From Flavobacteriales bacterium (lineage in GTDB: Bacteria; Bacteroidota; Bacteroidia; Flavobacteriales_F; PHOS-HE28), in assembly GCA_020852835.1 (NCBI GenBank), contig JADZAC010000012.1, positions 1 to 58,498 on the forward strand: a stretch of DNA of 58,498 nt, written 5' to 3'. Positions 1 through 58,498 of this stretch are shown one piece after another; positions within the stretch are counted from its first letter, which is position 1, and the number at the start of each line of letters is the position of its first letter. The translations under genes were made by a program, and so were the position numbers. A model generated the notes under the pieces. The model searched no databases and had not been told where the DNA came from. It saw only the letters and a program-made list of their open reading frames with translations.

Positions 1-1980
1 CCCAAGATGCCCGAAACAGCAACCGCCCCCGCTACGCCCGCCTTCGATGTGGCCGGCATGGATACCGCAGCCAAGCCCGGCAACGACTTCGACCTTTTTG
101 CCAACGGCACCTGGAAGAAGAACAACCCCGTGCCCAGCACCGAATCCCGCTGGGGCGCTTTCAGCATCCTGGCCAAGGAGAACCTGGAGGTGAAGGTGAA
201 GAGCATCATCGATACGCTGCTTGCGGGCAAGGATGCGCCCAAGGGTTCCACCGCACAGCTTGTGGGCGACTTCTACCGCTCCTACATGGACACCGCCAAA
301 CTGGAGCAGCTCGGCGCCACCCCGTTGAACCCTTGGATGGACCGCATCGATGCGCTGAAGGACCTCAAGGAACAGGCCGCCCTCAGCGGTGAATACGCAC
401 GCCTCGGCGTTTCCACCTTCGTGGGCCTGCATGCCGATGCCGACATGCACAACAGCCGCATGAACATTTTGTACAGCGGACAGGACGGCCTGAGCCTGGG
501 CGAGCGCAGCTACTACGAGAAGACCGACAGCGCCATGGTGAACGTCCGCAACGAATTCACCGCCCACGTGGACAAGATGTTCAGCCTGGCCGGCCTTTCG
601 GAACAAAACCCCGGCAAAACCATCCTTGGCTTTGAAACCGGCCTGGCCAAGCTGCAGCTCACCAACATCCAGCGCCGCGACCCCGACATCTACAAGAAGA
701 TCGCCTTTGCCGATTTCGCCAAGCTCTCGCCCAAGTACGACCTCACCGGGCTGGCCAAGGCCATGGGCATCACCACGGACACGCTGTTGCTGGAAGACAA
801 GGACTACGTGGCCAAAGCTTCCGCCTACATCGCCGCCACGCCGCTGCCCGTGCTGAAGACCTGGATGAAGTGGCAGCTGCTGGACACCTATGCCAACGTG
901 CTCACCAAGGCGCTCAACGAAGAGAACTTCCGCTTCCACGGCACCGTGATGAGCGGCACCAAGGAGCAGAAAACCCGCGAACTGCGCGCCTTGCGCGCAA
1001 CCGACAACCTGCTGGGCGAACCCCTGGGCAAGCTCTATGCGGAAAAATACTTCCCGCCCACCTCGCGAAAAAAGGTGGAGGACATGATCGAGAACGTGCG
1101 CACCGTGTATGGCGAACACATCAAGGCGCTCACCTGGATGAGCCCGGAAACCAAGCAGAAAGCCTTGGAGAAGCTCAGCCTCTTCACCACCAAGATCGGC
1201 TACCCCGACCAGTGGAAGGACTACAGCATGGTGGACATCAAGCCCGATGCGCTCTTCCAAAACACCATGAACCTGATCGCCTGGCGCAGCAATGACAATT
1301 TGGTGCGCATCGGCAAGCCCGTGGACACCAAGGAATGGGGCATGACGCCGCAAACCGTCAACGCCTACTACAACCCCTCGCTCAACGAGGTGGTGTTCCC
1401 CGCAGGCATCCTGCAGCCGCCCTTCTTCAACGCCGATGCCGACGATGCCATCAACTACGGCGGCATCATCGCCGTGATCGGCCACGAGCTCACCCACGGC
1501 TTTGATGACCAGGGCGCCAAGTTCGACGGCCACGGCAACCTGGTGAACTGGTGGACCGACCAGGACAAGGCCAACTTCGATTCGCTCGCCCAGCGCATGA
1601 TCAAGTACTACGACACCCTGGAAGCCCTGCCCGGCGTGCACGTAAAGGGCGCGCTCACCGTGGGCGAGAATATCGCCGACCTCGGCGGGGTCACCTTGGC
1701 CTATGCCGCGCTGCAGCGTTCGCTGGAAGGCAAGCCTGAACCCGCCAAGGTCGACGGCTACACCTGGCAGCAGCGCTTCTTCCTCGGCTGGGCCCAGGTA
1801 TGGCGCGCCAACATCACGCCGGAAGCCGCACGCCGCCTGGCCGAGCTGGACCCGCACAGCCCCGCGCACATCCGCATCAACGCCGTCCTCGGCCAGTTCA
1901 AGCCCTTCCAAGAGGCCTGGTGCCCCGACGGCCAAGGCGCCATGCTCGTGCCCGACAGCGCGCGCGTGGTGATCTGGTGA
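1..1980 (+). CDS. M13 family metallopeptidase (neprilysin/PepO-like), 5' end probably outside window
   Basis: This is a zinc endopeptidase that cleaves peptides, normally exported or lipid-anchored in Bacteroidota. The zinc motif HELTH has its ligands at H493 and H497 and the catalytic E494. The third ligand lies in ENIAD (E554, with D558), numbering from the ATG at 7. The upstream NAYYNPSLNEVVFPAGI block and the C-terminal ERVVIW-like end (ARVVIW) are typical of M13. The reading frame is open back to base 1, and the ATG at 7 is followed directly by mature-like sequence with no signal peptide or lipobox. I therefore infer that the true start lies upstream and that this is a 5'-partial gene. 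At about 657 residues the visible part is nearly full length for the family. The next gene, thiL, follows on the same strand after 90 bp. Confidence 0.93.
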   Translation, partial: PKMPETATAPATPAFDVAGMDTAAKPGNDFDLFANGTWKKNNPVPSTESRWGAFSILAKENLEVKVKSIIDTLLAGKDAPKGSTAQLVGDFYRSYMDTAKLEQLGATPLNPWMDRIDALKDLKEQAALSGEYARLGVSTFVGLHADADMHNSRMNILYSGQDGLSLGERSYYEKTDSAMVNVRNEFTAHVDKMFSLAGLSEQNPGKTILGFETGLAKLQLTNIQRRDPDIYKKIAFADFAKLSPKYDLTGLAKAMGITTDTLLLEDKDYVAKASAYIAATPLPVLKTWMKWQLLDTYANVLTKALNEENFRFHGTVMSGTKEQKTRELRALRATDNLLGEPLGKLYAEKYFPPTSRKKVEDMIENVRTVYGEHIKALTWMSPETKQKALEKLSLFTTKIGYPDQWKDYSMVDIKPDALFQNTMNLIAWRSNDNLVRIGKPVDTKEWGMTPQTVNAYYNPSLNEVVFPAGILQPPFFNADADDAINYGGIIAVIGHELTHGFDDQGAKFDGHGNLVNWWTDQDKANFDSLAQRMIKYYDTLEALPGVHVKGALTVGENIADLGGVTLAYAALQRSLEGKPEPAKVDGYTWQQRFFLGWAQVWRANITPEAARRLAELDPHSPAHIRINAVLGQFKPFQEAWCPDGQGAMLVPDSARVVIW

Positions 1981-1994
1981 GCGGGCGTAGGGCA

Positions 1995-2054
1995 TAGTTC
2001 GTGGTTCGCAGGGGTTGGTTCGTGGTATCCCTGCGACCTACGAACCGCGAACTA
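1995..2054. repeat. Nested inverted repeat between the M13 peptidase and thiL
   Basis: The left arm TAGTTCGTGGTTCGCAGG (1995-2012) pairs imperfectly with CCTGCGACCTACGAACCGCG plus AACTA (2030-2054). A second copy of GTTCGTGGT at 2018-2026 pairs with ACCTACGAAC (2036-2045). The segment could fold in two ways and has no U-tract. It may be a terminator or a REP-like intergenic element; the sequence does not decide. Confidence 0.5.
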
Positions 2055-2070
2055 CCCCCACCTTCGCACC

Positions 2071-3111
2071 ATGTCCGAGAATACCTCCCGCACCGAACTC
2101 GCTTCCCTTGGCGAATTCGGCCTCATCGACCGCATCGCGGCGGCAGTGGAACTCAAGAACCCTTCCTCCCTGCAGGGCATTGGCGATGATTGCGCGGTGA
2201 TCGATCCGCAGGGCTTCACCCAAGTGGTCACCACCGACATGCTGGTGGAAGGTGTACACTTCGACCTAGGCTACGTGCCGCTGAAACACTTGGGATACAA
2301 GGCCGTGGTGGTGAACCTCAGCGATGTGTATGCCATGAACGCCGAACCCCGCCAGATCACCGTGGCCTTGGCCGTGAGCAACCGCTTTCCGCTGGAAGCC
2401 ATCGATGAGCTCTACGCCGGTATGCTCACCGCCTGCAATGCGTACGGCGTGGACCTCGTGGGCGGCGATACCACCAGCTCCACCAGTGGCCTGGTCATTT
2501 CCATCACCGCCATTGGCGCGGCAAGGAAGGAGGATATCGTGTACCGCCACGGCGCCCAGGAAAACGACCTGCTGGTGGTGAGCGGCGACCTCGGCGGCGC
2601 CTTCATGGGCCTGCAGGTGCTGGAGCGCGAAAAGGCCGTTTTCAAGCAAGACCCCAACGTGCAACCGGACCTCACCGGCTTCGACTACATTCTGCAACGC
2701 CAGTTGAAGCCCGAAGCGCGCAAGGACGTCATTGCCCTGTTCAAGGAGATGGAGTTGAAACCCACCGCCATGATCGATATCAGCGATGGCCTGGCCAGCG
2801 AGGCCATGCACCTCGCCCGCCGCTCGGAGCTCGGTGTAAAGCTTTATGATGAAAAAATCCCCATCGCACCGGAAACCCACCACGCCGCGCGCGACTTCAA
2901 CCTCGACCCCGGCACCTGCGCCCTCAACGGCGGCGAGGACTACGAGCTGCTCTTCACCATTGCCCAAGCCGATTACGACAAGGTGAAAGGATCGCCCCAC
3001 TTCACCGTGGTAGGGCACATGACCGACCCTGCCAGCGGCTGCCACTTAGTGGACCGCCAAGGCGGACTGCACGAGCTGAAGGCGCAGGGCTGGGACGGAT
3101 TGAAGGCCTGA
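2071..3111 (+). CDS. thiL: Thiamine-monophosphate kinase
   Basis: ThiL phosphorylates thiamine monophosphate to thiamine diphosphate with ATP in the cytoplasm. The 346-residue protein shows the full PurM-like pattern: LGEFGLIDR at residues 13-21, GIGDD at 36-40, the metal-binding DML at 56-58, NLSDVYAM at 82-89, GGDTT at 131-135, a later ISDGLASE, and the GGEDYELLF nucleotide-site motif near residue 286. Length is normal for the family. The ATG follows a CACCTTCGC box by three bases. dxs, which makes a precursor shared by thiamine and isoprenoid synthesis, is the next gene on the same strand. I see no TPP-riboswitch-like sequence in the 90-bp leader. Confidence 0.96.
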   Translation: MSENTSRTELASLGEFGLIDRIAAAVELKNPSSLQGIGDDCAVIDPQGFTQVVTTDMLVEGVHFDLGYVPLKHLGYKAVVVNLSDVYAMNAEPRQITVALAVSNRFPLEAIDELYAGMLTACNAYGVDLVGGDTTSSTSGLVISITAIGAARKEDIVYRHGAQENDLLVVSGDLGGAFMGLQVLEREKAVFKQDPNVQPDLTGFDYILQRQLKPEARKDVIALFKEMELKPTAMIDISDGLASEAMHLARRSELGVKLYDEKIPIAPETHHAARDFNLDPGTCALNGGEDYELLFTIAQADYDKVKGSPHFTVVGHMTDPASGCHLVDRQGGLHELKAQGWDGLKA

Positions 3112-3205
3112 TGGGCGGTTCCTTCCGTACTGAACTCGGGGACACAATGGCTTGAGCCGCCACCCGTTCCATAGTGCCGGCAACTCCGTCTTCCACCGTG
3201 CGTCC

Positions 3206-3213
3206 TACCTTTG
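3206..3213 (+). promoter_or_regulatory. Putative -7 box of dxs (TACCTTTG)
   Basis: It matches the Bacteroidota -7 consensus TAnnTTTG exactly and lies 26 bp upstream of the dxs ATG. No clear TTG -33 element stands at the usual spacing. Confidence 0.5.
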
Positions 3214-3239
3214 ATCATCCATTCCCGCCTTCCACCGCC

Positions 3240-5183
3240 ATGAGCGAACCCGTCGGCACGTACCCGCTGCTTTCCGCCATCAACACCCCCGCCAACCTGC
3301 GCAAGCTCTCCGGGCCGCAGTTGGAACAGGTGTGCACGGAGCTGCGCAACTTCATCATCGATGTGGTAAGCGTGAAGGGCGGCCACTTCGGGGCCAGCCT
3401 CGGCGTGGTGGAGCTCACCGTGGCCCTGCACTACGTCTTCAACACACCCTATGATCAACTGGTGTGGGACGTGGGCCACCAAGCCTACGGCCACAAGATC
3501 CTCACCGGAAGGCGCGAAGTCTTCCACACCAACCGCATCCACGGCGGCCTCAGCGGCTTCCCCAAGCGCAGCGAAAGCCCGTACGACACCTTCGGCGTGG
3601 GCCACAGCAGCACCAGCATCGGCGCGGCCACCGGCATGGCCGAAGCCAGCAAGTTGAAGGGCGAAAAAGATCGGCACACGGTGGCCGTGATCGGTGATGG
3701 TGCCATGACCGCCGGCATGGCCTTCGAGGCCCTCAACCATGCAGGCGGCATTGGTTCAAACATGTTGGTGGTGCTCAACGACAACTGCATGAGCATCGAC
3801 CCCAACGTGGGGGCACTCCGCGAATACCTCACCGACATCACCACCAGCCGCAGCTACAACAAGGTGAAGGACGAGGTGTGGAACCTCCTCGGCAAGCTCA
3901 GCAAGTTCGGGCCCAACGCGCAGTCCATCGTGCAGAAGGTGGAGAACGCCGTGAAGGCTTCCCTGCTCAAACAGAGCAACCTCTTTGAGAGCCTGAAGTT
4001 CCGCTACTTCGGGCCGGTGGACGGCCATGATGTGGAACGCTTGGTGGCCGTGATGCGGGACCTGCGCAACATCCCCGGCCCCAAGATCCTGCACGTGCTT
4101 ACGGTGAAGGGCAAGGGCTACAAGCCAGCCGAGGAGGGCAGCCCCACGGTGTGGCACGCCCCCGGGCTGTTCAACAAGGTCACCGGCGAGATCATCAAAG
4201 TGGTGCCCAAGAGCCCACAGCCGCCCAAGTACCAAGATGTTTTCGGCCACAGCATCGTGGAGCTGGCCGAGAAGAACCCCAAGATCGTGGGCGTAACGCC
4301 CGCCATGCCCAGTGGCTGCTCCCTGAACATCATGATGAAGGCCATGCCGGACCGGGCCTTTGACGTGGGCATCGCCGAGCAGCACGCCGTCACCTTCAGC
4401 GCCGGCATGGCCACCCAAGGGCTGGTTCCCTTCTGCAACATCTACAGCTCCTTCATGCAGCGCGCCTACGACCAGGTAGTGCACGATGTGGCCCTGCAGA
4501 ACCTCAACGTGGTCTTCTGCCTCGATCGCGGCGGCCTCGCCGGTGCAGACGGCCCCACGCACCACGGCGCCTTCGACATCGCCTACTTCCGCTGCATCCC
4601 CAACATGGTGGTGAGCGCACCGATGAATGAGGAGGAGCTGCGCAACTTGATGTACACCGCACAGCTGCCCGACCAGGGCCCCTTCAGCATCCGCTACCCG
4701 CGTGGCGAGGGCGTGATGACCGAGTGGAAAACACCCTTCAAGGAGATCAAAGTGGGCACCGGCCGCAAGCTGCGCAGCGGTACGGACCTGGCCGTGCTCA
4801 GCATCGGCCACATCGGCAACATCGCCGCCAAGGGCATCGACGCTTTACAGGCCGAGGGCTACGACGTGGCCCACTACGACATGCGCTTCGCCAAGCCGAT
4901 CGACGAATTGCTGCTGCACGAGGTCTTCGCCAAGTTCAAGCACGTGGTCACCGTGGAAGACGGCTGCATCATGGGCGGCATGGGCAGCGCCGTGCTGGAG
5001 TTCATGGCCGACCACGGCTACCACGCCCAGGTAAAACGCCTCGGCATCCCCGACCGCTGGATCGAGCACGGCAGCCAACCGGAACTCTACACCGAATGCG
5101 GTTTTGACGACAAGGCCCTTATTGCCGCCGTGAAGGAGATGCTGCCGGCGAAGGGTTCGAAAAGCGTGGGGGTGGGGGCGTAG
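3240..5183 (+). CDS. dxs: 1-deoxy-D-xylulose-5-phosphate synthase
   Basis: Dxs condenses pyruvate and glyceraldehyde 3-phosphate, with thiamine diphosphate as cofactor, in the first step of the MEP isoprenoid pathway. The 647-residue protein carries the ThDP/Mg motif GDGAMTAG (G152-D-G), the KGKGYKPAE segment, the catalytic glutamate in AEQHAVT (E380) and a [15 protein letters not shown] loop. The GGL replaces the more usual AGL of DRAGLVG. I chose the ATG at 3240 over an in-frame upstream start because homology begins at the [15 protein letters not shown] region and a TACCTTTG promoter box would lie inside the longer version. It follows thiL on the same strand and depends on ThiL's product. 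Confidence 0.96.
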
Positions 5184-5204
5184 GCACTTGCCACCTGGTT
5201 TTCA

Positions 5205-5246
5205 ATGGACGCCGATGGACGCAAGTGCGCGTCCATCGGCGTCCAT
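5205..5246. terminator. Perfect 18-bp hairpin downstream of dxs
   Basis: ATGGACGCCGATGGACGC (5205-5222) is followed by a 6-base loop and its exact reverse complement (5229-5246). No T-run follows. The arm itself contains a short repeat (ATGGACGC twice), so it could be a REP-like element as well as a terminator for dxs. Confidence 0.6.
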
Positions 5247-5263
5247 CTGTGCCCATTTCCCCT

Positions 5264-5386
5264 ATGGAAGCAAAGGCCACAACCTTGTGATCATATCACG
5301 GCGTGTTGAATTTGCATGGATATGCGAATGATGCCTCCGCCATCAACCTGAAGGACCTGATGTCTGAGCTGCAGGGAATGAAGTGA
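5264..5386 (+). pseudogene. Decayed small ORF upstream of the zeta-like toxin remnant
   Basis: One reading frame runs from an ATG at 5264 to a TGA at 5384-5386 (41 codons including the stop) but is broken by an in-frame TGA at codon 9 (5288-5290). After the break it reads SYHGVLNLHGYANDASAINL and on to the stop. It ends 36 bp before the zeta-like frame. Small partner proteins commonly accompany zeta-type toxins, so I infer a degraded partner. The remnant is too short to be sure, and a GTG at 5303 could still start a 27-residue peptide. Confidence 0.4.
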
Positions 5387-5422
5387 AGGGCCATTCGCAA
5401 CAGATCTACCTTGAACGCCCCA

Positions 5423-5981
5423 ATGGCCAAGAACCCCGCACCCCGCTGCATCATCATCGCCGGGCCGAACGGCGCTGGGAAGACCACGTTTGCAAAAAGC
5501 TACCTCGTTCAGGAGGCGAGCATGGTCAACTTCATCAATGCCGATTTGATCGCCACGGCCTTTCACCGTTGATGCCCGAGCGTGCGGCGCGTGCTGCCGG
5601 TCGGATCCTATTGGAAGAACTGGGCAGGTTGACCAAAGCCAAGGACTCGTTCGCCTTGGAAAGCACCCTGAGCGGAAAGACCTATGTCAAGTTGATCCAG
5701 GATTGGAAGAGGTTGGGATATCATGTTCAGATCATCTTTCTCCAATTGGATTCGCCAAAACTGGCCGTGCACCGCGTGGCCATGATGTACCCAGATCCGA
5801 CATCCTTCGCCGTTTCAATCGGGGCTTGGTAAATTTCCGGGATCATTACCAAGCCTAGGCTGACCATTGGTTACTGTGTGATGCATCGGGAGCCGTCCCC
5901 GTACTTTTGTCAGAGCATCGATCATGGAAGGCAAGCATAAAGCCCCCAGTGAACAAGCACTTGTTGTGCTCCGTGCCCTGA
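5423..5981 (+). pseudogene. Zeta-toxin-like P-loop kinase, disrupted
   Basis: The intact N-terminus reads [20 protein letters not shown] (Walker A) then NFINADLIA, a pattern typical of the zeta-toxin/UDP-GlcNAc kinase-like family. Three lesions are visible. First, the frame shifts near 5555, where restoring one C in GATCGCCACGGC would give the family sequence [15 protein letters not shown]; as it stands a stop falls at 5570. Second, the next frame (ESTLSGKTYVKLIQDWK, then LDSPKLAVHRVA) loses about seven codons and shifts again near 5781, where HDVPRSDILRRFNRGLVNF resumes. Third, an in-frame TAG interrupts DHYQA-ADHWLLCDAS. The multiple lesions make a sequencing error alone unlikely. The exact 3' limit is uncertain because the last frame overlaps the next small ORF. 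Confidence 0.8.
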
Positions 5982-6076
5982 AGCGCGCCGCTAAGGAAGC
6001 CCGCCGCCAGGCCAAGATCCACGGCACCAAGGTGTGGGTGATCAAGGACGGCAAGATCGTGGGGCTGGAGCCGTAG
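5924..6076 (+). CDS. Small 50-residue protein, likely companion of the zeta-like toxin
   Basis: An intact ORF (MEGKHKAPSEQ...) encodes a short basic helix (ALKRAAKEARRQ) and ends in KVWVIKDGKIVGLEP. Small proteins ending in a VVWRDGKV-like strand often sit beside zeta-type toxin genes, which is my reason for calling it a companion or antitoxin-like protein; that is recollection of the gene context, not a search. It overlaps the last frame of the toxin remnant and ends 17 bp before the convergent T9SS cargo gene. It is the only unbroken gene of the cassette. It may be a relic not yet mutated, or retained for another use. Confidence 0.5.
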   Translation: MEGKHKAPSEQALVVLRALKRAAKEARRQAKIHGTKVWVIKDGKIVGLEP

Positions 6077-6093
6077 CATGTTCCCGGCCCGGG

Positions 6094-7692
6094 TCACCAT
6101 TTCAGCAGCGGCAAGGTGAACGCCACCATTTCCGGCCCGAAGAGCTTTACCCGATAAAGTCCATTGGGCAGTGAACCCAGTTCGAGTTGTGCGCTTGGGG
6201 CCGCCGGTGCAACGGTCTGCTCCAGCACAAGCCTGCCCATCACATCGATCAGGGCAATGCGCTCCGGCCGAAGGCCGGGACTGAAGGAAATGGTTGCCAG
6301 GTCCTGGGCCGGGTTGGGCGATATGGCGGCGGAAGGCGCGCTGTTGTCGGCGATCCCCGTAGTGAGCATGCCCAGCTTCACCACCCAAGCATCTTCCGGG
6401 CCGCCCATTTGGCCCACGACATCACCATCCTCCGATTTGGTGATCCCGGCCACCACATAGCCGTTCCCGGGAACGACGGTGCCCGCATACAACTGGTCGC
6501 GGTCGCTCCCGCCCAGGCTCAATTCCCATTGCAATTCACCGGTCTCCTCCAGGCTGAGCACCCAGCCATCGTAGTCCCCATGGTTGCCGCTCACATCGCC
6601 GTTGACCGAGCCGCTGTAGCCGCTTACGAAGTAGTCCCCGTTGTCATCCACGGCCACGTCCATGGCAAAATCGCCGGAGTTGCCCCCCAGCCAACGCTCC
6701 CATTCCGCCAAGCCCGTCCCGTTCAGCTTTGCCACCCAGAAATCGCCCCCGCCATGGCCTTCGGTATTGCCGATATCAATGGAGCTGTTGCTCCCGGCGA
6801 AGAGGTAACCGCCGCTGGGCAGGGGCGCAATGGCCCGCCCTCGGTCGTGAAGCGTGGGCGCATGCACCTGTTGCCATTGGAGGTTGCCGTCGGGGTCCAC
6901 TTTCACCACCCACGCGTTGTCATTCCAGCCCGGATCACCCAGGTAACCGGTCACATCCCCGTCATTTGACAGGGTGGTGCCTGCCAGGATGTATCCGCCG
7001 GTGCCCACCACGGCCACATCACTGAAATAATCCATTTGGGAGCCTCCCAGGCAGCGCTGCCATTCGATCGTTCCGTCGGTGGCCAGCTTCACCAACCAAC
7101 CGTCGCTCGCTCCGTGGTTGCCGCTCACGTCGCCGTCGGTGGACCAGGACGTTCCCGCCACGATGCACCCACCGTCCGCAGTGGCCGCCAGCGCATAGGC
7201 CGCATCGAACTCCGTGCCCCCAAGGCAACGCTGCCAGATCAGATCGCCGGCACTGTTCAGGCGTACTGCCCAAGCATCTCCGTCGCCACCTTGGTAGCCT
7301 ACCACATCACCATCGGTGGAGGCCGTGGTCCCCGCCGCAAAATAGCCGCCGTCCTGCGCGGTGGCAATGGCATCGAACCGGTCATCATCCGCACCGCCCA
7401 AACAACGTTGCCACAGGGTTGTGCCCGCGGAATCCAAATGGGTCACCAGGCCATCCTTGAGGGTGCTGTGGTTGCAATTGTCCACCAACACACCATGCGA
7501 CCTCAAGAATCCCGCCATGGCATATCCGCCATCCGCGCCGAGGGTGATCCCGTATGCAAAGTCCTGGCCAACGCCGCCGATGCAGCGCTGCCATTCCACC
7601 TGATACTGCGCATACAGAGGCACCAAGGCCAGGATGCATGAACAACCCGCCAAGGCCATGGCGCGCGGTGAAGTGGTATTGGCGTTTTCCAT
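6094..7692 (-). CDS. Secreted seven-repeat (probable beta-propeller) protein with T9SS sorting domain
   Basis: The 532-residue protein starts MENANTTS and then has a hydrophobic export segment (ALAGCSCILALVPLYAQ). Seven successive units of about 60 residues follow. Each opens with a variant of QRCLGG, contains an (A)GT..S.DGDV-like turn, and closes with DGWLVKL...G.LxW. Seven units fit a closed seven-bladed propeller. The last 80 residues begin SAAISPNPAQD and contain a GRLVLEQ-like segment and LPNGLYRVKL, typical of the type A T9SS C-terminal domain, so I infer outer-membrane translocation. The ATG at 7692 is preferred over a longer frame because the upstream extension does not look protein-like and a TACCTTCA promoter box lies 34 bp upstream. 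Ligand or substrate is unknown. Confidence 0.85.
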   Translation of the reverse strand: MENANTTSPRAMALAGCSCILALVPLYAQYQVEWQRCIGGVGQDFAYGITLGADGGYAMAGFLRSHGVLVDNCNHSTLKDGLVTHLDSAGTTLWQRCLGGADDDRFDAIATAQDGGYFAAGTTASTDGDVVGYQGGDGDAWAVRLNSAGDLIWQRCLGGTEFDAAYALAATADGGCIVAGTSWSTDGDVSGNHGASDGWLVKLATDGTIEWQRCLGGSQMDYFSDVAVVGTGGYILAGTTLSNDGDVTGYLGDPGWNDNAWVVKVDPDGNLQWQQVHAPTLHDRGRAIAPLPSGGYLFAGSNSSIDIGNTEGHGGGDFWVAKLNGTGLAEWERWLGGNSGDFAMDVAVDDNGDYFVSGYSGSVNGDVSGNHGDYDGWVLSLEETGELQWELSLGGSDRDQLYAGTVVPGNGYVVAGITKSEDGDVVGQMGGPEDAWVVKLGMLTTGIADNSAPSAAISPNPAQDLATISFSPGLRPERIALIDVMGRLVLEQTVAPAAPSAQLELGSLPNGLYRVKLFGPEMVAFTLPLLKW

Positions 7693-7725
7693 CAGCGACT
7701 GTTTTTCTTCAGGAGCATTGGTGCA

Positions 7726-7733
7726 TGAAGGTA
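7726..7733 (-). promoter_or_regulatory. Putative -7 box of the T9SS cargo gene (TACCTTCA)
   Basis: On the minus strand it reads TACCTTCA, a one-base variant of the TAnnTTYG box seen before many genes here, 34 bp from the ATG at 7692. Confidence 0.35.
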
Positions 7734-7874
7734 GCAACTGCACAGTAGATGCGCGAAACAGCAACCGACACCCGGACCATGGCACCAAGAAGGCGCAGGT
7801 GATCAAGAAAGGAAGGGTGGAGGGATGGTGCCGTAACGGGCGATCATGCCCCTGCCAGCCCCCAAGCCTGCGGC

Positions 7875-9866
7875 TCACTGCCCGTACAGTCTTTCCACGG
7901 CGTACATCCCCGGCTTCCAGTTCCCTCCGTAGTCCACCAGGCTCCAGCTCGGGCCCGGCCAGCAATCGTTCAGTTGCCAGAAAAGCGTGCCCATGCACCA
8001 GGGCTGTTTCTCCATGTGTGCTTGGATCGCCTGTTCATAGGCCAGCGATTGTACCCTTAGGCCGGCCCCGATGAAACCGCCCAAGGTTATGGGTTCTTCG
8101 CCAAGTTCGCGCCGGATGGCTTCATGGATCGGTCGATCCGTCTTATAGCTGCGCTGGCGCCAACGCAAGGCTTCGCTTCCAAGGTGGAGTTGTTCAACAT
8201 CGATGTACCGGGCCAGCAACGCGCTGTCCGGCCAGCTCTGGAAACCGTATTCGCTCACGAAGCGCCCCACGTTCGTGGTGAAGGAGGCGAAGTCTGCATC
8301 ACCATGCCAAACGCCCCAGTAGTGCAGGTCGCCGCTGCGCAGCCCGGCGGCGTTGCCCCAGTTGCTCAGCGCGCTGGTCCATGTGTAGGGCACACCGGCT
8401 TCCTCGGAAACAGCGCCCAGCACATCCTTCCATAGGTGCCGGTTGCTGTCGATCACCCGGGCTGAATCCGCACCGTGCAGGCCGTATTTCTGTTGCCAGC
8501 CCCAATTGCCCCAGGCCACCTCCAGTTCATTGTTGCCGCAGAGCAGCGCCGCACAGGGGTGGAGCGCAATGCGCTTCGCCTGTTCCTTGGCCTCCAGGCG
8601 GATGTTCTCCAGGAAATTCCCTTCCGCAGGCACCAGGTTCGCCAGCATAAGATCCTGCCATACCAAGATGCCCGCGGTGTCACAGGCCATGTAAAACGCT
8701 TCCGGCGGATAGATGCCGCCGGCCCACACGCGCACCATGTTCATGTGCGCGCGCTGCATGTGCGCCACCAACGCCACCCACGCGCTATCGCTGGCACGGC
8801 CGGGGAACATGTCCGGAGGTACGATGTTGCAGCCCTTCATGAACACGGGCTTGCCGTTGATGACAAAGGTGAAGGAGCGGCCGATGCTGTCGGCCTCCTG
8901 ACGCAATTCCACAGTGCGGAGGCCGATGCGGTGCGTGCAGGAATCCAGCAAGGTGCCGTTGGGGCTGCGCAATTCCACATGGAGTTTGTGCAGGGTTTGC
9001 TCCCCGGAGCCGTTTGGCCACCAAAGGGCGGTGCGGGGCAGGGTGGAATGGACGGTGTTCGACGCCGACGGGGCGGTGTCCACAGGCCGGCCGATCGGAA
9101 CTCCGTCCAAAGAGCAATGGACGGTGGAACTCGCATTGCCCACGGTATTCACCTGCACATCCAGCCGGATGCTGTCCGTGGTGAAGTGCTGTTCCACTTT
9201 CACGCTTCCCAAGCGTGCGCCGTTCCAGCAGCGCAATTCCACGGGCCGCCAAATGCCGCAGCCCACCAAGCGCGGCGCGAAGTCCCAGCCGAACTGGTAT
9301 GCCGCCTTGCGCACATACGGGCTCACCGCGCTGGGGTCGCTGTCATGCGGCAGGTTGATGCCGTATGCTTTCCGCAGCTGGTGTCCTTCGCGCACCGCGC
9401 TGCGGAACACCACCCGCAACGTGTTGGGGCCTGGCCGCAGCAATTCCCTCACCGGCCATTCCCAGCTGCGGAACATGTTGTTGGCCATGCCCAACAGCGA
9501 ATCGTTCAGCCATACTTCGGCGAAAGTGTCCAGCCCCTTGAACACCAGGTCCACGTGCTCGTTCTCCAACAAGGCCGCATCGGCATCGATCGTGCGCACA
9601 TACGCCCAATCCTTCTCCTCGATCCATTGCACACTGTCCGCATTGAAGTTGCAGTACGGGTCGGGGATCAGGCCGTTGCGCAACAGGTCGGTGTGGACCT
9701 CACCGGGCACTTGGGCAGGATGCCGGGCGGTGGCCTGCGCCAGGCCAAAGGACCACCCCTCGTGCAAGGCGAATGGCCGCAGCTGTGCCCGTGCGCCCGC
9801 ACTGGCCAACAGGCTGCAACAGATCACTCCTGCAAGCCGCACCTGAAGGGAAGGAACGTTCGGCAT
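7875..9866 (-). CDS. GH2 family beta-mannosidase-like glycoside hydrolase, lacking the usual C-terminal Ig-like domain
   Basis: It is predicted to release beta-linked mannose from oligosaccharides in the periplasm or at the surface. A signal peptide covers about residues 1-28 (GVICCSLLASAGARAQ). The GH2 sugar-binding domain follows (HEGWSFGLA... FKGLDTFAEVWLND), then an Ig-like sandwich and the TIM barrel with the acid/base in GNNELEVAW (E447) and the nucleophile in VSEYGFQSW (E539). The protein stops at residue 663, just after FWQLNDCWPGPSWSLVDYGG. Relatives I know continue for about 150-180 residues with a C-terminal Ig domain, and no such sequence remains in any frame of the 180 bp downstream. 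Catalytic residues are intact, so activity is possible. The ATG at 9866 is chosen over an in-frame GTG at 9887. Divergent from the aminopeptidase gene. Confidence 0.88.
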   Translation of the reverse strand: MPNVPSLQVRLAGVICCSLLASAGARAQLRPFALHEGWSFGLAQATARHPAQVPGEVHTDLLRNGLIPDPYCNFNADSVQWIEEKDWAYVRTIDADAALLENEHVDLVFKGLDTFAEVWLNDSLLGMANNMFRSWEWPVRELLRPGPNTLRVVFRSAVREGHQLRKAYGINLPHDSDPSAVSPYVRKAAYQFGWDFAPRLVGCGIWRPVELRCWNGARLGSVKVEQHFTTDSIRLDVQVNTVGNASSTVHCSLDGVPIGRPVDTAPSASNTVHSTLPRTALWWPNGSGEQTLHKLHVELRSPNGTLLDSCTHRIGLRTVELRQEADSIGRSFTFVINGKPVFMKGCNIVPPDMFPGRASDSAWVALVAHMQRAHMNMVRVWAGGIYPPEAFYMACDTAGILVWQDLMLANLVPAEGNFLENIRLEAKEQAKRIALHPCAALLCGNNELEVAWGNWGWQQKYGLHGADSARVIDSNRHLWKDVLGAVSEEAGVPYTWTSALSNWGNAAGLRSGDLHYWGVWHGDADFASFTTNVGRFVSEYGFQSWPDSALLARYIDVEQLHLGSEALRWRQRSYKTDRPIHEAIRRELGEEPITLGGFIGAGLRVQSLAYEQAIQAHMEKQPWCMGTLFWQLNDCWPGPSWSLVDYGGNWKPGMYAVERLYGQ

Positions 9867-9874
9867 AGCTGCGG

Positions 9875-9882
9875 GCAAGGTA
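9875..9882 (-). promoter_or_regulatory. Putative -7 box of the GH2 gene (TACCTTGC)
   Basis: The minus strand reads TACCTTGC eight bases before the ATG at 9866, close to the recurring TAnnTTYG box. This implies a very short leader. Confidence 0.3.
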
Positions 9883-9919
9883 GCCACACCAGGGGTGCCG
9901 GGCAGTCCGCTCCCATCCC

Positions 9920-9927
9920 TACCTTCG
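9920..9927 (+). promoter_or_regulatory. Putative -7 box of the aminopeptidase P gene (TACCTTCG)
   Basis: TACCTTCG ends four bases before the ATG at 9932. If it is a promoter, the mRNA is nearly leaderless. Confidence 0.4.
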
Positions 9928-9931
9928 CCTC

Positions 9932-11239
9932 ATGCGATACCTTCAACTGCCTGCCGCCACCTACCGCGAGCACCGTGCACGCTTGCGCCAACACATGGAA
10001 AAAGGCGGATTGGCCATTTTCCACAGCAACGACATCATGCCCACCAGCGCGGACGGCACCATGCCGTTCAAGCAGGCGGCGGATATCTTCTACCTCAGCG
10101 GCATCGATCAGGAGGAAACCATCCTGCTGCTCTTCCCCGATGCCTTCGACCCCAAGGACAGGGAGATCCTTTTTGTGCGCGAAACCAGCCCCACCATCGC
10201 CATTTGGGAAGGTGCCAAGCTCACGCAAGCAGAAGCCGGTGAGCTGAGCGGCATCGCCAACGTGCAATGGACGGGAAACTATGAGGCCGTGATCAAACGG
10301 CTGGTGCCCCAGTGCGGGCTGCTGTACCTGAACAGCAACGAGCACCTGCGCCAAGCCAACGAGGTGGAAACGCGCGAAGAACGCAAGAACAAGGAGTTGC
10401 TGGCACGCTATCCGCTGCACAGCGTGAAACGCATCGCCCCGGCCATGCACCGCATCCGCTCGCGTAAAACGCAGCAGGAGCTGGAGCAGATCAAACGCGC
10501 CATCGCCATCACCGGCAAGGCCTTTGAAAGGGTGTTGCGCTTCATCAAGCCCGGGGTGAAAGAATATGAATTGGAGGCCGAGATCACCCACGAGTTCCTC
10601 CGCAACGGCTCGCGCGGACACGCCTACACCCCCATCCTCGGCAGCGGGTACAATGCCTGCGTGCTGCACTACATCACCAACGACGGCACGTGCAAGGACG
10701 GAGAGGTGGTGTTGATGGATTTCGGCTGTGAATACGGCGGTTACGCCAGCGACCTCACCCGCAGTATCCCCGTGAACGGCAAGTTCACCCCGCGCCAGCG
10801 CGACGTGTACAACGCCGTGCTGCACGTGCAAAAAGAGGCCACCAAGCTGTTGCTGCCCGGGGTGGTCCTGGCCGATTATCACAGGCAAGTGGGCGCCATC
10901 ATGGAGGAGCAGCTGATCAAGCTCGGCCTGTTGGACCAAAAAGCCGTGGCGGCACAAGACCCTGAAAAGCCGCTCTACAAGAAGTACTTCATGCACGGCA
11001 CCAGCCACTTCCTGGGCTTGGATGTGCACGATGTGGGCTTGTGGCACGAGCCCATCACCGAGGGCATGGTCTTCACCGTGGAACCCGGCATCTACATCCC
11101 GGAAGAAAACCTCGGCATTCGGATCGAAAACAACATCGTGGTGACCAAGGACGGGCAGATGGACCTCTTTGCCGACATTCCCCGGGAGGTGGACCAGATC
11201 GAAGCGCTGATGGCCGAGCGGGCCAAGGTGATGGCCTGA
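9932..11239 (+). CDS. pepP: Xaa-Pro aminopeptidase (M24B family)
   Basis: This dinuclear-metal exopeptidase removes an N-terminal residue preceding proline. The 435-residue protein has an N-terminal creatinase-like domain (FKQAADIFYLSGIDQEETILLL) and a C-terminal pita-bread domain. Metal ligands line up with the family: D263 (LMDFG), D274 (SDLTR), H359 in HGTSHFLGLDVHD, E384 (TVEPGIY) and E399 (RIENN). No signal peptide is seen, so it should be cytoplasmic. Length and motif order match E. coli PepP closely. It is divergent from the GH2 gene with only 65 bp between the starts. Confidence 0.95.
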   Translation: MRYLQLPAATYREHRARLRQHMEKGGLAIFHSNDIMPTSADGTMPFKQAADIFYLSGIDQEETILLLFPDAFDPKDREILFVRETSPTIAIWEGAKLTQAEAGELSGIANVQWTGNYEAVIKRLVPQCGLLYLNSNEHLRQANEVETREERKNKELLARYPLHSVKRIAPAMHRIRSRKTQQELEQIKRAIAITGKAFERVLRFIKPGVKEYELEAEITHEFLRNGSRGHAYTPILGSGYNACVLHYITNDGTCKDGEVVLMDFGCEYGGYASDLTRSIPVNGKFTPRQRDVYNAVLHVQKEATKLLLPGVVLADYHRQVGAIMEEQLIKLGLLDQKAVAAQDPEKPLYKKYFMHGTSHFLGLDVHDVGLWHEPITEGMVFTVEPGIYIPEENLGIRIENNIVVTKDGQMDLFADIPREVDQIEALMAERAKVMA

Positions 11240-11285
11240 GCCCGCCCCGCCAAAACAACCATGGCGCGTTCGGCGTGCTATGAAA

Positions 11286-11293
11286 TATCTTCG
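11286..11293 (+). promoter_or_regulatory. Putative -7 box of sprE/porW (TATCTTCG)
   Basis: TATCTTCG lies 29 bp upstream of the ATG at 11323 and fits the TAnnTTYG pattern. Confidence 0.4.
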
Positions 11294-11322
11294 CCCGCTT
11301 GCTGTTCTTACAGCACGCCGCC

Positions 11323-13944
11323 ATGCGTCGCCCCTTTGCCCGATACCTGCTGCCCGCCGCCGTGATCCTGCTGGTGGCGGCGTGCTCCACGCACAAGGAC
11401 GCCTTCCTCAACCGCACCTTCCACCGGCTGGTCTCGCGTGACAACGGCTGGTTCAACGCCAACGAGCGGCTCAAGGAGACCGTGGAGGCCATGCAAAAGG
11501 CCCACGTGGACGACTACGACCAGGTGCTGCCCATTTTCGTGAACGGTACCGAGGAAGCCGCCCGGGCCATGACGCCCGAACTGGAGGTTTGCATTGAAAA
11601 ATGCGCCACCGTGATCGATCGGCACAGCATGGAGATCGGTGGCAAGGAGAAGAACTCCTGGATCGATGATGCCTGGTTCGTCATCGGCCAAAGCCATTTC
11701 TACAAACGCACCTATCTCGACGCCCTGCGCAGCTTTGAGTACATCGGCAGGCGCTACAAGGGGCAGGATCGGCAAATGGAGGCCAAGCTATGGCTGGCCC
11801 GCACCGCCTTGGAGCTGGAGCAGTACGCCAAGGCCCAAAGCACCTTGGACGAGATCAAGGGCCAGAAGGAACTGCCCAAGGGTTTCCAACACGACCTGCT
11901 CAGCGCCGTCCAAGCCGATCTGGACCTGCGCCGCGGCAAGGTGGACGAGGCCATCACCTCCTTGGAGCACGCCGTGTCCATCACCAAAACCAAAAAAGAC
12001 CGCATCCGGTGGACCTTCATCCTGGCCCAATTGCACCAGCTCAAGGGGCACCAGGACAAGGCCATCGCCGGCTACACCAAAGTGACCCGCATGGGCCCGC
12101 CCTACGAAATGGGGTTCCATGCCCGCATCTTCCAAGCCTTGGCGCTCAACCAAGGCAGTACCAAGGCCGTCCGCCAGCGGCTTGCGCGCATGCTGCGCGA
12201 TGAAAAGAACAAGGACCATTTCGACATGATCCACTATGCGCTGGCCGAACTGGACCTGCGCGACAACAACCGCAGCGATGCCATTGCCCAGCTGGTCCTC
12301 AGCACCCGCACCAGCACCGTGGACACCCGGCAGAAAGCCAAGAGCTTCCTCAAACTGGCCGACCTCTACTTCGACGACAAAGCCTACCCGCAAGCACAGC
12401 AGTACTACGACAGCACGGGAACGGTCCTGGCCGAGGAGCACGCCCGTTACAACGAGGTGCTGACCCGCGCCGACGTGCTGGGCGATCTGGTGGTGCAGCT
12501 CAACATCATTGCCCGAGAGGACAGCTTGCAGGCGTTTGCCAAGCTGGATCCCGAAGAGCGCGAACGCCGCGTCCGCCAGCTGATCCGCGCGCGGGAGCGG
12601 CAGGAGGAAGAACGGGAACAGGCGGCCGCCGATGCCCGCGAACTGCTCGCCGCAAATCCTGCGGCCGTGGAAAAACCGGGCACCCCCGGCAGCGGTGGTG
12701 CATGGTACTTCTACAACCCGGTCCAGCTGGCCCGCGGATCGGCCGATTTCCGCAAGAAATGGGGCAACAGGCCCAATGAGGATGATTGGCGGCGGGCCGA
12801 CAAGAGCGGGTCCGCACTGGTGGACATCGCGGAGGAACAGGGCCTGGAGCAGGAGGGCCTCGAGACCGCGCAGGAGGAGGGTGAGCCCGAATGGAAAAAG
12901 CCCGAGAGCTACCTCAAGGACGTGCCTACGGACCAGGCCATGCTGGATTCCAGCAACACCCGCATCTGCAAGGCACTCTACATCTCCGGCATGATCTATA
13001 AGGAAAAGCTCCGCGACGTGGACAACGCCATCGAGAGCTTCCAGGTGCTCAACGACCGGTTTGATGACTGCTCCTACACCCCGGAAGCCTACTACCAGCT
13101 CTACCGGATCTACCTGGCCAAGGAACAAGGCGGCAATTTCATGGACTTCGGCGGCTCCAGCTCCAAGCACTATGCCGACATCATTCTGGAGCGCTGGCCC
13201 GGCTCCGAATTCGCCCGCCTGGTGCGCAACCCCGACCAGCTGCAGGCCGATGAAGCCGCCCGCATCGCCGAGGACAAGGCCTACCAAGACCTGTACGACC
13301 GCTTCAAGATGGGCTCCTACCAGAGCGTCATCGCTACCTGTGATGGCGTGCTGGCGGGTGAACCCCGCAACCACCTGCTGCCCAAGTACGGCCTGTTGAA
13401 GGCCATGGCCATCGGCAGCCTGCACCTCTTGGGCCCCTTCCGCGATGCATTGGTGCAAGTGCGCGACCGGTTCCCGGGCAGCGATGAGGCCAAGGCTGCC
13501 ATTGCCCTGCTGGAAAACCTGGACAAATCGACTTCCGGTACCACCGGCCAGGCCCTCCCCCCCGAAGGCCCCGTTTACGGCGACACCAAAGGCGAGCACT
13601 ACGTCATCATCCTCATGCCCGACAGTGCGGGCCCCATGAGCAAGGTCACCGCCGCCATCAGCAACTTCAACCAGCGCTACTTCCGCAACAAGGGCATCGA
13701 GGTGAGGACCAGTGTATGGACCCCCGGCAGCCAAGTGGTGATGGTGCGCCTGTTCCAAAGCAAGGAACTGGCCATGACCTACTACGAGCTCTTCAAGAAC
13801 AACAAGGGCGAGCTGGCCGGCATCAACGACGGCGGCTTCCCGCTGTTCGCCATCAGCACCGGCAACTACCCCCAGTTCTATACCAAAAAAGACGCAGTGG
13901 GCTACGCCGGCTATTTCGATCGCAACTACCTGGGGGCCAAATAG
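11323..13944 (+). CDS. sprE: T9SS-associated TPR lipoprotein SprE/PorW
   Basis: SprE/PorW is an outer-membrane-associated lipoprotein needed for type IX secretion and, in gliding species, motility. The 873-residue protein has a lipoprotein signal with lipobox LVAAC (C21). It then has the family's opening ST(H)KDAFLNRTFHRLVSRDNGWFN block and ERLKETVEAMQKAHVDDYDQVLP, followed by many TPR-like helices to about residue 700. The C-terminal domain GEHYVIILMPDSAG...AGYFDRNYL is characteristic. The ATG at 11323 places the lipobox correctly; an in-frame TTG at 11299 only adds eight residues. The bactofilin and ATP synthase genes follow on the same strand, an arrangement I know from other Bacteroidota. 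Confidence 0.9.
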   Translation: MRRPFARYLLPAAVILLVAACSTHKDAFLNRTFHRLVSRDNGWFNANERLKETVEAMQKAHVDDYDQVLPIFVNGTEEAARAMTPELEVCIEKCATVIDRHSMEIGGKEKNSWIDDAWFVIGQSHFYKRTYLDALRSFEYIGRRYKGQDRQMEAKLWLARTALELEQYAKAQSTLDEIKGQKELPKGFQHDLLSAVQADLDLRRGKVDEAITSLEHAVSITKTKKDRIRWTFILAQLHQLKGHQDKAIAGYTKVTRMGPPYEMGFHARIFQALALNQGSTKAVRQRLARMLRDEKNKDHFDMIHYALAELDLRDNNRSDAIAQLVLSTRTSTVDTRQKAKSFLKLADLYFDDKAYPQAQQYYDSTGTVLAEEHARYNEVLTRADVLGDLVVQLNIIAREDSLQAFAKLDPEERERRVRQLIRARERQEEEREQAAADARELLAANPAAVEKPGTPGSGGAWYFYNPVQLARGSADFRKKWGNRPNEDDWRRADKSGSALVDIAEEQGLEQEGLETAQEEGEPEWKKPESYLKDVPTDQAMLDSSNTRICKALYISGMIYKEKLRDVDNAIESFQVLNDRFDDCSYTPEAYYQLYRIYLAKEQGGNFMDFGGSSSKHYADIILERWPGSEFARLVRNPDQLQADEAARIAEDKAYQDLYDRFKMGSYQSVIATCDGVLAGEPRNHLLPKYGLLKAMAIGSLHLLGPFRDALVQVRDRFPGSDEAKAAIALLENLDKSTSGTTGQALPPEGPVYGDTKGEHYVIILMPDSAGPMSKVTAAISNFNQRYFRNKGIEVRTSVWTPGSQVVMVRLFQSKELAMTYYELFKNNKGELAGINDGGFPLFAISTGNYPQFYTKKDAVGYAGYFDRNYLGAK

Positions 13945-14172
13945 CGGTTGGCGATCGCACCCACCGGCATACCCAGCACGTACAACCGCTTGCAGCCCTG
14001 GGGCGGCGCAATGCCGGAAGCAGCCGTAACTGGGTCCGGGGTGCTTGGCGGCATTCCCTTTTCGTCACGTGTTCCGGCGTATTGGCCTGCCCCTGCCCGC
14101 GTTCCGTCGGCCCACTGCCCCTTTTGCACCACCAAAGCGCTTGGATCGCAAGGAAATGCCGCAAGGCCGCAT
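13945..14172. other. Intergenic region between sprE and bactofilin
   Basis: About 230 GC-rich bases with no gene I can support. Open frames of 60-95 codons cross it on both strands, with none showing a recognisable domain. No hairpin with a T-run is obvious after sprE. It may contain remnants of an older gene. Confidence 0.5.
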
Positions 14173-14180
14173 TACCTTCG
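14173..14180 (+). promoter_or_regulatory. Putative -7 box of the bactofilin gene (TACCTTCG)
   Basis: TACCTTCG lies 21 bp upstream of the ATG at 14202, so the gene may have its own promoter although it sits behind sprE. Confidence 0.45.
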
Positions 14181-14201
14181 CCTCGTAACCAGCCCAGTTC
14201 C

Positions 14202-14678
14202 ATGTTCCGCAACGACAAGTCCCACGACCCCATGAACAAAGCCAGTGAACCTGTAAGCCCCGGGAAGATCAACAGCATCATGGAGGGCACCTCCTTTGAG
14301 GGCGAGATCCGTTCGGACAGCAACATCCGCATTGACGGCCGGGTAAAGGGTACGCTGCATGTTCGCGGCCGCCTGATCGTTGGTGCCACCGGCCTGGTGG
14401 AAGGCGAAGTGCACTGCCAAAGCAGCGATATCGAGGGCACGGTGAATGGCAAGATCATGTGCCAGGACCTGCTTTCGCTCAAGGCCACCGCCAAGCTTTC
14501 CGGCGACATCCGCACCAAACAGCTGGCCATTGAGCCCGGCGCCGTGTTCAGCGGCAATTGCGACATGGGCGGCGGCAGCCAGGCCAAAGAGCCCGCACCC
14601 GTGCGCTTGAGCACCACGGCTTCCAGCCCCGCTGCCGGTCCGGTGGCCCGCCCGGAGCCCGTGAAGGCCATGCCCTAA
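14202..14678 (+). CDS. Bactofilin (polymer-forming cytoskeletal protein)
   Basis: Bactofilins form membrane-associated beta-helical filaments that scaffold cell-envelope machinery. The 158-residue protein has a disordered N-terminus (to about residue 25) and then the right-handed beta-helix core: SIMEGTSFEGEIRSDSNIRIDG, VKGTLHVRGRLIVG, GLVEGEVHC, IEGTVNGKIMC, AKLSGDIRTKQLAIEPGAVFSGNCDM. A Ser/Pro/Ala-rich tail follows. The ATG at 14202 is the first in the frame that gives a normal bactofilin N-terminus; a second, MNKASE, lies 10 codons on. It sits between sprE and the ATP synthase block. Confidence 0.92.
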   Translation: MFRNDKSHDPMNKASEPVSPGKINSIMEGTSFEGEIRSDSNIRIDGRVKGTLHVRGRLIVGATGLVEGEVHCQSSDIEGTVNGKIMCQDLLSLKATAKLSGDIRTKQLAIEPGAVFSGNCDMGGGSQAKEPAPVRLSTTASSPAAGPVARPEPVKAMP

Positions 14679-14709
14679 GCCGTGCCCGTCCCGCTCCCCT
14701 GCCCGCTCC

Positions 14710-15111
14710 ATGACCCCGGCTGATCAAAGGCCCCAGCGCACGCTTCGTGCCGTAGCCCTGTTCACTCTTGCGGCTGGCGCTGCCACCTTCGCCGTGTACA
14801 CCTTGGCCCATTGGCCCTTCGGCCTGCCCGAACTGGGCGTATTGCTCTTCCTGGGCGGGGTTACCGCCCTGCTGCTCAACTGGCAGGAAGGCGCCATGGC
14901 CCATGACCCCAGGGGCTTTATGCTCCGGTTTATGACCGGCCTGGTTCTGAAGCTGATCGCAGGGCTGTTCGCCGTGGCGGCCTTGCTGTTCCTGTTGCCC
15001 CGTAGCCACGGGGTGCGGCTCGCCCTCACCTTCGCGGTGCTCTACTTGGGGTTCTTGGCATTCAGCACCATGCGCCTCTCCGCCCGCTCACGGGGGTTGC
15101 CCCGGTCATGA
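14710..15111 (+). CDS. Small four-helix membrane protein at the head of the ATP synthase operon
   Basis: The 133-residue protein contains four hydrophobic segments (about 13-35, 40-58, 75-97, 101-120) and a basic C-terminus. The motif RFMTGLVLKLIAGLFAVAALLF and its position next to AtpZ resemble AtpI/DUF6168-type proteins found in Bacteroidota ATP synthase operons. That assignment rests on topology and context only. Its TGA overlaps the ATG of the next gene (ATGA, 15108-15111), implying coupled translation. Confidence 0.7.
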   Translation: MTPADQRPQRTLRAVALFTLAAGAATFAVYTLAHWPFGLPELGVLLFLGGVTALLLNWQEGAMAHDPRGFMLRFMTGLVLKLIAGLFAVAALLFLLPRSHGVRLALTFAVLYLGFLAFSTMRLSARSRGLPRS

Positions 15112-15341
15112 ACAAGGAAGCCCGGGATCGCGATCTGCGCAAGGCCGCCAATGCTTGGATGCGCCTGAGCGGCATCGGTTTCCAGATGGCCGCGATCATT
15201 GGCTTGGGAGCCTACGGCGGTTGGTACGCCGATCGGTACACCGGCTGGAAATTTCCGGCATGCACGCTGGCGGGCTCTTTGGGCGGTGTGGCCATGGCCA
15301 TGTACATCCTCTTCAAGGAAACCGGCCGCCGCAACCCCTAA
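15108..15341 (+). CDS. atpZ: AtpZ/AtpI-family F0F1-ATPase accessory subunit
   Basis: The 77-residue protein has two membrane helices in the pattern of AtpZ: LSGIGFQMAAIIGLGAYGGWYADR, then FPACTLAGSLGGVAMAMYILFKE. AtpZ/AtpI proteins help ATP synthase assembly and have been linked to Mg or Ca transport. The start overlaps the previous gene by four bases. atpB follows after about 120 bp that hold a possible promoter. Confidence 0.85.
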   Translation: MNKEARDRDLRKAANAWMRLSGIGFQMAAIIGLGAYGGWYADRYTGWKFPACTLAGSLGGVAMAMYILFKETGRRNP

Positions 15342-15405
15342 GACGCCATCGAGCCCCCCGGCCAAGGCTTTTACCGATACGTGTGCGGCATTTGCCTTCC
15401 TTAGC

Positions 15406-15413
15406 TACATTTG
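15406..15413 (+). promoter_or_regulatory. Putative -7 box upstream of atpB (TACATTTG)
   Basis: TACATTTG is a perfect match to TAnnTTTG, 47 bp before the atpB start. A TTTG at 15391-15394 is too close (11 bp) to serve as a standard -33 element. It suggests that the ATP synthase genes can be transcribed separately from the two leader genes. Confidence 0.5.
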
Positions 15414-15460
15414 CGGCCGCTAAAGAAGGGGCCCGTTCCCTTTGTAAACACCCCAAAGCC

Positions 15461-16814
<1,354 letters not shown>

Positions 16815-16866
16815 GCCCTGCCGGCATTGCCGTAGGGTACGTTCCGTTCAATCCAACCGTTGACCC

Positions 16867-17376
16867 ATGCTTCTCGCAAGCCTCGTAGAACCCGCTTTCG
16901 GGCTCATCTTCTGGATGACCCTGTCCTTCGGGATCGCCTTCTTCCTGCTTACCAAGTTCGCCTGGAAGCCCATCCTCAGCGCCCTGCGCGAGCGTGAACG
17001 CTCCATCGAGGATGCCATCGGCGAGGCGAAGAAAGCCCGCGAGGAAGTGGCCGCCATGAAGGCCGGCAACGAGGAGCTCCTCAAGGAGGCCCGCAACGAG
17101 CGCGACCAGATGCTCAAGGAGGCCCGCGAGATCCGCGACCGCGAGATCGCCCAGGCCAAGGACAAGGCCAAGGCCGAAGCCGAGGCCCTGCTGGGCCGCG
17201 CCCGCGAGGACATCCGCAACGAAAAGAACGCGGCGATCACCGAGATGAAGAACCAGCTCGGTGAGCTGAGCATCCAAGTGGCCGAGCGCATCCTGCGCGA
17301 GAAACTCGGTGACAAGTCCGCCCAGGACGCCCTGCTTGAAAAGGTGTTGAAGGAAAGCGACCTGCGCCGCTCATGA
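16867..17376 (+). CDS. atpF: ATP synthase F0 subunit b
   Basis: The 169-residue stator subunit has one N-terminal membrane helix (FGLIFWMTLSFGIAFFLLTKFAW) followed by a long charged coiled coil (ALRERERSIEDAIGEAKKAREEV and on to the end). It links subunit a to the delta subunit on top of F1. Its stop overlaps the atpH start by four bases (17373-17376). Confidence 0.95.
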   Translation: MLLASLVEPAFGLIFWMTLSFGIAFFLLTKFAWKPILSALRERERSIEDAIGEAKKAREEVAAMKAGNEELLKEARNERDQMLKEAREIRDREIAQAKDKAKAEAEALLGRAREDIRNEKNAAITEMKNQLGELSIQVAERILREKLGDKSAQDALLEKVLKESDLRRS

Positions 17377-17933
17377 ACGTTTCGCCCGTTGCATACCGCT
17401 ACGCCCGTTCCTTGATGCAGCTCGCTCAGGAGCATGGCGAGGTAGATGCCGTGCGTGAAGACCTGCACCTGGTGTCGGCCGCCTGTGAGGAGAACCATGA
17501 CCTGCGCGTCATGCTCCGCAGCCCGGTGATCAAGGCCGACCTGAAGCTCAAGGTGCTCGGGCGACTGTTCGGCGGGCAGATCGGCCGCATTACCGACCGC
17601 TTCATCAACATCTTGGTGCGCAAGGGCCGCGAAAGCATGCTGCAGGAGATCGCCCAAGCGTTCCTCAACGTGTACCGCGAAGCCCACAGCATCCTCATGG
17701 CCGAGGTGCGCAGCGCCGCGCCCTTGGGCGACAGCGCGCGGGCCCAGGTCAAACAACTGGTGGAGCAGCGCTTCCCAGGAAAGACCGTCACCTTGCAAGA
17801 GCAGGTGGAACCTGCGCTGATCGGCGGGGTGGTGGTGCGCGTGGGCGACGAGCAGATCGACGCCAGCGTGCTGCGCCGCCTGAACGACTTGCGCCGCAAA
17901 TTCTCAGAGAACCCGTACATCCCCGAGATCTAA
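17373..17933 (+). CDS. atpH: ATP synthase F1 subunit delta
   Basis: The 186-residue OSCP/delta protein has the N-terminal helical bundle ([17 protein letters not shown]) and the C-terminal signature [28 protein letters not shown]. It connects the peripheral stalk to the alpha subunits. It overlaps atpF by ATGA and atpA follows ten bases later. Confidence 0.95.
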
Positions 17934-17943
17934 ACAGATCCCC

Positions 17944-19524
17944 ATGGCACAGATCAAACCCGCCGAAGTGTCGGCGATCCTCAAGGAAGAACTCGCCGGC
18001 CTGCGTACCACGGCCGAGCTCGAGGAGGTAGGTACCGTACTGCAGATCGGCGACGGCATCGCCCGCATCTACGGCCTGAACAGCGTTCAAAGCGGCGAGC
18101 TCGTGGAGTTCGCCAACGGCCTGCGCGGCATCGTGCTCAACCTCGAAGAGGACAACGTGGGCGTGGTGCTCCTGGGCCCCAGCGTGGGCATCAAGGAGGG
18201 CGATACGGTGAAGCGCACCAAGCGCATCGCCAGCGTGAACGTGGGCGAGGGCATGGTGGGCCGCGTGGTGGACACCCTCGGCCAGCCCATCGACGGCAAA
18301 GGCCCCATCCAGGGCAAAACCTATGAGATGCCCATTGAGCGCAAGGCTCCGGGCGTCATCTACCGCCAGCCCGTAAAGGAGCCCCTGCAAACCGGCATCA
18401 AGGCCGTGGACGCCATGATCCCCATCGGCCGCGGCCAACGCGAGCTCATCATCGGCGACCGCCAAACCGGCAAGAGCACGGTGGCCATCGACACCATCAT
18501 CAACCAAAAGGAATTCTACGAAGCGGGCAAGCCCGTGTACTGCATTTACGTGGCCGTAGGGCAAAAGGGCTCCACCGTGGCCGGCACCGTGAAAGTGCTG
18601 GAAGAGGCTGGCGCCATGGCCTACACCACCGTGGTGGCCGCCAACGCCAGCGACCCCGCCCCCATGCAGTTCTACGCCCCCTTCACCGGTGCGGCCATCG
18701 GCGAATACTTCCGCGATACCGGCCGCCCGGCCTTGATCGTGTACGACGACCTCTCCAAGCAGGCCGTGGCCTACCGCGAGGTATCCCTGCTGCTGCGCCG
18801 CCCCCCGGGCCGCGAAGCCTACCCGGGTGACGTGTTCTACCTGCACAGCCGCCTGCTGGAGCGCGCCGCCAAGGTGATCGAGGACGATACCATCGCCGCC
18901 GGCATGAACGACCAGCCCGAAAGCCTCAAAGGCCTGGTGAAGGGCGGCGGTTCCCTCACGGCGCTGCCCATCATCGAAACACAGGCCGGCGACGTCTCCG
19001 CCTACATCCCCACCAACGTGATCTCCATCACCGACGGGCAGATCTTCCTGGAAAGCAACCTCTTCCTCAGCGGCGTGCGCCCCGCCATCAACGTGGGCAT
19101 CAGCGTGAGCCGCGTGGGTGGCAACGCCCAGATCAAGAGCATGAAGAAAGTGGCCGGCACGCTGAAGCTCGACCAAGCCCAGTACCGCGAACTGGAAGCC
19201 TTCAGCAAGTTCGGATCCGACCTCGATGCCGCCACCAAGGCCGTGCTGGACAAAGGTGCCCGCAACGTGGAGATCCTCAAGCAAGGCCAGAACAGCCCCT
19301 TGCGCGTGGAGGACCAGATCGCCATCATTTACTTGGGCACCAAAGGCCTGTTGGGCAAGGTGCCCGTGAACAAGGTGCGCCAGTTCGAGGAACAGTTCCT
19401 CACCCTGATGCGCAACGCCCATAGCGACACCTTGGCCGCCCTGAAGCGCGGGGAATTCAACGACCAGATCACCGGCGTACTTGAAAAAGTGGGCAGCGAC
19501 CTGGTGAAGAGCTTTTCCAATTGA
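17944..19524 (+). CDS. atpA: ATP synthase F1 subunit alpha
   Basis: The 526-residue alpha subunit binds non-catalytic nucleotide and forms the hexamer with beta. It has the N-terminal beta-barrel ([17 protein letters not shown]), Walker [10 protein letters not shown] at residues 171-179, [16 protein letters not shown], and the alpha signature [14 protein letters not shown]. Length is normal. The partner genes atpD and atpC are absent from this operon, as is common in Bacteroidota. Confidence 0.97.
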
Positions 19525-19592
19525 CCGACCCGTTGGCGGCAATGCACCGGCCATGATCCGCCGGGCAGCCCGCAACCGACAATTGAACATCC

Positions 19593-20474
19593 ATGGCCAG
19601 CTTGAAGGAAGTCCGCAGCCGGATCGTTTCGGTGAACAGCACCAAGCAGATCACCGCCGCCATGAAAATGGTGAGCGCCGCCAAACTGCGCCGGGCCCAG
19701 GACGCCATCCTGCGCATGCGGCCTTATGCGGAAAAGTTGGGCACCCTGCTGAGCAATGTGAGCGGCTCCCTGGACAACAGCGAAAACCGTTTCGCCGATC
19801 AGCGCGAGGTGAAGAACGTGCTTTTCGTGGCCATTTCCAGCAACCGCGGCTTGGCCGGCGTGTTCAACACCCAGGTCATCCGCCAAGTGGGCAAAGCGGC
19901 CAAGGCAGCTGAGGCGCGCGGCGAAAAAGTCCATGTCCTTTCGGTGGGCAAAAAAGCCGCCGACTTCTACCGGCGTTCCCCGTGGCGTGCTTCGGGCATG
20001 CCCGAGAACCTGGCCGGTTTGTTCGACACGCTCAACTTCGATGCCACCGCACCCGTTGCCCAGTCCATCATGGACAAGTTCGCCGCCGGCGAATTCGACC
20101 GGGTCGTGCTGGTCTACAACCGGTTCAAGAACGCCGCCACCCAGGTGATCACCGAAGAGCAGTTCCTGCCGATCCAGCCGGTGCAAGGTGATGCCACCGG
20201 TGCCCAGGCGGCAACCGACCACATCATGGAGCCCGATCGGCGCACCATTGTGGAAGAGATCATCCCCAAGAGCCTCAAGATCCAGTTCTACAAGGCCCTG
20301 CTGGACAGCTTCGCCGCCGAGCACGGCGCGCGCATGACCGCCATGCACAAGGCCACCGACAACGCCGACGCCCTGTTGAAGGAGCTCAAGCTCTCCTACA
20401 ACAAGGCGCGCCAAGCGGCCATCACCAACGAGATCCTCGAGATCGTCGGTGGTGCTGAAGCGCTCAAGGGTTGA
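19593..20474 (+). CDS. atpG: ATP synthase F1 subunit gamma
   Basis: Gamma is the central rotary shaft. The 293-residue protein shows the N-terminal helix EVRSRIVSVNSTKQITAAMKMVSAAKLRRAQ, the ISSNRGLAGVFN core segment, and the C-terminal signature FAAEHGARMTAMHKATDNADALL with LSYNKARQAAITNEILEIVGGAEAL. It is the last gene of the operon and is followed by a strong hairpin. Confidence 0.97.
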   Translation: MASLKEVRSRIVSVNSTKQITAAMKMVSAAKLRRAQDAILRMRPYAEKLGTLLSNVSGSLDNSENRFADQREVKNVLFVAISSNRGLAGVFNTQVIRQVGKAAKAAEARGEKVHVLSVGKKAADFYRRSPWRASGMPENLAGLFDTLNFDATAPVAQSIMDKFAAGEFDRVVLVYNRFKNAATQVITEEQFLPIQPVQGDATGAQAATDHIMEPDRRTIVEEIIPKSLKIQFYKALLDSFAAEHGARMTAMHKATDNADALLKELKLSYNKARQAAITNEILEIVGGAEALKG

Positions 20475-20487
20475 CCACACCGGGGAA

Positions 20488-20526
20488 GCGATCACGCCCA
20501 TGCCCGTGGGGCATGGGCGTGATCGC
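20488..20526 (+). terminator. 18-bp perfect hairpin after atpG
   Basis: GCGATCACGCCCATGCCC (20488-20505), a three-base loop, then the exact complement (20509-20526), 13 bases after the atpG stop. No T-tract follows, so it may act as a terminator of a less canonical kind or as a 3'-end stabiliser. Confidence 0.65.
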
Positions 20527-20595
20527 CCATGGTCTACGAAGCGCACTTCTTGCCGAGCCATGACCAGGCCAGGTCGCAAGCCCGGCAACGACAGG

Positions 20596-20603
20596 TACCT
20601 TTG
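20596..20603 (+). promoter_or_regulatory. Putative -7 box of the M28-PDZ peptidase gene (TACCTTTG)
   Basis: A perfect TAnnTTTG match 18 bp before the ATG at 20622. It supports that start over longer in-frame alternatives. Confidence 0.5.
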
Positions 20604-20621
20604 CCGCCCGAAAGACCACCC

Positions 20622-22313
20622 ATGCACCTCCCGAACACCTTGCCCTTCGCCGCCGCCATGGCGTGCCTCGCACTGCCATTTGCCGTGCACGGCCAACCCT
20701 TCATGAGCGATAGCGCGGCACTCCGCCAGTTGCGCACCGACGTTTACACCTTGGCGGACGACAGCATGATGGGCCGTGAAACCGGCACCAAGGGCGAACA
20801 GATGGCCGCCGCCTACATCATGGACCGGTTCCGGCAACTCGGGCTTGCCCCCATGGGGGACGACCACACCTACCTCAATGCTTTCCGGTTTGCCGCGCTG
20901 CCCCGCACCGGGCCGGACAATACGCTTCAATTAGGCCGGGCCAAACTGAAGGCCGGCACCGATTTCTACCCGTTGGGCTACTCGGCCAACGCCCAGGTGC
21001 TCACCCGCGTGGCCCGGTGCCGCTACGGCATTGTGGCCCCGGAGAAAGGCCGCAACGACTTCGAAGGGGTGCAGCTCGAAGGGCGCGCGGCCTGCATGAG
21101 CATCAGCTCCCCGGACGGCATTCACCCCCACTCCGCCTGGTTGGCCCACAATGACCTGCGCACACGCATTGACAATGCCGTGAAGCGCGGTGCCACCGCC
21201 GTGATCTTCTATAACGACGACCCCGACAAGGCCACCGATCCCCCAGCCGAATTCCACATGAAACTGCAGCCCAGTTCCGTGCCGGTGGTCTTCCTCACCA
21301 AGAGCGGCCTGGCCAAATTGGGGCAGGACGGAGACCCCGTGGTGATCCACACCGACATCATCCGGGAAGAAAAGACCGGCCATAATGTGGTGGGCTTCCA
21401 AAACAACGGCAAACCATGGACGGTGGTGATCGGTGCCCATTATGACCACCTCGGCATGGGAGATGAGGGTTCCCTCTACCGGGGCGAACCCGCCATCCAC
21501 AACGGAGCCGATGATAACGCCAGCGGGGTGGCCACGCTGCTGCAATTGGCAGCCGACCTGCGTGCCATGCCCAATGCCCGGAACAACAACTACCTCTTCA
21601 TTGCCTTCAGTGGCGAAGAGAAGGGCCTCTTCGGCTCCAGCGCTTGGGCCAAGCACCCCACCCTGCCCATCGACAGCCTCAATTACATGATCAACATGGA
21701 CATGGTGGGCCGCTTGGACAGCACCGGGCACCTGGCCATCAATGGCGTGGGCACCTCACCGGCCTGGGCCGTTCTTGCCACGCTCAAGGCGGGCAACCTG
21801 AGCACCAAAACCACCGAGGGCGGCATCGGCCCCAGCGACCACACCAGCTTCTACCTCCAAGGGGTGCCGGCCATCCACTTCTTCACCGGCAGCCACGACA
21901 GCTACCACAAGCCCGCCGATGACGCGGACAAGGTGAACTACCCTGGCATGCTGCGCGTGGCGCGCTACATCGAGTCCGTGATCACCACCCTGAACGACAG
22001 CACCAAGCTCACCTTCACCAAAACAGCCGACAAGGATTCCACCGAGACCCCGCGTTTCACGGTGACCTTGGGCGTGGTACCGGACTATATGTACGATGGC
22101 ACCGGCTTGCGCATCGACGGTGTTACCGAAGGCAAGCCCGCAGCGCACGCCGGCCTCAAGGCCGGTGACGTGGTGATCCGCCTCGGCGAGCACGCCACAC
22201 CGGACATGATGGGCTACATGAAAGCCTTGGGCCTGTTCAAAAAGGGCGACGACACCAAGGTGGTCTTCCTGCGCGACGGCAAACAATTGGAAGCCCCGGT
22301 GCACTTCCAATGA
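20622..22313 (+). CDS. M28 family zinc aminopeptidase with PA insert and C-terminal PDZ domain
   Basis: The 563-residue exported peptidase has a signal peptide (FAAAMACLALPFAVHGQ). The M28 metal ligands appear in order: HYDH in VVIGAHYDHLG, NGADDNASG, SGEEKGLFGSSAW, NMDMVGRLD, and a final His in SHDSYHKPADD. The segment between about residues 110 and 240 (YGIVAPEKGRNDFEGVQLEGRAA) looks like a protease-associated insert. A PDZ domain closes the protein (VTEGKPAAHAGLKAGDVVIRLG). It probably trims peptides in the periplasm. Its stop overlaps the gpsA start by ATGA (22310-22313), an odd pairing that implies co-translation of unrelated functions. Confidence 0.92.
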   Translation: MHLPNTLPFAAAMACLALPFAVHGQPFMSDSAALRQLRTDVYTLADDSMMGRETGTKGEQMAAAYIMDRFRQLGLAPMGDDHTYLNAFRFAALPRTGPDNTLQLGRAKLKAGTDFYPLGYSANAQVLTRVARCRYGIVAPEKGRNDFEGVQLEGRAACMSISSPDGIHPHSAWLAHNDLRTRIDNAVKRGATAVIFYNDDPDKATDPPAEFHMKLQPSSVPVVFLTKSGLAKLGQDGDPVVIHTDIIREEKTGHNVVGFQNNGKPWTVVIGAHYDHLGMGDEGSLYRGEPAIHNGADDNASGVATLLQLAADLRAMPNARNNNYLFIAFSGEEKGLFGSSAWAKHPTLPIDSLNYMINMDMVGRLDSTGHLAINGVGTSPAWAVLATLKAGNLSTKTTEGGIGPSDHTSFYLQGVPAIHFFTGSHDSYHKPADDADKVNYPGMLRVARYIESVITTLNDSTKLTFTKTADKDSTETPRFTVTLGVVPDYMYDGTGLRIDGVTEGKPAAHAGLKAGDVVIRLGEHATPDMMGYMKALGLFKKGDDTKVVFLRDGKQLEAPVHFQ

Positions 22314-23305
22314 ACCACCCCCGCATTGCCGTGATCGGTGCGGGCTCTTGGGGCACCGCCTTGGTGAAGCTCCTCAGCGCCTCGCAGGATACGGTAGGCT
22401 GGTGGGTGCGGCGGCAGGAAACCATCGACCATATCCGCCAATACGGCCACAACCCGGACTACACCTCCGGCGCACAGCTCGATGCAAAAGCGCTGGCCAT
22501 GGACACGGACATCCAGGCCGTGGTGGGCCGTGCCCAGGTGCTGGTGTTCGCCGTGCCAAGCGCCTTCCTGAAGGCAGCGCTGGACCAGCTCGGGCCCGGG
22601 GCCTTGCACGGAAAAACCTGCTTCAGCGCAGTGAAGGGCATCGTGCCGGAAACCAACCAGATCGTGGGCGAATACCTGCTGGACCACCACGGGGTGCGCA
22701 AGGAAGACCTCGGCATCATCTGCGGGCCCTGCCATGCCGAGGAAGTGGCCTTGGAACGCCTCAGCTACCTCACCATCGCCGCCCAGGATGCGGGCAAGGC
22801 CGCCCACATGGGGCTGGCGCTCAGCGGGCGCTTCCTGAAAACCACCCTCAGCGACGACATCTACGGCACCGAATATGCCGCCATCCTCAAGAACGTCATT
22901 GCCGTTTGCGCGGGCATCAGCGTGGGGCTGGGCTATGGCGACAACTTCCGTGCGGTGCTGGTGAGCCGCGCCATCCAAGAGATCGAGCGATTCGTGGCAG
23001 CCGTGCACCCCATCACCCGCGACATCAACGAGCCGGCCTACTTGGGCGACCTGCTGGTCACGGCCTACTCCGCCTTCAGCCGCAACCGCGAGTTCGGCGC
23101 CATGATAGGGCGCGGCTACAGCGTAAAAGCCGCGCAAACCGAAATGAAGATGGTGGCCGAGGGCTATTACGCCGTGAAGTGCGTGCATGCCATCAACGAA
23201 AAGCTCGGCGTGGACATGCCCATCACGGAGGCCACCTACCGCATGCTCTACGAGCGCATCGCCCCCACCGTGGAAATGCGCCTGTTGAGCGAGAAGTTGG
23301 CATAA
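22310..23305 (+). CDS. gpsA: NAD(P)H-dependent glycerol-3-phosphate dehydrogenase
   Basis: GpsA reduces dihydroxyacetone phosphate to sn-glycerol 3-phosphate for phospholipid synthesis. The 331-residue protein has the Rossmann motif IAVIGAGSWGTAL at its start, the substrate motif SAVKGIVPETNQ, ICGPCHAEEV, the catalytic lysine in AAILKNVIAVCAGI, and the helical C-terminal domain (EPAYLGDLLVTAYSAFSRNREFG). The start overlaps the peptidase gene by four bases. Confidence 0.95.
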   Translation: MNHPRIAVIGAGSWGTALVKLLSASQDTVGWWVRRQETIDHIRQYGHNPDYTSGAQLDAKALAMDTDIQAVVGRAQVLVFAVPSAFLKAALDQLGPGALHGKTCFSAVKGIVPETNQIVGEYLLDHHGVRKEDLGIICGPCHAEEVALERLSYLTIAAQDAGKAAHMGLALSGRFLKTTLSDDIYGTEYAAILKNVIAVCAGISVGLGYGDNFRAVLVSRAIQEIERFVAAVHPITRDINEPAYLGDLLVTAYSAFSRNREFGAMIGRGYSVKAAQTEMKMVAEGYYAVKCVHAINEKLGVDMPITEATYRMLYERIAPTVEMRLLSEKLA

Positions 23306-23312
23306 GGGCTGC

Positions 23313-23342
23313 CCGGCCGGGCCCCCTGGTTGGCGGGGCCGC
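23313..23342. terminator. GC-rich palindromes after gpsA
   Basis: GCCCGGCCGGGC (23313-23324) is self-complementary, and GGCCCC (23322-23327) pairs with GGGGCC (23337-23342). The pair lies between convergent gpsA and comF and could terminate either. No T-run is present. Confidence 0.35.
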
Positions 23343-23408
23343 AGCTCCCGCACCACCGGATCACACCGCAAAGTGAAGCGCGCCCCCTTTGCGGCGCCCT
23401 TGCAGCCA

Positions 23409-24107
23409 TCACGCACAGGCGCACGCCAGCACGCTGATCCGGATGCCCGGCACGCCGGACAATGCCCTCGCACAGCTCTCCAAGGTTGCTCCCGTGGTCA
23501 CCACATCGTCCACAAGCAGCACATGGGCATCGCGCAATGCCTCAGTATCCGCCAATTGGAACGCAGCCTTCACGTTGCCCCAGCGCGCCATGCGGCCCCG
23601 CTTGGTCTGCGTGGAGGTATGCTCCACGCGCAGCAACCCGGCTTCCACCCGGCGCAACGGCCAAACCTCGGCCATGCCGTCAACCAGCACCTGGGCCTGG
23701 TTGTAGCCCCGCTGCCTGAGCTTTTTGCGGTGCAGCGGAACGGCCAGCAGCACATCCACATCGGCAAATCGGCGGCTGCGGCGTGCTTCTTCGGCCATCA
23801 ACCGCCCCAGCTCCTCCCCTGCGGCAAGGTCGCCCCGGTACTTCAGGTTGTGCAGCATGTGCTGCACCATGCCCCCCTTGTTGAACCGTAAAAAGGCGCT
23901 CGCCGCATGCAGGCGCACCCGGCCTCGGAACACCTGCTCCACCGGATTATCGGGATCATCATGGGCATACATGCGGGGAAGATCATCCACACATTCGCCA
24001 CAAATGCCCTGCTCGTAGCGCATCAGCCCCTGGTCGCATCCTGCGCACCGCCGCGGCAGGAAAATGCCCGCCAGATCGTGCCACAAGCTGGTTTTCCAAG
24101 GGGGCAT
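23409..24107 (-). CDS. comF: ComF family phosphoribosyltransferase-like protein
   Basis: ComF proteins combine a small zinc finger with a type I PRTase fold and are needed for DNA uptake in some bacteria; their substrate is not established. The 232-residue protein has two cysteine pairs (CAGC and CGEC near residues 20-40), the YRGDLAAGEELGRLMAEE block, PLHRKKLRQRGYNQAQ, and the PRPP loop LLVDDVVTTGATL near residues 199-211. It is convergent with gpsA and divergent from the next gene. Confidence 0.92.
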   Translation of the reverse strand: MPPWKTSLWHDLAGIFLPRRCAGCDQGLMRYEQGICGECVDDLPRMYAHDDPDNPVEQVFRGRVRLHAASAFLRFNKGGMVQHMLHNLKYRGDLAAGEELGRLMAEEARRSRRFADVDVLLAVPLHRKKLRQRGYNQAQVLVDGMAEVWPLRRVEAGLLRVEHTSTQTKRGRMARWGNVKAAFQLADTEALRDAHVLLVDDVVTTGATLESCARALSGVPGIRISVLACACA

Positions 24108-24166
24108 CGTTCACGGATCTGTTAACAACTGCTGCATGGCACGGGGCATGCCGGGCACCCCGAAGG

Positions 24167-24174
24167 TAATTTCG
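24167..24174 (+). promoter_or_regulatory. Putative -7 box (TAATTTCG) of the coiled-coil membrane protein gene
   Basis: TAATTTCG fits TAnnTTYG and lies 26 bp upstream of the ATG at 24201. Confidence 0.4.
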
Positions 24175-24200
24175 CCCATAAGTCCACCAACCAACTGCTC

Positions 24201-25118
24201 ATGACGGATCCCCGGCCAACGCCTGCCCAGCCTCCCAAGAACCGCAGCAACACCCTCCTGCTTGCACTGGTGGTGCTTCTGCTGATCAGCAATGTGATCT
24301 TGCTGGTGCTCTGGTTCCAGAAGAAGGACCAAGTGGCGTCCACCCAACAACAGGTCAGCTCCATCACCAGTGAAAAGGAGAACGTGACCAAGCTGCTGGA
24401 AGACATGCTGGTGCAGTACGACACGCTGAGCACCACCAACGACCAAATGCGCACCCGCATGGATTCCTTGCAAAAGGAAGTGGTCACCCTGATGGACAAG
24501 GTGAAACGCGGCAACTACGATGTGCACAAGGCACGCAAGGAGGCCGAGACGCTGCGCAAGATCATGAAGGGCTATGTGGCCACCATCGACTCGCTCAACC
24601 AAGTGAACCAGGCCTTGATGGCGGAAAACATCAGCACCAAGCAGCAGTTGGGCGAGGTAACCGGCCAAAAGCAGGCCCTGGAATCCAAGTCGGCCGAGCA
24701 ACAAGCCTTGATCGACAAGGGCTCGGTGCTCACTGCCACCGGCATGACCGCCAATGCGCTGTTCATGCGCAACAACGGAAAGCAGGTGGATACCGACCGC
24801 AGCAGCAAGGCTCAAATGATCAAATGCTGCTTCAACCTCGGCGAAAATCGCATCGCGGCCGCCGGTAAGAAAACGCTCTACGCCCGCATCATCAGCCCGG
24901 ATGGTTCAGTGCTTCCGGCTGCCGAACAGGCCAACCGGTTCTTCTATGAGGGAGTGGAGGGCGAATTCAGCGTAAAGCGTGATGTGGACTACCAGAACGC
25001 CCCGGTGGACGTGTGCATCTACTGGACGGCCTCCCAGCCCTTGTCGGGCGGGGAATACAAAGTGGACGTGTACGAAAGCGGCACCCTGGTGGGCCACACC
25101 ACCTTCAGCCTGAAGTAA
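24201..25118 (+). CDS. Single-pass membrane protein with long coiled coil, function unknown
   Basis: I do not recognise a named family. The 305-residue protein has a short Pro-rich cytoplasmic N-terminus, one membrane helix (about residues 18-40), then about 130 residues of heptad-like coiled coil with many Gln, Glu and Lys (to about residue 175). A compact C-terminal beta-rich domain follows (KCCFNLGENRIAAAGKKTLYARIISPDG ... YKVDVYESGTLVGHTTFSLK), starting after ANALFMRNNGKQVDTDRSSKA. By topology the coil and the C-terminal domain face the periplasm. It converges with the large outer-membrane gene, with 11 bp between stops. Confidence 0.8.
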   Translation: MTDPRPTPAQPPKNRSNTLLLALVVLLLISNVILLVLWFQKKDQVASTQQQVSSITSEKENVTKLLEDMLVQYDTLSTTNDQMRTRMDSLQKEVVTLMDKVKRGNYDVHKARKEAETLRKIMKGYVATIDSLNQVNQALMAENISTKQQLGEVTGQKQALESKSAEQQALIDKGSVLTATGMTANALFMRNNGKQVDTDRSSKAQMIKCCFNLGENRIAAAGKKTLYARIISPDGSVLPAAEQANRFFYEGVEGEFSVKRDVDYQNAPVDVCIYWTASQPLSGGEYKVDVYESGTLVGHTTFSLK

Positions 25119-25129
25119 GGCAGAAGTCT

Positions 25130-28100
25130 TCAGAAAAAAGCCCGTACCTGGGCCCCGCCCACATGCACGGTGGGCGTGCCGGGGCTGGAGCGGCCATTGT
25201 AGGTAAGGTCCACCTGAAGGTGGTCGCTGATCCTGCGCTGCAGGCCCAAGCTCCAAGTGATGTTCGTGCCCGGCTTCAGGCCCCCGAGCATCTCCGTGCC
25301 CAAGGAGGAATCCACCGCACCGTTATAACTGATCTCCACCAGGTTCCCCGTCACCTGCACAGAGCCCTTGTCCGGTACGTTCAGCCGGTATTCCAACCCC
25401 AGGTCGCGCAACAGTGCACGTTCGCCGCCCAGCTCAGCCTGGTTGTGCTTGTCGGTGTATTTGAATCGAACGGTGCCCCGCATGCGCGTACCGGGCTGCC
25501 AAGTGAGCTTGGGGGCCGCAGATCGCTCTGCAATGGCGTAGTTGCGCCCGCTCAGCAGGTCGCTGCTGCTGGTGCTGCGGCCGGCGGAGGCCTCCGCCTC
25601 CAAGGTCCAACGGGAGAAGGCATTCCACCGCAGGTGCACCAACTGGCTTTCGCGCACCCGGGTGTCAAATCCGTTCAGCAACAGGCTCTTGCCCCGATCG
25701 CTCTGGTAGGTGTGGTCAGCGCTCCACGTACGGCTGCTGCGATCAAAATAGACGGTGTTGCGAAGGCTGCTGTTCAGGGCGATCAACAGGCTGTCGGCCG
25801 GGTCGAGCAGCAGGGGGTTGGCTGCATCGCCCGGATCGGCGCTGGCCGTTTTGCGGTCGCTGCGGAAACTGAACAGGTTGTTCCATTTGGCCAAAAATCC
25901 GCGTACGCCTCCAACCTCCCGCCACACCGCCGCCGGCCGCAGCTCCCCGGAAGCGCTCAACTGGTTGCTGTACACGCGCACCATTTCATTGCTCTGCACG
26001 AACACCCGGATATAGTCTGCTTCATAACTGAACGGCGCGGCCTCGAATTCATTCAGGTCCTTCACCCCGTCACCATTGTAATCCAGCCACACATAGGCAC
26101 CCTGGCCGGCCGGTACTTGCACGTAGATGTATTCTTGGCGCTGTTCCAGCCCGCTCCCGAATTCGTAGAACAGGTCCCAAGCCAAGGCTCCCTTCCAAAC
26201 CGAATGGCCATGGTCCACACGGGCCAGGTAGGTGTCTTCGGCGCGTTGTGCCGTAAGGGTACTGTCCACGACCTGTAGTTGCCGGAAGGTGAAGGTCGTG
26301 GCCAACTTCCGCACTTTGCCTCCGCCCAGGTCCATGCTGGCGCTGTAATTGGTGGCCTCCGTGCTGGCCGCCAAGGCCCCGCTGCGGAATGCCTCGTCCG
26401 CGCGCTGGCCAGCGGCTAACCGGAATTTGGCCTTCGCCGTATCCGGGCTCTGGATGAAGGCTTCCCATTGATGGTACGCGTAGCTGCCGGGGAGCAGTTG
26501 CCCCAAACTGTCGCTGCGGAAACGGTTGACCTCCAAGTCATCGGCGAGGCCCAAGGTAAAACCCTTGAAACGCCGTGAAACCAGGGCCTTGTTGCGCAAA
26601 AAACCGCTTCCGTTGTCTCCGGCTTCCGTTCGCAGCACGCTTCCGTCCAAGGCGGCATCAAATTGCCCCATGCGCATCTTGCCGGCCAGCGCTTGCCGGA
26701 AACCGTCATAGCGCTGGTTGATGTGGAACACCGACCCTGTGAGGTCCACGCGCCCCAAGCCGCCATTGATCACCCCGGCGCTCACCGAGGCCAGTGCCTG
26801 GTCGCCCTCCTGCACCACTCCTGCCAGGTTCCAATCCCGCTCAAACTCCACGGGCCGGTAGCGTTCCACAACCGACAGATCGCCCGTGCGCCATTCATTT
26901 TCGGTGCCCAGCACCAAGCGTTTGGTGGTGTCTGCCGCAGCGAGGGGGATGGTGTGGGCTGCCCCAATACGCACCGCCATGCCGGTGTTGTCCCCATCAT
27001 CAAGGGTGCTGAAGGTGTTGAGGTCCTCGTTGCTCACGGCCACTTCACCCCACGCCTTGCTGCGCGGGGACAAGATCTGTTCTGCGCCAAGGGTGAACAT
27101 GCGCTTGTGCCGGGGCGGAACCAGGACACGCACCGGCGCTTGGTCGCCGCGGTGCACGATGGCTCCGTTCACGGTATCGGGCGCCAGCCACCGGAACACC
27201 CGCCCATTGGGCGTGAATTCCTGCTGCACATAATCGCCTTGGCCGGCACCCACCGGGCTGAAGACAACCCGGAACCGCGCGCTGTCCGGGTCGGTGCTGT
27301 AGCGGTAAACGGGCGACCAGCCCAAGGAATCCACTCGGGCATAGAGCACCTCATCGGCGGAATAGGCCACACTGTCCGAGCCGGGCACCACGGCTTGCAG
27401 GGGATCATCCCCCGCCGCGGCCAAGGCTTGCTTTTCCGGATCGGTCAAGGCCTGCTGCAGGCTCTGCCCCTTATGGTCCTGTTCACTGTACAGGTTCAGG
27501 CGCAGGGTGGTGCCTCCCCAGGCCAGCTCTTGCCCCGCTTGCACCAGCGATCGCGCATAGTTCTTGTCCGAGTACTGGAACTCCACCGTGATCCGGCTGT
27601 CCTTGGTGATGGGCCGCTTGGCCGTGAAGGTGATCGTGCCGGCATTGTAGTCGATCACATAGTCGTGGTCCATGCCTCGGACCAGTTGAACCCCGTCCAC
27701 ATACACTTGCTCCGTGCCGGAAAGCACGATGATGAACGTACCCCCGCCCGGGGCGGAAAGCCGATAAGGTCCCTGTATGCCTTCCAAGCCTTGCAATTGG
27801 TTGCGCGCAAAGCTCCCCTTGCTGATGGCGGCGCTCAGGCCCAGCTGGCCATGCACTCCGTCCGTGCTGCCCAGTTTGGTGCCGTAGCTGATCCCCTTGG
27901 TCTTCTTGTAGTAATTCAGGAAATGGCTCTTGGGGCGATGTAGCACCAAGTCCCCGGCCACCAGTTCCTGCCGCTCATCGAACAGCCGGATGAACACCCG
28001 GTCGAAGTCCTGCAGTTCCAAGGTGTTGCCGCCGGCCTGGATAGGGATGTTGTTGTCCGTAATGGAGGCTTGCACTTGGATCTTATCGGTCAAATGGCCG

Positions 28101-28624
28101 TTCAGCTCCAGGTTCATGGTGCTGTTCACCGACAGGTCCTGGTTGTTGCCGAAGAGGATACCGCGTGATATGCTGCCGCGCTTGTCCAACCCGCCCATGC
28201 CGAAAAGTTCGCCCGGTTCCTTGGGCGGCACATACTTGAACGGGTCCGTCCGATCACCGGAAGGCCTTAGCAGCAGCTCCGGGTCCTTGTGCCGGTAAAC
28301 CCCGCCCAGCAACAAAGGCAAGCGGCGGTAGCGTGCCGTCAACGTATCCGAAGGGGTGTCCGCTGTGCGCATCAGCAACCCCCGGAACGGGTCTAAACGG
28401 TATTGTCCGGGGGAGACCTCCCCACTGTCCGACCACAGGCTGAACGATCCCGGGGCGATGCTCAAGGTATCCAGCACCAGCGTATCACGGTCTAGCACCA
28501 CCCGGCGCACGGTACGGGTGTCCTGGGCACACAACTGCAGCACGCTGCCCGCCAATGCGAGCAGCACGGCCCACCACCGGCGGGAGGCGGGCAAGGAGAG
28601 GACCGGGGACCACACAATCACCAA
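25130..28624 (-). CDS. Large predicted outer-membrane beta-barrel protein (SprA-like features), function unknown
   Basis: The 1164-residue protein has a signal peptide (WWAVLLALAGSVLQLCAQ). Its N-terminal third has blocks such as KRGSISRGILFGNNQDLSVNST, QVQASITDNNIPIQAGGNT and DYVIDYNAGTITFTAKRPITKDSRI, and the last of these recalls elements of the T9SS translocon SprA. The remaining two thirds alternate short polar and hydrophobic strands, and the chain ends in GGAQVRAFF, a terminal Phe as expected for BAM-inserted barrels. It is about half the size of SprA, so I do not call it SprA. No ATG is available at the 5' end; starts at TTG 28624, GTG 28621 or a nearby GTG are possible. Confidence 0.72.
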   Translation of the reverse strand: MVIVWSPVLSLPASRRWWAVLLALAGSVLQLCAQDTRTVRRVVLDRDTLVLDTLSIAPGSFSLWSDSGEVSPGQYRLDPFRGLLMRTADTPSDTLTARYRRLPLLLGGVYRHKDPELLLRPSGDRTDPFKYVPPKEPGELFGMGGLDKRGSISRGILFGNNQDLSVNSTMNLELNGHLTDKIQVQASITDNNIPIQAGGNTLELQDFDRVFIRLFDERQELVAGDLVLHRPKSHFLNYYKKTKGISYGTKLGSTDGVHGQLGLSAAISKGSFARNQLQGLEGIQGPYRLSAPGGGTFIIVLSGTEQVYVDGVQLVRGMDHDYVIDYNAGTITFTAKRPITKDSRITVEFQYSDKNYARSLVQAGQELAWGGTTLRLNLYSEQDHKGQSLQQALTDPEKQALAAAGDDPLQAVVPGSDSVAYSADEVLYARVDSLGWSPVYRYSTDPDSARFRVVFSPVGAGQGDYVQQEFTPNGRVFRWLAPDTVNGAIVHRGDQAPVRVLVPPRHKRMFTLGAEQILSPRSKAWGEVAVSNEDLNTFSTLDDGDNTGMAVRIGAAHTIPLAAADTTKRLVLGTENEWRTGDLSVVERYRPVEFERDWNLAGVVQEGDQALASVSAGVINGGLGRVDLTGSVFHINQRYDGFRQALAGKMRMGQFDAALDGSVLRTEAGDNGSGFLRNKALVSRRFKGFTLGLADDLEVNRFRSDSLGQLLPGSYAYHQWEAFIQSPDTAKAKFRLAAGQRADEAFRSGALAASTEATNYSASMDLGGGKVRKLATTFTFRQLQVVDSTLTAQRAEDTYLARVDHGHSVWKGALAWDLFYEFGSGLEQRQEYIYVQVPAGQGAYVWLDYNGDGVKDLNEFEAAPFSYEADYIRVFVQSNEMVRVYSNQLSASGELRPAAVWREVGGVRGFLAKWNNLFSFRSDRKTASADPGDAANPLLLDPADSLLIALNSSLRNTVYFDRSSRTWSADHTYQSDRGKSLLLNGFDTRVRESQLVHLRWNAFSRWTLEAEASAGRSTSSSDLLSGRNYAIAERSAAPKLTWQPGTRMRGTVRFKYTDKHNQAELGGERALLRDLGLEYRLNVPDKGSVQVTGNLVEISYNGAVDSSLGTEMLGGLKPGTNITWSLGLQRRISDHLQVDLTYNGRSSPGTPTVHVGGAQVRAFF

Positions 28625-28800
28625 GGGAAATAGTACGCACCAATAGGGTTGAAAATTATTGCTTGGGCGCGGTTGTGATGCGCATGTCGCTGCCCATGGC
28701 CTCCGGGGGCAACGGCAGCGGTATGAGCGGTGGCCTGTTGGAAACCTGCCGATCCCTCCCCGGACCAGTGGAACCCGTCCGGGTAGATTTGGCCAACGTC

Positions 28801-30528
28801 ATGCGCCATCTGCTCCTTATTGCGGCTTGCGCCGCCATGTTGACGACGGGTTGTGGTTCCTCCGCGGAGCCCATGCATGGCCCGGGCAGCGTGTATGGTG
28901 GGGTGTTCAACTTCAACCAGACCCAGTTGGTGCGCAGCCTCTTCCCGCTGTCCATCACCTTCGCTTCCGAACAGCACATCGCCCTGCTGGTGTACGAAGG
29001 GCTGGTGCGCTTCAATTCCAAGGACCTCAAGGTGGAGCCCGGCTTGGCCGGATCTTGGGAGGTGGACCCGGCCCATACCAAATACACCTTCCACCTTCGG
29101 GAAGGCGTGCGCTTCCATGACGACCCGGTCTTTCCGGACGGCGTGGGTCGCGAGCTGACCGCCTCTGATGTAGTGCACTGCCTCACCAAGCTCTGCGAGA
29201 AGGGCGTGGGCGATGGCATGTTCTGGGTGTTGCAGGAAAAGGTGGAAGGCGCGGATGCCTACCATCAGTCGGGTGCAACCAACGGCCAGATCAGCGGCAT
29301 CCAAGCGCTGGACGACCGTACGGTGCGGATCACCTTGGTGCGCCCATTCCCGAACTTCCTGCAGAGCTTGGCCGTGGCCGGTTGTGCGATATGGCCGCGT
29401 GAACTGCCCGAGACCTATGGCAGCGACCTGCTCACCCATGCCATTGGCACCGGCCCCTTTCGCATGGTAGCGGCCCGCCCGGGGGAGGCCATCGTGCTGG
29501 AGCGCAACCCCAACTACTGGGGGCGCGACGAAGAAGGCCGGCAGCTGCCCTATTTGGATGCCGTGCGCATCACCTTGGACCCGGACAAGGAAAAGGAGGT
29601 GGCCGCCTTCCTTGCCGGTCGGCTGAGCATGGTCAATGAGCTATCGCCCGAAACCGCGCACTTGCTGGCCGATTCCATCGACACGGCCACGGGCCGACGG
29701 CGCTTCAATCTCCAAGCCACCCCGGCCTTGGCCACACAGTACTATTGTTTCAACCTGGCCAAACCACCCTTCAGCGATGCCCGCGTGCGCCGCGCCTTCG
29801 CCATGGCCTTGAACCGCCAAATGCTTGTGGACAGCGTGATGTACGGCCTTGCCGTGCCGGCGGCACACGGCATGGTCGCACCGGGTTTGGCCGATTACCC
29901 CTATGATATGGTGGCAGGAACACCCTACGACCCTGAGGGCGCGCGGCGATTGTTGGCCGAGGCCGGCTATCCCGGGGGCCAAGGATTCCCGCGGGTCCAG
30001 CTGCAGGTGGACAACAGCGGGTTCGGTTATCGCCGCGTGGCCAGCATGGCCCAGGAAATGCTGGGCCGGGAACTCGGTGTGGCCGTAACGGTGAGCACCG
30101 TACCGAGCAAGGTGTACTACGAGCGCATTGAACACGGTGAGGCCGTCTTTTGGCGTGAAGGCTGGGTGGCGGACCTGCCCGATGCAGAAAACTTCCTCGC
30201 CCTGCTCTACGGAAAAAATGCCGTTGCCGACACCTCGGAAGTTTCCGTATTCAACACCACCCGGTACGCCAGTCCCGGCTTCGATGAGCATTTTACCAAG
30301 GCACGTTCCACGGACGATGGCGCCCAGCGCCTGTCATACCTGGCCCGGGCCGATCAGATCGCCATGCACGATGTTCCCGTGATGCCGCTCTACCATGAAC
30401 GTTACGTCATGCTCGTGGATCCCCGTGTGATCGGCTTGCACATCAATGCCATGGAACTGTTGGACCTCCGCCTGGTGCACTTCAGTCCAACCACGGCTCA
30501 ATCCAGCGCGGCCGACACCATTTCATAG
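28801..30528 (+). CDS. ABC transporter substrate-binding lipoprotein, peptide/nickel type (SBP family 5)
   Basis: The 575-residue protein has a lipoprotein signal with lipobox LTTGC (C18). The family 5 architecture follows: EQHIALLVYEGLVRFNSKDLKVEPGLAGSWEVD, KYTFHLREGVRFHDD, ASDVVHCL, GTGPFRMV, LERNPNYWG, and DARVRRAFAMALNRQMLVDS. Such proteins capture oligopeptides and deliver them to an inner-membrane ABC permease. No permease or ATPase genes are nearby, so its partner is elsewhere or it acts alone. The ATG at 28801 is chosen because it gives a good lipoprotein signal. Its 3' end overlaps the convergent next gene by 31 bp. Confidence 0.9.
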   Translation: MRHLLLIAACAAMLTTGCGSSAEPMHGPGSVYGGVFNFNQTQLVRSLFPLSITFASEQHIALLVYEGLVRFNSKDLKVEPGLAGSWEVDPAHTKYTFHLREGVRFHDDPVFPDGVGRELTASDVVHCLTKLCEKGVGDGMFWVLQEKVEGADAYHQSGATNGQISGIQALDDRTVRITLVRPFPNFLQSLAVAGCAIWPRELPETYGSDLLTHAIGTGPFRMVAARPGEAIVLERNPNYWGRDEEGRQLPYLDAVRITLDPDKEKEVAAFLAGRLSMVNELSPETAHLLADSIDTATGRRRFNLQATPALATQYYCFNLAKPPFSDARVRRAFAMALNRQMLVDSVMYGLAVPAAHGMVAPGLADYPYDMVAGTPYDPEGARRLLAEAGYPGGQGFPRVQLQVDNSGFGYRRVASMAQEMLGRELGVAVTVSTVPSKVYYERIEHGEAVFWREGWVADLPDAENFLALLYGKNAVADTSEVSVFNTTRYASPGFDEHFTKARSTDDGAQRLSYLARADQIAMHDVPVMPLYHERYVMLVDPRVIGLHINAMELLDLRLVHFSPTTAQSSAADTIS

Positions 30529-31265
30529 GTGATCCGTTTGGCCAGGGGCAGGAATGTTTCGATGCGGGGCAGCGTGATGTCGGCTTCAAATGCGAACAAG
30601 GCCGGGTTGGGCAGGGGTCCGCAACGGGCCAGCTCCGCCTTGATGTGCCCATAAGTCCTGGTCAGGCTGAGGGTCCATGTATCGAAATACCGGGTTCGCA
30701 CGTGGCGATGCGGGTCGGCTCCCTGGGCCTCTTGCACCAAAGGCAGCGAATAGGCGTAGATCAGCGCATCATTCCGCTGGCGCAGCAGCAGCCAGCCTTC
30801 CCGCACATCCAACGGAAGCACGCCCACGGGTTCAACACGGATATGGCCCTTGAACTCGTTGCGCAGTTCCTGCCCCCGGTCGCGGGTAAGCACCAACGGG
30901 GCCAAGGCCCTTTCCAGGGCGCGTTGCACCTGCTCCCAGTATGCCGGTACCGGCCGTGGCCTGCGTAGCAAGGCCCGGTGAGCAAGGTCCAAGCCCACCA
31001 CCTCCGAAGGCATCCGCTCGGTCATGGCATCCGCACGCTCGGCCAAGGTGCGCAATTGGCCAATGCGTTTGTCCAACTCGTCCAACCAGGGGAAAAGTTT
31101 GCTCTCCCGATAGTTGGCATCCACCCGCTGCAGGTAGGCCAACAAGCGATAGTCCTCCAGTTCGCCGTCCAGGGTGGCGGTAACGATCCGGTCCGTGTCG
31201 GGCCCGGTCCAGCTTAGCGGCTCCATGGCAAACAGGCAAACGTGCTGTTCATAAAAAGGTTGCAC
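30498..31265 (-). CDS. Conserved hypothetical protein
   Basis: I do not recognise a named domain. The protein is 255 residues from a GTG at 31265 or 242 residues from an ATG at 31226. The GTG version begins with FYEQHVCLFAMEPLSWTGPD, which looks coding, so I keep it. The protein is soluble, without signal peptide or membrane helices, mixed alpha/beta, and rich in Arg and Leu. Well-formed blocks include GHIRVEPVGVLPLDVREGWLLLR and PNPALFAFEADITLPRIETFLPLAKR. Its 3' end overlaps the end of the peptide-binding lipoprotein gene on the other strand by 31 bp. Confidence 0.72.
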   Translation of the reverse strand: MQPFYEQHVCLFAMEPLSWTGPDTDRIVTATLDGELEDYRLLAYLQRVDANYRESKLFPWLDELDKRIGQLRTLAERADAMTERMPSEVVGLDLAHRALLRRPRPVPAYWEQVQRALERALAPLVLTRDRGQELRNEFKGHIRVEPVGVLPLDVREGWLLLRQRNDALIYAYSLPLVQEAQGADPHRHVRTRYFDTWTLSLTRTYGHIKAELARCGPLPNPALFAFEADITLPRIETFLPLAKRITYEMVSAALD

Positions 31266-31326
31266 CGCCGCCTGCCTATAGGCAGCGAAGGGCCAATTTT
31301 GATGCGACCATCCGTAAAGTTATACC

Positions 31327-32280
31327 ATGACGCGCAACCGTACCATCGTTCTTCCATTGCTCACCGTGGCCGCACTGGCCGCTTGTGTACCGGCGCGCAA
31401 GTACGAAGAGCTCAATGAGCGCTACAAGGCCATGCAGGCCAGTGAAAGCGCGGCGCTGGCCAAGGCCCAGCAAGCCGATGCCAGCCTCAAGGACCAACAG
31501 GTCACCTTGGAAGACCTACGCCGCCGCAAGGAAATGCTGGAGCGCGATACCCTCACCTTGGGAACCAGTCTGCGCAGCATGACCATGCAGTACGACAAGA
31601 TCAACCAGCTTAACAATGAGCTGTTGAGCAAATACAATGCGCTCGTTTCCGGCGGCAATGCCGAAAACAGGAAGCTGCTCACCGACCTGGAGGCAAATCG
31701 CCTGAAGCTGCAGAACAAGGAAGACTCCCTGTCCGTGCTTGCCGGATCACTGCGCGACCGCGAAGCCAAATTGGCCGGCCTGCAAGCCGAACTCGAGAAA
31801 AAAGACCAGGCCATGCAGGCCCTCAAGGATCGTGTAAGCCAGGCCCTCACCGGTTTCGAGGGCAAGGGCCTCACCGTTACGCAGCGCAACGGGCAGATCT
31901 ACGTGAGCCTGGAAAACCAACTGCTCTTCCCCAGCGGCAGTACCGTGGTGGACAAGAAGGGCCGTGAAGCCCTCTCCAACCTGGCCAAGGCGGTGGAAAA
32001 CGAGAAGGACATCAACATCATGGTGGAAGGCCATACGGATACCGACAAAGTGCTGGGTGGCGGGGCCTACAAGGACAATTGGGACCTGAGCGTGTTGCGG
32101 GCCACCAGCGTGGTGCGGATCCTGCTGGAGAGCGCCAAGATCACCCCCCTGCGCATTACTGCCGCGGGCAAGGGCGAATACCAGCCCGCAGACCCCACTG
32201 ACAAGGCGAAGAACAGGCGCATTGAGGTCATCCTCGCCCCGGACCTCAAGCAGCTTTACGAACTGGTGAAGGAGCACTGA
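31327..32280 (+). CDS. OmpA-family peptidoglycan-binding lipoprotein with coiled-coil stalk
   Basis: The 317-residue protein has a lipobox (ALAAC, C20), a long coiled coil (about residues 25-180) and a C-terminal OmpA domain. The OmpA core reads LLFPSGSTVVDKKGREALSNLAKAVEN, then VEGHTDTDKV, NWDLSVLRATSVVRIL, and KAKNRRIEVIL. This domain binds the diaminopimelate of peptidoglycan and so tethers the outer membrane to the wall. A Crp-type regulator gene follows 45 bp downstream. Confidence 0.93.
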   Translation: MTRNRTIVLPLLTVAALAACVPARKYEELNERYKAMQASESAALAKAQQADASLKDQQVTLEDLRRRKEMLERDTLTLGTSLRSMTMQYDKINQLNNELLSKYNALVSGGNAENRKLLTDLEANRLKLQNKEDSLSVLAGSLRDREAKLAGLQAELEKKDQAMQALKDRVSQALTGFEGKGLTVTQRNGQIYVSLENQLLFPSGSTVVDKKGREALSNLAKAVENEKDINIMVEGHTDTDKVLGGGAYKDNWDLSVLRATSVVRILLESAKITPLRITAAGKGEYQPADPTDKAKNRRIEVILAPDLKQLYELVKEH

Positions 32281-32325
32281 GGGAGGCCGCAGTGCCACCG
32301 CGGCACAAGGCCCATCTCCCATCCC

Positions 32326-32892
32326 ATGGAACTGGTGCGCCACACCATTGGCCGCTATGTGCAGCCCACCGAAGCCGAGTGGGCGCGGATATTGCCCTGC
32401 TGGCGTGAGTTTGTCTTCAGCCGGGGCGCTGTCGTTTCCGCCGTGGGGCGGATCGAACAGAATTTCTACATTGTGAAGAGCGGCGTCCAACGGCTCTCCT
32501 TCCCATTCGACGGCAAGGACATCTGCGTGGGCTTCGCCTACAATGGCAGCTGGTCTGGCGAATATGCCTCGTTCGTGACCCGCACCCCGGCACGGTTTGA
32601 GGTGGCCGCCGTTACGGACAGCGAGCTGTTGGGCATCGGTTACAGCGACCTCCAGCAACTGTACAGCGAGCTCGGGATCATGGAACGTTTCGGGCGCCTG
32701 ATCCTGGAGGAACTATTGGCCGGGCGGGCCGCCCGAGAGGTGGAGCAGCTCAGCCTGAGTGCCGAAGAACGTTATGAGCGCCTGTTGAAGCGCAGTCCGC
32801 AGCTGTTGCAATTGGTGCCCCAAAAGGACATTGCCAGTTACCTGCGCATGACCCCGGAAACGTTCAGCCGATTGCGGCGCAAGCGGTGGTAG
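32326..32892 (+). CDS. Crp/Fnr family transcriptional regulator
   Basis: The 188-residue protein has an N-terminal cyclic-nucleotide-binding-like beta-roll (FSRGAVVSAVGRIEQNFYIVKSGVQRLSF ... GSWSGEYASFVTRTPA), a dimerisation helix, and a short C-terminal helix-turn-helix (VPQKDIASYLRMTPETFSRLRRKRW). The phosphate-binding RxAxx signature of true cAMP binders is not obvious, so the ligand is unknown. It may act on the DinB or chromate transporter genes just downstream, but nothing in the sequence proves that. Confidence 0.9.
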   Translation: MELVRHTIGRYVQPTEAEWARILPCWREFVFSRGAVVSAVGRIEQNFYIVKSGVQRLSFPFDGKDICVGFAYNGSWSGEYASFVTRTPARFEVAAVTDSELLGIGYSDLQQLYSELGIMERFGRLILEELLAGRAAREVEQLSLSAEERYERLLKRSPQLLQLVPQKDIASYLRMTPETFSRLRRKRW

Positions 32893-32946
32893 CTGTTCTT
32901 GATCTCCATCAAGTTCCCGCCACCGCAAGGCCGGTTTCTTTGCGGC

Positions 32947-33510
32947 ATGAACACTGCACTCATGCTTGACGCACTTGCCGACAAGGTGCACAGGCAACGC
33001 GCGCGCGCCATGGAGATCGCCAACCTGCCGGCCGAACAGTTGCTGCACCGGCCTGCTCCCGGAGCATGGAACACCTTGGAGGTCATGGAGCACATCAACC
33101 TCAGCAGCAGCATGTATGTGCGCGGGCTCGAGGCCGTGTTCAGGCGTGATGCCGCAAAGTACCGGCCTAACACCGCGTTCAAGCCCGGATACCTGGGCAA
33201 TTGGTTCACCCAGGGGTTGCAGCCCGGCGCTGATGGGGGGATCCGGTGGAAGATGCGCACCCTCAAGCACTTCGATCCCGCTCGTCAGCATGGTGCTTCC
33301 CTTGAAAGCATCGGCAAATTCATCGAACTCTGCAACCGGCTCTTGGCCCTGCTGGAACAAGCACACCATACCGACCTCAACAAAATGCGCGTGGCCAGCA
33401 GCTTGGGGCCCATCATCCGTTTCAAGGCCGGTGATGCCCTGCGTTTCCCCGTGGCCCACCAGGAACGCCATTTCCTACAGATCGAACGCATGCTGAGCCT
33501 TGTGAAATAG
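32947..33510 (+). CDS. DinB-like four-helix-bundle protein
   Basis: The 187-residue cytoplasmic protein carries the DinB/YfiT pattern: LLHRPAPGAWNTLEVMEHINLSSS with a metal-type His, and a C-terminal HQERHFLQIERM with two more His residues. These would form the three-His metal site. DinB family members include thiol-dependent transferases; the substrate here cannot be read. The ATG at 32947 follows a TTCTTTGC box and is 54 bp after the Crp-type gene. Confidence 0.87.
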   Translation: MNTALMLDALADKVHRQRARAMEIANLPAEQLLHRPAPGAWNTLEVMEHINLSSSMYVRGLEAVFRRDAAKYRPNTAFKPGYLGNWFTQGLQPGADGGIRWKMRTLKHFDPARQHGASLESIGKFIELCNRLLALLEQAHHTDLNKMRVASSLGPIIRFKAGDALRFPVAHQERHFLQIERMLSLVK

Positions 33511-33632
33511 GCACCCGTACACATATCATCGCATCTACTATTTTCTTCCGGATCATGCATCCGGCACTTCCTGTCCGTTAATTTTCCGACGTGCAGGCCG
33601 CCTTGCCGCCACTCCGCGGCACCAACTTCCAA

Positions 33633-34778
33633 ATGACAACACGACCGGCCTACACCCTCGCCGCCCTGGCCCGCTATTTCCTGCGCTTGGGCACCATCGG
33701 GTTCGGCGGTCCGGTTGCATTGGTCGGCTACATGCACCGGGATTTGGTGGAAACCCGCAGATGGATCACCGAGGATGATTACCGGGAGGGCTTGGCGCTA
33801 TCGCAGCTCGCACCCGGCCCGCTGGCAGCGCAACTGTCCATCTACTTAGGGTTCGTGCACTACCGCATCCTCGGGGCAACCGTGGCCGGTCTGGCCTTTG
33901 TGCTGCCATCGTTCCTCATGGTGCTGGCCATTGGTGCGGCCTATGTGCACTTCGGCGGGCTCCCGTGGATGCAAGCCGTGATCTATGGCGTAGGCGCTGC
34001 GGTCATCGGCATCATCGCCATCAGCAGCTACAAGCTGACCAAGAAAACCGTCGGCAAGGACCGCCTCATGGGGTCCATATTCCTGCTGCTGGCCGCCACA
34101 ACCTTCATAACCGAGAAGGAGATCATTGGGCTGATCCTCCTTTCCGGTGTGGTGGTGTGGATGATGCGGTCGCCGCCGCGCTTTGTCCGATCTGCAGGGG
34201 CGTGGGCACCCTTGCCACTGTCCGTACTGGCAATGGGCGCTGCTACCACTTCCGGCAAATTGGGGCAGATCGCTTGGTTCTTTTCCAAGGCCGGCGCCTT
34301 TGTATTCGGCAGCGGTCTGGCCATTGTGCCCTTTCTGTACGGAGGCGTAGTGAAGGAACACCAGTGGCTCACCGAGCAGCAGTTCCTGGATGCCGTGGCC
34401 GTGGCCATGATCACACCGGGGCCAGTGGTCATCACCGTCGGCTTCATCGGCTATTTGGTGGCCGGATTGCCAGGGGCTTGTGTGGCTGCGGCCGCCACCT
34501 TCCTTCCTTGCTATTTGTTCACCGTCATTCCCGCGCCCTACTTCAAGAAATACGGCAAACACCCGGCCATCAAGGCATTTGTGGACGGCGTGACCGCAGC
34601 GGCGGTCGGGGCCATTGCCGGAGCGGTTTGCGTATTGGCACAACGGCAGTTCACCGATTGGATCTCCGTGCTGTTTGCCCTGCTCACCGTGGGCGCCCTG
34701 CTGAAATTCAAGAAGCTTCCCGAGCCGGTGATCATCCTTGCGGCCGGACTGGCAGGCTTGCTGATCAAAGCGCTATAA
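33633..34778 (+). CDS. chrA: Chromate transporter (ChrA, CHR family), two-domain form
   Basis: CHR proteins export chromate. The 381-residue membrane protein has two homologous halves: LGTIGFGGPVALVGYMHRDLV with LALSQLAPGPLAAQLSIYLGF in the first, and FVFGSGLAIVPFLYGGVVKEHQWL with AVAVAMITPGPVVITVGFIGYLVAG in the second. About ten hydrophobic segments are visible. The ATG at 33633 is preferred to an in-frame GTG at 33591. A hairpin lies after the stop, between this gene and convergent ssb. Confidence 0.93.
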   Translation: MTTRPAYTLAALARYFLRLGTIGFGGPVALVGYMHRDLVETRRWITEDDYREGLALSQLAPGPLAAQLSIYLGFVHYRILGATVAGLAFVLPSFLMVLAIGAAYVHFGGLPWMQAVIYGVGAAVIGIIAISSYKLTKKTVGKDRLMGSIFLLLAATTFITEKEIIGLILLSGVVVWMMRSPPRFVRSAGAWAPLPLSVLAMGAATTSGKLGQIAWFFSKAGAFVFGSGLAIVPFLYGGVVKEHQWLTEQQFLDAVAVAMITPGPVVITVGFIGYLVAGLPGACVAAAATFLPCYLFTVIPAPYFKKYGKHPAIKAFVDGVTAAAVGAIAGAVCVLAQRQFTDWISVLFALLTVGALLKFKKLPEPVIILAAGLAGLLIKAL

Positions 34779-34799
34779 CGGGCAGGGCCCGTATGCAAA

Positions 34800-34827
34800 G
34801 CGGGCCCCAGCTGTTGCCGGGGCCCGC
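34800..34827. terminator. Bidirectional hairpin between chrA and ssb
   Basis: GCGGGCCCC (34800-34808) pairs exactly with GGGGCCCGC (34819-34827) around a 10-base loop. It lies 21 bp after the chrA stop and 22 bp before the ssb stop on the other strand. Confidence 0.65.
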
Positions 34828-34849
34828 AATGGCCGGTTCCGGAGGGGGG

Positions 34850-35215
34850 TCAGGCCGCTTCAACAACCGCAGCTCCTTCCACCACCTTGAATGCGTTCAT
34901 CACCACTTCCGTGGAATAGCGCTTTTGCCCGTCCTTGCCCTCATAGCTGCGGTGCACCAACCGGCCTTCCAGGGAAATTCGACTGCCTTTGTGCAATTGC
35001 TCCGCAACCTGCTCTGCCAGGCGGCCCCAGGCCACAATGCCGTGCCATTGGGTATCCTCCTTGAACTGCCCTTCGCCATAAGCGAAACGTTCATTGGTGG
35101 CCACACTGAAGCGCGCCATCCGCTTGCCCCCGTCAAAGGCACGCAGTTCGGGGTCCTTGCCCAGGTTGCCCATCAGTTGTACGCGGTTCCGGATCAGTTT
35201 TTCATTGGTTTCCAT
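34850..35215 (-). CDS. ssb: Single-stranded DNA-binding protein
   Basis: The 121-residue OB-fold protein shows the SSB pattern: NRVQLMGNLGKDPELRAFDGGKRMARFSVATNE, DTQWHGIVAWGRLAEQVAEQLHKGSRISLEGRL, and DGQKRYSTEVVMNAFKVVE. It ends in EGAAVVEAA. The usual disordered tail and acidic DDDIPF-type tip, which recruit repair and replication partners, are missing. A genome with this short form would be expected to have a longer SSB elsewhere. It is divergent from the universal stress gene. Confidence 0.93.
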   Translation of the reverse strand: METNEKLIRNRVQLMGNLGKDPELRAFDGGKRMARFSVATNERFAYGEGQFKEDTQWHGIVAWGRLAEQVAEQLHKGSRISLEGRLVHRSYEGKDGQKRYSTEVVMNAFKVVEGAAVVEAA

Positions 35216-35328
35216 CGTCTGTTGGTTTTAGGGGGTTCATCGGGGCCCGTGTTTGTTCGGGCCGCTGCAAACATTCAACTCCTGTCAATCCCTATTCGGC
35301 CAGTAGGCGTTTATAGGCGTTCATAAGC

Positions 35329-35348
35329 GTTGGCAACCGTTTGCCAAC
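35329..35348. promoter_or_regulatory. Palindrome GTTGGCAA-N4-TTGCCAAC in the ssb/usp intergenic region
   Basis: A perfect 8-bp dyad with a 4-base spacer, 83 bp upstream of the universal stress ATG and 113 bp upstream of ssb. Just to its left, AGGCGTTTATAGGCGTTCATAAGCGTT is a threefold degenerate direct repeat. The layout looks like an operator for a dimeric regulator. Confidence 0.5.
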
Positions 35349-35368
35349 CGGAAGACACCGGTACACGC

Positions 35369-35397
35369 GGCAGGCCGCTTGCGGGCAGCGGCCTGCC
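35369..35397 (+). promoter_or_regulatory. Hairpin abutting a TATCTTAG box upstream of the universal stress gene
   Basis: GGCAGGCCGCT (35369-35379) pairs exactly with AGCGGCCTGCC (35387-35397) and is followed immediately by TATCTTAG (35398-35405), a possible -7 box 26 bp before the ATG. The dyad covers the space between -33 and -7, so it may be an operator rather than an RNA structure. Confidence 0.4.
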
Positions 35398-35430
35398 TAT
35401 CTTAGCAGCCACACTTCAGCCAGCGACCCC

Positions 35431-36264
35431 ATGAGCGAGAAGAAGATACTGGTACCTACTGATTTTACCAAAGTGGCGGACTGTGCCATGAACCACGCAG
35501 CCCTGATGGCAATGCGAATGGGCGCGGAAGTGAACATCCTGCACATCGTATCCCGCCCGGCAGAGCTGGAAGAGGCCCGATTGAAAGTGAAGCTGGAAGT
35601 GGAGCGTGCACGGCGGTGGAGCGACCGCGTGGTGGTCAAGCCCCAGGTAAGGGTGGGGTCGGTCTACGAAGAGATCGGCAACACCGCATCGGAGATCGGG
35701 GCGGAGCTGATCATCATGGGCACCCACGGCATGCGGGGCATGCAGTTCATTACCGGCAGCCGGGCCTTGCGCGTGATCACCAATGGGCAGGTGCCGTTCA
35801 TCGTGGTACAAGAGCGGAACATCCGCGAAAAGGGCTACCGCAACATTGTAGTGCCCATGGACCTGCAGCGGGAAACCCGCCAGAAAGTGGCCCTGGTGGC
35901 GGAGATCGCCCAATACTTCGACAGCAAGGTGCACGTGATCACACCACGTGAGGGGGATGAGTTCCTGCACCGCCAACTGGAGAACAATATCCGGTTCGCG
36001 GAGCAATACTTCGGGGAGCGCAATGTGGAGATAGAGGCCACCATTGCCGGGGTTGACAGCGGGAACTTCGTGGATGCCGTGGTCCGTTATGCCATGCAGG
36101 TGGACGCGGACCTGATCACGATCATGAACTTGGCTCGGGGCAACATCTTCGGTGTGCTCGGGGTGCCCTATGAGCAGGAGATCATTACCAATGAGGCCAT
36201 GATCCCGGTAATGCTCCTGAACCCGCGCGAAGCGCAAGGAGGGGGCGGGTGGAGCTTCCAATAA
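35431..36264 (+). CDS. Tandem universal stress protein (two UspA domains)
   Basis: The 277-residue protein contains two Usp folds. The first (KKILVPTDFTKVADCAMNHA ... IIMGTHGMRGMQFITGSRALRVITNGQVPFIVV) carries the ATP-binding type G-x2-G-x9-G(S/T) loop in variant form. The second (YRNIVVPMDLQRETRQKVALVAEIAQ ... MIPVMLLNP) lacks a clear loop. Such tandem proteins are induced by stress and bind nucleotides. The ATG at 35431 fits the promoter box; a longer in-frame extension would run through the hairpin. Palindromes upstream suggest regulated expression. Confidence 0.92.
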   Translation: MSEKKILVPTDFTKVADCAMNHAALMAMRMGAEVNILHIVSRPAELEEARLKVKLEVERARRWSDRVVVKPQVRVGSVYEEIGNTASEIGAELIIMGTHGMRGMQFITGSRALRVITNGQVPFIVVQERNIREKGYRNIVVPMDLQRETRQKVALVAEIAQYFDSKVHVITPREGDEFLHRQLENNIRFAEQYFGERNVEIEATIAGVDSGNFVDAVVRYAMQVDADLITIMNLARGNIFGVLGVPYEQEIITNEAMIPVMLLNPREAQGGGGWSFQ

Positions 36265-36451
36265 AACATTCCGGCAAGCCCGGTCCGATCACTGCGGCCC
36301 CGCTTGGTTCCGTTGGTACAGATCGGCAGGTGCGTGCCCGGTGCGCTCCACCGGCGGGAAGCTGACTGCATTTACGCGGGGAAGCAACTGAAACAAGGCA
36401 GCACCGCCCTTGCCGGGATAGCTGGCCGCGTGGCGGGTTTGATGGCGGCGA

Positions 36452-38236
36452 TCAAACTTGAATGCCCATGACCAGGATATCATCCACTTGCTCCCTCATC
36501 CCCTTCCACTCGTTGAATGCTTCGTTAAGCAGGGACTTCTTGCGCTCAGGTGGCTCCGGTGCAATTCGCACCAATACTTCACGGAATTGGCGGTAAAGGA
36601 ATTTCTTGCCTCTGGGCCCGCCGAACTGGTCGGCAAAACCATCGGAGAAGATGTAGACGGTATCTCCCGGCCGCAATTGCACGAGGTGATCTTGGAAAAC
36701 GCCGCTCTGCTGGGCAAATCCACCGATGGGCATTTTATTCGGGGCGTATTGCACCAGTTCAGTGCCCCGTACCAGATACAAGGGGCAATTGGCGCCGGCA
36801 TACGCCAGTTGCAGGCTGCGCCGGTCGAAGGTGCACAAGGCCATGTCCATTCCATCCCGCACATACTGGTCGCGGTCCTTGTGCAGGGTCTCGTACGCGA
36901 TCCGGTTCAATTCATCCAGCGCCGCTGCGGGCCGGGTGATCCGCTGCGCTTTGATCACTTGGTTCAGCCCGTTGTGGCCCACCAGGCTCATGAAGGCGCC
37001 GGGCACCCCGTGCCCGGTGCAATCCACCGCCGCAAAAACCACCTGCTCCCCTACGGCCTCAACCCAATAAAAGTCGCCGCTTACAATATCCTTTGGCCGG
37101 TACAGCACGAAGCTTCCGGGCAGCAGCTCGCGGATCCGTTGCTCGGGCGGCAGGATCGATTCTTGCAGCCGCTTGGCATAGCGGATGCTGTCCGTGACGT
37201 TCTTGTAGAGCTCCACCACCCGTTTGCTCTGGCGTTCCACTTCATCCTTTTGGCGCACCATTTCCTCGGTGCGCTCGCGCACTTTCTCCTCCAGGATCCG
37301 TTCCCGTTCCCCGAGCTCCTTGCGCATCATCAGCAGGGCGTGGCCCAACACATCATCGTTGCTCAGCGGTTGATATTCCGCCTTGAAGTTTCCGGCGGCC
37401 ACGGCATGGGAAAAATCCGTGGTGCGCTTCAGCCCGTCCACCAACCCGGCCAATGCGATGGACATGTCACCGATCTCATCATTGGTGGTGGCAATGCGGG
37501 TGCGCGGAAACACCCCTTTGCCCAGCTGCAGCAGAATGGCGCGCAGCTGGCGCACGGGCTTGACAATGCCGCGCACCAAGAGGAACGCGAGAACGGCTCC
37601 GATGACCACCAGCGCCCCGCCGAGGTAAAGCACAAAGAAGCGCAGTGAGTCCAAGCTTTGGATCATGCCTTCCCGCAAGGCTTCGCGCTTCCGGCTTTGA
37701 TGCGCGATCAGGCCGTCCAGGTCCGCCAGCACCCGGTCCGTCTGCCGATCCAGGGCTCCGCCCTCCTCGGCCAGGTCCCGTGCATTGAAATACGCCACCG
37801 GGTCCTTGTAGCTGTCGAAACTGGGCAACATGCGCTTCACGCTGTCCTGCATGGCGAACAGCACGCTCATGTCCTGGAATGTTCGGCCCATGGCCGCCAC
37901 CTCATCCTTGTCCCACCAGCCTTGCAGCGTATCGATCCGGTCGATCAACAGGGGCAGGTCCTGGTCGGTAAGCTTGATCAAGGCTGCTTTTTCGGGTGCA
38001 TCGGGAATGCTCTCCACCAATGCCCAGTGCTTGGCCAGCGTTCTGGCGGTCACCACCAAGTTGCGCACGCGCACCAGCGCATCCACCGATGGCCCGTACA
38101 CATTGTTGATCTGCTGGTTGATCGTGCGGCTTCGCTCGATCGTGCCGTTGGTAAGCACCACCACTACCAAGGCGAAGAAGATGAACAACCCGAAGCCCAG
38201 CCCGATCCTGCGCCCGATGGTCATACGTACCCGCAT
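36452..38236 (-). CDS. Membrane sensor PP2C-type phosphatase (HAMP-SpoIIE)
   Basis: The 594-residue protein is a two-pass membrane receptor: helix 1 about 13-29, an all-helical periplasmic domain of about 170 residues, helix 2 about 200-221, HAMP about 222-275, a coiled coil about 305-348 (ERILEEKVRERTEEMVRQKDEVERQ), then the PP2C/SpoIIE catalytic domain. Catalytic metal aspartates lie in SGDFYW (D388), VDCTGHGVPGAFMS (D405) and the late FSDGFADQ block. It should dephosphorylate serine or threonine on a partner protein in response to a periplasmic cue. It is the last gene of a three-gene operon, nine bases after the TPR gene. Confidence 0.92.
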   Translation of the reverse strand: MRVRMTIGRRIGLGFGLFIFFALVVVVLTNGTIERSRTINQQINNVYGPSVDALVRVRNLVVTARTLAKHWALVESIPDAPEKAALIKLTDQDLPLLIDRIDTLQGWWDKDEVAAMGRTFQDMSVLFAMQDSVKRMLPSFDSYKDPVAYFNARDLAEEGGALDRQTDRVLADLDGLIAHQSRKREALREGMIQSLDSLRFFVLYLGGALVVIGAVLAFLLVRGIVKPVRQLRAILLQLGKGVFPRTRIATTNDEIGDMSIALAGLVDGLKRTTDFSHAVAAGNFKAEYQPLSNDDVLGHALLMMRKELGERERILEEKVRERTEEMVRQKDEVERQSKRVVELYKNVTDSIRYAKRLQESILPPEQRIRELLPGSFVLYRPKDIVSGDFYWVEAVGEQVVFAAVDCTGHGVPGAFMSLVGHNGLNQVIKAQRITRPAAALDELNRIAYETLHKDRDQYVRDGMDMALCTFDRRSLQLAYAGANCPLYLVRGTELVQYAPNKMPIGGFAQQSGVFQDHLVQLRPGDTVYIFSDGFADQFGGPRGKKFLYRQFREVLVRIAPEPPERKKSLLNEAFNEWKGMREQVDDILVMGIQV

Positions 38237-38245
38237 GGCGCTTGG

Positions 38246-39148
38246 TCACTGGCCCTTTTCGCGTTGCTCGTCGTGCTGCAGCTCTTCGAAGAGGTAACGG
38301 TAGTGTCTGCTTTGTTCCTCGTCCTGCAGGCTGTAATGGATGCCCTCCAGGCCCAGAATGGTCTCCGGCCTGTTCGGCCGCATCTGGTGCGCTTTTAGCA
38401 TGTAGGGCAACGCAGCGGTGAAAAATTCACGGCTCACCTCCTGGATCTGCTGGAGGCCCGGAATGTCGTTGTCCGCAGTAATGCGCTGGATGTTGTACAC
38501 CCCCCTGTTGTAGTACAGCGTGGCCAAGTTGTAGTTGGCGCCGTAATTGGAGCTGTCCATCACCAGTACCTGTTTGTAGGTGTCCACCGCCTTGTCATAC
38601 CAGTCCAACTGCTCCCGGTTCTCGTTGAACAGTTTTACGTACACCGTTCCCAAGGCGTTCTTGAAATCCACATCCCTGCGGGTATTTACCGTGTCCGGCA
38701 CCATCCGCCGAAGCGATTCCCCGTATTTGGCGTAGTATGCAATGGCACGCTCCGGCTGCAGGTTGTTCAACGCTTGGGCCGCATCATTGTAGATGGTCTT
38801 GACCAGGAAATGATAGGCCGCCACGCTGCTTGCGGTGTATTGCCGTGCCTGGTCCTTGGTGCTGGCCATGTATAAGCTGGCCAACGCCTCGTCGCGAAGG
38901 ATGTCCGCTTGTTGGCCGGAAGCCTCCTTGTACAGGTCCTTGTATATGAAGCCCCTGAGCACCCACAGTTCGGCCGAGTTGGCCAAGGACCGGTCTTTCA
39001 CGGCATCATCCACCAACGCATGGGCGCCTTGGAGGTCACCGGCACGGTAACGTTCATTTACCTGTGCCAATACATTGCCCTGGGCACGGCCATGGATCGC
39101 AGGCAACAGCGCCAATGCGGCGATGGAAAGGAGCTTGTTCATGGTCAT
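38246..39148 (-). CDS. Exported TPR-like protein
   Basis: The 300-residue protein has a signal peptide (LLSIAALALLPAIHGRAQ) followed by helix pairs of TPR character: LAQVNERYRAGDLQGAHALVDDAV, AIAYYAKYGESLRRM, AVDTYKQVLVMDSSNYGANYNLATLYYNRG, and AHQMRPNRPETILGLEGIHY. It is probably a periplasmic protein-protein adaptor. Its ATG overlaps the stop of the YfiR-like gene (ATGA, 39145-39148) and its stop is nine bases before the phosphatase gene, so the three are surely co-transcribed. Confidence 0.88.
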   Translation of the reverse strand: MTMNKLLSIAALALLPAIHGRAQGNVLAQVNERYRAGDLQGAHALVDDAVKDRSLANSAELWVLRGFIYKDLYKEASGQQADILRDEALASLYMASTKDQARQYTASSVAAYHFLVKTIYNDAAQALNNLQPERAIAYYAKYGESLRRMVPDTVNTRRDVDFKNALGTVYVKLFNENREQLDWYDKAVDTYKQVLVMDSSNYGANYNLATLYYNRGVYNIQRITADNDIPGLQQIQEVSREFFTAALPYMLKAHQMRPNRPETILGLEGIHYSLQDEEQSRHYRYLFEELQHDEQREKGQ

Positions 39149-39738
39149 TCCACCACTTTGTCGGCAAGTTGCCTTAGGGTAAGGCCGATCTCGATCTGTT
39201 GCTTTCGGGCATTCGTCAAACTGATCTCATACTTCAGCGTGTTCTGCACGGCAACGAAATTTACTACCGAACCATGGGACAAGCCCCCGCGAAAATCAGT
39301 GACGATCAGTGTAGAACGTGCACTTTGTTGCTTAAGTATGGCGGGAAGCAGAGGACTGTTTGCGGCCGGCACGAACAAGATATGGCAACGGTCCACCTCC
39401 GCCATCTCCGGGAGCTTCCTCACTTCAATGGGCTGCTGCCCTATGGAACGCGTGGCGTACTTCCTCACCAGTTCCTGGTAGAGGTTGTTGCTGCCCATCA
39501 CCCCGATGATGAAGGCCCCCTTGCGCATGGCCGGATCACGCCATTGCACCAGTTTGGCGATGTTATAAATGTAACTGGCCTCAATAATGGCCGTGGTATC
39601 CTTTTCCGGTTCGCGCTGCACCCAACTTCCGAACAAAAGTGCTGAAGCAACCAAGGCCAGCGTTACCACAATGCAGCCTGCAACCTTCCAGCCCTTGGGA
39701 ACACCGGGAAAAAGGAGGAGGCCGGAGGGAGCGGGCAT
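39145..39738 (-). CDS. YfiR/HmsC-like (DUF4154) membrane-anchored periplasmic protein
   Basis: The 197-residue protein has one N-terminal membrane helix (about 19-38) and a periplasmic domain. The domain begins IIEASYIYNIAKLVQWRDPAM, matching the KAAFIYNFAKFVEWP opening of YfiR-like proteins, followed by FIIGVMGSNNLYQELV and CHILFVPAANSPLL. In Pseudomonas, YfiR is the periplasmic repressor of the HAMP-containing diguanylate cyclase YfiN. Here the downstream operon partner is a HAMP-PP2C phosphatase. The ATG at 39738 follows a TACCTTGG box (39757-39764, minus strand); an in-frame TTG at 39759 is less likely. Confidence in the fold is good, in the function modest. Confidence 0.8.
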   Translation of the reverse strand: MPAPSGLLLFPGVPKGWKVAGCIVVTLALVASALLFGSWVQREPEKDTTAIIEASYIYNIAKLVQWRDPAMRKGAFIIGVMGSNNLYQELVRKYATRSIGQQPIEVRKLPEMAEVDRCHILFVPAANSPLLPAILKQQSARSTLIVTDFRGGLSHGSVVNFVAVQNTLKYEISLTNARKQQIEIGLTLRQLADKVVE

Positions 39739-39842
39739 GGAGGTCTTGGGCCCGGCCAAGGTAGGGTGTTCGGTCGTGGCCTACGGCAAATCACGTAGCG
39801 GGCTTTGCACACCGCGTTGTGCATGGGCTGTGCCCAACACCG

Positions 39843-39864
39843 GCCATGCCCCAATGGGGCTGGC
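39843..39864 (-). terminator. Hairpin between ferritin and the YfiR operon
   Basis: GCCATGCCCC (39843-39852) pairs with GGGGCTGGC (39856-39864) with one bulged base. It lies about 95 bp beyond the ferritin stop on the minus strand. The rest of this roughly 220-bp gap shows nothing else I can name. Confidence 0.35.
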
Positions 39865-39958
39865 TCCGTGCACGACCGTTGCAAATCCCTTTGAGGCACC
39901 CTGTTTGCCTTGGACGACCAGGGCGATCCCGCCACTTGCTTCAACGGTGGCCGCGCGC

Positions 39959-40456
39959 CTATTCCGCGCTGCCGAACGCCTTCAGGTCGCGGTCGAAAAG
40001 GTATAGCCCCCCCTTGTCTTCGCCGATCATGTTCAGCTTGTCCAGCATGGTGCGGGCCAGCCGCTCCTCCTCGATCTGCTCGGCCACATACCATTGCATG
40101 AAATTATGCGTGGTGTAGTCTTTCTCCTTCAGACAAAGGTCCACGATCGCATTGATGTCCTGGCTCACTTCCACCTCCTGCTGCAGGATGCTCTTGAAAA
40201 CGTCCATCACATGCTTCATCTTTCGCGGTGGCGCCGCAAGGGCGGGAACCTCGGCATGGCCTCCCCGTTCATTGATGTAATGCATGAGCTTCAACGTGTG
40301 CATGCGTTCCTCATCGCTGTGGCGGTACAGGAATTGGGCCACCCCTTCCAAGCCCTGTACTTCGGCCCAAGAGGCCATGGCCAAGTATACTTGGCTGCTC
40401 ATTGCCTCCTTCGCCACTTGGGAGTTCAGGGCGTTCTCCACTTTCTTCGATACCAT
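39959..40456 (-). CDS. ftnA: Ferritin (FtnA-type iron storage protein)
   Basis: The 165-residue protein forms 24-mer iron-storage shells. Ferroxidase residues fall at the same numbers as in E. coli FtnA: E17 (VAKEAMSSQ), E50 and H53 (SDEERMH), E94 (QQEVEV) and Q127 with E126 and E130 (AEQIEEE). No haem-binding methionine typical of bacterioferritin is evident. The ATG at 40456 gives the standard MVSKKVENALN start. It follows pth on the same strand with a 72-bp gap. Confidence 0.95.
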   Translation of the reverse strand: MVSKKVENALNSQVAKEAMSSQVYLAMASWAEVQGLEGVAQFLYRHSDEERMHTLKLMHYINERGGHAEVPALAAPPRKMKHVMDVFKSILQQEVEVSQDINAIVDLCLKEKDYTTHNFMQWYVAEQIEEERLARTMLDKLNMIGEDKGGLYLFDRDLKAFGSAE

Positions 40457-40528
40457 GGTGCGTAGAATTGGTGTGCTGGCGTGAAGGTAAAACACGCGGA
40501 CGGGTTTTCGGTTCTGCACCTTCGCCTT

Positions 40529-41092
40529 TTAGCGTTTGTTGAAGTTGTTCATGGCTTGCGCCATTCCCAACAGTCCGAATTGCAGGGCCGCTTTGCCCAC
40601 GGTGCCGATGGCCTCTTCCAGTTGCGCCCGCTCCTCTCCCGTCCATTCGCCAAGCACGTATTCACTCTGCCGTCCCCGTGCAAAATCGCTCCCGATACCG
40701 AACCGGAGGCGGGGGAATGCATCCGTGCCCAAGTGCTCAATGATGCTGGCCAGCCCATTGTGGCCGCCGGCCCCGCCCGATGCCCTCAATCGCACTTTTC
40801 CGAACGGCAGGGCCAGGTCATCCGTGATCACCAGCAACCGCTCGGGGTCCAAGTCCTCTTGTTCCAACCAATAGCGGACCGCCTTGCCGCTGAGGTTCAT
40901 GAAGGTTTGCGGCTTGATGAGCACAAAGGTGCGGCCCTTGTGCTTGAAGCGTGCAGTTTCGGCATAACGCGCAGGCGAGAAGCCACACTCGAATGTGTCG
41001 GCCAAGGCTTCAACAGCCGTGAATCCGATGTTGTGCCTGGTATGAATGTAGTCCGGACCGGGATTGCCCAAACCGGCAATGAGTATCTTCAT
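40529..41092 (-). CDS. pth: Peptidyl-tRNA hydrolase
   Basis: Pth frees tRNA from drop-off peptidyl-tRNAs. The 187-residue protein starts MKILIAGLGNPGPDYIHTRHN with the catalytic H20, followed by MNLSG (N66), DDLALPFGKVRLR (D91 or D92) and SGGAGGHNGLASI (N112), the residues that hold the CCA end and peptide. The ATG at 41092 matches the family start; an in-frame upstream extension is not protein-like. The gene lies downstream of rplY, a conserved order. Confidence 0.96.
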   Translation of the reverse strand: MKILIAGLGNPGPDYIHTRHNIGFTAVEALADTFECGFSPARYAETARFKHKGRTFVLIKPQTFMNLSGKAVRYWLEQEDLDPERLLVITDDLALPFGKVRLRASGGAGGHNGLASIIEHLGTDAFPRLRFGIGSDFARGRQSEYVLGEWTGEERAQLEEAIGTVGKAALQFGLLGMAQAMNNFNKR

Positions 41093-41230
41093 GCCTTTAA
41101 AGAGGTCGTGGCCGGCCCGTGGCGCCAGCTGAAGGAGGCGGTAAAAGTACAAGCCCCGCCGCCGGGCAGGGCCTGTACGCGTCGATGGCCGCACAGCGGG
41201 GAGGAACACGCCTGCCCCGATGGCCAGTGA

Positions 41231-41860
41231 TTATTTCTTGGCGGGCTCGGCCTTCTTCTCCGCAGCCGGTGCAGCAGCCGCGGCCGGTGCTGCAGCAGCA
41301 GCAGCGGTTTCAGCGGCCTTCTTGACTGCCTTCACCGCCAATACCACATCGTTGGGCTTGTCCAACAGGGTAACACCGGGCAATGTGATGTCCTGCACAC
41401 GGATGCTGTCACCCATGTCCAGGCCGGTCACGTCCAGCTCCACCACTTCGGGCAGTGCGCCGGGTTTACCCTTCACAAGCACCTTGCGCATGGCTTGGTT
41501 AAGCTTGCCGCCCTTGCGCACGCCTGCACTCTGCCCCGTGGCGCGCACGATCAGGCTCATGCGCAACTGCTCGTCGGGTTCCGCAGCCATGAAATCCGCG
41601 TGGATCAAGGCGTCGGTAACAGGCTGGAACTGCTTGTCCTTGAGCACGGCAGGGTGCTTCACCCCGTCGATGTTCAGTTCCACGTGATGTGCCAATGGCG
41701 AGTGCACGATCTTGCCCAGTGCGCGCTCTTCCACGCTGAAGTGGACCACCTCCTTGCCGCCGTACAAGACGCAGGGAACAAGTTTGCTGCGGCGCAGCTG
41801 TTGGGCGCCGGAGGTTCCCTTCAACCCGCGCTTGGTGCCGATAAGTTCGACGTTCTTCAT
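41231..41860 (-). CDS. rplY: 50S ribosomal protein L25/general stress protein Ctc
   Basis: The 209-residue protein binds 5S rRNA. It begins MKNVELIGTKRGLKGTSGAQQLRRSKLVPCVLYGG, the L25 N-terminal domain, followed by the CTC beta domain (VELDVTGLDMGDSIRVQDITLPGVTLL). It ends in an Ala/Lys tail (ETAAAAAAPAAAAAPAAEKK), a common feature of long-form L25. The start is 14 bp after prs, so the two share a transcript. Confidence 0.95.
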   Translation of the reverse strand: MKNVELIGTKRGLKGTSGAQQLRRSKLVPCVLYGGKEVVHFSVEERALGKIVHSPLAHHVELNIDGVKHPAVLKDKQFQPVTDALIHADFMAAEPDEQLRMSLIVRATGQSAGVRKGGKLNQAMRKVLVKGKPGALPEVVELDVTGLDMGDSIRVQDITLPGVTLLDKPNDVVLAVKAVKKAAETAAAAAAPAAAAAPAAEKKAEPAKK

Positions 41861-41874
41861 TTGACCTCGAGGTA

Positions 41875-42834
41875 TTATGCAATGATGAAGTGGCTGCTGA
41901 TGCTTTCGTGGTGCCGCACGCGTTGGATCACGTCGGCGAACAGCTGCGCCACGGACAGCTGTTTGATCTTGGGTGCTGCCTGCAGCTTGGCTGCCGGCAC
42001 AGGAATGGTATCGGTAACCACGAGCTCCAGCAGCTTGCTGTCCTGGATGCGCTGGCATGCTTCGCCGCTGAGCACGGCATGGGTGCACATGGCGCGCACG
42101 CTGGCGGCGCCCTGTTCGATCATCATGGCGGCGGCCTTGGTCAAAGTCCCTGCGGTGTCCACCATATCATCCACCAGGATGACGTTCTTGCCCGCCACAT
42201 CGCCGATCACGGTCATGCTCTCCACCTTGTTGGCCACCTTGCGCTGTTTGTAGCAAATGGCCATATCAACGCCCAAATGCTTGGCATAGGCGTTGGCCCG
42301 CTTGGTGCCTCCGGTATCCGGTGCGGCCATCACCAGGTCCGGCAGGCCCATGCCTTGGATGTGGGGCAGGAAGATGCTGCTGGCAAAAAGATGATCCACG
42401 GGAACTTCGAAGAAACCTTGGATCTGATCGGCGTGCAAGTCCATGGTCATGATGCGGTCCACGCCTGCCGCCGTGAGCATATTGGCCACCAGCTTGGCGC
42501 CGATGCTAACCCGGGGTTTGTCCTTGCGGTCCTGCCGCGCAAATCCGAAATAAGGGATCACGGCCACGATCCGCTTGGCGCTGGCCCTTTTGGCGGCATC
42601 CACCAGCAACAGCAGCTCAAACAGGTTTTCCGTTGGCGGCATGGTGCTTTGCACAATGAAGACCACATTGCCCCGAACGGTTTCCTCAAAGCTGGGCTGG
42701 AACTCGCCGTCGCTGAACCGGCTTACGGTCACCTCCCCCAGCTTCTGCCCGCCCACAACCGCTATATGCTCAGCCAGTTGCAGGGTGGCGGTGCCGCCGA
42801 AGATCTTGGCGCTGTCGTAGTGGCCTTGGTCCAT
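41875..42834 (-). CDS. prs: Ribose-phosphate pyrophosphokinase
   Basis: Prs makes PRPP from ribose 5-phosphate and ATP for nucleotide, His and Trp synthesis. The 319-residue protein has the ATP-site motif SRFSDGEFQPSFEETVRG, PYFGFARQDRKDKPR, the catalytic MDLHADQIQGFF block, and the ribose-phosphate loop VDDMVDTAGTL. The ATG at 42834 is preferred because an ideal promoter lies just upstream. It heads the prs-rplY-pth group. Confidence 0.96.
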   Translation of the reverse strand: MDQGHYDSAKIFGGTATLQLAEHIAVVGGQKLGEVTVSRFSDGEFQPSFEETVRGNVVFIVQSTMPPTENLFELLLLVDAAKRASAKRIVAVIPYFGFARQDRKDKPRVSIGAKLVANMLTAAGVDRIMTMDLHADQIQGFFEVPVDHLFASSIFLPHIQGMGLPDLVMAAPDTGGTKRANAYAKHLGVDMAICYKQRKVANKVESMTVIGDVAGKNVILVDDMVDTAGTLTKAAAMMIEQGAASVRAMCTHAVLSGEACQRIQDSKLLELVVTDTIPVPAAKLQAAPKIKQLSVAQLFADVIQRVRHHESISSHFIIA

Positions 42835-42864
42835 CTTCAGGAAGGTGATACCCCAAAAGGGCTG

Positions 42865-42893
42865 CAAATGTAATGAAAACCGCCGGTTATCAA
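42865..42893 (-). promoter_or_regulatory. Bacteroidota-type promoter of prs (TTG-N18-TACATTTG)
   Basis: On the minus strand TTG (42893-42891) is followed after 18 bases by TACATTTG (42872-42865), 31 bp before the prs ATG. This is the best match in the window to the TTTG/TAnnTTTG promoter of Bacteroidota. Confidence 0.65.
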
Positions 42894-42902
42894 CGATCGT
42901 TG
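42891..42902. promoter_or_regulatory. Palindrome CAACGATCGTTG overlapping the prs -33 element
   Basis: A perfect 12-bp dyad whose one half includes the TTG of the -33 element. It lies between divergent prs and rnr. A related sequence, TCAACGATCGTG, occurs in the gap before rpiB (from about 51922). It is a possible operator site; no regulator is identified. Confidence 0.35.
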
Positions 42903-42969
42903 ATGGGATCTTGGGAACCAGCCCGAATTTAATGAACCAACCCCGTAATTCTTTCCACCTTCGCCACCC

Positions 42970-45279
42970 ATGAACAAGAAAAAGCGCCTTCGCCATACCG
43001 AAGAACCTTCACAGCAGGCTGTACTGAGCATGCTGCATGAGGCTGGCCCTGCCGGGATCACGGCCCAGCAGCTCATGTTGAAGCTCGGCTTGGACAAACG
43101 TGAGCGCGGCGCCCTGCAAACCACCCTGGCGGGCCTGATGACCAAGGGAAAGGTCCATGGCGGGCCACGCGGACGCTATTCCGCCACGGAACTACCCGCA
43201 AAGGGCACTGGGAAAAAGGCGGTCGGCCAGGAAGCAATAGTTGACATCATTGCCAGCGGTGCCGGCTTTGCCCGCCTCGCCGATGGCGGTGACGATGCAT
43301 ACATACCCGGCCATGCGTTGGGCACCGCGTTGCACGGCGACCGTGTGCTCATCCGAATCACTACCGGGCGCGGGCGCCCCGAAGGCAAGGTGGTCCAAGT
43401 TCTTGAGCGGCGGCGAACCCGTTTTGTGGGCAAGGTCGAAAAACGGGACAACCAGTTCATGCTCAATGCGGATGACCCGAAAATGAACCACCCCCTGCTG
43501 ATCGCCGCCGAAGACCTTGAAGGGGCGCAACCCGGCGAAAAAGTGGTGGTGGAAATGGCCCCTTGGAACAATCCCGCCGAACATCCGCGATGCCGCGTGG
43601 AAAAAGTGCTGGGCAAAGCAGGTGAACATGAAGTGGAGATCCACGCCATCCTGGCCGAGTTCGACCTGCCCGCAGCATTCCCGAAAGCCGTGGAAGAGGC
43701 GGCGGAGGCCATTCCCGCCGGGATCACCCAAACGGAGGTCGCCCGGCGGCGCGACATGCGCGGGATCACCACCCTGACGATCGACCCGGAGGATGCCAAG
43801 GACCTGGACGATGCCCTGAGCATGCGTAAACTGCCCAATGGCCGGTGGGAAGTGGGTATCCACATCGCCGATGTAAGCCACTATGTGCTCCCGGGCACCC
43901 CGGTAGACCAGGAAGCCGCCGCCCGCGCCACCAGCGTGTACTTGGTGGACCGCGTGGTGCCCATGCTGCCCGAACGGCTCAGCAACAACCTCTGTTCGCT
44001 CAATCCCCACGAGGATAAGCTCAGTTTCAGCGCCATCTTCGAGCTCGACGACCAGGCCCGCATCCACGCCGAGTGGTTCGGCCGAACGGTCATGCGGAGC
44101 GACCGGCGCTTCGCCTACCACGAAGCCCAAGCCCTTATTGATGGCGGGGCCGGTGAATTCAAACAGGAGGTGCTCGCCCTGTACGAACTGTCCAAGGTGT
44201 TGCGCAAAGACCGCATGGCCAATGGCGCGTTGGAGGTGGGCGGCAATGAAGTGAAATTCCGGCTGGACGACAAAGGCCGCCCGGTGGAGGTGTACGAAAA
44301 GGTCATGGGGCCGGCCAACTGGCTCATCGAGGAATTTATGCTGTTGGCCAACAAACAGGTGGCCGCCGCCATCAGTCGGCGCAAAGCGGGCGCACCGCCT
44401 TTCGTATACCGCATCCACGACCTGCCCGACCCGGAAAAAGTGCAGCAGCTGCGCATGCTGGCCAAGAGCTTTGGCCACGAGCTGAAGACCGACGGGCGAC
44501 CGGAAGACCTGCCCAAGGCCATCAACGCCCTCATGCACAAGATCAAGGGCAGCGAGGAGGAGAACATCCTCAAGCAGCTCACCATCCGCGCCATGAGCAA
44601 GGCCATCTACAGCACCGACAACATCGGCCACTACGGCCTGGCCTTCCGCGACTATACGCACTTCACCAGCCCCATCCGCCGCTATCCGGACCTGATGGTG
44701 CACCGCGCCATGGCACACTATCTGGCCAAGGGAAAAGCCCTGGACAAGCAAAAGTTGGAGCTCAGCTGCGTGCACAGTTCCCAGATGGAAAAGCGTGCTG
44801 CCGATGCCGAACGGGCCAGCATCCGGTTCAAACAGGCGGAATACATGCTGGCGCGCTTGGGGCAGACATTCACGGGCATCATTAGCGGCCTCACGGCTTG
44901 GGGCATGTACGTGGAGCTGGCCGGCAACAAGTGCGAGGGCATGATCGCCCTGCGCGACCTGCCCGGTGACCACTATGCCTTTGTCCAGGAGCTGTACATC
45001 ATCAAAGGGCAACGCACCGGCCGCCGCTTCCGGCTGGGCGACGAGCTGCAGGTAATGGTGCGCAGCGTGGACATGGAGAAACGCACCGTGGATCTTGCAT
45101 TGGCGGAAGACGGGCCACCCAGCTCCCGGCCCGCGAGGTCTCACAAAGGCATGTGGGATGAAGTGCGACCCTCTCCTGCCACGGATGCACATGGCCACCG
45201 CAAGGGTTTCCGAAGCCCCAAGGGTACAGGCGCCAAAAAGAGCCGCAAGGAAAAAGGCGGCAAGAAGAAAAAATGGTAG
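42970..45279 (+). CDS. rnr: Ribonuclease R
   Basis: RNase R is a processive 3'-5' exoribonuclease that degrades structured RNA. The 769-residue protein has an N-terminal winged helix (AVLSMLHEAGPAGITAQQLM), cold-shock domains (GQEAIVDIIASGAGFARL ... GDRVLIRI), the RNB catalytic domain with IDPEDAKDLDDALS (D272, D278, D280, D281 for Mg), HIADVSHYV, FTSPIRRYPDLMVHR, an S1 domain (FTGIISGLTAWGMYVELAGNKCEGMI), and a basic tail of Lys, Gly and Arg. It is divergent from prs. Its last codons overlap a possible ATG of the following esterase frame. Confidence 0.97.
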   Translation: MNKKKRLRHTEEPSQQAVLSMLHEAGPAGITAQQLMLKLGLDKRERGALQTTLAGLMTKGKVHGGPRGRYSATELPAKGTGKKAVGQEAIVDIIASGAGFARLADGGDDAYIPGHALGTALHGDRVLIRITTGRGRPEGKVVQVLERRRTRFVGKVEKRDNQFMLNADDPKMNHPLLIAAEDLEGAQPGEKVVVEMAPWNNPAEHPRCRVEKVLGKAGEHEVEIHAILAEFDLPAAFPKAVEEAAEAIPAGITQTEVARRRDMRGITTLTIDPEDAKDLDDALSMRKLPNGRWEVGIHIADVSHYVLPGTPVDQEAAARATSVYLVDRVVPMLPERLSNNLCSLNPHEDKLSFSAIFELDDQARIHAEWFGRTVMRSDRRFAYHEAQALIDGGAGEFKQEVLALYELSKVLRKDRMANGALEVGGNEVKFRLDDKGRPVEVYEKVMGPANWLIEEFMLLANKQVAAAISRRKAGAPPFVYRIHDLPDPEKVQQLRMLAKSFGHELKTDGRPEDLPKAINALMHKIKGSEEENILKQLTIRAMSKAIYSTDNIGHYGLAFRDYTHFTSPIRRYPDLMVHRAMAHYLAKGKALDKQKLELSCVHSSQMEKRAADAERASIRFKQAEYMLARLGQTFTGIISGLTAWGMYVELAGNKCEGMIALRDLPGDHYAFVQELYIIKGQRTGRRFRLGDELQVMVRSVDMEKRTVDLALAEDGPPSSRPARSHKGMWDEVRPSPATDAHGHRKGFRSPKGTGAKKSRKEKGGKKKKW

Positions 45280-45314
45280 TGGACACAGCAAAACGGCCCG
45301 GAAATGCCCTAAGG

Positions 45315-46142
45315 ATGGGGACCGCTCTTCGGGCAATGCGCCATATGTGCTGCGCACTCCTCATCGTGTACACCTGCGCTGCAGCCGCACAACAATCCCC
45401 ATTCTGCATAGGCGAAGTTCAACTACTGCACTCCCATGCCCTTGGGGAAGACCGCACGCTGAACATTGCCCTGCCTGCCGGCTACTCCACCGAGGATACC
45501 ACGCGCTACCCGGTCATCTTCCTGTTGGACGGTTCCGCCGATGAGGATTTTGTACACATAGCCGGGGCCTTGCAGTTCGCTACCATGCCATGGGTGGCTT
45601 GGCAGCGGCCCAGCATCTTGGTAGGCATCGCCAATGTGGACAGGCGGCGCGATCTTACATTTCCCACCACCGTGGCCAAAGACAAGGAAGAGTTTCCAAC
45701 CACCGGGGGATCTTCCAATTTCCGCCGCTTCCTGGCAGAGGAGCTCCTGCCCTACGTGGATGCCCAATACCGCACCCGGCCCGAGCGGATGCTTATCGGC
45801 CAATCGCTGGGGGGCTTGTTTGCAACGGAAGTATTGCTGGAACAGCCTGCGCTCTTCCAGCAATATTTGATAGTAAGCCCGAGCTTGTGGTGGGACAATG
45901 GTTCACTGCTTGATCGGTTCGCCAACCGCCGACCGGTACCCGGCGCCGCACCTGGCCAGGTATTTATTGCGGCAGGCCGAGAAGGCCGGATAATGGTGCG
46001 CGATGCCAAACGGCTGCATGGGTTGGTACGCCGCAACCAGCAAACAGAAACCCATTTCCAGAACCTGCACCGGCTGGATCATGCCAACATCCTCCACCAA
46101 GCGGTAATGGAAGGTTTCCAATGGATGGGCCAGCCGCACTGA
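45315..46142 (+). CDS. Exported alpha/beta hydrolase of the esterase D/Fes type
   Basis: The protein is about 275 residues, with a signal peptide (MCCALLIVYTCAAAAQ). It has the fold of putative esterases acting on sugar, formyl or siderophore esters: RTLNIALPAGYSTEDTTRYPVIFLLDGSADEDF, the nucleophile elbow GQSLGGLFA, YLIVSPSLWWDN, and the final catalytic His in LHRLDHANILH. Several ATGs are possible (45273, 45315, 45336, 45345). I use 45315, which has a purine-rich AAGG just before it; 45336 would give a more compact signal peptide. The substrate is unknown. Confidence 0.83.
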   Translation: MGTALRAMRHMCCALLIVYTCAAAAQQSPFCIGEVQLLHSHALGEDRTLNIALPAGYSTEDTTRYPVIFLLDGSADEDFVHIAGALQFATMPWVAWQRPSILVGIANVDRRRDLTFPTTVAKDKEEFPTTGGSSNFRRFLAEELLPYVDAQYRTRPERMLIGQSLGGLFATEVLLEQPALFQQYLIVSPSLWWDNGSLLDRFANRRPVPGAAPGQVFIAAGREGRIMVRDAKRLHGLVRRNQQTETHFQNLHRLDHANILHQAVMEGFQWMGQPH

Positions 46143-46191
46143 TAAGCCTCACTGACGCCCATACGGTAAGCCCGCCTATGGGCCGTACGCG

Positions 46192-46199
46192 TAGTTTCG
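46192..46199 (+). promoter_or_regulatory. Putative -7 box (TAGTTTCG) of the 60-residue membrane protein gene
   Basis: It fits TAnnTTYG and ends 11 bases before the ATG at 46211, which helps to argue that this short ORF is a gene. Confidence 0.4.
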
Positions 46200-46210
46200 C
46201 CCTTGCTGCC

Positions 46211-46393
46211 ATGCCATCCAAGCGCCTTCTCCTCGCCTTCCTGTTGGCCTTGGCCATCTCCCAGCTATTGGCCGCATTCATTTACCACCGGGTAAAGGTG
46301 CCGCTCTTTGCCTCCGTTGCTATCGGTGTGCTGGTGCCCTTCCTCATGGCATGGGCACAACAACGGAAAAAGAACAAACAGAAAAGCCCCTGA
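46211..46393 (+). CDS. Small two-helix membrane protein
   Basis: The 60-residue protein (MPSKRLLLAFLLALAISQLL...) has two hydrophobic helices (about 5-22 and 28-46) and a strongly basic C-terminus (QQRKKNKQKSP). I do not recognise a family. A promoter-like TAGTTTCG lies just upstream and a hairpin just downstream, so it appears to be an independent transcription unit. Confidence 0.6.
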   Translation: MPSKRLLLAFLLALAISQLLAAFIYHRVKVPLFASVAIGVLVPFLMAWAQQRKKNKQKSP

Positions 46394-46430
46394 GGCCGGG
46401 CCCGGGCTCATCCTCACCCCATGCCCGGCC
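46394..46430. terminator. Hairpin between the small membrane protein and the LytTR regulator gene
   Basis: GGCCGGGC (46394-46401) pairs exactly with GCCCGGCC (46423-46430) around a 21-base loop. It fills the whole space between the two convergent stop codons. Confidence 0.55.
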
Positions 46431-47186
46431 CTACACCAGGTTCAGCCTTTTGGCCAGGTCGTCCTTGTAGCTGCCCCCGATGGGAATGATCTTTTTATCA
46501 TTCTCCAAGATCAGGTTGGTTTGTTCAATGGCCGTGATCTTGTCGATGCGGACAATGAAGGAACGGTGTACGCGCATGAAGTCGCTTTCCGGCAGCTTGG
46601 CCTCAATATCCTTCATGGTGCTGTGGATGGTGTAACGCGTGTTGAGGGTGTTGATCACCACGTAATCCTTCAATGCCTCAATGTAATAAATGTCGCCGGT
46701 GCGCAGCTTCACCATCCGGCTGTTGCTCTTTACGAACAGGATCTCCTTGTTGCCCCCCTGCCCTTCCACCAAGTTGAACAACAGGTCGCGCTCTTTCAGC
46801 ACCTCGGCCTCCTTTTTGTGCTTGTAGAGGGCCATTTCGATCGTGGTGTGAATGTCGATCTCCTTGAACGGCTTGATGATATACCCGTAAGGCTGCGTCA
46901 CTTTGGCCTTGTTCAAGGTGCTTTCATCCGCATAGGCCGTCAGGAAGATCACCGGAATATTGGCTTCCGCCCGGATCCGGGTGGCCGCTTCTATCCCGCT
47001 CATTTCCCCCTTGAGCATGATGTCCATGAGGATGATGTCCGGCTTGTGCTCCAAGGCCAAGGCAACGGCATTCTCGCCGGTGGCAGCTGCCCCTACCACA
47101 TGGTAGCCCAGCTTCTTCAGGCTTTGCTGAATGTCTTTGCTGACGATGCTCTCGTCCTCCACCACCAAAACATTGGTTTGCGCCAT
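46431..47186 (-). CDS. LytTR-family response regulator
   Basis: The 251-residue protein has an N-terminal receiver domain (VLVVEDESIVSKDIQQSL, phosphoacceptor D55 in LMDIMLKG, conserved T and K in FLTAYAD and YIIKPF) and a C-terminal LytTR DNA-binding domain (about 150-245: ILFVKSNSRMVKLRTGDIYYIEALKDYVVI ... FMRVHRSFIVRIDKI). It should bind direct-repeat promoter sites when phosphorylated. It lies nine bases after the kinase gene and is its evident partner. Confidence 0.95.
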   Translation of the reverse strand: MAQTNVLVVEDESIVSKDIQQSLKKLGYHVVGAAATGENAVALALEHKPDIILMDIMLKGEMSGIEAATRIRAEANIPVIFLTAYADESTLNKAKVTQPYGYIIKPFKEIDIHTTIEMALYKHKKEAEVLKERDLLFNLVEGQGGNKEILFVKSNSRMVKLRTGDIYYIEALKDYVVINTLNTRYTIHSTMKDIEAKLPESDFMRVHRSFIVRIDKITAIEQTNLILENDKKIIPIGGSYKDDLAKRLNLV

Positions 47187-47195
47187 GGTCTGTTC

Positions 47196-50100
47196 TCAAC
47201 TACGTTCAAATGTAATCAAATAGCTCGTGCCCGTGGTGCCGGTTCGGCACGTTCGTACGGCATTCCCGTCCAACTGTTGCAGCAGCAGCTCCACGAGCTC
47301 CATCCCGAGCCCGCGATCACGTGCTTCCTCGTATCCACCGGGGAAGCCAACACCATTGTCTTCCAGTGTGATCCGCACAGTATTCCGGTCACCGCGCAAG
47401 GTGATGCCCACCACGCCCTCACGGTCGCCCGGAAAAGCATGTTTCAAGGCATTGCTGATCAACTCGTTCAACACAAGGCCGCAAGGGATGGCCTTGTCCA
47501 GGTCCAACATCAATGGCTCCAATTCGGTGTTCAACTGGACCCTCCCGTACAGGGAGTAGCTCATCACCAAGTTGCTGCATAGCCCCTTGATGTACTGTGC
47601 CAGGTCCACCTGGGCAAAGTTCTTGCTCTGGTACAGGCTCTCATGAATGAAGGCCATGCTGCGGATCCGGTCCTGCGATTCCTGCAACAAGGACATCACC
47701 TTGGGATCGTTGGCCACGTGCCCCCGCTGCAGGCTGAAGATGCTGCTGATGATCTGCAGGTTGTTCTTCACCCGGTGATGCACTTCCTTGAGCAACACTT
47801 CCTTCTCCCGGAGGTTCTCCACCAATTCCTGCTCGCTCAACTTCTTCCCGGTGATGTCATGGGCCATGCAGGTCACCTCATTGATCCGGCCGTTTGCCTG
47901 CACCGGCCCCATGAAAAGCTCCAGCCACATGGCAGGCCCCTGCTTGGCGACGATGCGTACTTCACGGCGTTGCGGCTTGCCAGCGAAACAATCCCGGTAC
48001 AGCTGCAGCCATGCCCCGTCCTCTTCCGGTGAAATGAGGTCCACGAAAGCCTCCCGGATATTGTCCCCTGCACCCAGGTCCAGGCCGTACCGGTGGGATA
48101 TTTGGTTGAAGAACTTGTTGCAGGAAGTGATCCTGAGGTCTTTGTCCACGCTCCACAGCATAACATCCGCACTGTTGTCGAGGATGGCATTGAGCTTGGC
48201 CGATTGTTCTTGGGCAAGCGCCTCCGCCATGCGCTCGGAGGTGATCTCGTGCCCAATGCCGAACACTTCTTCCACATGGCCTTTGATATCCACCACCGGG
48301 CTGAGGTAGATCTCGTTGCAAACCCGGTTGCCCTGGGCATCGGTCAGGTCCGTTTCAAAGCGCACCACCTTTCCCTCGAAGGCCTCCTGGTATTTTTCCC
48401 GCCAGAACGCATGGTAATCGTCCGGTGCAAACAGCTCACGCGGTTTGTGCGGGTCGGTATTGATCTGGGGCGGCTTGCCATGCAGCCGCATGATCATGTC
48501 GTGGTAGCCTTGGTTGAAGCTCGTCAGCGCGATCCTTCGGTCAACGGTCCAGAACATGTGCGCACTGCTTTCGAACAGGGCTTTTTCCTTGGCGAGGTGT
48601 TTGTGCAGCTTTTCCTGTGCGGCATGGCTTTCCGTTATGTCACGGAAAATGCTCCTCGCCAAGACCATGCGTCCATTTTCCTCCCGCACGGTGGAAGAAC
48701 CCTCAAAGAGCTTTATCCGCCCATCACGTGTAATGAACCTGCTTTGCCATGGGGTATTCGTCGACAAGTTCCGTTCACCCGCCAACCAGCTGCGGGCGAT
48801 CTCCTTGGTTTCATCATCCGCAAGCACATCAAACAGGGTGATCCCCGGCAGATCTTTGTCCGTGTAGCCCAGGGTTTTCTTCCAAGCATTGTTGGTGAAC
48901 AGGAACTTGCCCGATGCATCCACGCTGTAGATCAGGTCGTTGGCATTGTCCACAAGGTCCCGGTAACGCTCCTCACTTTCCCGCAAGGCTTCCCGGTCGC
49001 GTTTCGCTTGGGTCACATCACGGCTTACGCCCATGCTGCCCAGCAAATTCCCCTCTTCGTCCATCAACCGGGAGGCCGCCAAAAAACTGGTGAACACCCT
49101 GCCCTCTTTAGTGATGTTCCGCACTTCTCCGGAAAAGGCACCAAACCTCACCAGTTCTTTTTGTACCCTGCTGTGCTCCTCTGCATCTGCATACAAAACG
49201 TTGGAAGGTTTGCCCAACAATTCTTCCGGTTCATACCCGAACTTGATGGAGGCCGCCGGGTTGAACTCCGTGATGATGTTCTTCTGATCAACTGCCACGA
49301 TCATGTCCAAGGAGCTGTCGATCAGGCTTTTGGCAAGCCTCCTGCTCTGCATCAAAGCCTCTTGCGTCCGTCGATGCTCTTCGATCTCCGACCTTAGTTG
49401 CACATTCACCTCCTCGGCCATGGTGGCGCGCATCCGCTGCTCCATCAGGCTGCGCTCAGCCTCTACATCCTGCAGGGTGAGCTGAATGGCGGGCCTGTTC
49501 ATATGCCGGGTAGCACAACCATGCATCAGCACAGGCCTGGGCTCGCCGCCAGGTGCCCCTATCCACTGCCGGACCGCTGGAGGCTTGTCCCCTTGCACCA
49601 CCTTGCTCAACCAAGCCAGCAATCCGGCATGATCTTCTTGGCGCATGCAGGCCAGAAAGTCCATTCCGGCGCCCAATCCACCTCCGGCCAGTGCTTCTGC
49701 TGCGGGATTCGCGTAAACCACCCGGTTGTTTTGCAGTACCACCATGCCATCCCGCAGCTGCTCGGCCAACTGCCGGTAATTATTGGCCAGTGCTCGTTGC
49801 TCCAGTTCGGATTGCCTCAGGGAGGTTATGTCGAAAATTGCACCCTCAATAACCGATGCACGCCCAGGTGATTCCCGCAAGATCACCTTTTCCAACACGT
49901 GCAACGCGCGCCCGCTGCGGTGCTTGAGCAAGATCTCATAATCGTTCAGCCGCTTCTTCTGCAGCAGGTCTTCCAAGTATTGCTGCCTTTCCTGCAGATC
50001 GAAGTAGAGGTTCTCCACCGGCACGGTCATGAGTTCTTCCCGTGAAGAATAGCCCAACAACCGCGCCAGTGCCAGGTTGCAATCCAGCATCCGTCCGGTA

Positions 50101-50228
50101 ACACTGGTGCGGAACAAGCCCAGCAGGTCGCTGCTGAACAGATCATCATACTGGTTCATGCCACCCGATGGCGGAGCTTCCTGCCCCGGCTTTGGTTGCG
50201 GTTGGCGTTGCTTCGGTGTTGCCGGCAT
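47196..50228 (-). CDS. Soluble multi-PAS histidine kinase (HisKA_2/HWE-like type)
   Basis: The protein is about 1010 residues with no membrane helix or signal peptide. I count about six PAS-type units before the kinase core. Clear ones start near FRTSVTGRMLDCNLALARLLGY, SLDMIVAVDQKNIITEFNPAASIKFGY, ANDLIYSVDASGKFLFTNNAWKKTLGY and SADVMLWSVDKDLRITSCNKFFNQI. The dimerisation motif KEVHHRVKNNLQ (first His about residue 817) and the N box NELISNALKHAF, then DNGVGF and GLGMELV, place it in the HisKA_2 group. It may start at ATG 50228 or at a TTG (50240) that overlaps the stop of the MORN gene. It is the middle gene of an operon with the LytTR regulator. Confidence 0.93.
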   Translation of the reverse strand: MPATPKQRQPQPKPGQEAPPSGGMNQYDDLFSSDLLGLFRTSVTGRMLDCNLALARLLGYSSREELMTVPVENLYFDLQERQQYLEDLLQKKRLNDYEILLKHRSGRALHVLEKVILRESPGRASVIEGAIFDITSLRQSELEQRALANNYRQLAEQLRDGMVVLQNNRVVYANPAAEALAGGGLGAGMDFLACMRQEDHAGLLAWLSKVVQGDKPPAVRQWIGAPGGEPRPVLMHGCATRHMNRPAIQLTLQDVEAERSLMEQRMRATMAEEVNVQLRSEIEEHRRTQEALMQSRRLAKSLIDSSLDMIVAVDQKNIITEFNPAASIKFGYEPEELLGKPSNVLYADAEEHSRVQKELVRFGAFSGEVRNITKEGRVFTSFLAASRLMDEEGNLLGSMGVSRDVTQAKRDREALRESEERYRDLVDNANDLIYSVDASGKFLFTNNAWKKTLGYTDKDLPGITLFDVLADDETKEIARSWLAGERNLSTNTPWQSRFITRDGRIKLFEGSSTVREENGRMVLARSIFRDITESHAAQEKLHKHLAKEKALFESSAHMFWTVDRRIALTSFNQGYHDMIMRLHGKPPQINTDPHKPRELFAPDDYHAFWREKYQEAFEGKVVRFETDLTDAQGNRVCNEIYLSPVVDIKGHVEEVFGIGHEITSERMAEALAQEQSAKLNAILDNSADVMLWSVDKDLRITSCNKFFNQISHRYGLDLGAGDNIREAFVDLISPEEDGAWLQLYRDCFAGKPQRREVRIVAKQGPAMWLELFMGPVQANGRINEVTCMAHDITGKKLSEQELVENLREKEVLLKEVHHRVKNNLQIISSIFSLQRGHVANDPKVMSLLQESQDRIRSMAFIHESLYQSKNFAQVDLAQYIKGLCSNLVMSYSLYGRVQLNTELEPLMLDLDKAIPCGLVLNELISNALKHAFPGDREGVVGITLRGDRNTVRITLEDNGVGFPGGYEEARDRGLGMELVELLLQQLDGNAVRTCRTGTTGTSYLITFERS

Positions 50229-50236
50229 AAATCGGT

Positions 50237-51823
50237 TCAAGGGGTAAAGCGGGCGGGTTGATAAGGGGGCGGCAATTTCACTTCATTCAATTTCATTTCG
50301 CTGCCGTCCTTGTAACGGATCGTAAGCTGGATCGTTCCATTTTCATCGAAATGGTTGAAATCACCCTGTTCCAATCCCGCACTGTACCTGCCTTCCAGCT
50401 TCAGCCTCCCATTGGGCCAGTACCACTTGTGCTTGCCGTCGCGCTCCCCCGCCACGAATGATCCTTGAAAGTATTTTTTTCCGTTGTCGTACGTACTGGT
50501 CCATGGACCATCGCGCAGGCCATCCTTGTATGCGCCCTTGTCCGTATGACCGCTGATGTGGTACACCCAATCCCCGTCCTTCAACCCATCGATGAAGTTG
50601 CCTTTCACGATCACCGATCCATCTGGCTCCAATTCCACCGAGGCCCCATCTTCCCGGCCTTTCCGGTAATATTCCTCACGGTGCAATTCTCCCGTTGCAT
50701 AGTACCATTTCCATTCTCCTTGCGGCGATCCATCCCGGTAGGCGCCTTTCTGCTCCACCTCCCCTGTTCGGTGGTAAAAGGTCCATGGCCCTTCTTTTCT
50801 CCCGTTCAGATAAGTTCCTTCAGCGCGTTTTTCACCCGTTGTATAATATTCCGTCCATGTCCCGGTCATTGCTCCTGCTTCACTGATCGGTCCGGAACCT
50901 ACCAATACCGTATTGCGGTAAATGGCGGCATCCGTGGGGCTGCCTTGATCATTGAAGTTTCGGAACAACCCCTCCTTGCCTCCGTTCTTTGCATAGCTGC
51001 CAATGCTGGCTACCACCCCATTGGCATGGTAGGTATTCTTGATCTCCAGCAACATGGTTTCTGCTGCATCGGCCATTAAGCTGTCCTGATCGTATTTGGC
51101 CAGTTCAAGCAGGTTGCCCTGTTTATCGTATTCCTTGAAGATCCCTTGTCTGCGATCATCCACATAGCGGCCTTCCCACTTCAGGCTCCCACTGGGCCAA
51201 TACCCCTGCCACACGCCTTGGCGCAACTGCCTTCCATCATATTGATTGATCGTTTTTCGGCTTTGCAGCACACCTGCACGCCAATTGGAAATGATGATAG
51301 GCCGGCCATCCGAGGCATACTGGTAGGCCTTGCCTTCCTCCTTGCCTGCCTGGTACCTCACCGCAGTTTCCACAATTCCGTCCGTAAAAAAGGTACGGCT
51401 CAACCCTTCCCTCACATCTTGTGAATAGTGCTCCTCAACCAGCAAGGTGCTGTCCGGTCCGTACTTGCGCAACAACCCGTTCTTCTTGCCCTCAACATAA
51501 TCAATGGTGCTGGCCAACGATCCGTCTGCATTGTAAAAATGCCACGTGCCGCTCAATTCAAAATGCAACCGGTCACCCTCGCTCTTGAGCGTTCCATCCG
51601 GATAGTAAGCCCTCCAATGGCCTTCCGGTTTTCCATCCACGACGTAGCCTTCACTGCTGACCTGTCCATCGGTATAAAAGTACTGTTGCGGTACGGCCCC
51701 GACCTGTGCCCACAATTGGCCACCGCACACACACAGTATCATCAGTACTTCTTTTAAAAGAAGCTGATGGTATAGTATAGTCTGTTGATAGTGTTGATCA
51801 CCGTTGCGGGTCGGAAGGGACAT
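50237..51823 (-). CDS. Exported MORN/YwqK-repeat protein
   Basis: The 528-residue protein carries an export signal (LLLKEVLMILCVCGGQLWAQ) after a polar lead, then at least twelve YwqK/MORN-type units of about 23 residues. Typical units are GYVVDGKPEGHWRAYYPDG, GTYLNGRKEGPWTFYHRTG and GAYKDGLRDGPWTSTYDNG. MORN-like repeats form extended beta hairpins that bind proteins or lipids. The ATG at 51823 is chosen over an upstream TTG. The stop falls nine bases before the kinase ATG and overlaps its alternative TTG, so the repeat protein and the kinase are translationally linked. GC content appears lower than in neighbouring core genes. Confidence 0.85.
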   Translation of the reverse strand: MSLPTRNGDQHYQQTILYHQLLLKEVLMILCVCGGQLWAQVGAVPQQYFYTDGQVSSEGYVVDGKPEGHWRAYYPDGTLKSEGDRLHFELSGTWHFYNADGSLASTIDYVEGKKNGLLRKYGPDSTLLVEEHYSQDVREGLSRTFFTDGIVETAVRYQAGKEEGKAYQYASDGRPIIISNWRAGVLQSRKTINQYDGRQLRQGVWQGYWPSGSLKWEGRYVDDRRQGIFKEYDKQGNLLELAKYDQDSLMADAAETMLLEIKNTYHANGVVASIGSYAKNGGKEGLFRNFNDQGSPTDAAIYRNTVLVGSGPISEAGAMTGTWTEYYTTGEKRAEGTYLNGRKEGPWTFYHRTGEVEQKGAYRDGSPQGEWKWYYATGELHREEYYRKGREDGASVELEPDGSVIVKGNFIDGLKDGDWVYHISGHTDKGAYKDGLRDGPWTSTYDNGKKYFQGSFVAGERDGKHKWYWPNGRLKLEGRYSAGLEQGDFNHFDENGTIQLTIRYKDGSEMKLNEVKLPPPYQPARFTP

Positions 51824-52155
51824 TTCGGGATGCGGCAAGTATTCAACAGCGTATCAACGGAACGCGGAACGACCTCTTGTACAAGCCAGCGTGAAGATAC
51901 GGGCCATCTGCAGGTATTGGATCAACGATCGTGCAAAAGTGGGACCAAGTTGATCGTGGATGGTGGGAAGGCACCGGGAAGCAATTGTCGATCGTTCAAT
52001 CCTTGTGGGGAACAATTGAAGGCTGGTGGTTGCTTTCCCGGAAGATCCCGTTATGCAGGCAAGCACGTTATCAGCCGCTGAAAAACCTTGGAAAGTTCTT
52101 CACGGGATAACTCGCTTATCAACAAGTTCCATGTTCGATCGCTGTACAGGGCTGC
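51824..52155. other. AT-richer intergenic region between the MORN operon and rpiB
   Basis: About 330 bases between two divergent genes hold no ORF I can support. They contain small dyads (TTCAAT...ATTGAA around 51995-52020), two CGATCG-centred motifs (TCAACGATCGTG near 51922 and TCGATCGTTCA near 51988), and TTATCAACA near 52117, one mismatch from a DnaA box. These are probably promoter and operator sequence for both directions. Confidence 0.5.
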
Positions 52156-52163
52156 TATCTTTG
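52156..52163 (+). promoter_or_regulatory. Putative -7 box of rpiB (TATCTTTG)
   Basis: A perfect TAnnTTTG match ending four bases before the rpiB ATG, again implying a very short leader. Confidence 0.5.
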
Positions 52164-52167
52164 GGGC

Positions 52168-52596
52168 ATGCGCATAGCTATTGGTAGTGACCATGCGGGT
52201 TTCCAGCTGAAGGAACATTTGATGGCCTTCCTTGGGGCCAAAGACATCCAAGTCTTGGATGTGGGCACCCTAAGTGAGGAAAGCACGGACTATCCGCAAT
52301 ACGCGCATGCCGTAGCCCTTGCCGTGGTGGACGGGTCGGTGGATCTGGGCGTGGTGATCTGCGGCAGTGGAAATGGGGTGAACATCACGGCCAATAGGCA
52401 CAGCGGTATCCGGTCGGCCCTGGCCTGGTTGCCCGAAGTGGCGGCCTTGGCACGCCAGCATAATGACGCCAATGTGTTGGCCTTGCCTGCGAGGTACTTG
52501 GACAACAAGGAAGCAGAAACCATTCTGAAGGCCTTCTTGGACGCACGGTTCGAGGGCGGAAGGCACCAGCGCCGTGTTGCGGCGATAGAATGTTAG
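52168..52596 (+). CDS. rpiB: Ribose-5-phosphate isomerase B
   Basis: RpiB interconverts ribose 5-phosphate and ribulose 5-phosphate. The 142-residue protein has the opening MRIAIGSDHAGFQLKEHL (D8, H9), the DYPQYAH block (about 41-47) and the catalytic cysteine C65 in VICGSGNGVNI. Length and motifs are standard. An ATG at 52590 for the next frame overlaps its 3' end, but the following gene probably starts at 52620. Confidence 0.95.
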   Translation: MRIAIGSDHAGFQLKEHLMAFLGAKDIQVLDVGTLSEESTDYPQYAHAVALAVVDGSVDLGVVICGSGNGVNITANRHSGIRSALAWLPEVAALARQHNDANVLALPARYLDNKEAETILKAFLDARFEGGRHQRRVAAIEC

Positions 52597-52619
52597 TTTG
52601 CCAAAACTTGGCCATCAGC

Positions 52620-54155
52620 ATGAAACATATTGCAGCTGCGGGCTTGTGCGTCCTGTTGGTTACCAGTGTGATCGCCCAAGCGGATAGCCTGGAACAGCGC
52701 TATGCCGCATCCATCACCCGGGAAGACCTCCGCGAACACCTCGAGTTGCTGGCCGGTGATTCCTTGGAGGGAAGGGAGACCGGGGCCATAGGCCAGCGCC
52801 GTGCGGCCCGGTACATCATGGAACAATTCAGGGCATTCGGCATACCACCGGTCCCCGATGCCGAACGGCACGGCTTACTGGCCGATGGCTACCAACAGCA
52901 GTTTCCCTTGGTACTTTCCCGTTTGGGCGGTATTTCCATGAAGGTGGGCGGGAAGCAGTATGGATTTCTAAAGGATTTCTGCTATTTCACGGAAGCTCTC
53001 CACGCCGGATTGGACGCGGGGGAAGTCATGGTGCTCACCCCGCGTTCCTTGGGCGGTGTGCGCCTGGGGGGCGCAAGCCCGGTGGTGCTTTTGTTGGATG
53101 CCAACGGTAGTGATCAACGGCTGCTGACTGAGCAGGCCATGGAGACCTTGGAGGGCACACAGGCCAGGGTATTGCTCGTGGTGGATGATAGCGCGGCATG
53201 GATGATGCGCAAATTCGGCCCTTACCTCGCCCATGGAAGGATGCAGTTGGCCAAAGAGCCGGCACATAAGGCCGATGGGCCGCATAAGGAGGGATTGCAA
53301 GTGCTGGTGGTAACTCCCGAACTTGCCCAAGCCATCTTGGACCATGGGCAACTTTCCCGCGCAAAAGCGGGAAAAATGGCCAGCAAGAAAAGATTATTGA
53401 TCAGGGTACCGGTGGAATTTGCCTACACCTCAAGAAACGAACGGCTCAACTCGGAGAATGTGTTGGGCTTTGTGGAAGGAGGTGACAGGAAGAATGAAGT
53501 CGTGGTGGTAACTGCGCACTACGACCACATCGGAGTGATCGATGGGGAGGTCCACAACGGAGCGGATGACGATGGTTCCGGCACGGTTGCCGTGCTGGAA
53601 ATGGCGCAAGCCTTTGCCTTGGCGAAGGCAGAAGGCCATGGGCCCCGGCGAAGCCTCTTGTTCATGACAGTTAGCGGAGAGGAGAAGGGCCTGTTGGGTT
53701 CAGCGTGGTATGCGCAGAACCCGGTGTTTCCATTGGACAGTACCGTGGCGGACCTGAATATTGACATGATCGGCCGCACGGATTCGGTGCACGGTGATAG
53801 TTCCCGCTATGTGTATGTGATCGGCAGCAGGCGTATCAGCTCGGAGCTGGGGGACATCATAGAGCAGAAGAACGCCCGTTGGACCGGGTTGGACCTGGAC
53901 TACACCTTCGATGCAGAGAACGACCCCAACCGGTTCTACTACCGCAGCGACCACTACAACTTTGCCAAGCACGGAGTGCCCATCGCCTTTTTCTTCAATG
54001 GAGTTCATGCGGATTATCACGGGCCGTATGACGAGGTGCACAAGATCCGGTTCGACCTGCTCCAACAACGCACACTTTTGGTGTTCCACACCGCATGGGA
54101 ACTGGCCAACCGTGAGGACCGCATCCTGAAGAACGGGCCGGAGGGGCGGAAGTGA
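52620..54155 (+). CDS. M28 family zinc peptidase, exported
   Basis: The 511-residue protein has a signal peptide (MKHIAAAGLCVLLVTSVIAQ) and the M28 metal ligands: HYDH in VVTAHYDHIG, NGADDDGSG, SGEEKGLLGSAWYAQ, NIDMIGRTD, and a final His in HADYHGPYDEVHK. A PA-like insert lies between about residues 100 and 270. Unlike the M28 peptidase at 20.6 kb it has no PDZ domain; the two share the same opening pattern (LAGDSLEGRETGAIGQRRAA versus LADDSMMGRETGTKGEQMAA), so they are paralogues. Its TGA abuts the stop of the convergent gene with no spacer. Confidence 0.92.
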   Translation: MKHIAAAGLCVLLVTSVIAQADSLEQRYAASITREDLREHLELLAGDSLEGRETGAIGQRRAARYIMEQFRAFGIPPVPDAERHGLLADGYQQQFPLVLSRLGGISMKVGGKQYGFLKDFCYFTEALHAGLDAGEVMVLTPRSLGGVRLGGASPVVLLLDANGSDQRLLTEQAMETLEGTQARVLLVVDDSAAWMMRKFGPYLAHGRMQLAKEPAHKADGPHKEGLQVLVVTPELAQAILDHGQLSRAKAGKMASKKRLLIRVPVEFAYTSRNERLNSENVLGFVEGGDRKNEVVVVTAHYDHIGVIDGEVHNGADDDGSGTVAVLEMAQAFALAKAEGHGPRRSLLFMTVSGEEKGLLGSAWYAQNPVFPLDSTVADLNIDMIGRTDSVHGDSSRYVYVIGSRRISSELGDIIEQKNARWTGLDLDYTFDAENDPNRFYYRSDHYNFAKHGVPIAFFFNGVHADYHGPYDEVHKIRFDLLQQRTLLVFHTAWELANREDRILKNGPEGRK

Positions 54156-55415
54156 TCACACGGCTGGTTCCCGCAACAGTTCCACAAGGGCGTTTTCCAT
54201 GCGTTCCTTGAAGTGGATATAGCGTGCTCCTGTACCGGGACCATAGATGCCCGTGTAGATATGCCGCACGGTTCCGTCCCGCCCAATGAGCAGCGTTGTG
54301 GGATAGCTTTTCAGCTTGCTGATGAACGGAAGCTTCCGTACCACTGAGTCGCTCTGGGCCATACCGCCGTAGAGCAGGTCATATTCGATGCCCAGCTTTG
54401 ATCTGAAATGGCGAATGGCCGAGAGTGCACGGGCACGATCGGGATAGCGTTCAAAAGCCACCGCCACCGCCTCCAGGCCTTCATTGTGGTATTTTCCGTA
54501 AAGCTCATCCAGCATACGGCTTTGGTCCATGCAGTTCGGGCACCAGGTGCCCATGATTTCCACAACAACGGCTTTGCCCTTGTACCGTGCATCAGCCAGC
54601 GAACGCATGGTTCCGTCCATATCCGGCAAGGTGAAGGCAACAGGATGGCGGGGATCAAGCTGGGTCAATGTTTCGTCATTGGCCAAGGTGAACGATGGGT
54701 TCCTCACGGCGTACCACGCCTGCTTCCAACGGTGGCCACTGCGGAATTCGCCAACAATGCTGTCGTTGCGGATCGCCGCCCGGAAAAGGTAGGCCTGAAA
54801 GCCATTGAAGGTGGAGAGGAAAAGGGAATCTTGTGTGGTGATCCCTTCCAAGAACCGAAGGTCACCCGTTTCCGTGGCGAAGCTGCCCTTCACGTGGCTT
54901 CCGTTCACGGAAAAAATGCCGATTGCCGGTTCGCTGTTCTCTCCATCCAGGAAATGCACTTCCCAGTCTCCTGCAAGTGCCACTGCAGAAGGAGCGGCAG
55001 GGCCGTGGAACCGGGGCTGCCGCCCTAGTTTGGCGGTGAAGGGTATGGCATAGCCCGGCCCTTTATAGAAATTGTACCACCAGCCGTGGAAGCAGGCTGA
55101 ATCTCTTATGGTGCCGCGGAACTCGGAATCGAACAAGGGCATGCGCACCTTGATGCTGTCGCCCTTCACCAGCACGGAATCTACCACGATAGTTTCGTCC
55201 TGGTTGTGCACGTACAGCCGCCAATGGCCTTGCTCGTGCTCCAGATCGAACTGAAAAGGCAGGTTTACCTCTGCAGCGGTGCTGTCCAGGTCCAGCACCA
55301 TATGCCAAGGACCGGTTGCCGGTACCGGATCAAGGGTCCTTTGTGCGCCGGGCGGTGGGTCGCATGCCGCCAAGAGCAGGCAGCCGGAAATGGATAAGGC
55401 GGTAGCGTACCTCAT
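54156..55415 (-). CDS. Lipoprotein with C-terminal TlpA/ResA-like thioredoxin domain
   Basis: The 419-residue protein has a lipobox (LLLAAC, C18). Residues about 35-240 form two related beta-rich blocks (VVDSVLVKGDSIKVRMPLFDSEFRGT and DWEVHFLDG...GSFATETGDLRFLEG). A redox domain follows with the active site WCPNC (C292, C295), in VVVEIMGTWCPNCMDQ, and the cis-Pro region SYPTTLLIGRDG. It probably reduces disulfides or assists cytochrome c or envelope maturation on the periplasmic face. It is convergent with the M28 gene, stop to stop. Confidence 0.88.
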   Translation of the reverse strand: MRYATALSISGCLLLAACDPPPGAQRTLDPVPATGPWHMVLDLDSTAAEVNLPFQFDLEHEQGHWRLYVHNQDETIVVDSVLVKGDSIKVRMPLFDSEFRGTIRDSACFHGWWYNFYKGPGYAIPFTAKLGRQPRFHGPAAPSAVALAGDWEVHFLDGENSEPAIGIFSVNGSHVKGSFATETGDLRFLEGITTQDSLFLSTFNGFQAYLFRAAIRNDSIVGEFRSGHRWKQAWYAVRNPSFTLANDETLTQLDPRHPVAFTLPDMDGTMRSLADARYKGKAVVVEIMGTWCPNCMDQSRMLDELYGKYHNEGLEAVAVAFERYPDRARALSAIRHFRSKLGIEYDLLYGGMAQSDSVVRKLPFISKLKSYPTTLLIGRDGTVRHIYTGIYGPGTGARYIHFKERMENALVELLREPAV

Positions 55416-55459
55416 TAGCTGGGTAAGACGAACATACTGCGGGTAAGCAGCGCCGAACT

Positions 55460-55494
55460 CACGGATATCGGCAATTGCAGGATTCCTGTCCGTG
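55460..55494 (-). terminator. Two-stage inverted repeat downstream of the aldehyde dehydrogenase gene
   Basis: CACGGA (55460-55465) pairs with TCCGTG (55489-55494). Inside it, CAGGA-T-TCCTG (55478-55488) makes a second stem. It falls in the 105-bp gap between the dehydrogenase stop and the lipoprotein start, both on the minus strand. Confidence 0.3.
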
Positions 55495-55520
55495 CCGGCT
55501 TCAACGAGTCGACAAGCACA

Positions 55521-57077
55521 TCACAGGTCAAACTTGATACCCTGCGCCAAGGGCACGGTGGTACCGTAGTTGATCGTGTTGGTTTGGCGCCGCATGTAAA
55601 CCTTCCACGCGTCCGACCCGCTTTCACGACCGCCTCCGGTTTCCTTTTCACCGCCGAAAGCCCCGCCGATCTCAGCTCCGCTGGTGCCGATGTTTACGTT
55701 GGCAATGCCGCAATCGCTCCCGGCTGCGCCAAGGAACTGCTCCATCTCGCGCATATCGGTGGTCATGATCGAGGAGGAAAGTCCCTGTTTGACGTTGTTC
55801 TGGACCGCAATGGCCTCCTTCACATCGCCGGTGTAGCGCATCACATACAAGATGGGGGCAAATGTTTCCTCTTGCACAATGGCCATTTCAGGATCTGCTT
55901 CCACCACGGCCGGCTTCACATAGCACCCGGTTGAAAATGCCGGGCCTTCCAGAACACCCCCTTCCACCAGCATTCGGCCACCCTGTTCCCGGGCTGCTTT
56001 GAGGGCATTGAGATAGGCAGCAACAGCGGAACGGTCGATCAGCGGCCCAACGTGGTTCTTTTCGTCCAGGGGATCGCCAATACGCAACTGGCCGTAGGCT
56101 GCAACCAACTTTTCAGTAAAAGCCTTGTACACTGCGCTGTGGATGATCAAGCGGCGGGTTGTTGTGCAGCGTTGACCTGCCGTGCCGACTGCGCCGAACA
56201 ACGCCGCATGCAATGCGATGTTGAGGTCGGCTTTTTCGGTAATGATGATGGCGTTGTTGCCACCAAGCTCCAGCAAGGAGCGCCCTAAACGTTGGCTTAC
56301 CGCAGTGCCAACGGCTTTGCCCATTTGGGTGCTCCCGGTGGCACTGATCAATGGGACCCGTTCATCATGGATCATCCATTCTCCCACCTCACGGGCACCA
56401 TTCAGCAGCACACTGACCCCTTCAGGAACCTGGTTACGGCTGAACACTTCCGCAATGATCGCTTGGCAGGCCAAGCTGCATAAAGGGGTTTTCCCGCTGG
56501 GTTTCCAAAGGGTAACATCTCCACAAACCCACGCCAATGCCGTATTCCAGCTCCAAACTGCCACCGGAAAGTTGAACGCGGTAATGATGCCCACGGCACC
56601 CAACGGATGCCATTGTTCATACATGCGGTGATCGGGCCTTTCACTGTGCATGGTCAACCCGTGCAGTTGACGCGAGAGGCCTACTGCGAAGTCGCAGATA
56701 TCGATCATCTCCTGAACTTCGCCCAAGCCTTCCTGGTAGCTTTTGCCCATTTCGTAGCTCACCAGCTTTCCCAATGCGGCTTTGTGTTTGCGGAGTTCTT
56801 CTCCGAATTGGCGGACAACTTCGCCGCGCTTGGGGGCAGGCCAACTGCGCCACTCCAGGAATGCTTGTTGGGAGGTGGCCAGGCAGTGGTCATATTCAGC
56901 CCGGGAGGCACCCCGGACCACGCCGAGTTGGCCGCCATCCACCGGTGAGGTGGATACCAGCCTACCACCTTCTCCCTTGAGCCAGTTTTTCCCGGTGGAA
57001 ACTCCGGAATGTTCCTTAGTGATGTTCCATTGCTTGAGTAGGTCGGCAATTCGGGAAGGGGCGGTCAGTGTGCTCAT
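55521..57077 (-). CDS. ALDH7-type aldehyde dehydrogenase (piperideine-6-carboxylate/aminoadipate semialdehyde dehydrogenase-like)
   Basis: The 518-residue NAD(P)-dependent enzyme would oxidise alpha-aminoadipate semialdehyde in lysine breakdown; relatives are named AmaB/PcD or antiquitin. It has the catalytic E270 (LLELGGNNAII) and C304 (GTAGQRCTTTRR), the NAD-binding WKPSGKTPL and ATGSTQMGKAVG, and the C-terminal SGAEIGGAFGGEKETGGGRESGSDAWKVYMRRQTNTINY that is typical of ALDH7. The ATG at 57077 fits the TACCTTTG box upstream; a longer frame to 57146 is not protein-like. No other lysine-pathway gene is nearby. Confidence 0.92.
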   Translation of the reverse strand: MSTLTAPSRIADLLKQWNITKEHSGVSTGKNWLKGEGGRLVSTSPVDGGQLGVVRGASRAEYDHCLATSQQAFLEWRSWPAPKRGEVVRQFGEELRKHKAALGKLVSYEMGKSYQEGLGEVQEMIDICDFAVGLSRQLHGLTMHSERPDHRMYEQWHPLGAVGIITAFNFPVAVWSWNTALAWVCGDVTLWKPSGKTPLCSLACQAIIAEVFSRNQVPEGVSVLLNGAREVGEWMIHDERVPLISATGSTQMGKAVGTAVSQRLGRSLLELGGNNAIIITEKADLNIALHAALFGAVGTAGQRCTTTRRLIIHSAVYKAFTEKLVAAYGQLRIGDPLDEKNHVGPLIDRSAVAAYLNALKAAREQGGRMLVEGGVLEGPAFSTGCYVKPAVVEADPEMAIVQEETFAPILYVMRYTGDVKEAIAVQNNVKQGLSSSIMTTDMREMEQFLGAAGSDCGIANVNIGTSGAEIGGAFGGEKETGGGRESGSDAWKVYMRRQTNTINYGTTVPLAQGIKFDL

Positions 57078-57103
57078 CAGAACAAGGGGTCTAATTGGGG
57101 CGG

Positions 57104-57111
57104 CAAAGGTA
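57104..57111 (-). promoter_or_regulatory. Putative -7 box of the ALDH7-type gene (TACCTTTG)
   Basis: On the minus strand a perfect TAnnTTTG match, 26 bases before the ATG at 57077. The rest of the roughly 200-bp gap to the methyltransferase gene shows no gene; CTTGAT...ATCAAG (57271-57290) overlaps the methyltransferase stop and may be a weak hairpin. Confidence 0.5.
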
Positions 57112-57285
57112 CGGCCATTTGCCGGGGAGTTAGGTGGAGCGGCCAAACAGCAGTTCTCAAGAAATGGGAATGGGAATAAACAACAGAGAATCAGGGAGTT
57201 GGAATGACGCCATTAGCTGGTCCACAACAAGCATTCGCCGGATGAGCGGAGGTGAGCATCCATAGAAAGGCTTGATGACGGGAAA

Positions 57286-58197
57286 TCAAGAATTTTGGGC
57301 CTTATCGATGTTTTTTGGTTTTTGGGCCAAATACATGGTGCTGGATGTTGGCCGATTTTGAAGCAAGGCGATCAAATTGGACCACATACCAACAGCTACA
57401 CCTTTAACAAGTGCTAAGGCTTGGCTTGCCCCTCGGTATTGTTCACTGAGCATGGCGACATAGGGTGCGTCGAACCACATATTCTTAACCCCAACGAGCT
57501 GAAAGCCGGTTTCGGTGAGTAATTGAACCAGGTCTTGCTGACGGAAGTGGAAAAGGTGACGGGGTACATCCCAGGCTGCCCATGCCTCGCCATAGTAGTT
57601 GCAATCCCAGCTTTCCCGATCTGGAACGGCGGCAATGAGAACAGCGCCCGGGCTCATTTGTTCAAATAGTTGGTGCAGGGTGGCACGCGGGTCTGGAACG
57701 TGTTCGAGCACATGCCAAAGGGTGACCAGGTCGAATTGGGAAGTGATGGGCAGGTGCGCCAGCGTGGGCACCACCGGCAGTCCTTTTTGAGCTGCAATAC
57801 TTCGCGCGATCGGACTGATTTCGACCCCTTGCACCTGAAATCCTTGTTGCGCGATATAGGCTAGGAAGTTGCCCGTTCCACAGCCAACGTCCAAGGCATG
57901 GCCGGTACGCTTGAATTTGGATATTAGCGCGTATTTATTGCGGATGGCTATGCGCCGTACGGTGTGGTAAATACGGGAACGAAAGTCTTGTGCACCTGAG
58001 GCATGCGAAATGTAATCGGCTGAGAGGTAGTATTGTCCGATGCAATCTTGGGAGGGTCTGGGTGAGGTGAAGGCGAAACCGCACTGGGAGCAGCATTTGA
58101 TCGAGAAGGTTGCATGGCTTACGGTGTGGTCCTTTGGTTGCGCACAGTGTTGGAGGGCCGTGTTCCCGCAAACAAGGCATTGTTGTATGTCTTCCAT
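57286..58197 (-). CDS. Class I SAM-dependent methyltransferase with N-terminal zinc-ribbon-like motif
   Basis: The 303-residue protein begins with CLVCGN and CCSQCGF, two cysteine pairs (about residues 7-10 and 32-35), then FTSPRPSQDCIGQYY. The Rossmann core follows with motif I HALDVGCGTGNFLAYIAQQG, the acidic VQGVEIS strand end, LVTLWHVLEHVPDP (motif II/III type) and LIAAVPD. This layout is typical of methyltransferases acting on sugars or other small molecules in surface polysaccharide pathways; the substrate cannot be read. GC content and codon use look lower than in most of the window. The ATG at 58197 is preferred over GTG 58209, which would overlap the parS-like site. Confidence 0.9.
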   Translation of the reverse strand: MEDIQQCLVCGNTALQHCAQPKDHTVSHATFSIKCCSQCGFAFTSPRPSQDCIGQYYLSADYISHASGAQDFRSRIYHTVRRIAIRNKYALISKFKRTGHALDVGCGTGNFLAYIAQQGFQVQGVEISPIARSIAAQKGLPVVPTLAHLPITSQFDLVTLWHVLEHVPDPRATLHQLFEQMSPGAVLIAAVPDRESWDCNYYGEAWAAWDVPRHLFHFRQQDLVQLLTETGFQLVGVKNMWFDAPYVAMLSEQYRGASQALALVKGVAVGMWSNLIALLQNRPTSSTMYLAQKPKNIDKAQNS

Positions 58198-58201
58198 GGT
58201 G

Positions 58202-58217
58202 TGTTCCACGTGGAACG
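58202..58217. promoter_or_regulatory. parS-like ParB-binding site
   Basis: TGTTCCACGTGGAACG contains the perfect 14-bp palindrome GTTCCACGTGGAAC and matches the parS sequence TGTTCCACGTGGAACA in 15 of 16 positions. It lies in the 28-bp gap between mnmG and the methyltransferase. mnmG (gidA) is near the replication origin in many bacteria, and ParB sites cluster there. I found no second good copy of this dyad in the window. Confidence 0.7.
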
Positions 58218-58225
58218 ATCAGGTG

Positions 58226-58498
58226 TTATCGCCCAAGATAGATCATCAATACACTGATGTCTGCGGGAGAGATTCCGCTTACCCGTGAGGCTTGACCTAG
58301 GGTGCTGGGTTGTATTTGACTGAGCTTAAGTCTGGCTTCCATAGAGAGCGAGGTGAGTTGGTGGTAGGGCATGTCTGGTTGCAATGGCACACTGTCAAGG
58401 CGCTTTAGGCGTTCGGCCAACTCGCGTTCTTTTTGGATGTAGCCGTCGTATTTGAGTTGGATTTCCACCTGCTCGAGAACCTCGTTTCGAAGAGGATC
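58226..58498 (-). CDS. mnmG: tRNA uridine-5-carboxymethylaminomethyl modification enzyme MnmG, C-terminal part only
   Basis: The last 90 residues of MnmG/GidA run off the right edge of the window. The frame is open to base 58498 and reads EVLEQVEIQLKYDGYIQKE, then the helical C-terminal domain (MPYHQLTSLSMEARLKLSQIQPSTLGQASRVSGISPADISVLMIYLGR). This domain recruits the partner MnmE for the wobble-uridine modification. The N-terminal FAD-binding part lies outside the window. The gene is followed, on the same strand, by the parS-like site and the methyltransferase. Confidence 0.95.
   Translation of the reverse strand, partial: DPLRNEVLEQVEIQLKYDGYIQKERELAERLKRLDSVPLQPDMPYHQLTSLSMEARLKLSQIQPSTLGQASRVSGISPADISVLMIYLGR

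Follow-up and report, generated by a model that had tools for sequence, protein, structure and literature searches.

A conserved operon of a MORN-repeat protein, a PAS/HisKA_2 kinase and a LytTR regulator beside the putative chromosome origin of a Flavobacteriales bacterium

The cassette and its products

Three genes lie head to tail on the minus strand of the window, the term used here for the whole stretch of 58,498 nucleotides that was analysed (contig JADZAC010000012.1). They code for a MORN_2 repeat protein, a PAS/HisKA_2 kinase and a REC-LytTR regulator.

50237 to 51823, minus strand: MORN_2 repeat protein, 528 residues from ATG 51823 or 501 residues from ATG 51742, predicted to be exported
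47196 to 50228, minus strand: multi-PAS HisKA_2 histidine kinase of 1010 residues, assigned by Pfam, soluble by the lack of a transmembrane stretch, H-box at 815
46431 to 47186, minus strand: REC-LytTR response regulator of 251 residues, assigned by Pfam
46384 to 46403, minus strand: possible terminator 3′ of the regulator gene, of a kind not above chance there

The MORN stop codon (TGA, 50239-50237) overlaps a TTG (50240-50238), and eight bases separate it from the kinase ATG at 50228. The kinase gene ends at 47196 and nine bases lie between it and the regulator ATG at 47186. The first-pass annotation of this DNA had described these gaps and the TTG overlap correctly, and doubt concerns the MORN start alone. 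An internal promoter and terminator were named in that annotation as a reason to give up tight coupling of the genes; terminator-like sites were no commoner than chance, with 6 found against 7.2 expected. The promoter scan run beside the terminator scan was of a type unfit for Bacteroidota. The neighbouring genes were recognised by Pfam (RpiB and an esterase) or by eye (rnr and an M28 peptidase). At most genus loci, rpiB and the M28 gene (by eye) are divergent upstream and rnr (by eye) lies downstream.

The repeat protein matches Pfam MORN_2 (PF07661) with an E-value of 4e-37 and 122 bits, against a gathering cut-off of 29.6. Two start codons are candidates. The closest relatives keep the frame from ATG 51823 open, and translation from there would begin with a signal peptide that contains a lysine; the initial methionine of more distant genus members aligns with 51742. 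Export of the protein is predicted from hydrophobicity. In 50 of 53 relatives, a 12-residue stretch with a mean above 1.8 precedes the first MORN repeat; the best 12-residue mean of the window protein with the 51742 start is only 1.65. The number of repeats, which the annotation had suggested comparing among relatives, is nearly constant rather than variable, since the MORN core measures 468-488 residues in 51 of 53 measurable relatives and 523-525 residues in the other two. An AlphaFold2 model made with 41 aligned sequences (pLDDT 91) shows a beta rod of 39 strands, the overall curvature of which is uncertain because of a pTM of 0.54. The closest structures with a meaningful match are crystals of MORN1, at TM-scores of 0.54-0.60 by target length; Rhs and teneurin structures rank higher, yet their TM-scores are below 0.2. 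A YwqK-type antitoxin would presumably have a partner toxin gene alongside, and no toxin-like gene was found among the kinase, regulator, RpiB, esterase, rnr and M28 genes.

In the window kinase, Pfam recognises several PAS domains, HisKA_2 (PF07568, 1e-26) and HATPase. The protein thus has the dimerisation domain with the phospho-accepting histidine and the HATPase of the HisKA_2 class, and its H-box reads EVHHRVKNNLQ. It looks soluble because no 19-residue stretch exceeds a mean Kyte-Doolittle value of 1.2, in agreement with the earlier description of a kinase that lacks a membrane segment. The regulator consists of Response_reg and LytTR (PF04397) domains, both above Pfam cut-offs, and the receiver aspartate Asp55 is present.

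Conservation of the three-gene order, suggested as a check in the first-pass annotation, was examined in 36 genomes of the genus (the own genome, 22 relatives and 13 further ones). The three genes occur in order on one contig in 33 of the 36, counting G015, where the regulator gene runs off the contig end, and MORN is present in 35. The kinase is missing in G019, where MORN and regulator adjoin; in G048 the regulator is on a separate contig; G005 carries the cassette twice, on separate contigs. Within the genus, the regulator is 85-98% identical to its window counterpart, the kinase 48-79% and MORN 48-77%. One genome of the same genus, G045 (95% complete), lacks all three genes as well as the leader element described below, possibly through an assembly gap at the origin.

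The rpiB-MORN gap

The intergenic region upstream of the cassette, together with the leader of the MORN gene, carries several features, and a parS site lies further off.

51743 to 52167, no strand assigned: rpiB-MORN gap, putative oriC by skew, DnaA boxes, parS and leader element
51747 to 51800, minus strand: conserved leader element (model R1), a putative unwinding element, which contains the skew minimum at 51751
51782 to 51797, minus strand: two tandem DnaA-like boxes of period 9 within the leader element
51834 to 51841, minus strand: position of a TAnnTTTG promoter-like box, degenerate in the window (TACTTGCC)
51921 to 51935, minus strand: inverted pair of DnaA-like boxes with the core ACGATCGT, which 19 of 21 genus loci carry in this gap
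51987 to 52000, minus strand: further half-site copy of the ACGATCGT motif, near rpiB
52116 to 52124, plus strand: strict DnaA box TTATCAACA
58204 to 58215: parS consensus TTCCACGTGGAA, the first in a group of three at 6-8 kb from the putative origin

LytTR regulators bind 9-bp direct repeats about 12 bp apart. Autoregulation of the operon through such repeats upstream of 51823, which the first-pass annotation had entertained, was not borne out: no repeat pair was found to be position-conserved across the window and 20 genus loci. LytTR-like repeat pairs matched twice in the window gap, a count reached by 2.3% of 300 mono-nucleotide shuffles, and 14 times in the 20 loci against 6.6 expected. 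Since no LytTR operator was found, autoregulation is unproven; the regulator may have its targets at other places. The conserved sites of the gap resemble DnaA boxes and parts of an origin rather than LytTR sites.

Two candidate operators were rejected. The palindrome ACGATCGT was favoured at first as a LytTR operator, the strict pattern (TSMACGATCGTKSAT) being rare, with two places genome-wide. This reading was dropped because the motif also stands between rnr and prs and reads as inverted DnaA boxes, and because its core occurs in 0 of 51 upstream regions outside the genus; it was seen in one of ten same-class loci (L050). The leader element was ruled out as a LytTR operator by its presence above MORN or nadA where no pair adjoins (L049, L051 and L055).

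Further copies of the palindrome were noted. The one at 42889-42904, between genes named rnr and prs by eye, is a perfect palindrome of inverted DnaA-like boxes; its core is found at that place in 13 of 21 genus loci, and in G013 it lies beside rnr-prs on another contig (L081). At L063, near 1501 (G004 C2:305391), the motif stands just 5′ of a porP/sprF-like gene that is followed by a gldK-like gene (by eye). With one mismatch allowed, the palindrome occurs at 9-32 places per genome, among the matches listed, against 0-4 for the backward control, which contains CTAG, a word that may be depleted, and no inference is drawn from this excess. Canonical parS was treated separately from the palindrome.

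The cumulative GC skew of the window reaches its minimum at 51751 and then rises, with only 6.7 kb of the window beyond that point. Of 20 genus loci, 18 have a local minimum no further than about 120 bp from the nominal MORN start, the exceptions being L037 (532 bp off) and L038 (elsewhere). Among same-class loci it is near the first gene of the row in only 5 of 10: it lies within 161 bp of MORN in L050, L051 and L052 and about 120 bp or less from the nadA-like gene in L046 and L047, while the distance is about 1 kb in L048 and the minimum is elsewhere in L049, L053, L054 and L055. In G010, a single contig of 3.9 Mb, the skew taken from 20 sampled stretches is negative from 1.0 to 2.98 Mb, except for a wrong-sign stretch at 2.8 Mb, and positive or near zero from 3.01 Mb round to 0.8 Mb, with a local minimum at 3004121. 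The gap thus coincides with a switch point of the GC skew. The gene dnaA is distant from this point in G010, at 1.53 Mb as compared to 3.00 Mb.

DnaA-type boxes cluster in the gap. Over 21 loci, 27 boxes were counted in 11.8 kb of gap sequence and 37 in 435 kb elsewhere, which corresponds to 2.29 and 0.085 per kb and to an enrichment of about 27-fold; the window gap holds one strict box and 5 of the 21 gaps none. The parS consensus was searched for as well. In the genome of the window (G000), it occurs at four places, 58204, 58612, 60124 and 118840, all on this contig, and three of them lie 6-8 kb from the leader element. The consensus is also found near the origin in G004, G010 and G022, with further copies elsewhere in G004. 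Judged on these sequence features together, the rpiB-MORN gap, where the operon starts, is most likely the chromosome origin in this genome.

In all 14 genus genomes scanned, model R1 placed the leader element at the MORN operon; G016 gave a second, weak match besides. Because only 150 of the 1213-2092 first-look candidates were scored per genome, weaker copies may be missed. The matrix with which the leader element was sought in loci such as L049, L051 and L055 was made from 13 of 14 seeds, taken from the loci on which it was tested, and seed rows therefore match it by construction. Outside the genus, R1 gave weak matches, and among the better ones only that of G026 is at a MORN gene. In L050, L053 and L054, as well as in rows away from rpiB, leader-element matches showed no excess over 40 mono-nucleotide shuffles. 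No Rfam family matched the leader region (51500-52300) up to E 1. In this lineage, the MORN leader, or the first codons of the gene, would form the putative DnaA-binding and unwinding element of the origin.

In two papers (PMC8287927, PMC6669920), the basal unwinding system of bacterial oriC is described as tandem DnaA boxes with DnaA-trios. A search for tandem boxes with at least three contiguous trios, allowing three mismatches where the published rule allows two, found the arrangement in the gap of 3 of 21 genus loci; the window gap had no match and there were two elsewhere. This search was non-specific, with 0-3 matches elsewhere per genus locus and 0-11 in outgroups. Outgroup leader elements that matched are those of L046, L047, L048, L049, L051 and L052.

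The promoter-like box lies about 35 bp upstream of the leader element. Its consensus is TAnnTTTG, and 21 of the 23 genus rows aligned keep it undamaged. As the conserved box points through the leader element, transcription of the operon could pass through the unwinding element, and the circuit might in this way tune the initiation of replication. The leader element marking the operon in every genus genome scanned and the high identity of the regulator within the genus are consistent with such a role. We nevertheless regard it as improbable: the box is degenerate in the window itself, one clade has the cassette at a place other than beside rpiB, and in other rows the leader element stands without the pair.

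Conservation beyond the genus

A full MORN orthologue was found in 10 of 16 same-class genomes (E 4e-91 or better). A kinase gene and the regulator orthologue directly follow it in six of the ten (G025, G028, G030, G032, G033 and G036); four of these six kinases were checked with Pfam, those of G033 and G036 being assigned by similarity to the window kinase only. The pair is absent beside the MORN orthologue in the other four (G024, G026, G029 and G034).

A wider survey by regulator alignment took in the best 80 out of at least 506 loci. A kinase and upstream DNA are visible at 67 of these, and at 60 of the 67 MORN comes before the kinase; the 60 include L192, which has an extra kinase between the two. 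A full kinase without MORN was found at 7 of the 80 loci, L117 lacks a proper kinase, a regulator without a kinase stands at L153, L163 and L167, and nine loci are cut by contig ends. Spacing is tight: the gap between kinase and regulator is at most 20 nt in 71 of 73 loci, and in 56 of 59 (L192 excluded) the open frame of the kinase, taken between stop codons, begins no more than 50 nt from the end of MORN. Uncut kinases range from 476 to 1702 residues. The H-box pattern matched in 71 of 73 surveyed kinases and the N-box pattern, probably too narrow, in only 20 of 73. The coupling of MORN, kinase and regulator genes noticed in the first-pass annotation is therefore a conserved trait of the cassette. 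Kinase-regulator pairs consistently lacking the MORN gene, which that annotation had named as contrary evidence, were not what the informative loci showed; of its proposals, the link of the envelope repeat protein with the pair is upheld and that of autoregulation is not.

Other arrangements were noted alongside. At seven loci of Crocinitomicaceae type (L144, L145, L156, L168, L172, L191 and L195), the pair lies beside rpiB and MORN is absent. Loci from other families have a gene that looks by eye like nadA, either directly before MORN (L046, L047, L048 and L054) or one gene further away (L055). In Cryomorpha ignava, a cultured relative, the cassette adjoins rpiB (L143), and no leader element was recognised at that locus.

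MORN and the pair are thus separable, in four of ten same-class genomes and in one Crocinitomicaceae-type clade with seven informative loci, which counts against the operon as a unit. In a second explanation, MORN has long stood beside the origin and the pair settled downstream of it, so that a transcript is shared and a function is not. The four genomes that keep MORN with no pair beside it fit this explanation. So does nadA (by eye), which runs in the same direction as MORN in other families and sometimes overlaps it, and which indicates that other genes join the row too. A tendency for gene order to be preserved around origins is a further point in its favour. The behaviour of the cassette away from the origin speaks differently. 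In a regulator tree of 81 rows, made by a quick method and with 38 of 77 inner branches under 80, one clade of 20 rows (SH-aLRT 95) has no member adjoining rpiB, and the scanned rows of this clade gave no recognisable leader element. MORN still precedes the kinase in 15 of these 20 rows; of the other five, 3 lack a kinase and 2 are cut. The order is thus kept away from rpiB, which argues against a mere passenger of the origin, as do the gaps that are short almost everywhere. We hold the passenger explanation to be possible, and clearly less probable than a functional operon.

The surroundings of the cassette at some loci hint at an envelope with type IX secretion, a context that does not prove function. 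Two genes upstream of MORN, L132 has PorP/SprF (PF11751, above cut-off), a type IX secretion family, and the other upstream gene there has OmpA and TPR matches below Pfam's cut-offs. A PKD/CHU_C protein is encoded further upstream in L134 and L141, and about five more rows (L126, L133, L135, L136 and L139) have a similar gene pair, judged by size only.

The kinases of the seven Crocinitomicaceae-type loci carry N-terminal hydrophobic segments, 5-6 each and 2 in L191. Such kinases are found at 7 of 7 informative loci without MORN as compared to 7 of 60 with it. This distribution would suit a circuit in which exported MORN senses the envelope and signals to the soluble kinase through a membrane partner, kinases that lack MORN having a membrane sensor of their own. 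We give this idea little credence. The absence of MORN needs only two changes on the tree, one of which is the doubtful row L117, an independent-pairs test is powerless here, seven loci combine MORN with a multi-TM kinase, and no gene for a membrane partner was noticed in passing. A link between loss of MORN and membrane kinases was accordingly set aside, the independent events being too few.

A proposed envelope response and its relation to known systems

Gene order, domain composition, conservation and the signs of an origin are results of computation. The arrangement is most likely an operon for an envelope protein and a two-component system placed at oriC. We consider it probable, with room for doubt, that this conserved operon of an exported MORN_2 beta rod, a cytoplasmic PAS/HisKA_2 kinase and a LytTR regulator serves an envelope response. 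The operon is oriented away from the probable chromosome origin. The PAS domains may read an internal cue, upon which the kinase would phosphorylate Asp55 of the regulator; the regulator would then control envelope genes, and the MORN rod, as a further product of this transcript, would be the envelope part of the response. It is a long shot that the same PAS-sensing system, with a transcript from or through the unwinding element, also tunes initiation while its first product adjusts the envelope, thereby coupling surface state to replication.

Literature searches, with subscription papers largely outside their reach, returned no paper on a MORN-kinase-LytTR operon or on an rpiB-MORN position of the origin. 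The analysis names a conserved envelope and two-component cassette in largely uncultured Bacteroidota and gives a precise, testable position for the origin, which in the one-contig relative is far from dnaA. An origin finder that relies on dnaA would fail in this lineage. If transcription of the operon did affect unwinding, signalling and replication would be directly linked.

The window regulator has the REC and LytTR domains of LytTR-family response regulators and departs from the typical case in its pairing with a PAS/HisKA_2 kinase and in that no direct-repeat operator was found. Its best NCBIfam match is to the receiver part of PhyR (residues 2-125), an anti-anti-sigma regulator. An identity as PhyR was rejected, as the match reaches 111 bits against a cut-off of 240 and the output domain is LytTR. 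The kinase shares HisKA_2 and HATPase with a conserved histidine with HisKA_2/HWE kinases of the PhyK type (its match to the PhyK model has an E-value of 3e-40 and 138 bits, short of the cut-off of 750), and differs from them in its several PAS domains, its solubility and its operon with LytTR and MORN genes.

The MORN protein resembles the eukaryotic MORN1 crystals (6t69, 6t4d, 6t6q, 6t4r and 6t68) in its beta-rod fold; those structures comprise about 200 residues, against 501 for the window protein, and are not exported bacterial proteins. It has repeats in common with the LIC20035-family adhesin (NF033566), an exported MORN_2 protein, with a partial match of E 1.6e-32; it scores 113 bits, below the cut-off of 250, and is set apart by its length of 501-528 residues and its link to a kinase operon. 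As for the origin, the window departs from the basal unwinding system described in PMC8287927 and PMC6669920 in lacking the trio arrangement even with an extra mismatch and in that dnaA is far away, as seen in G010; it is like that system in that, at the skew minimum, tandem DnaA-like boxes adjoin a trio-like stretch.
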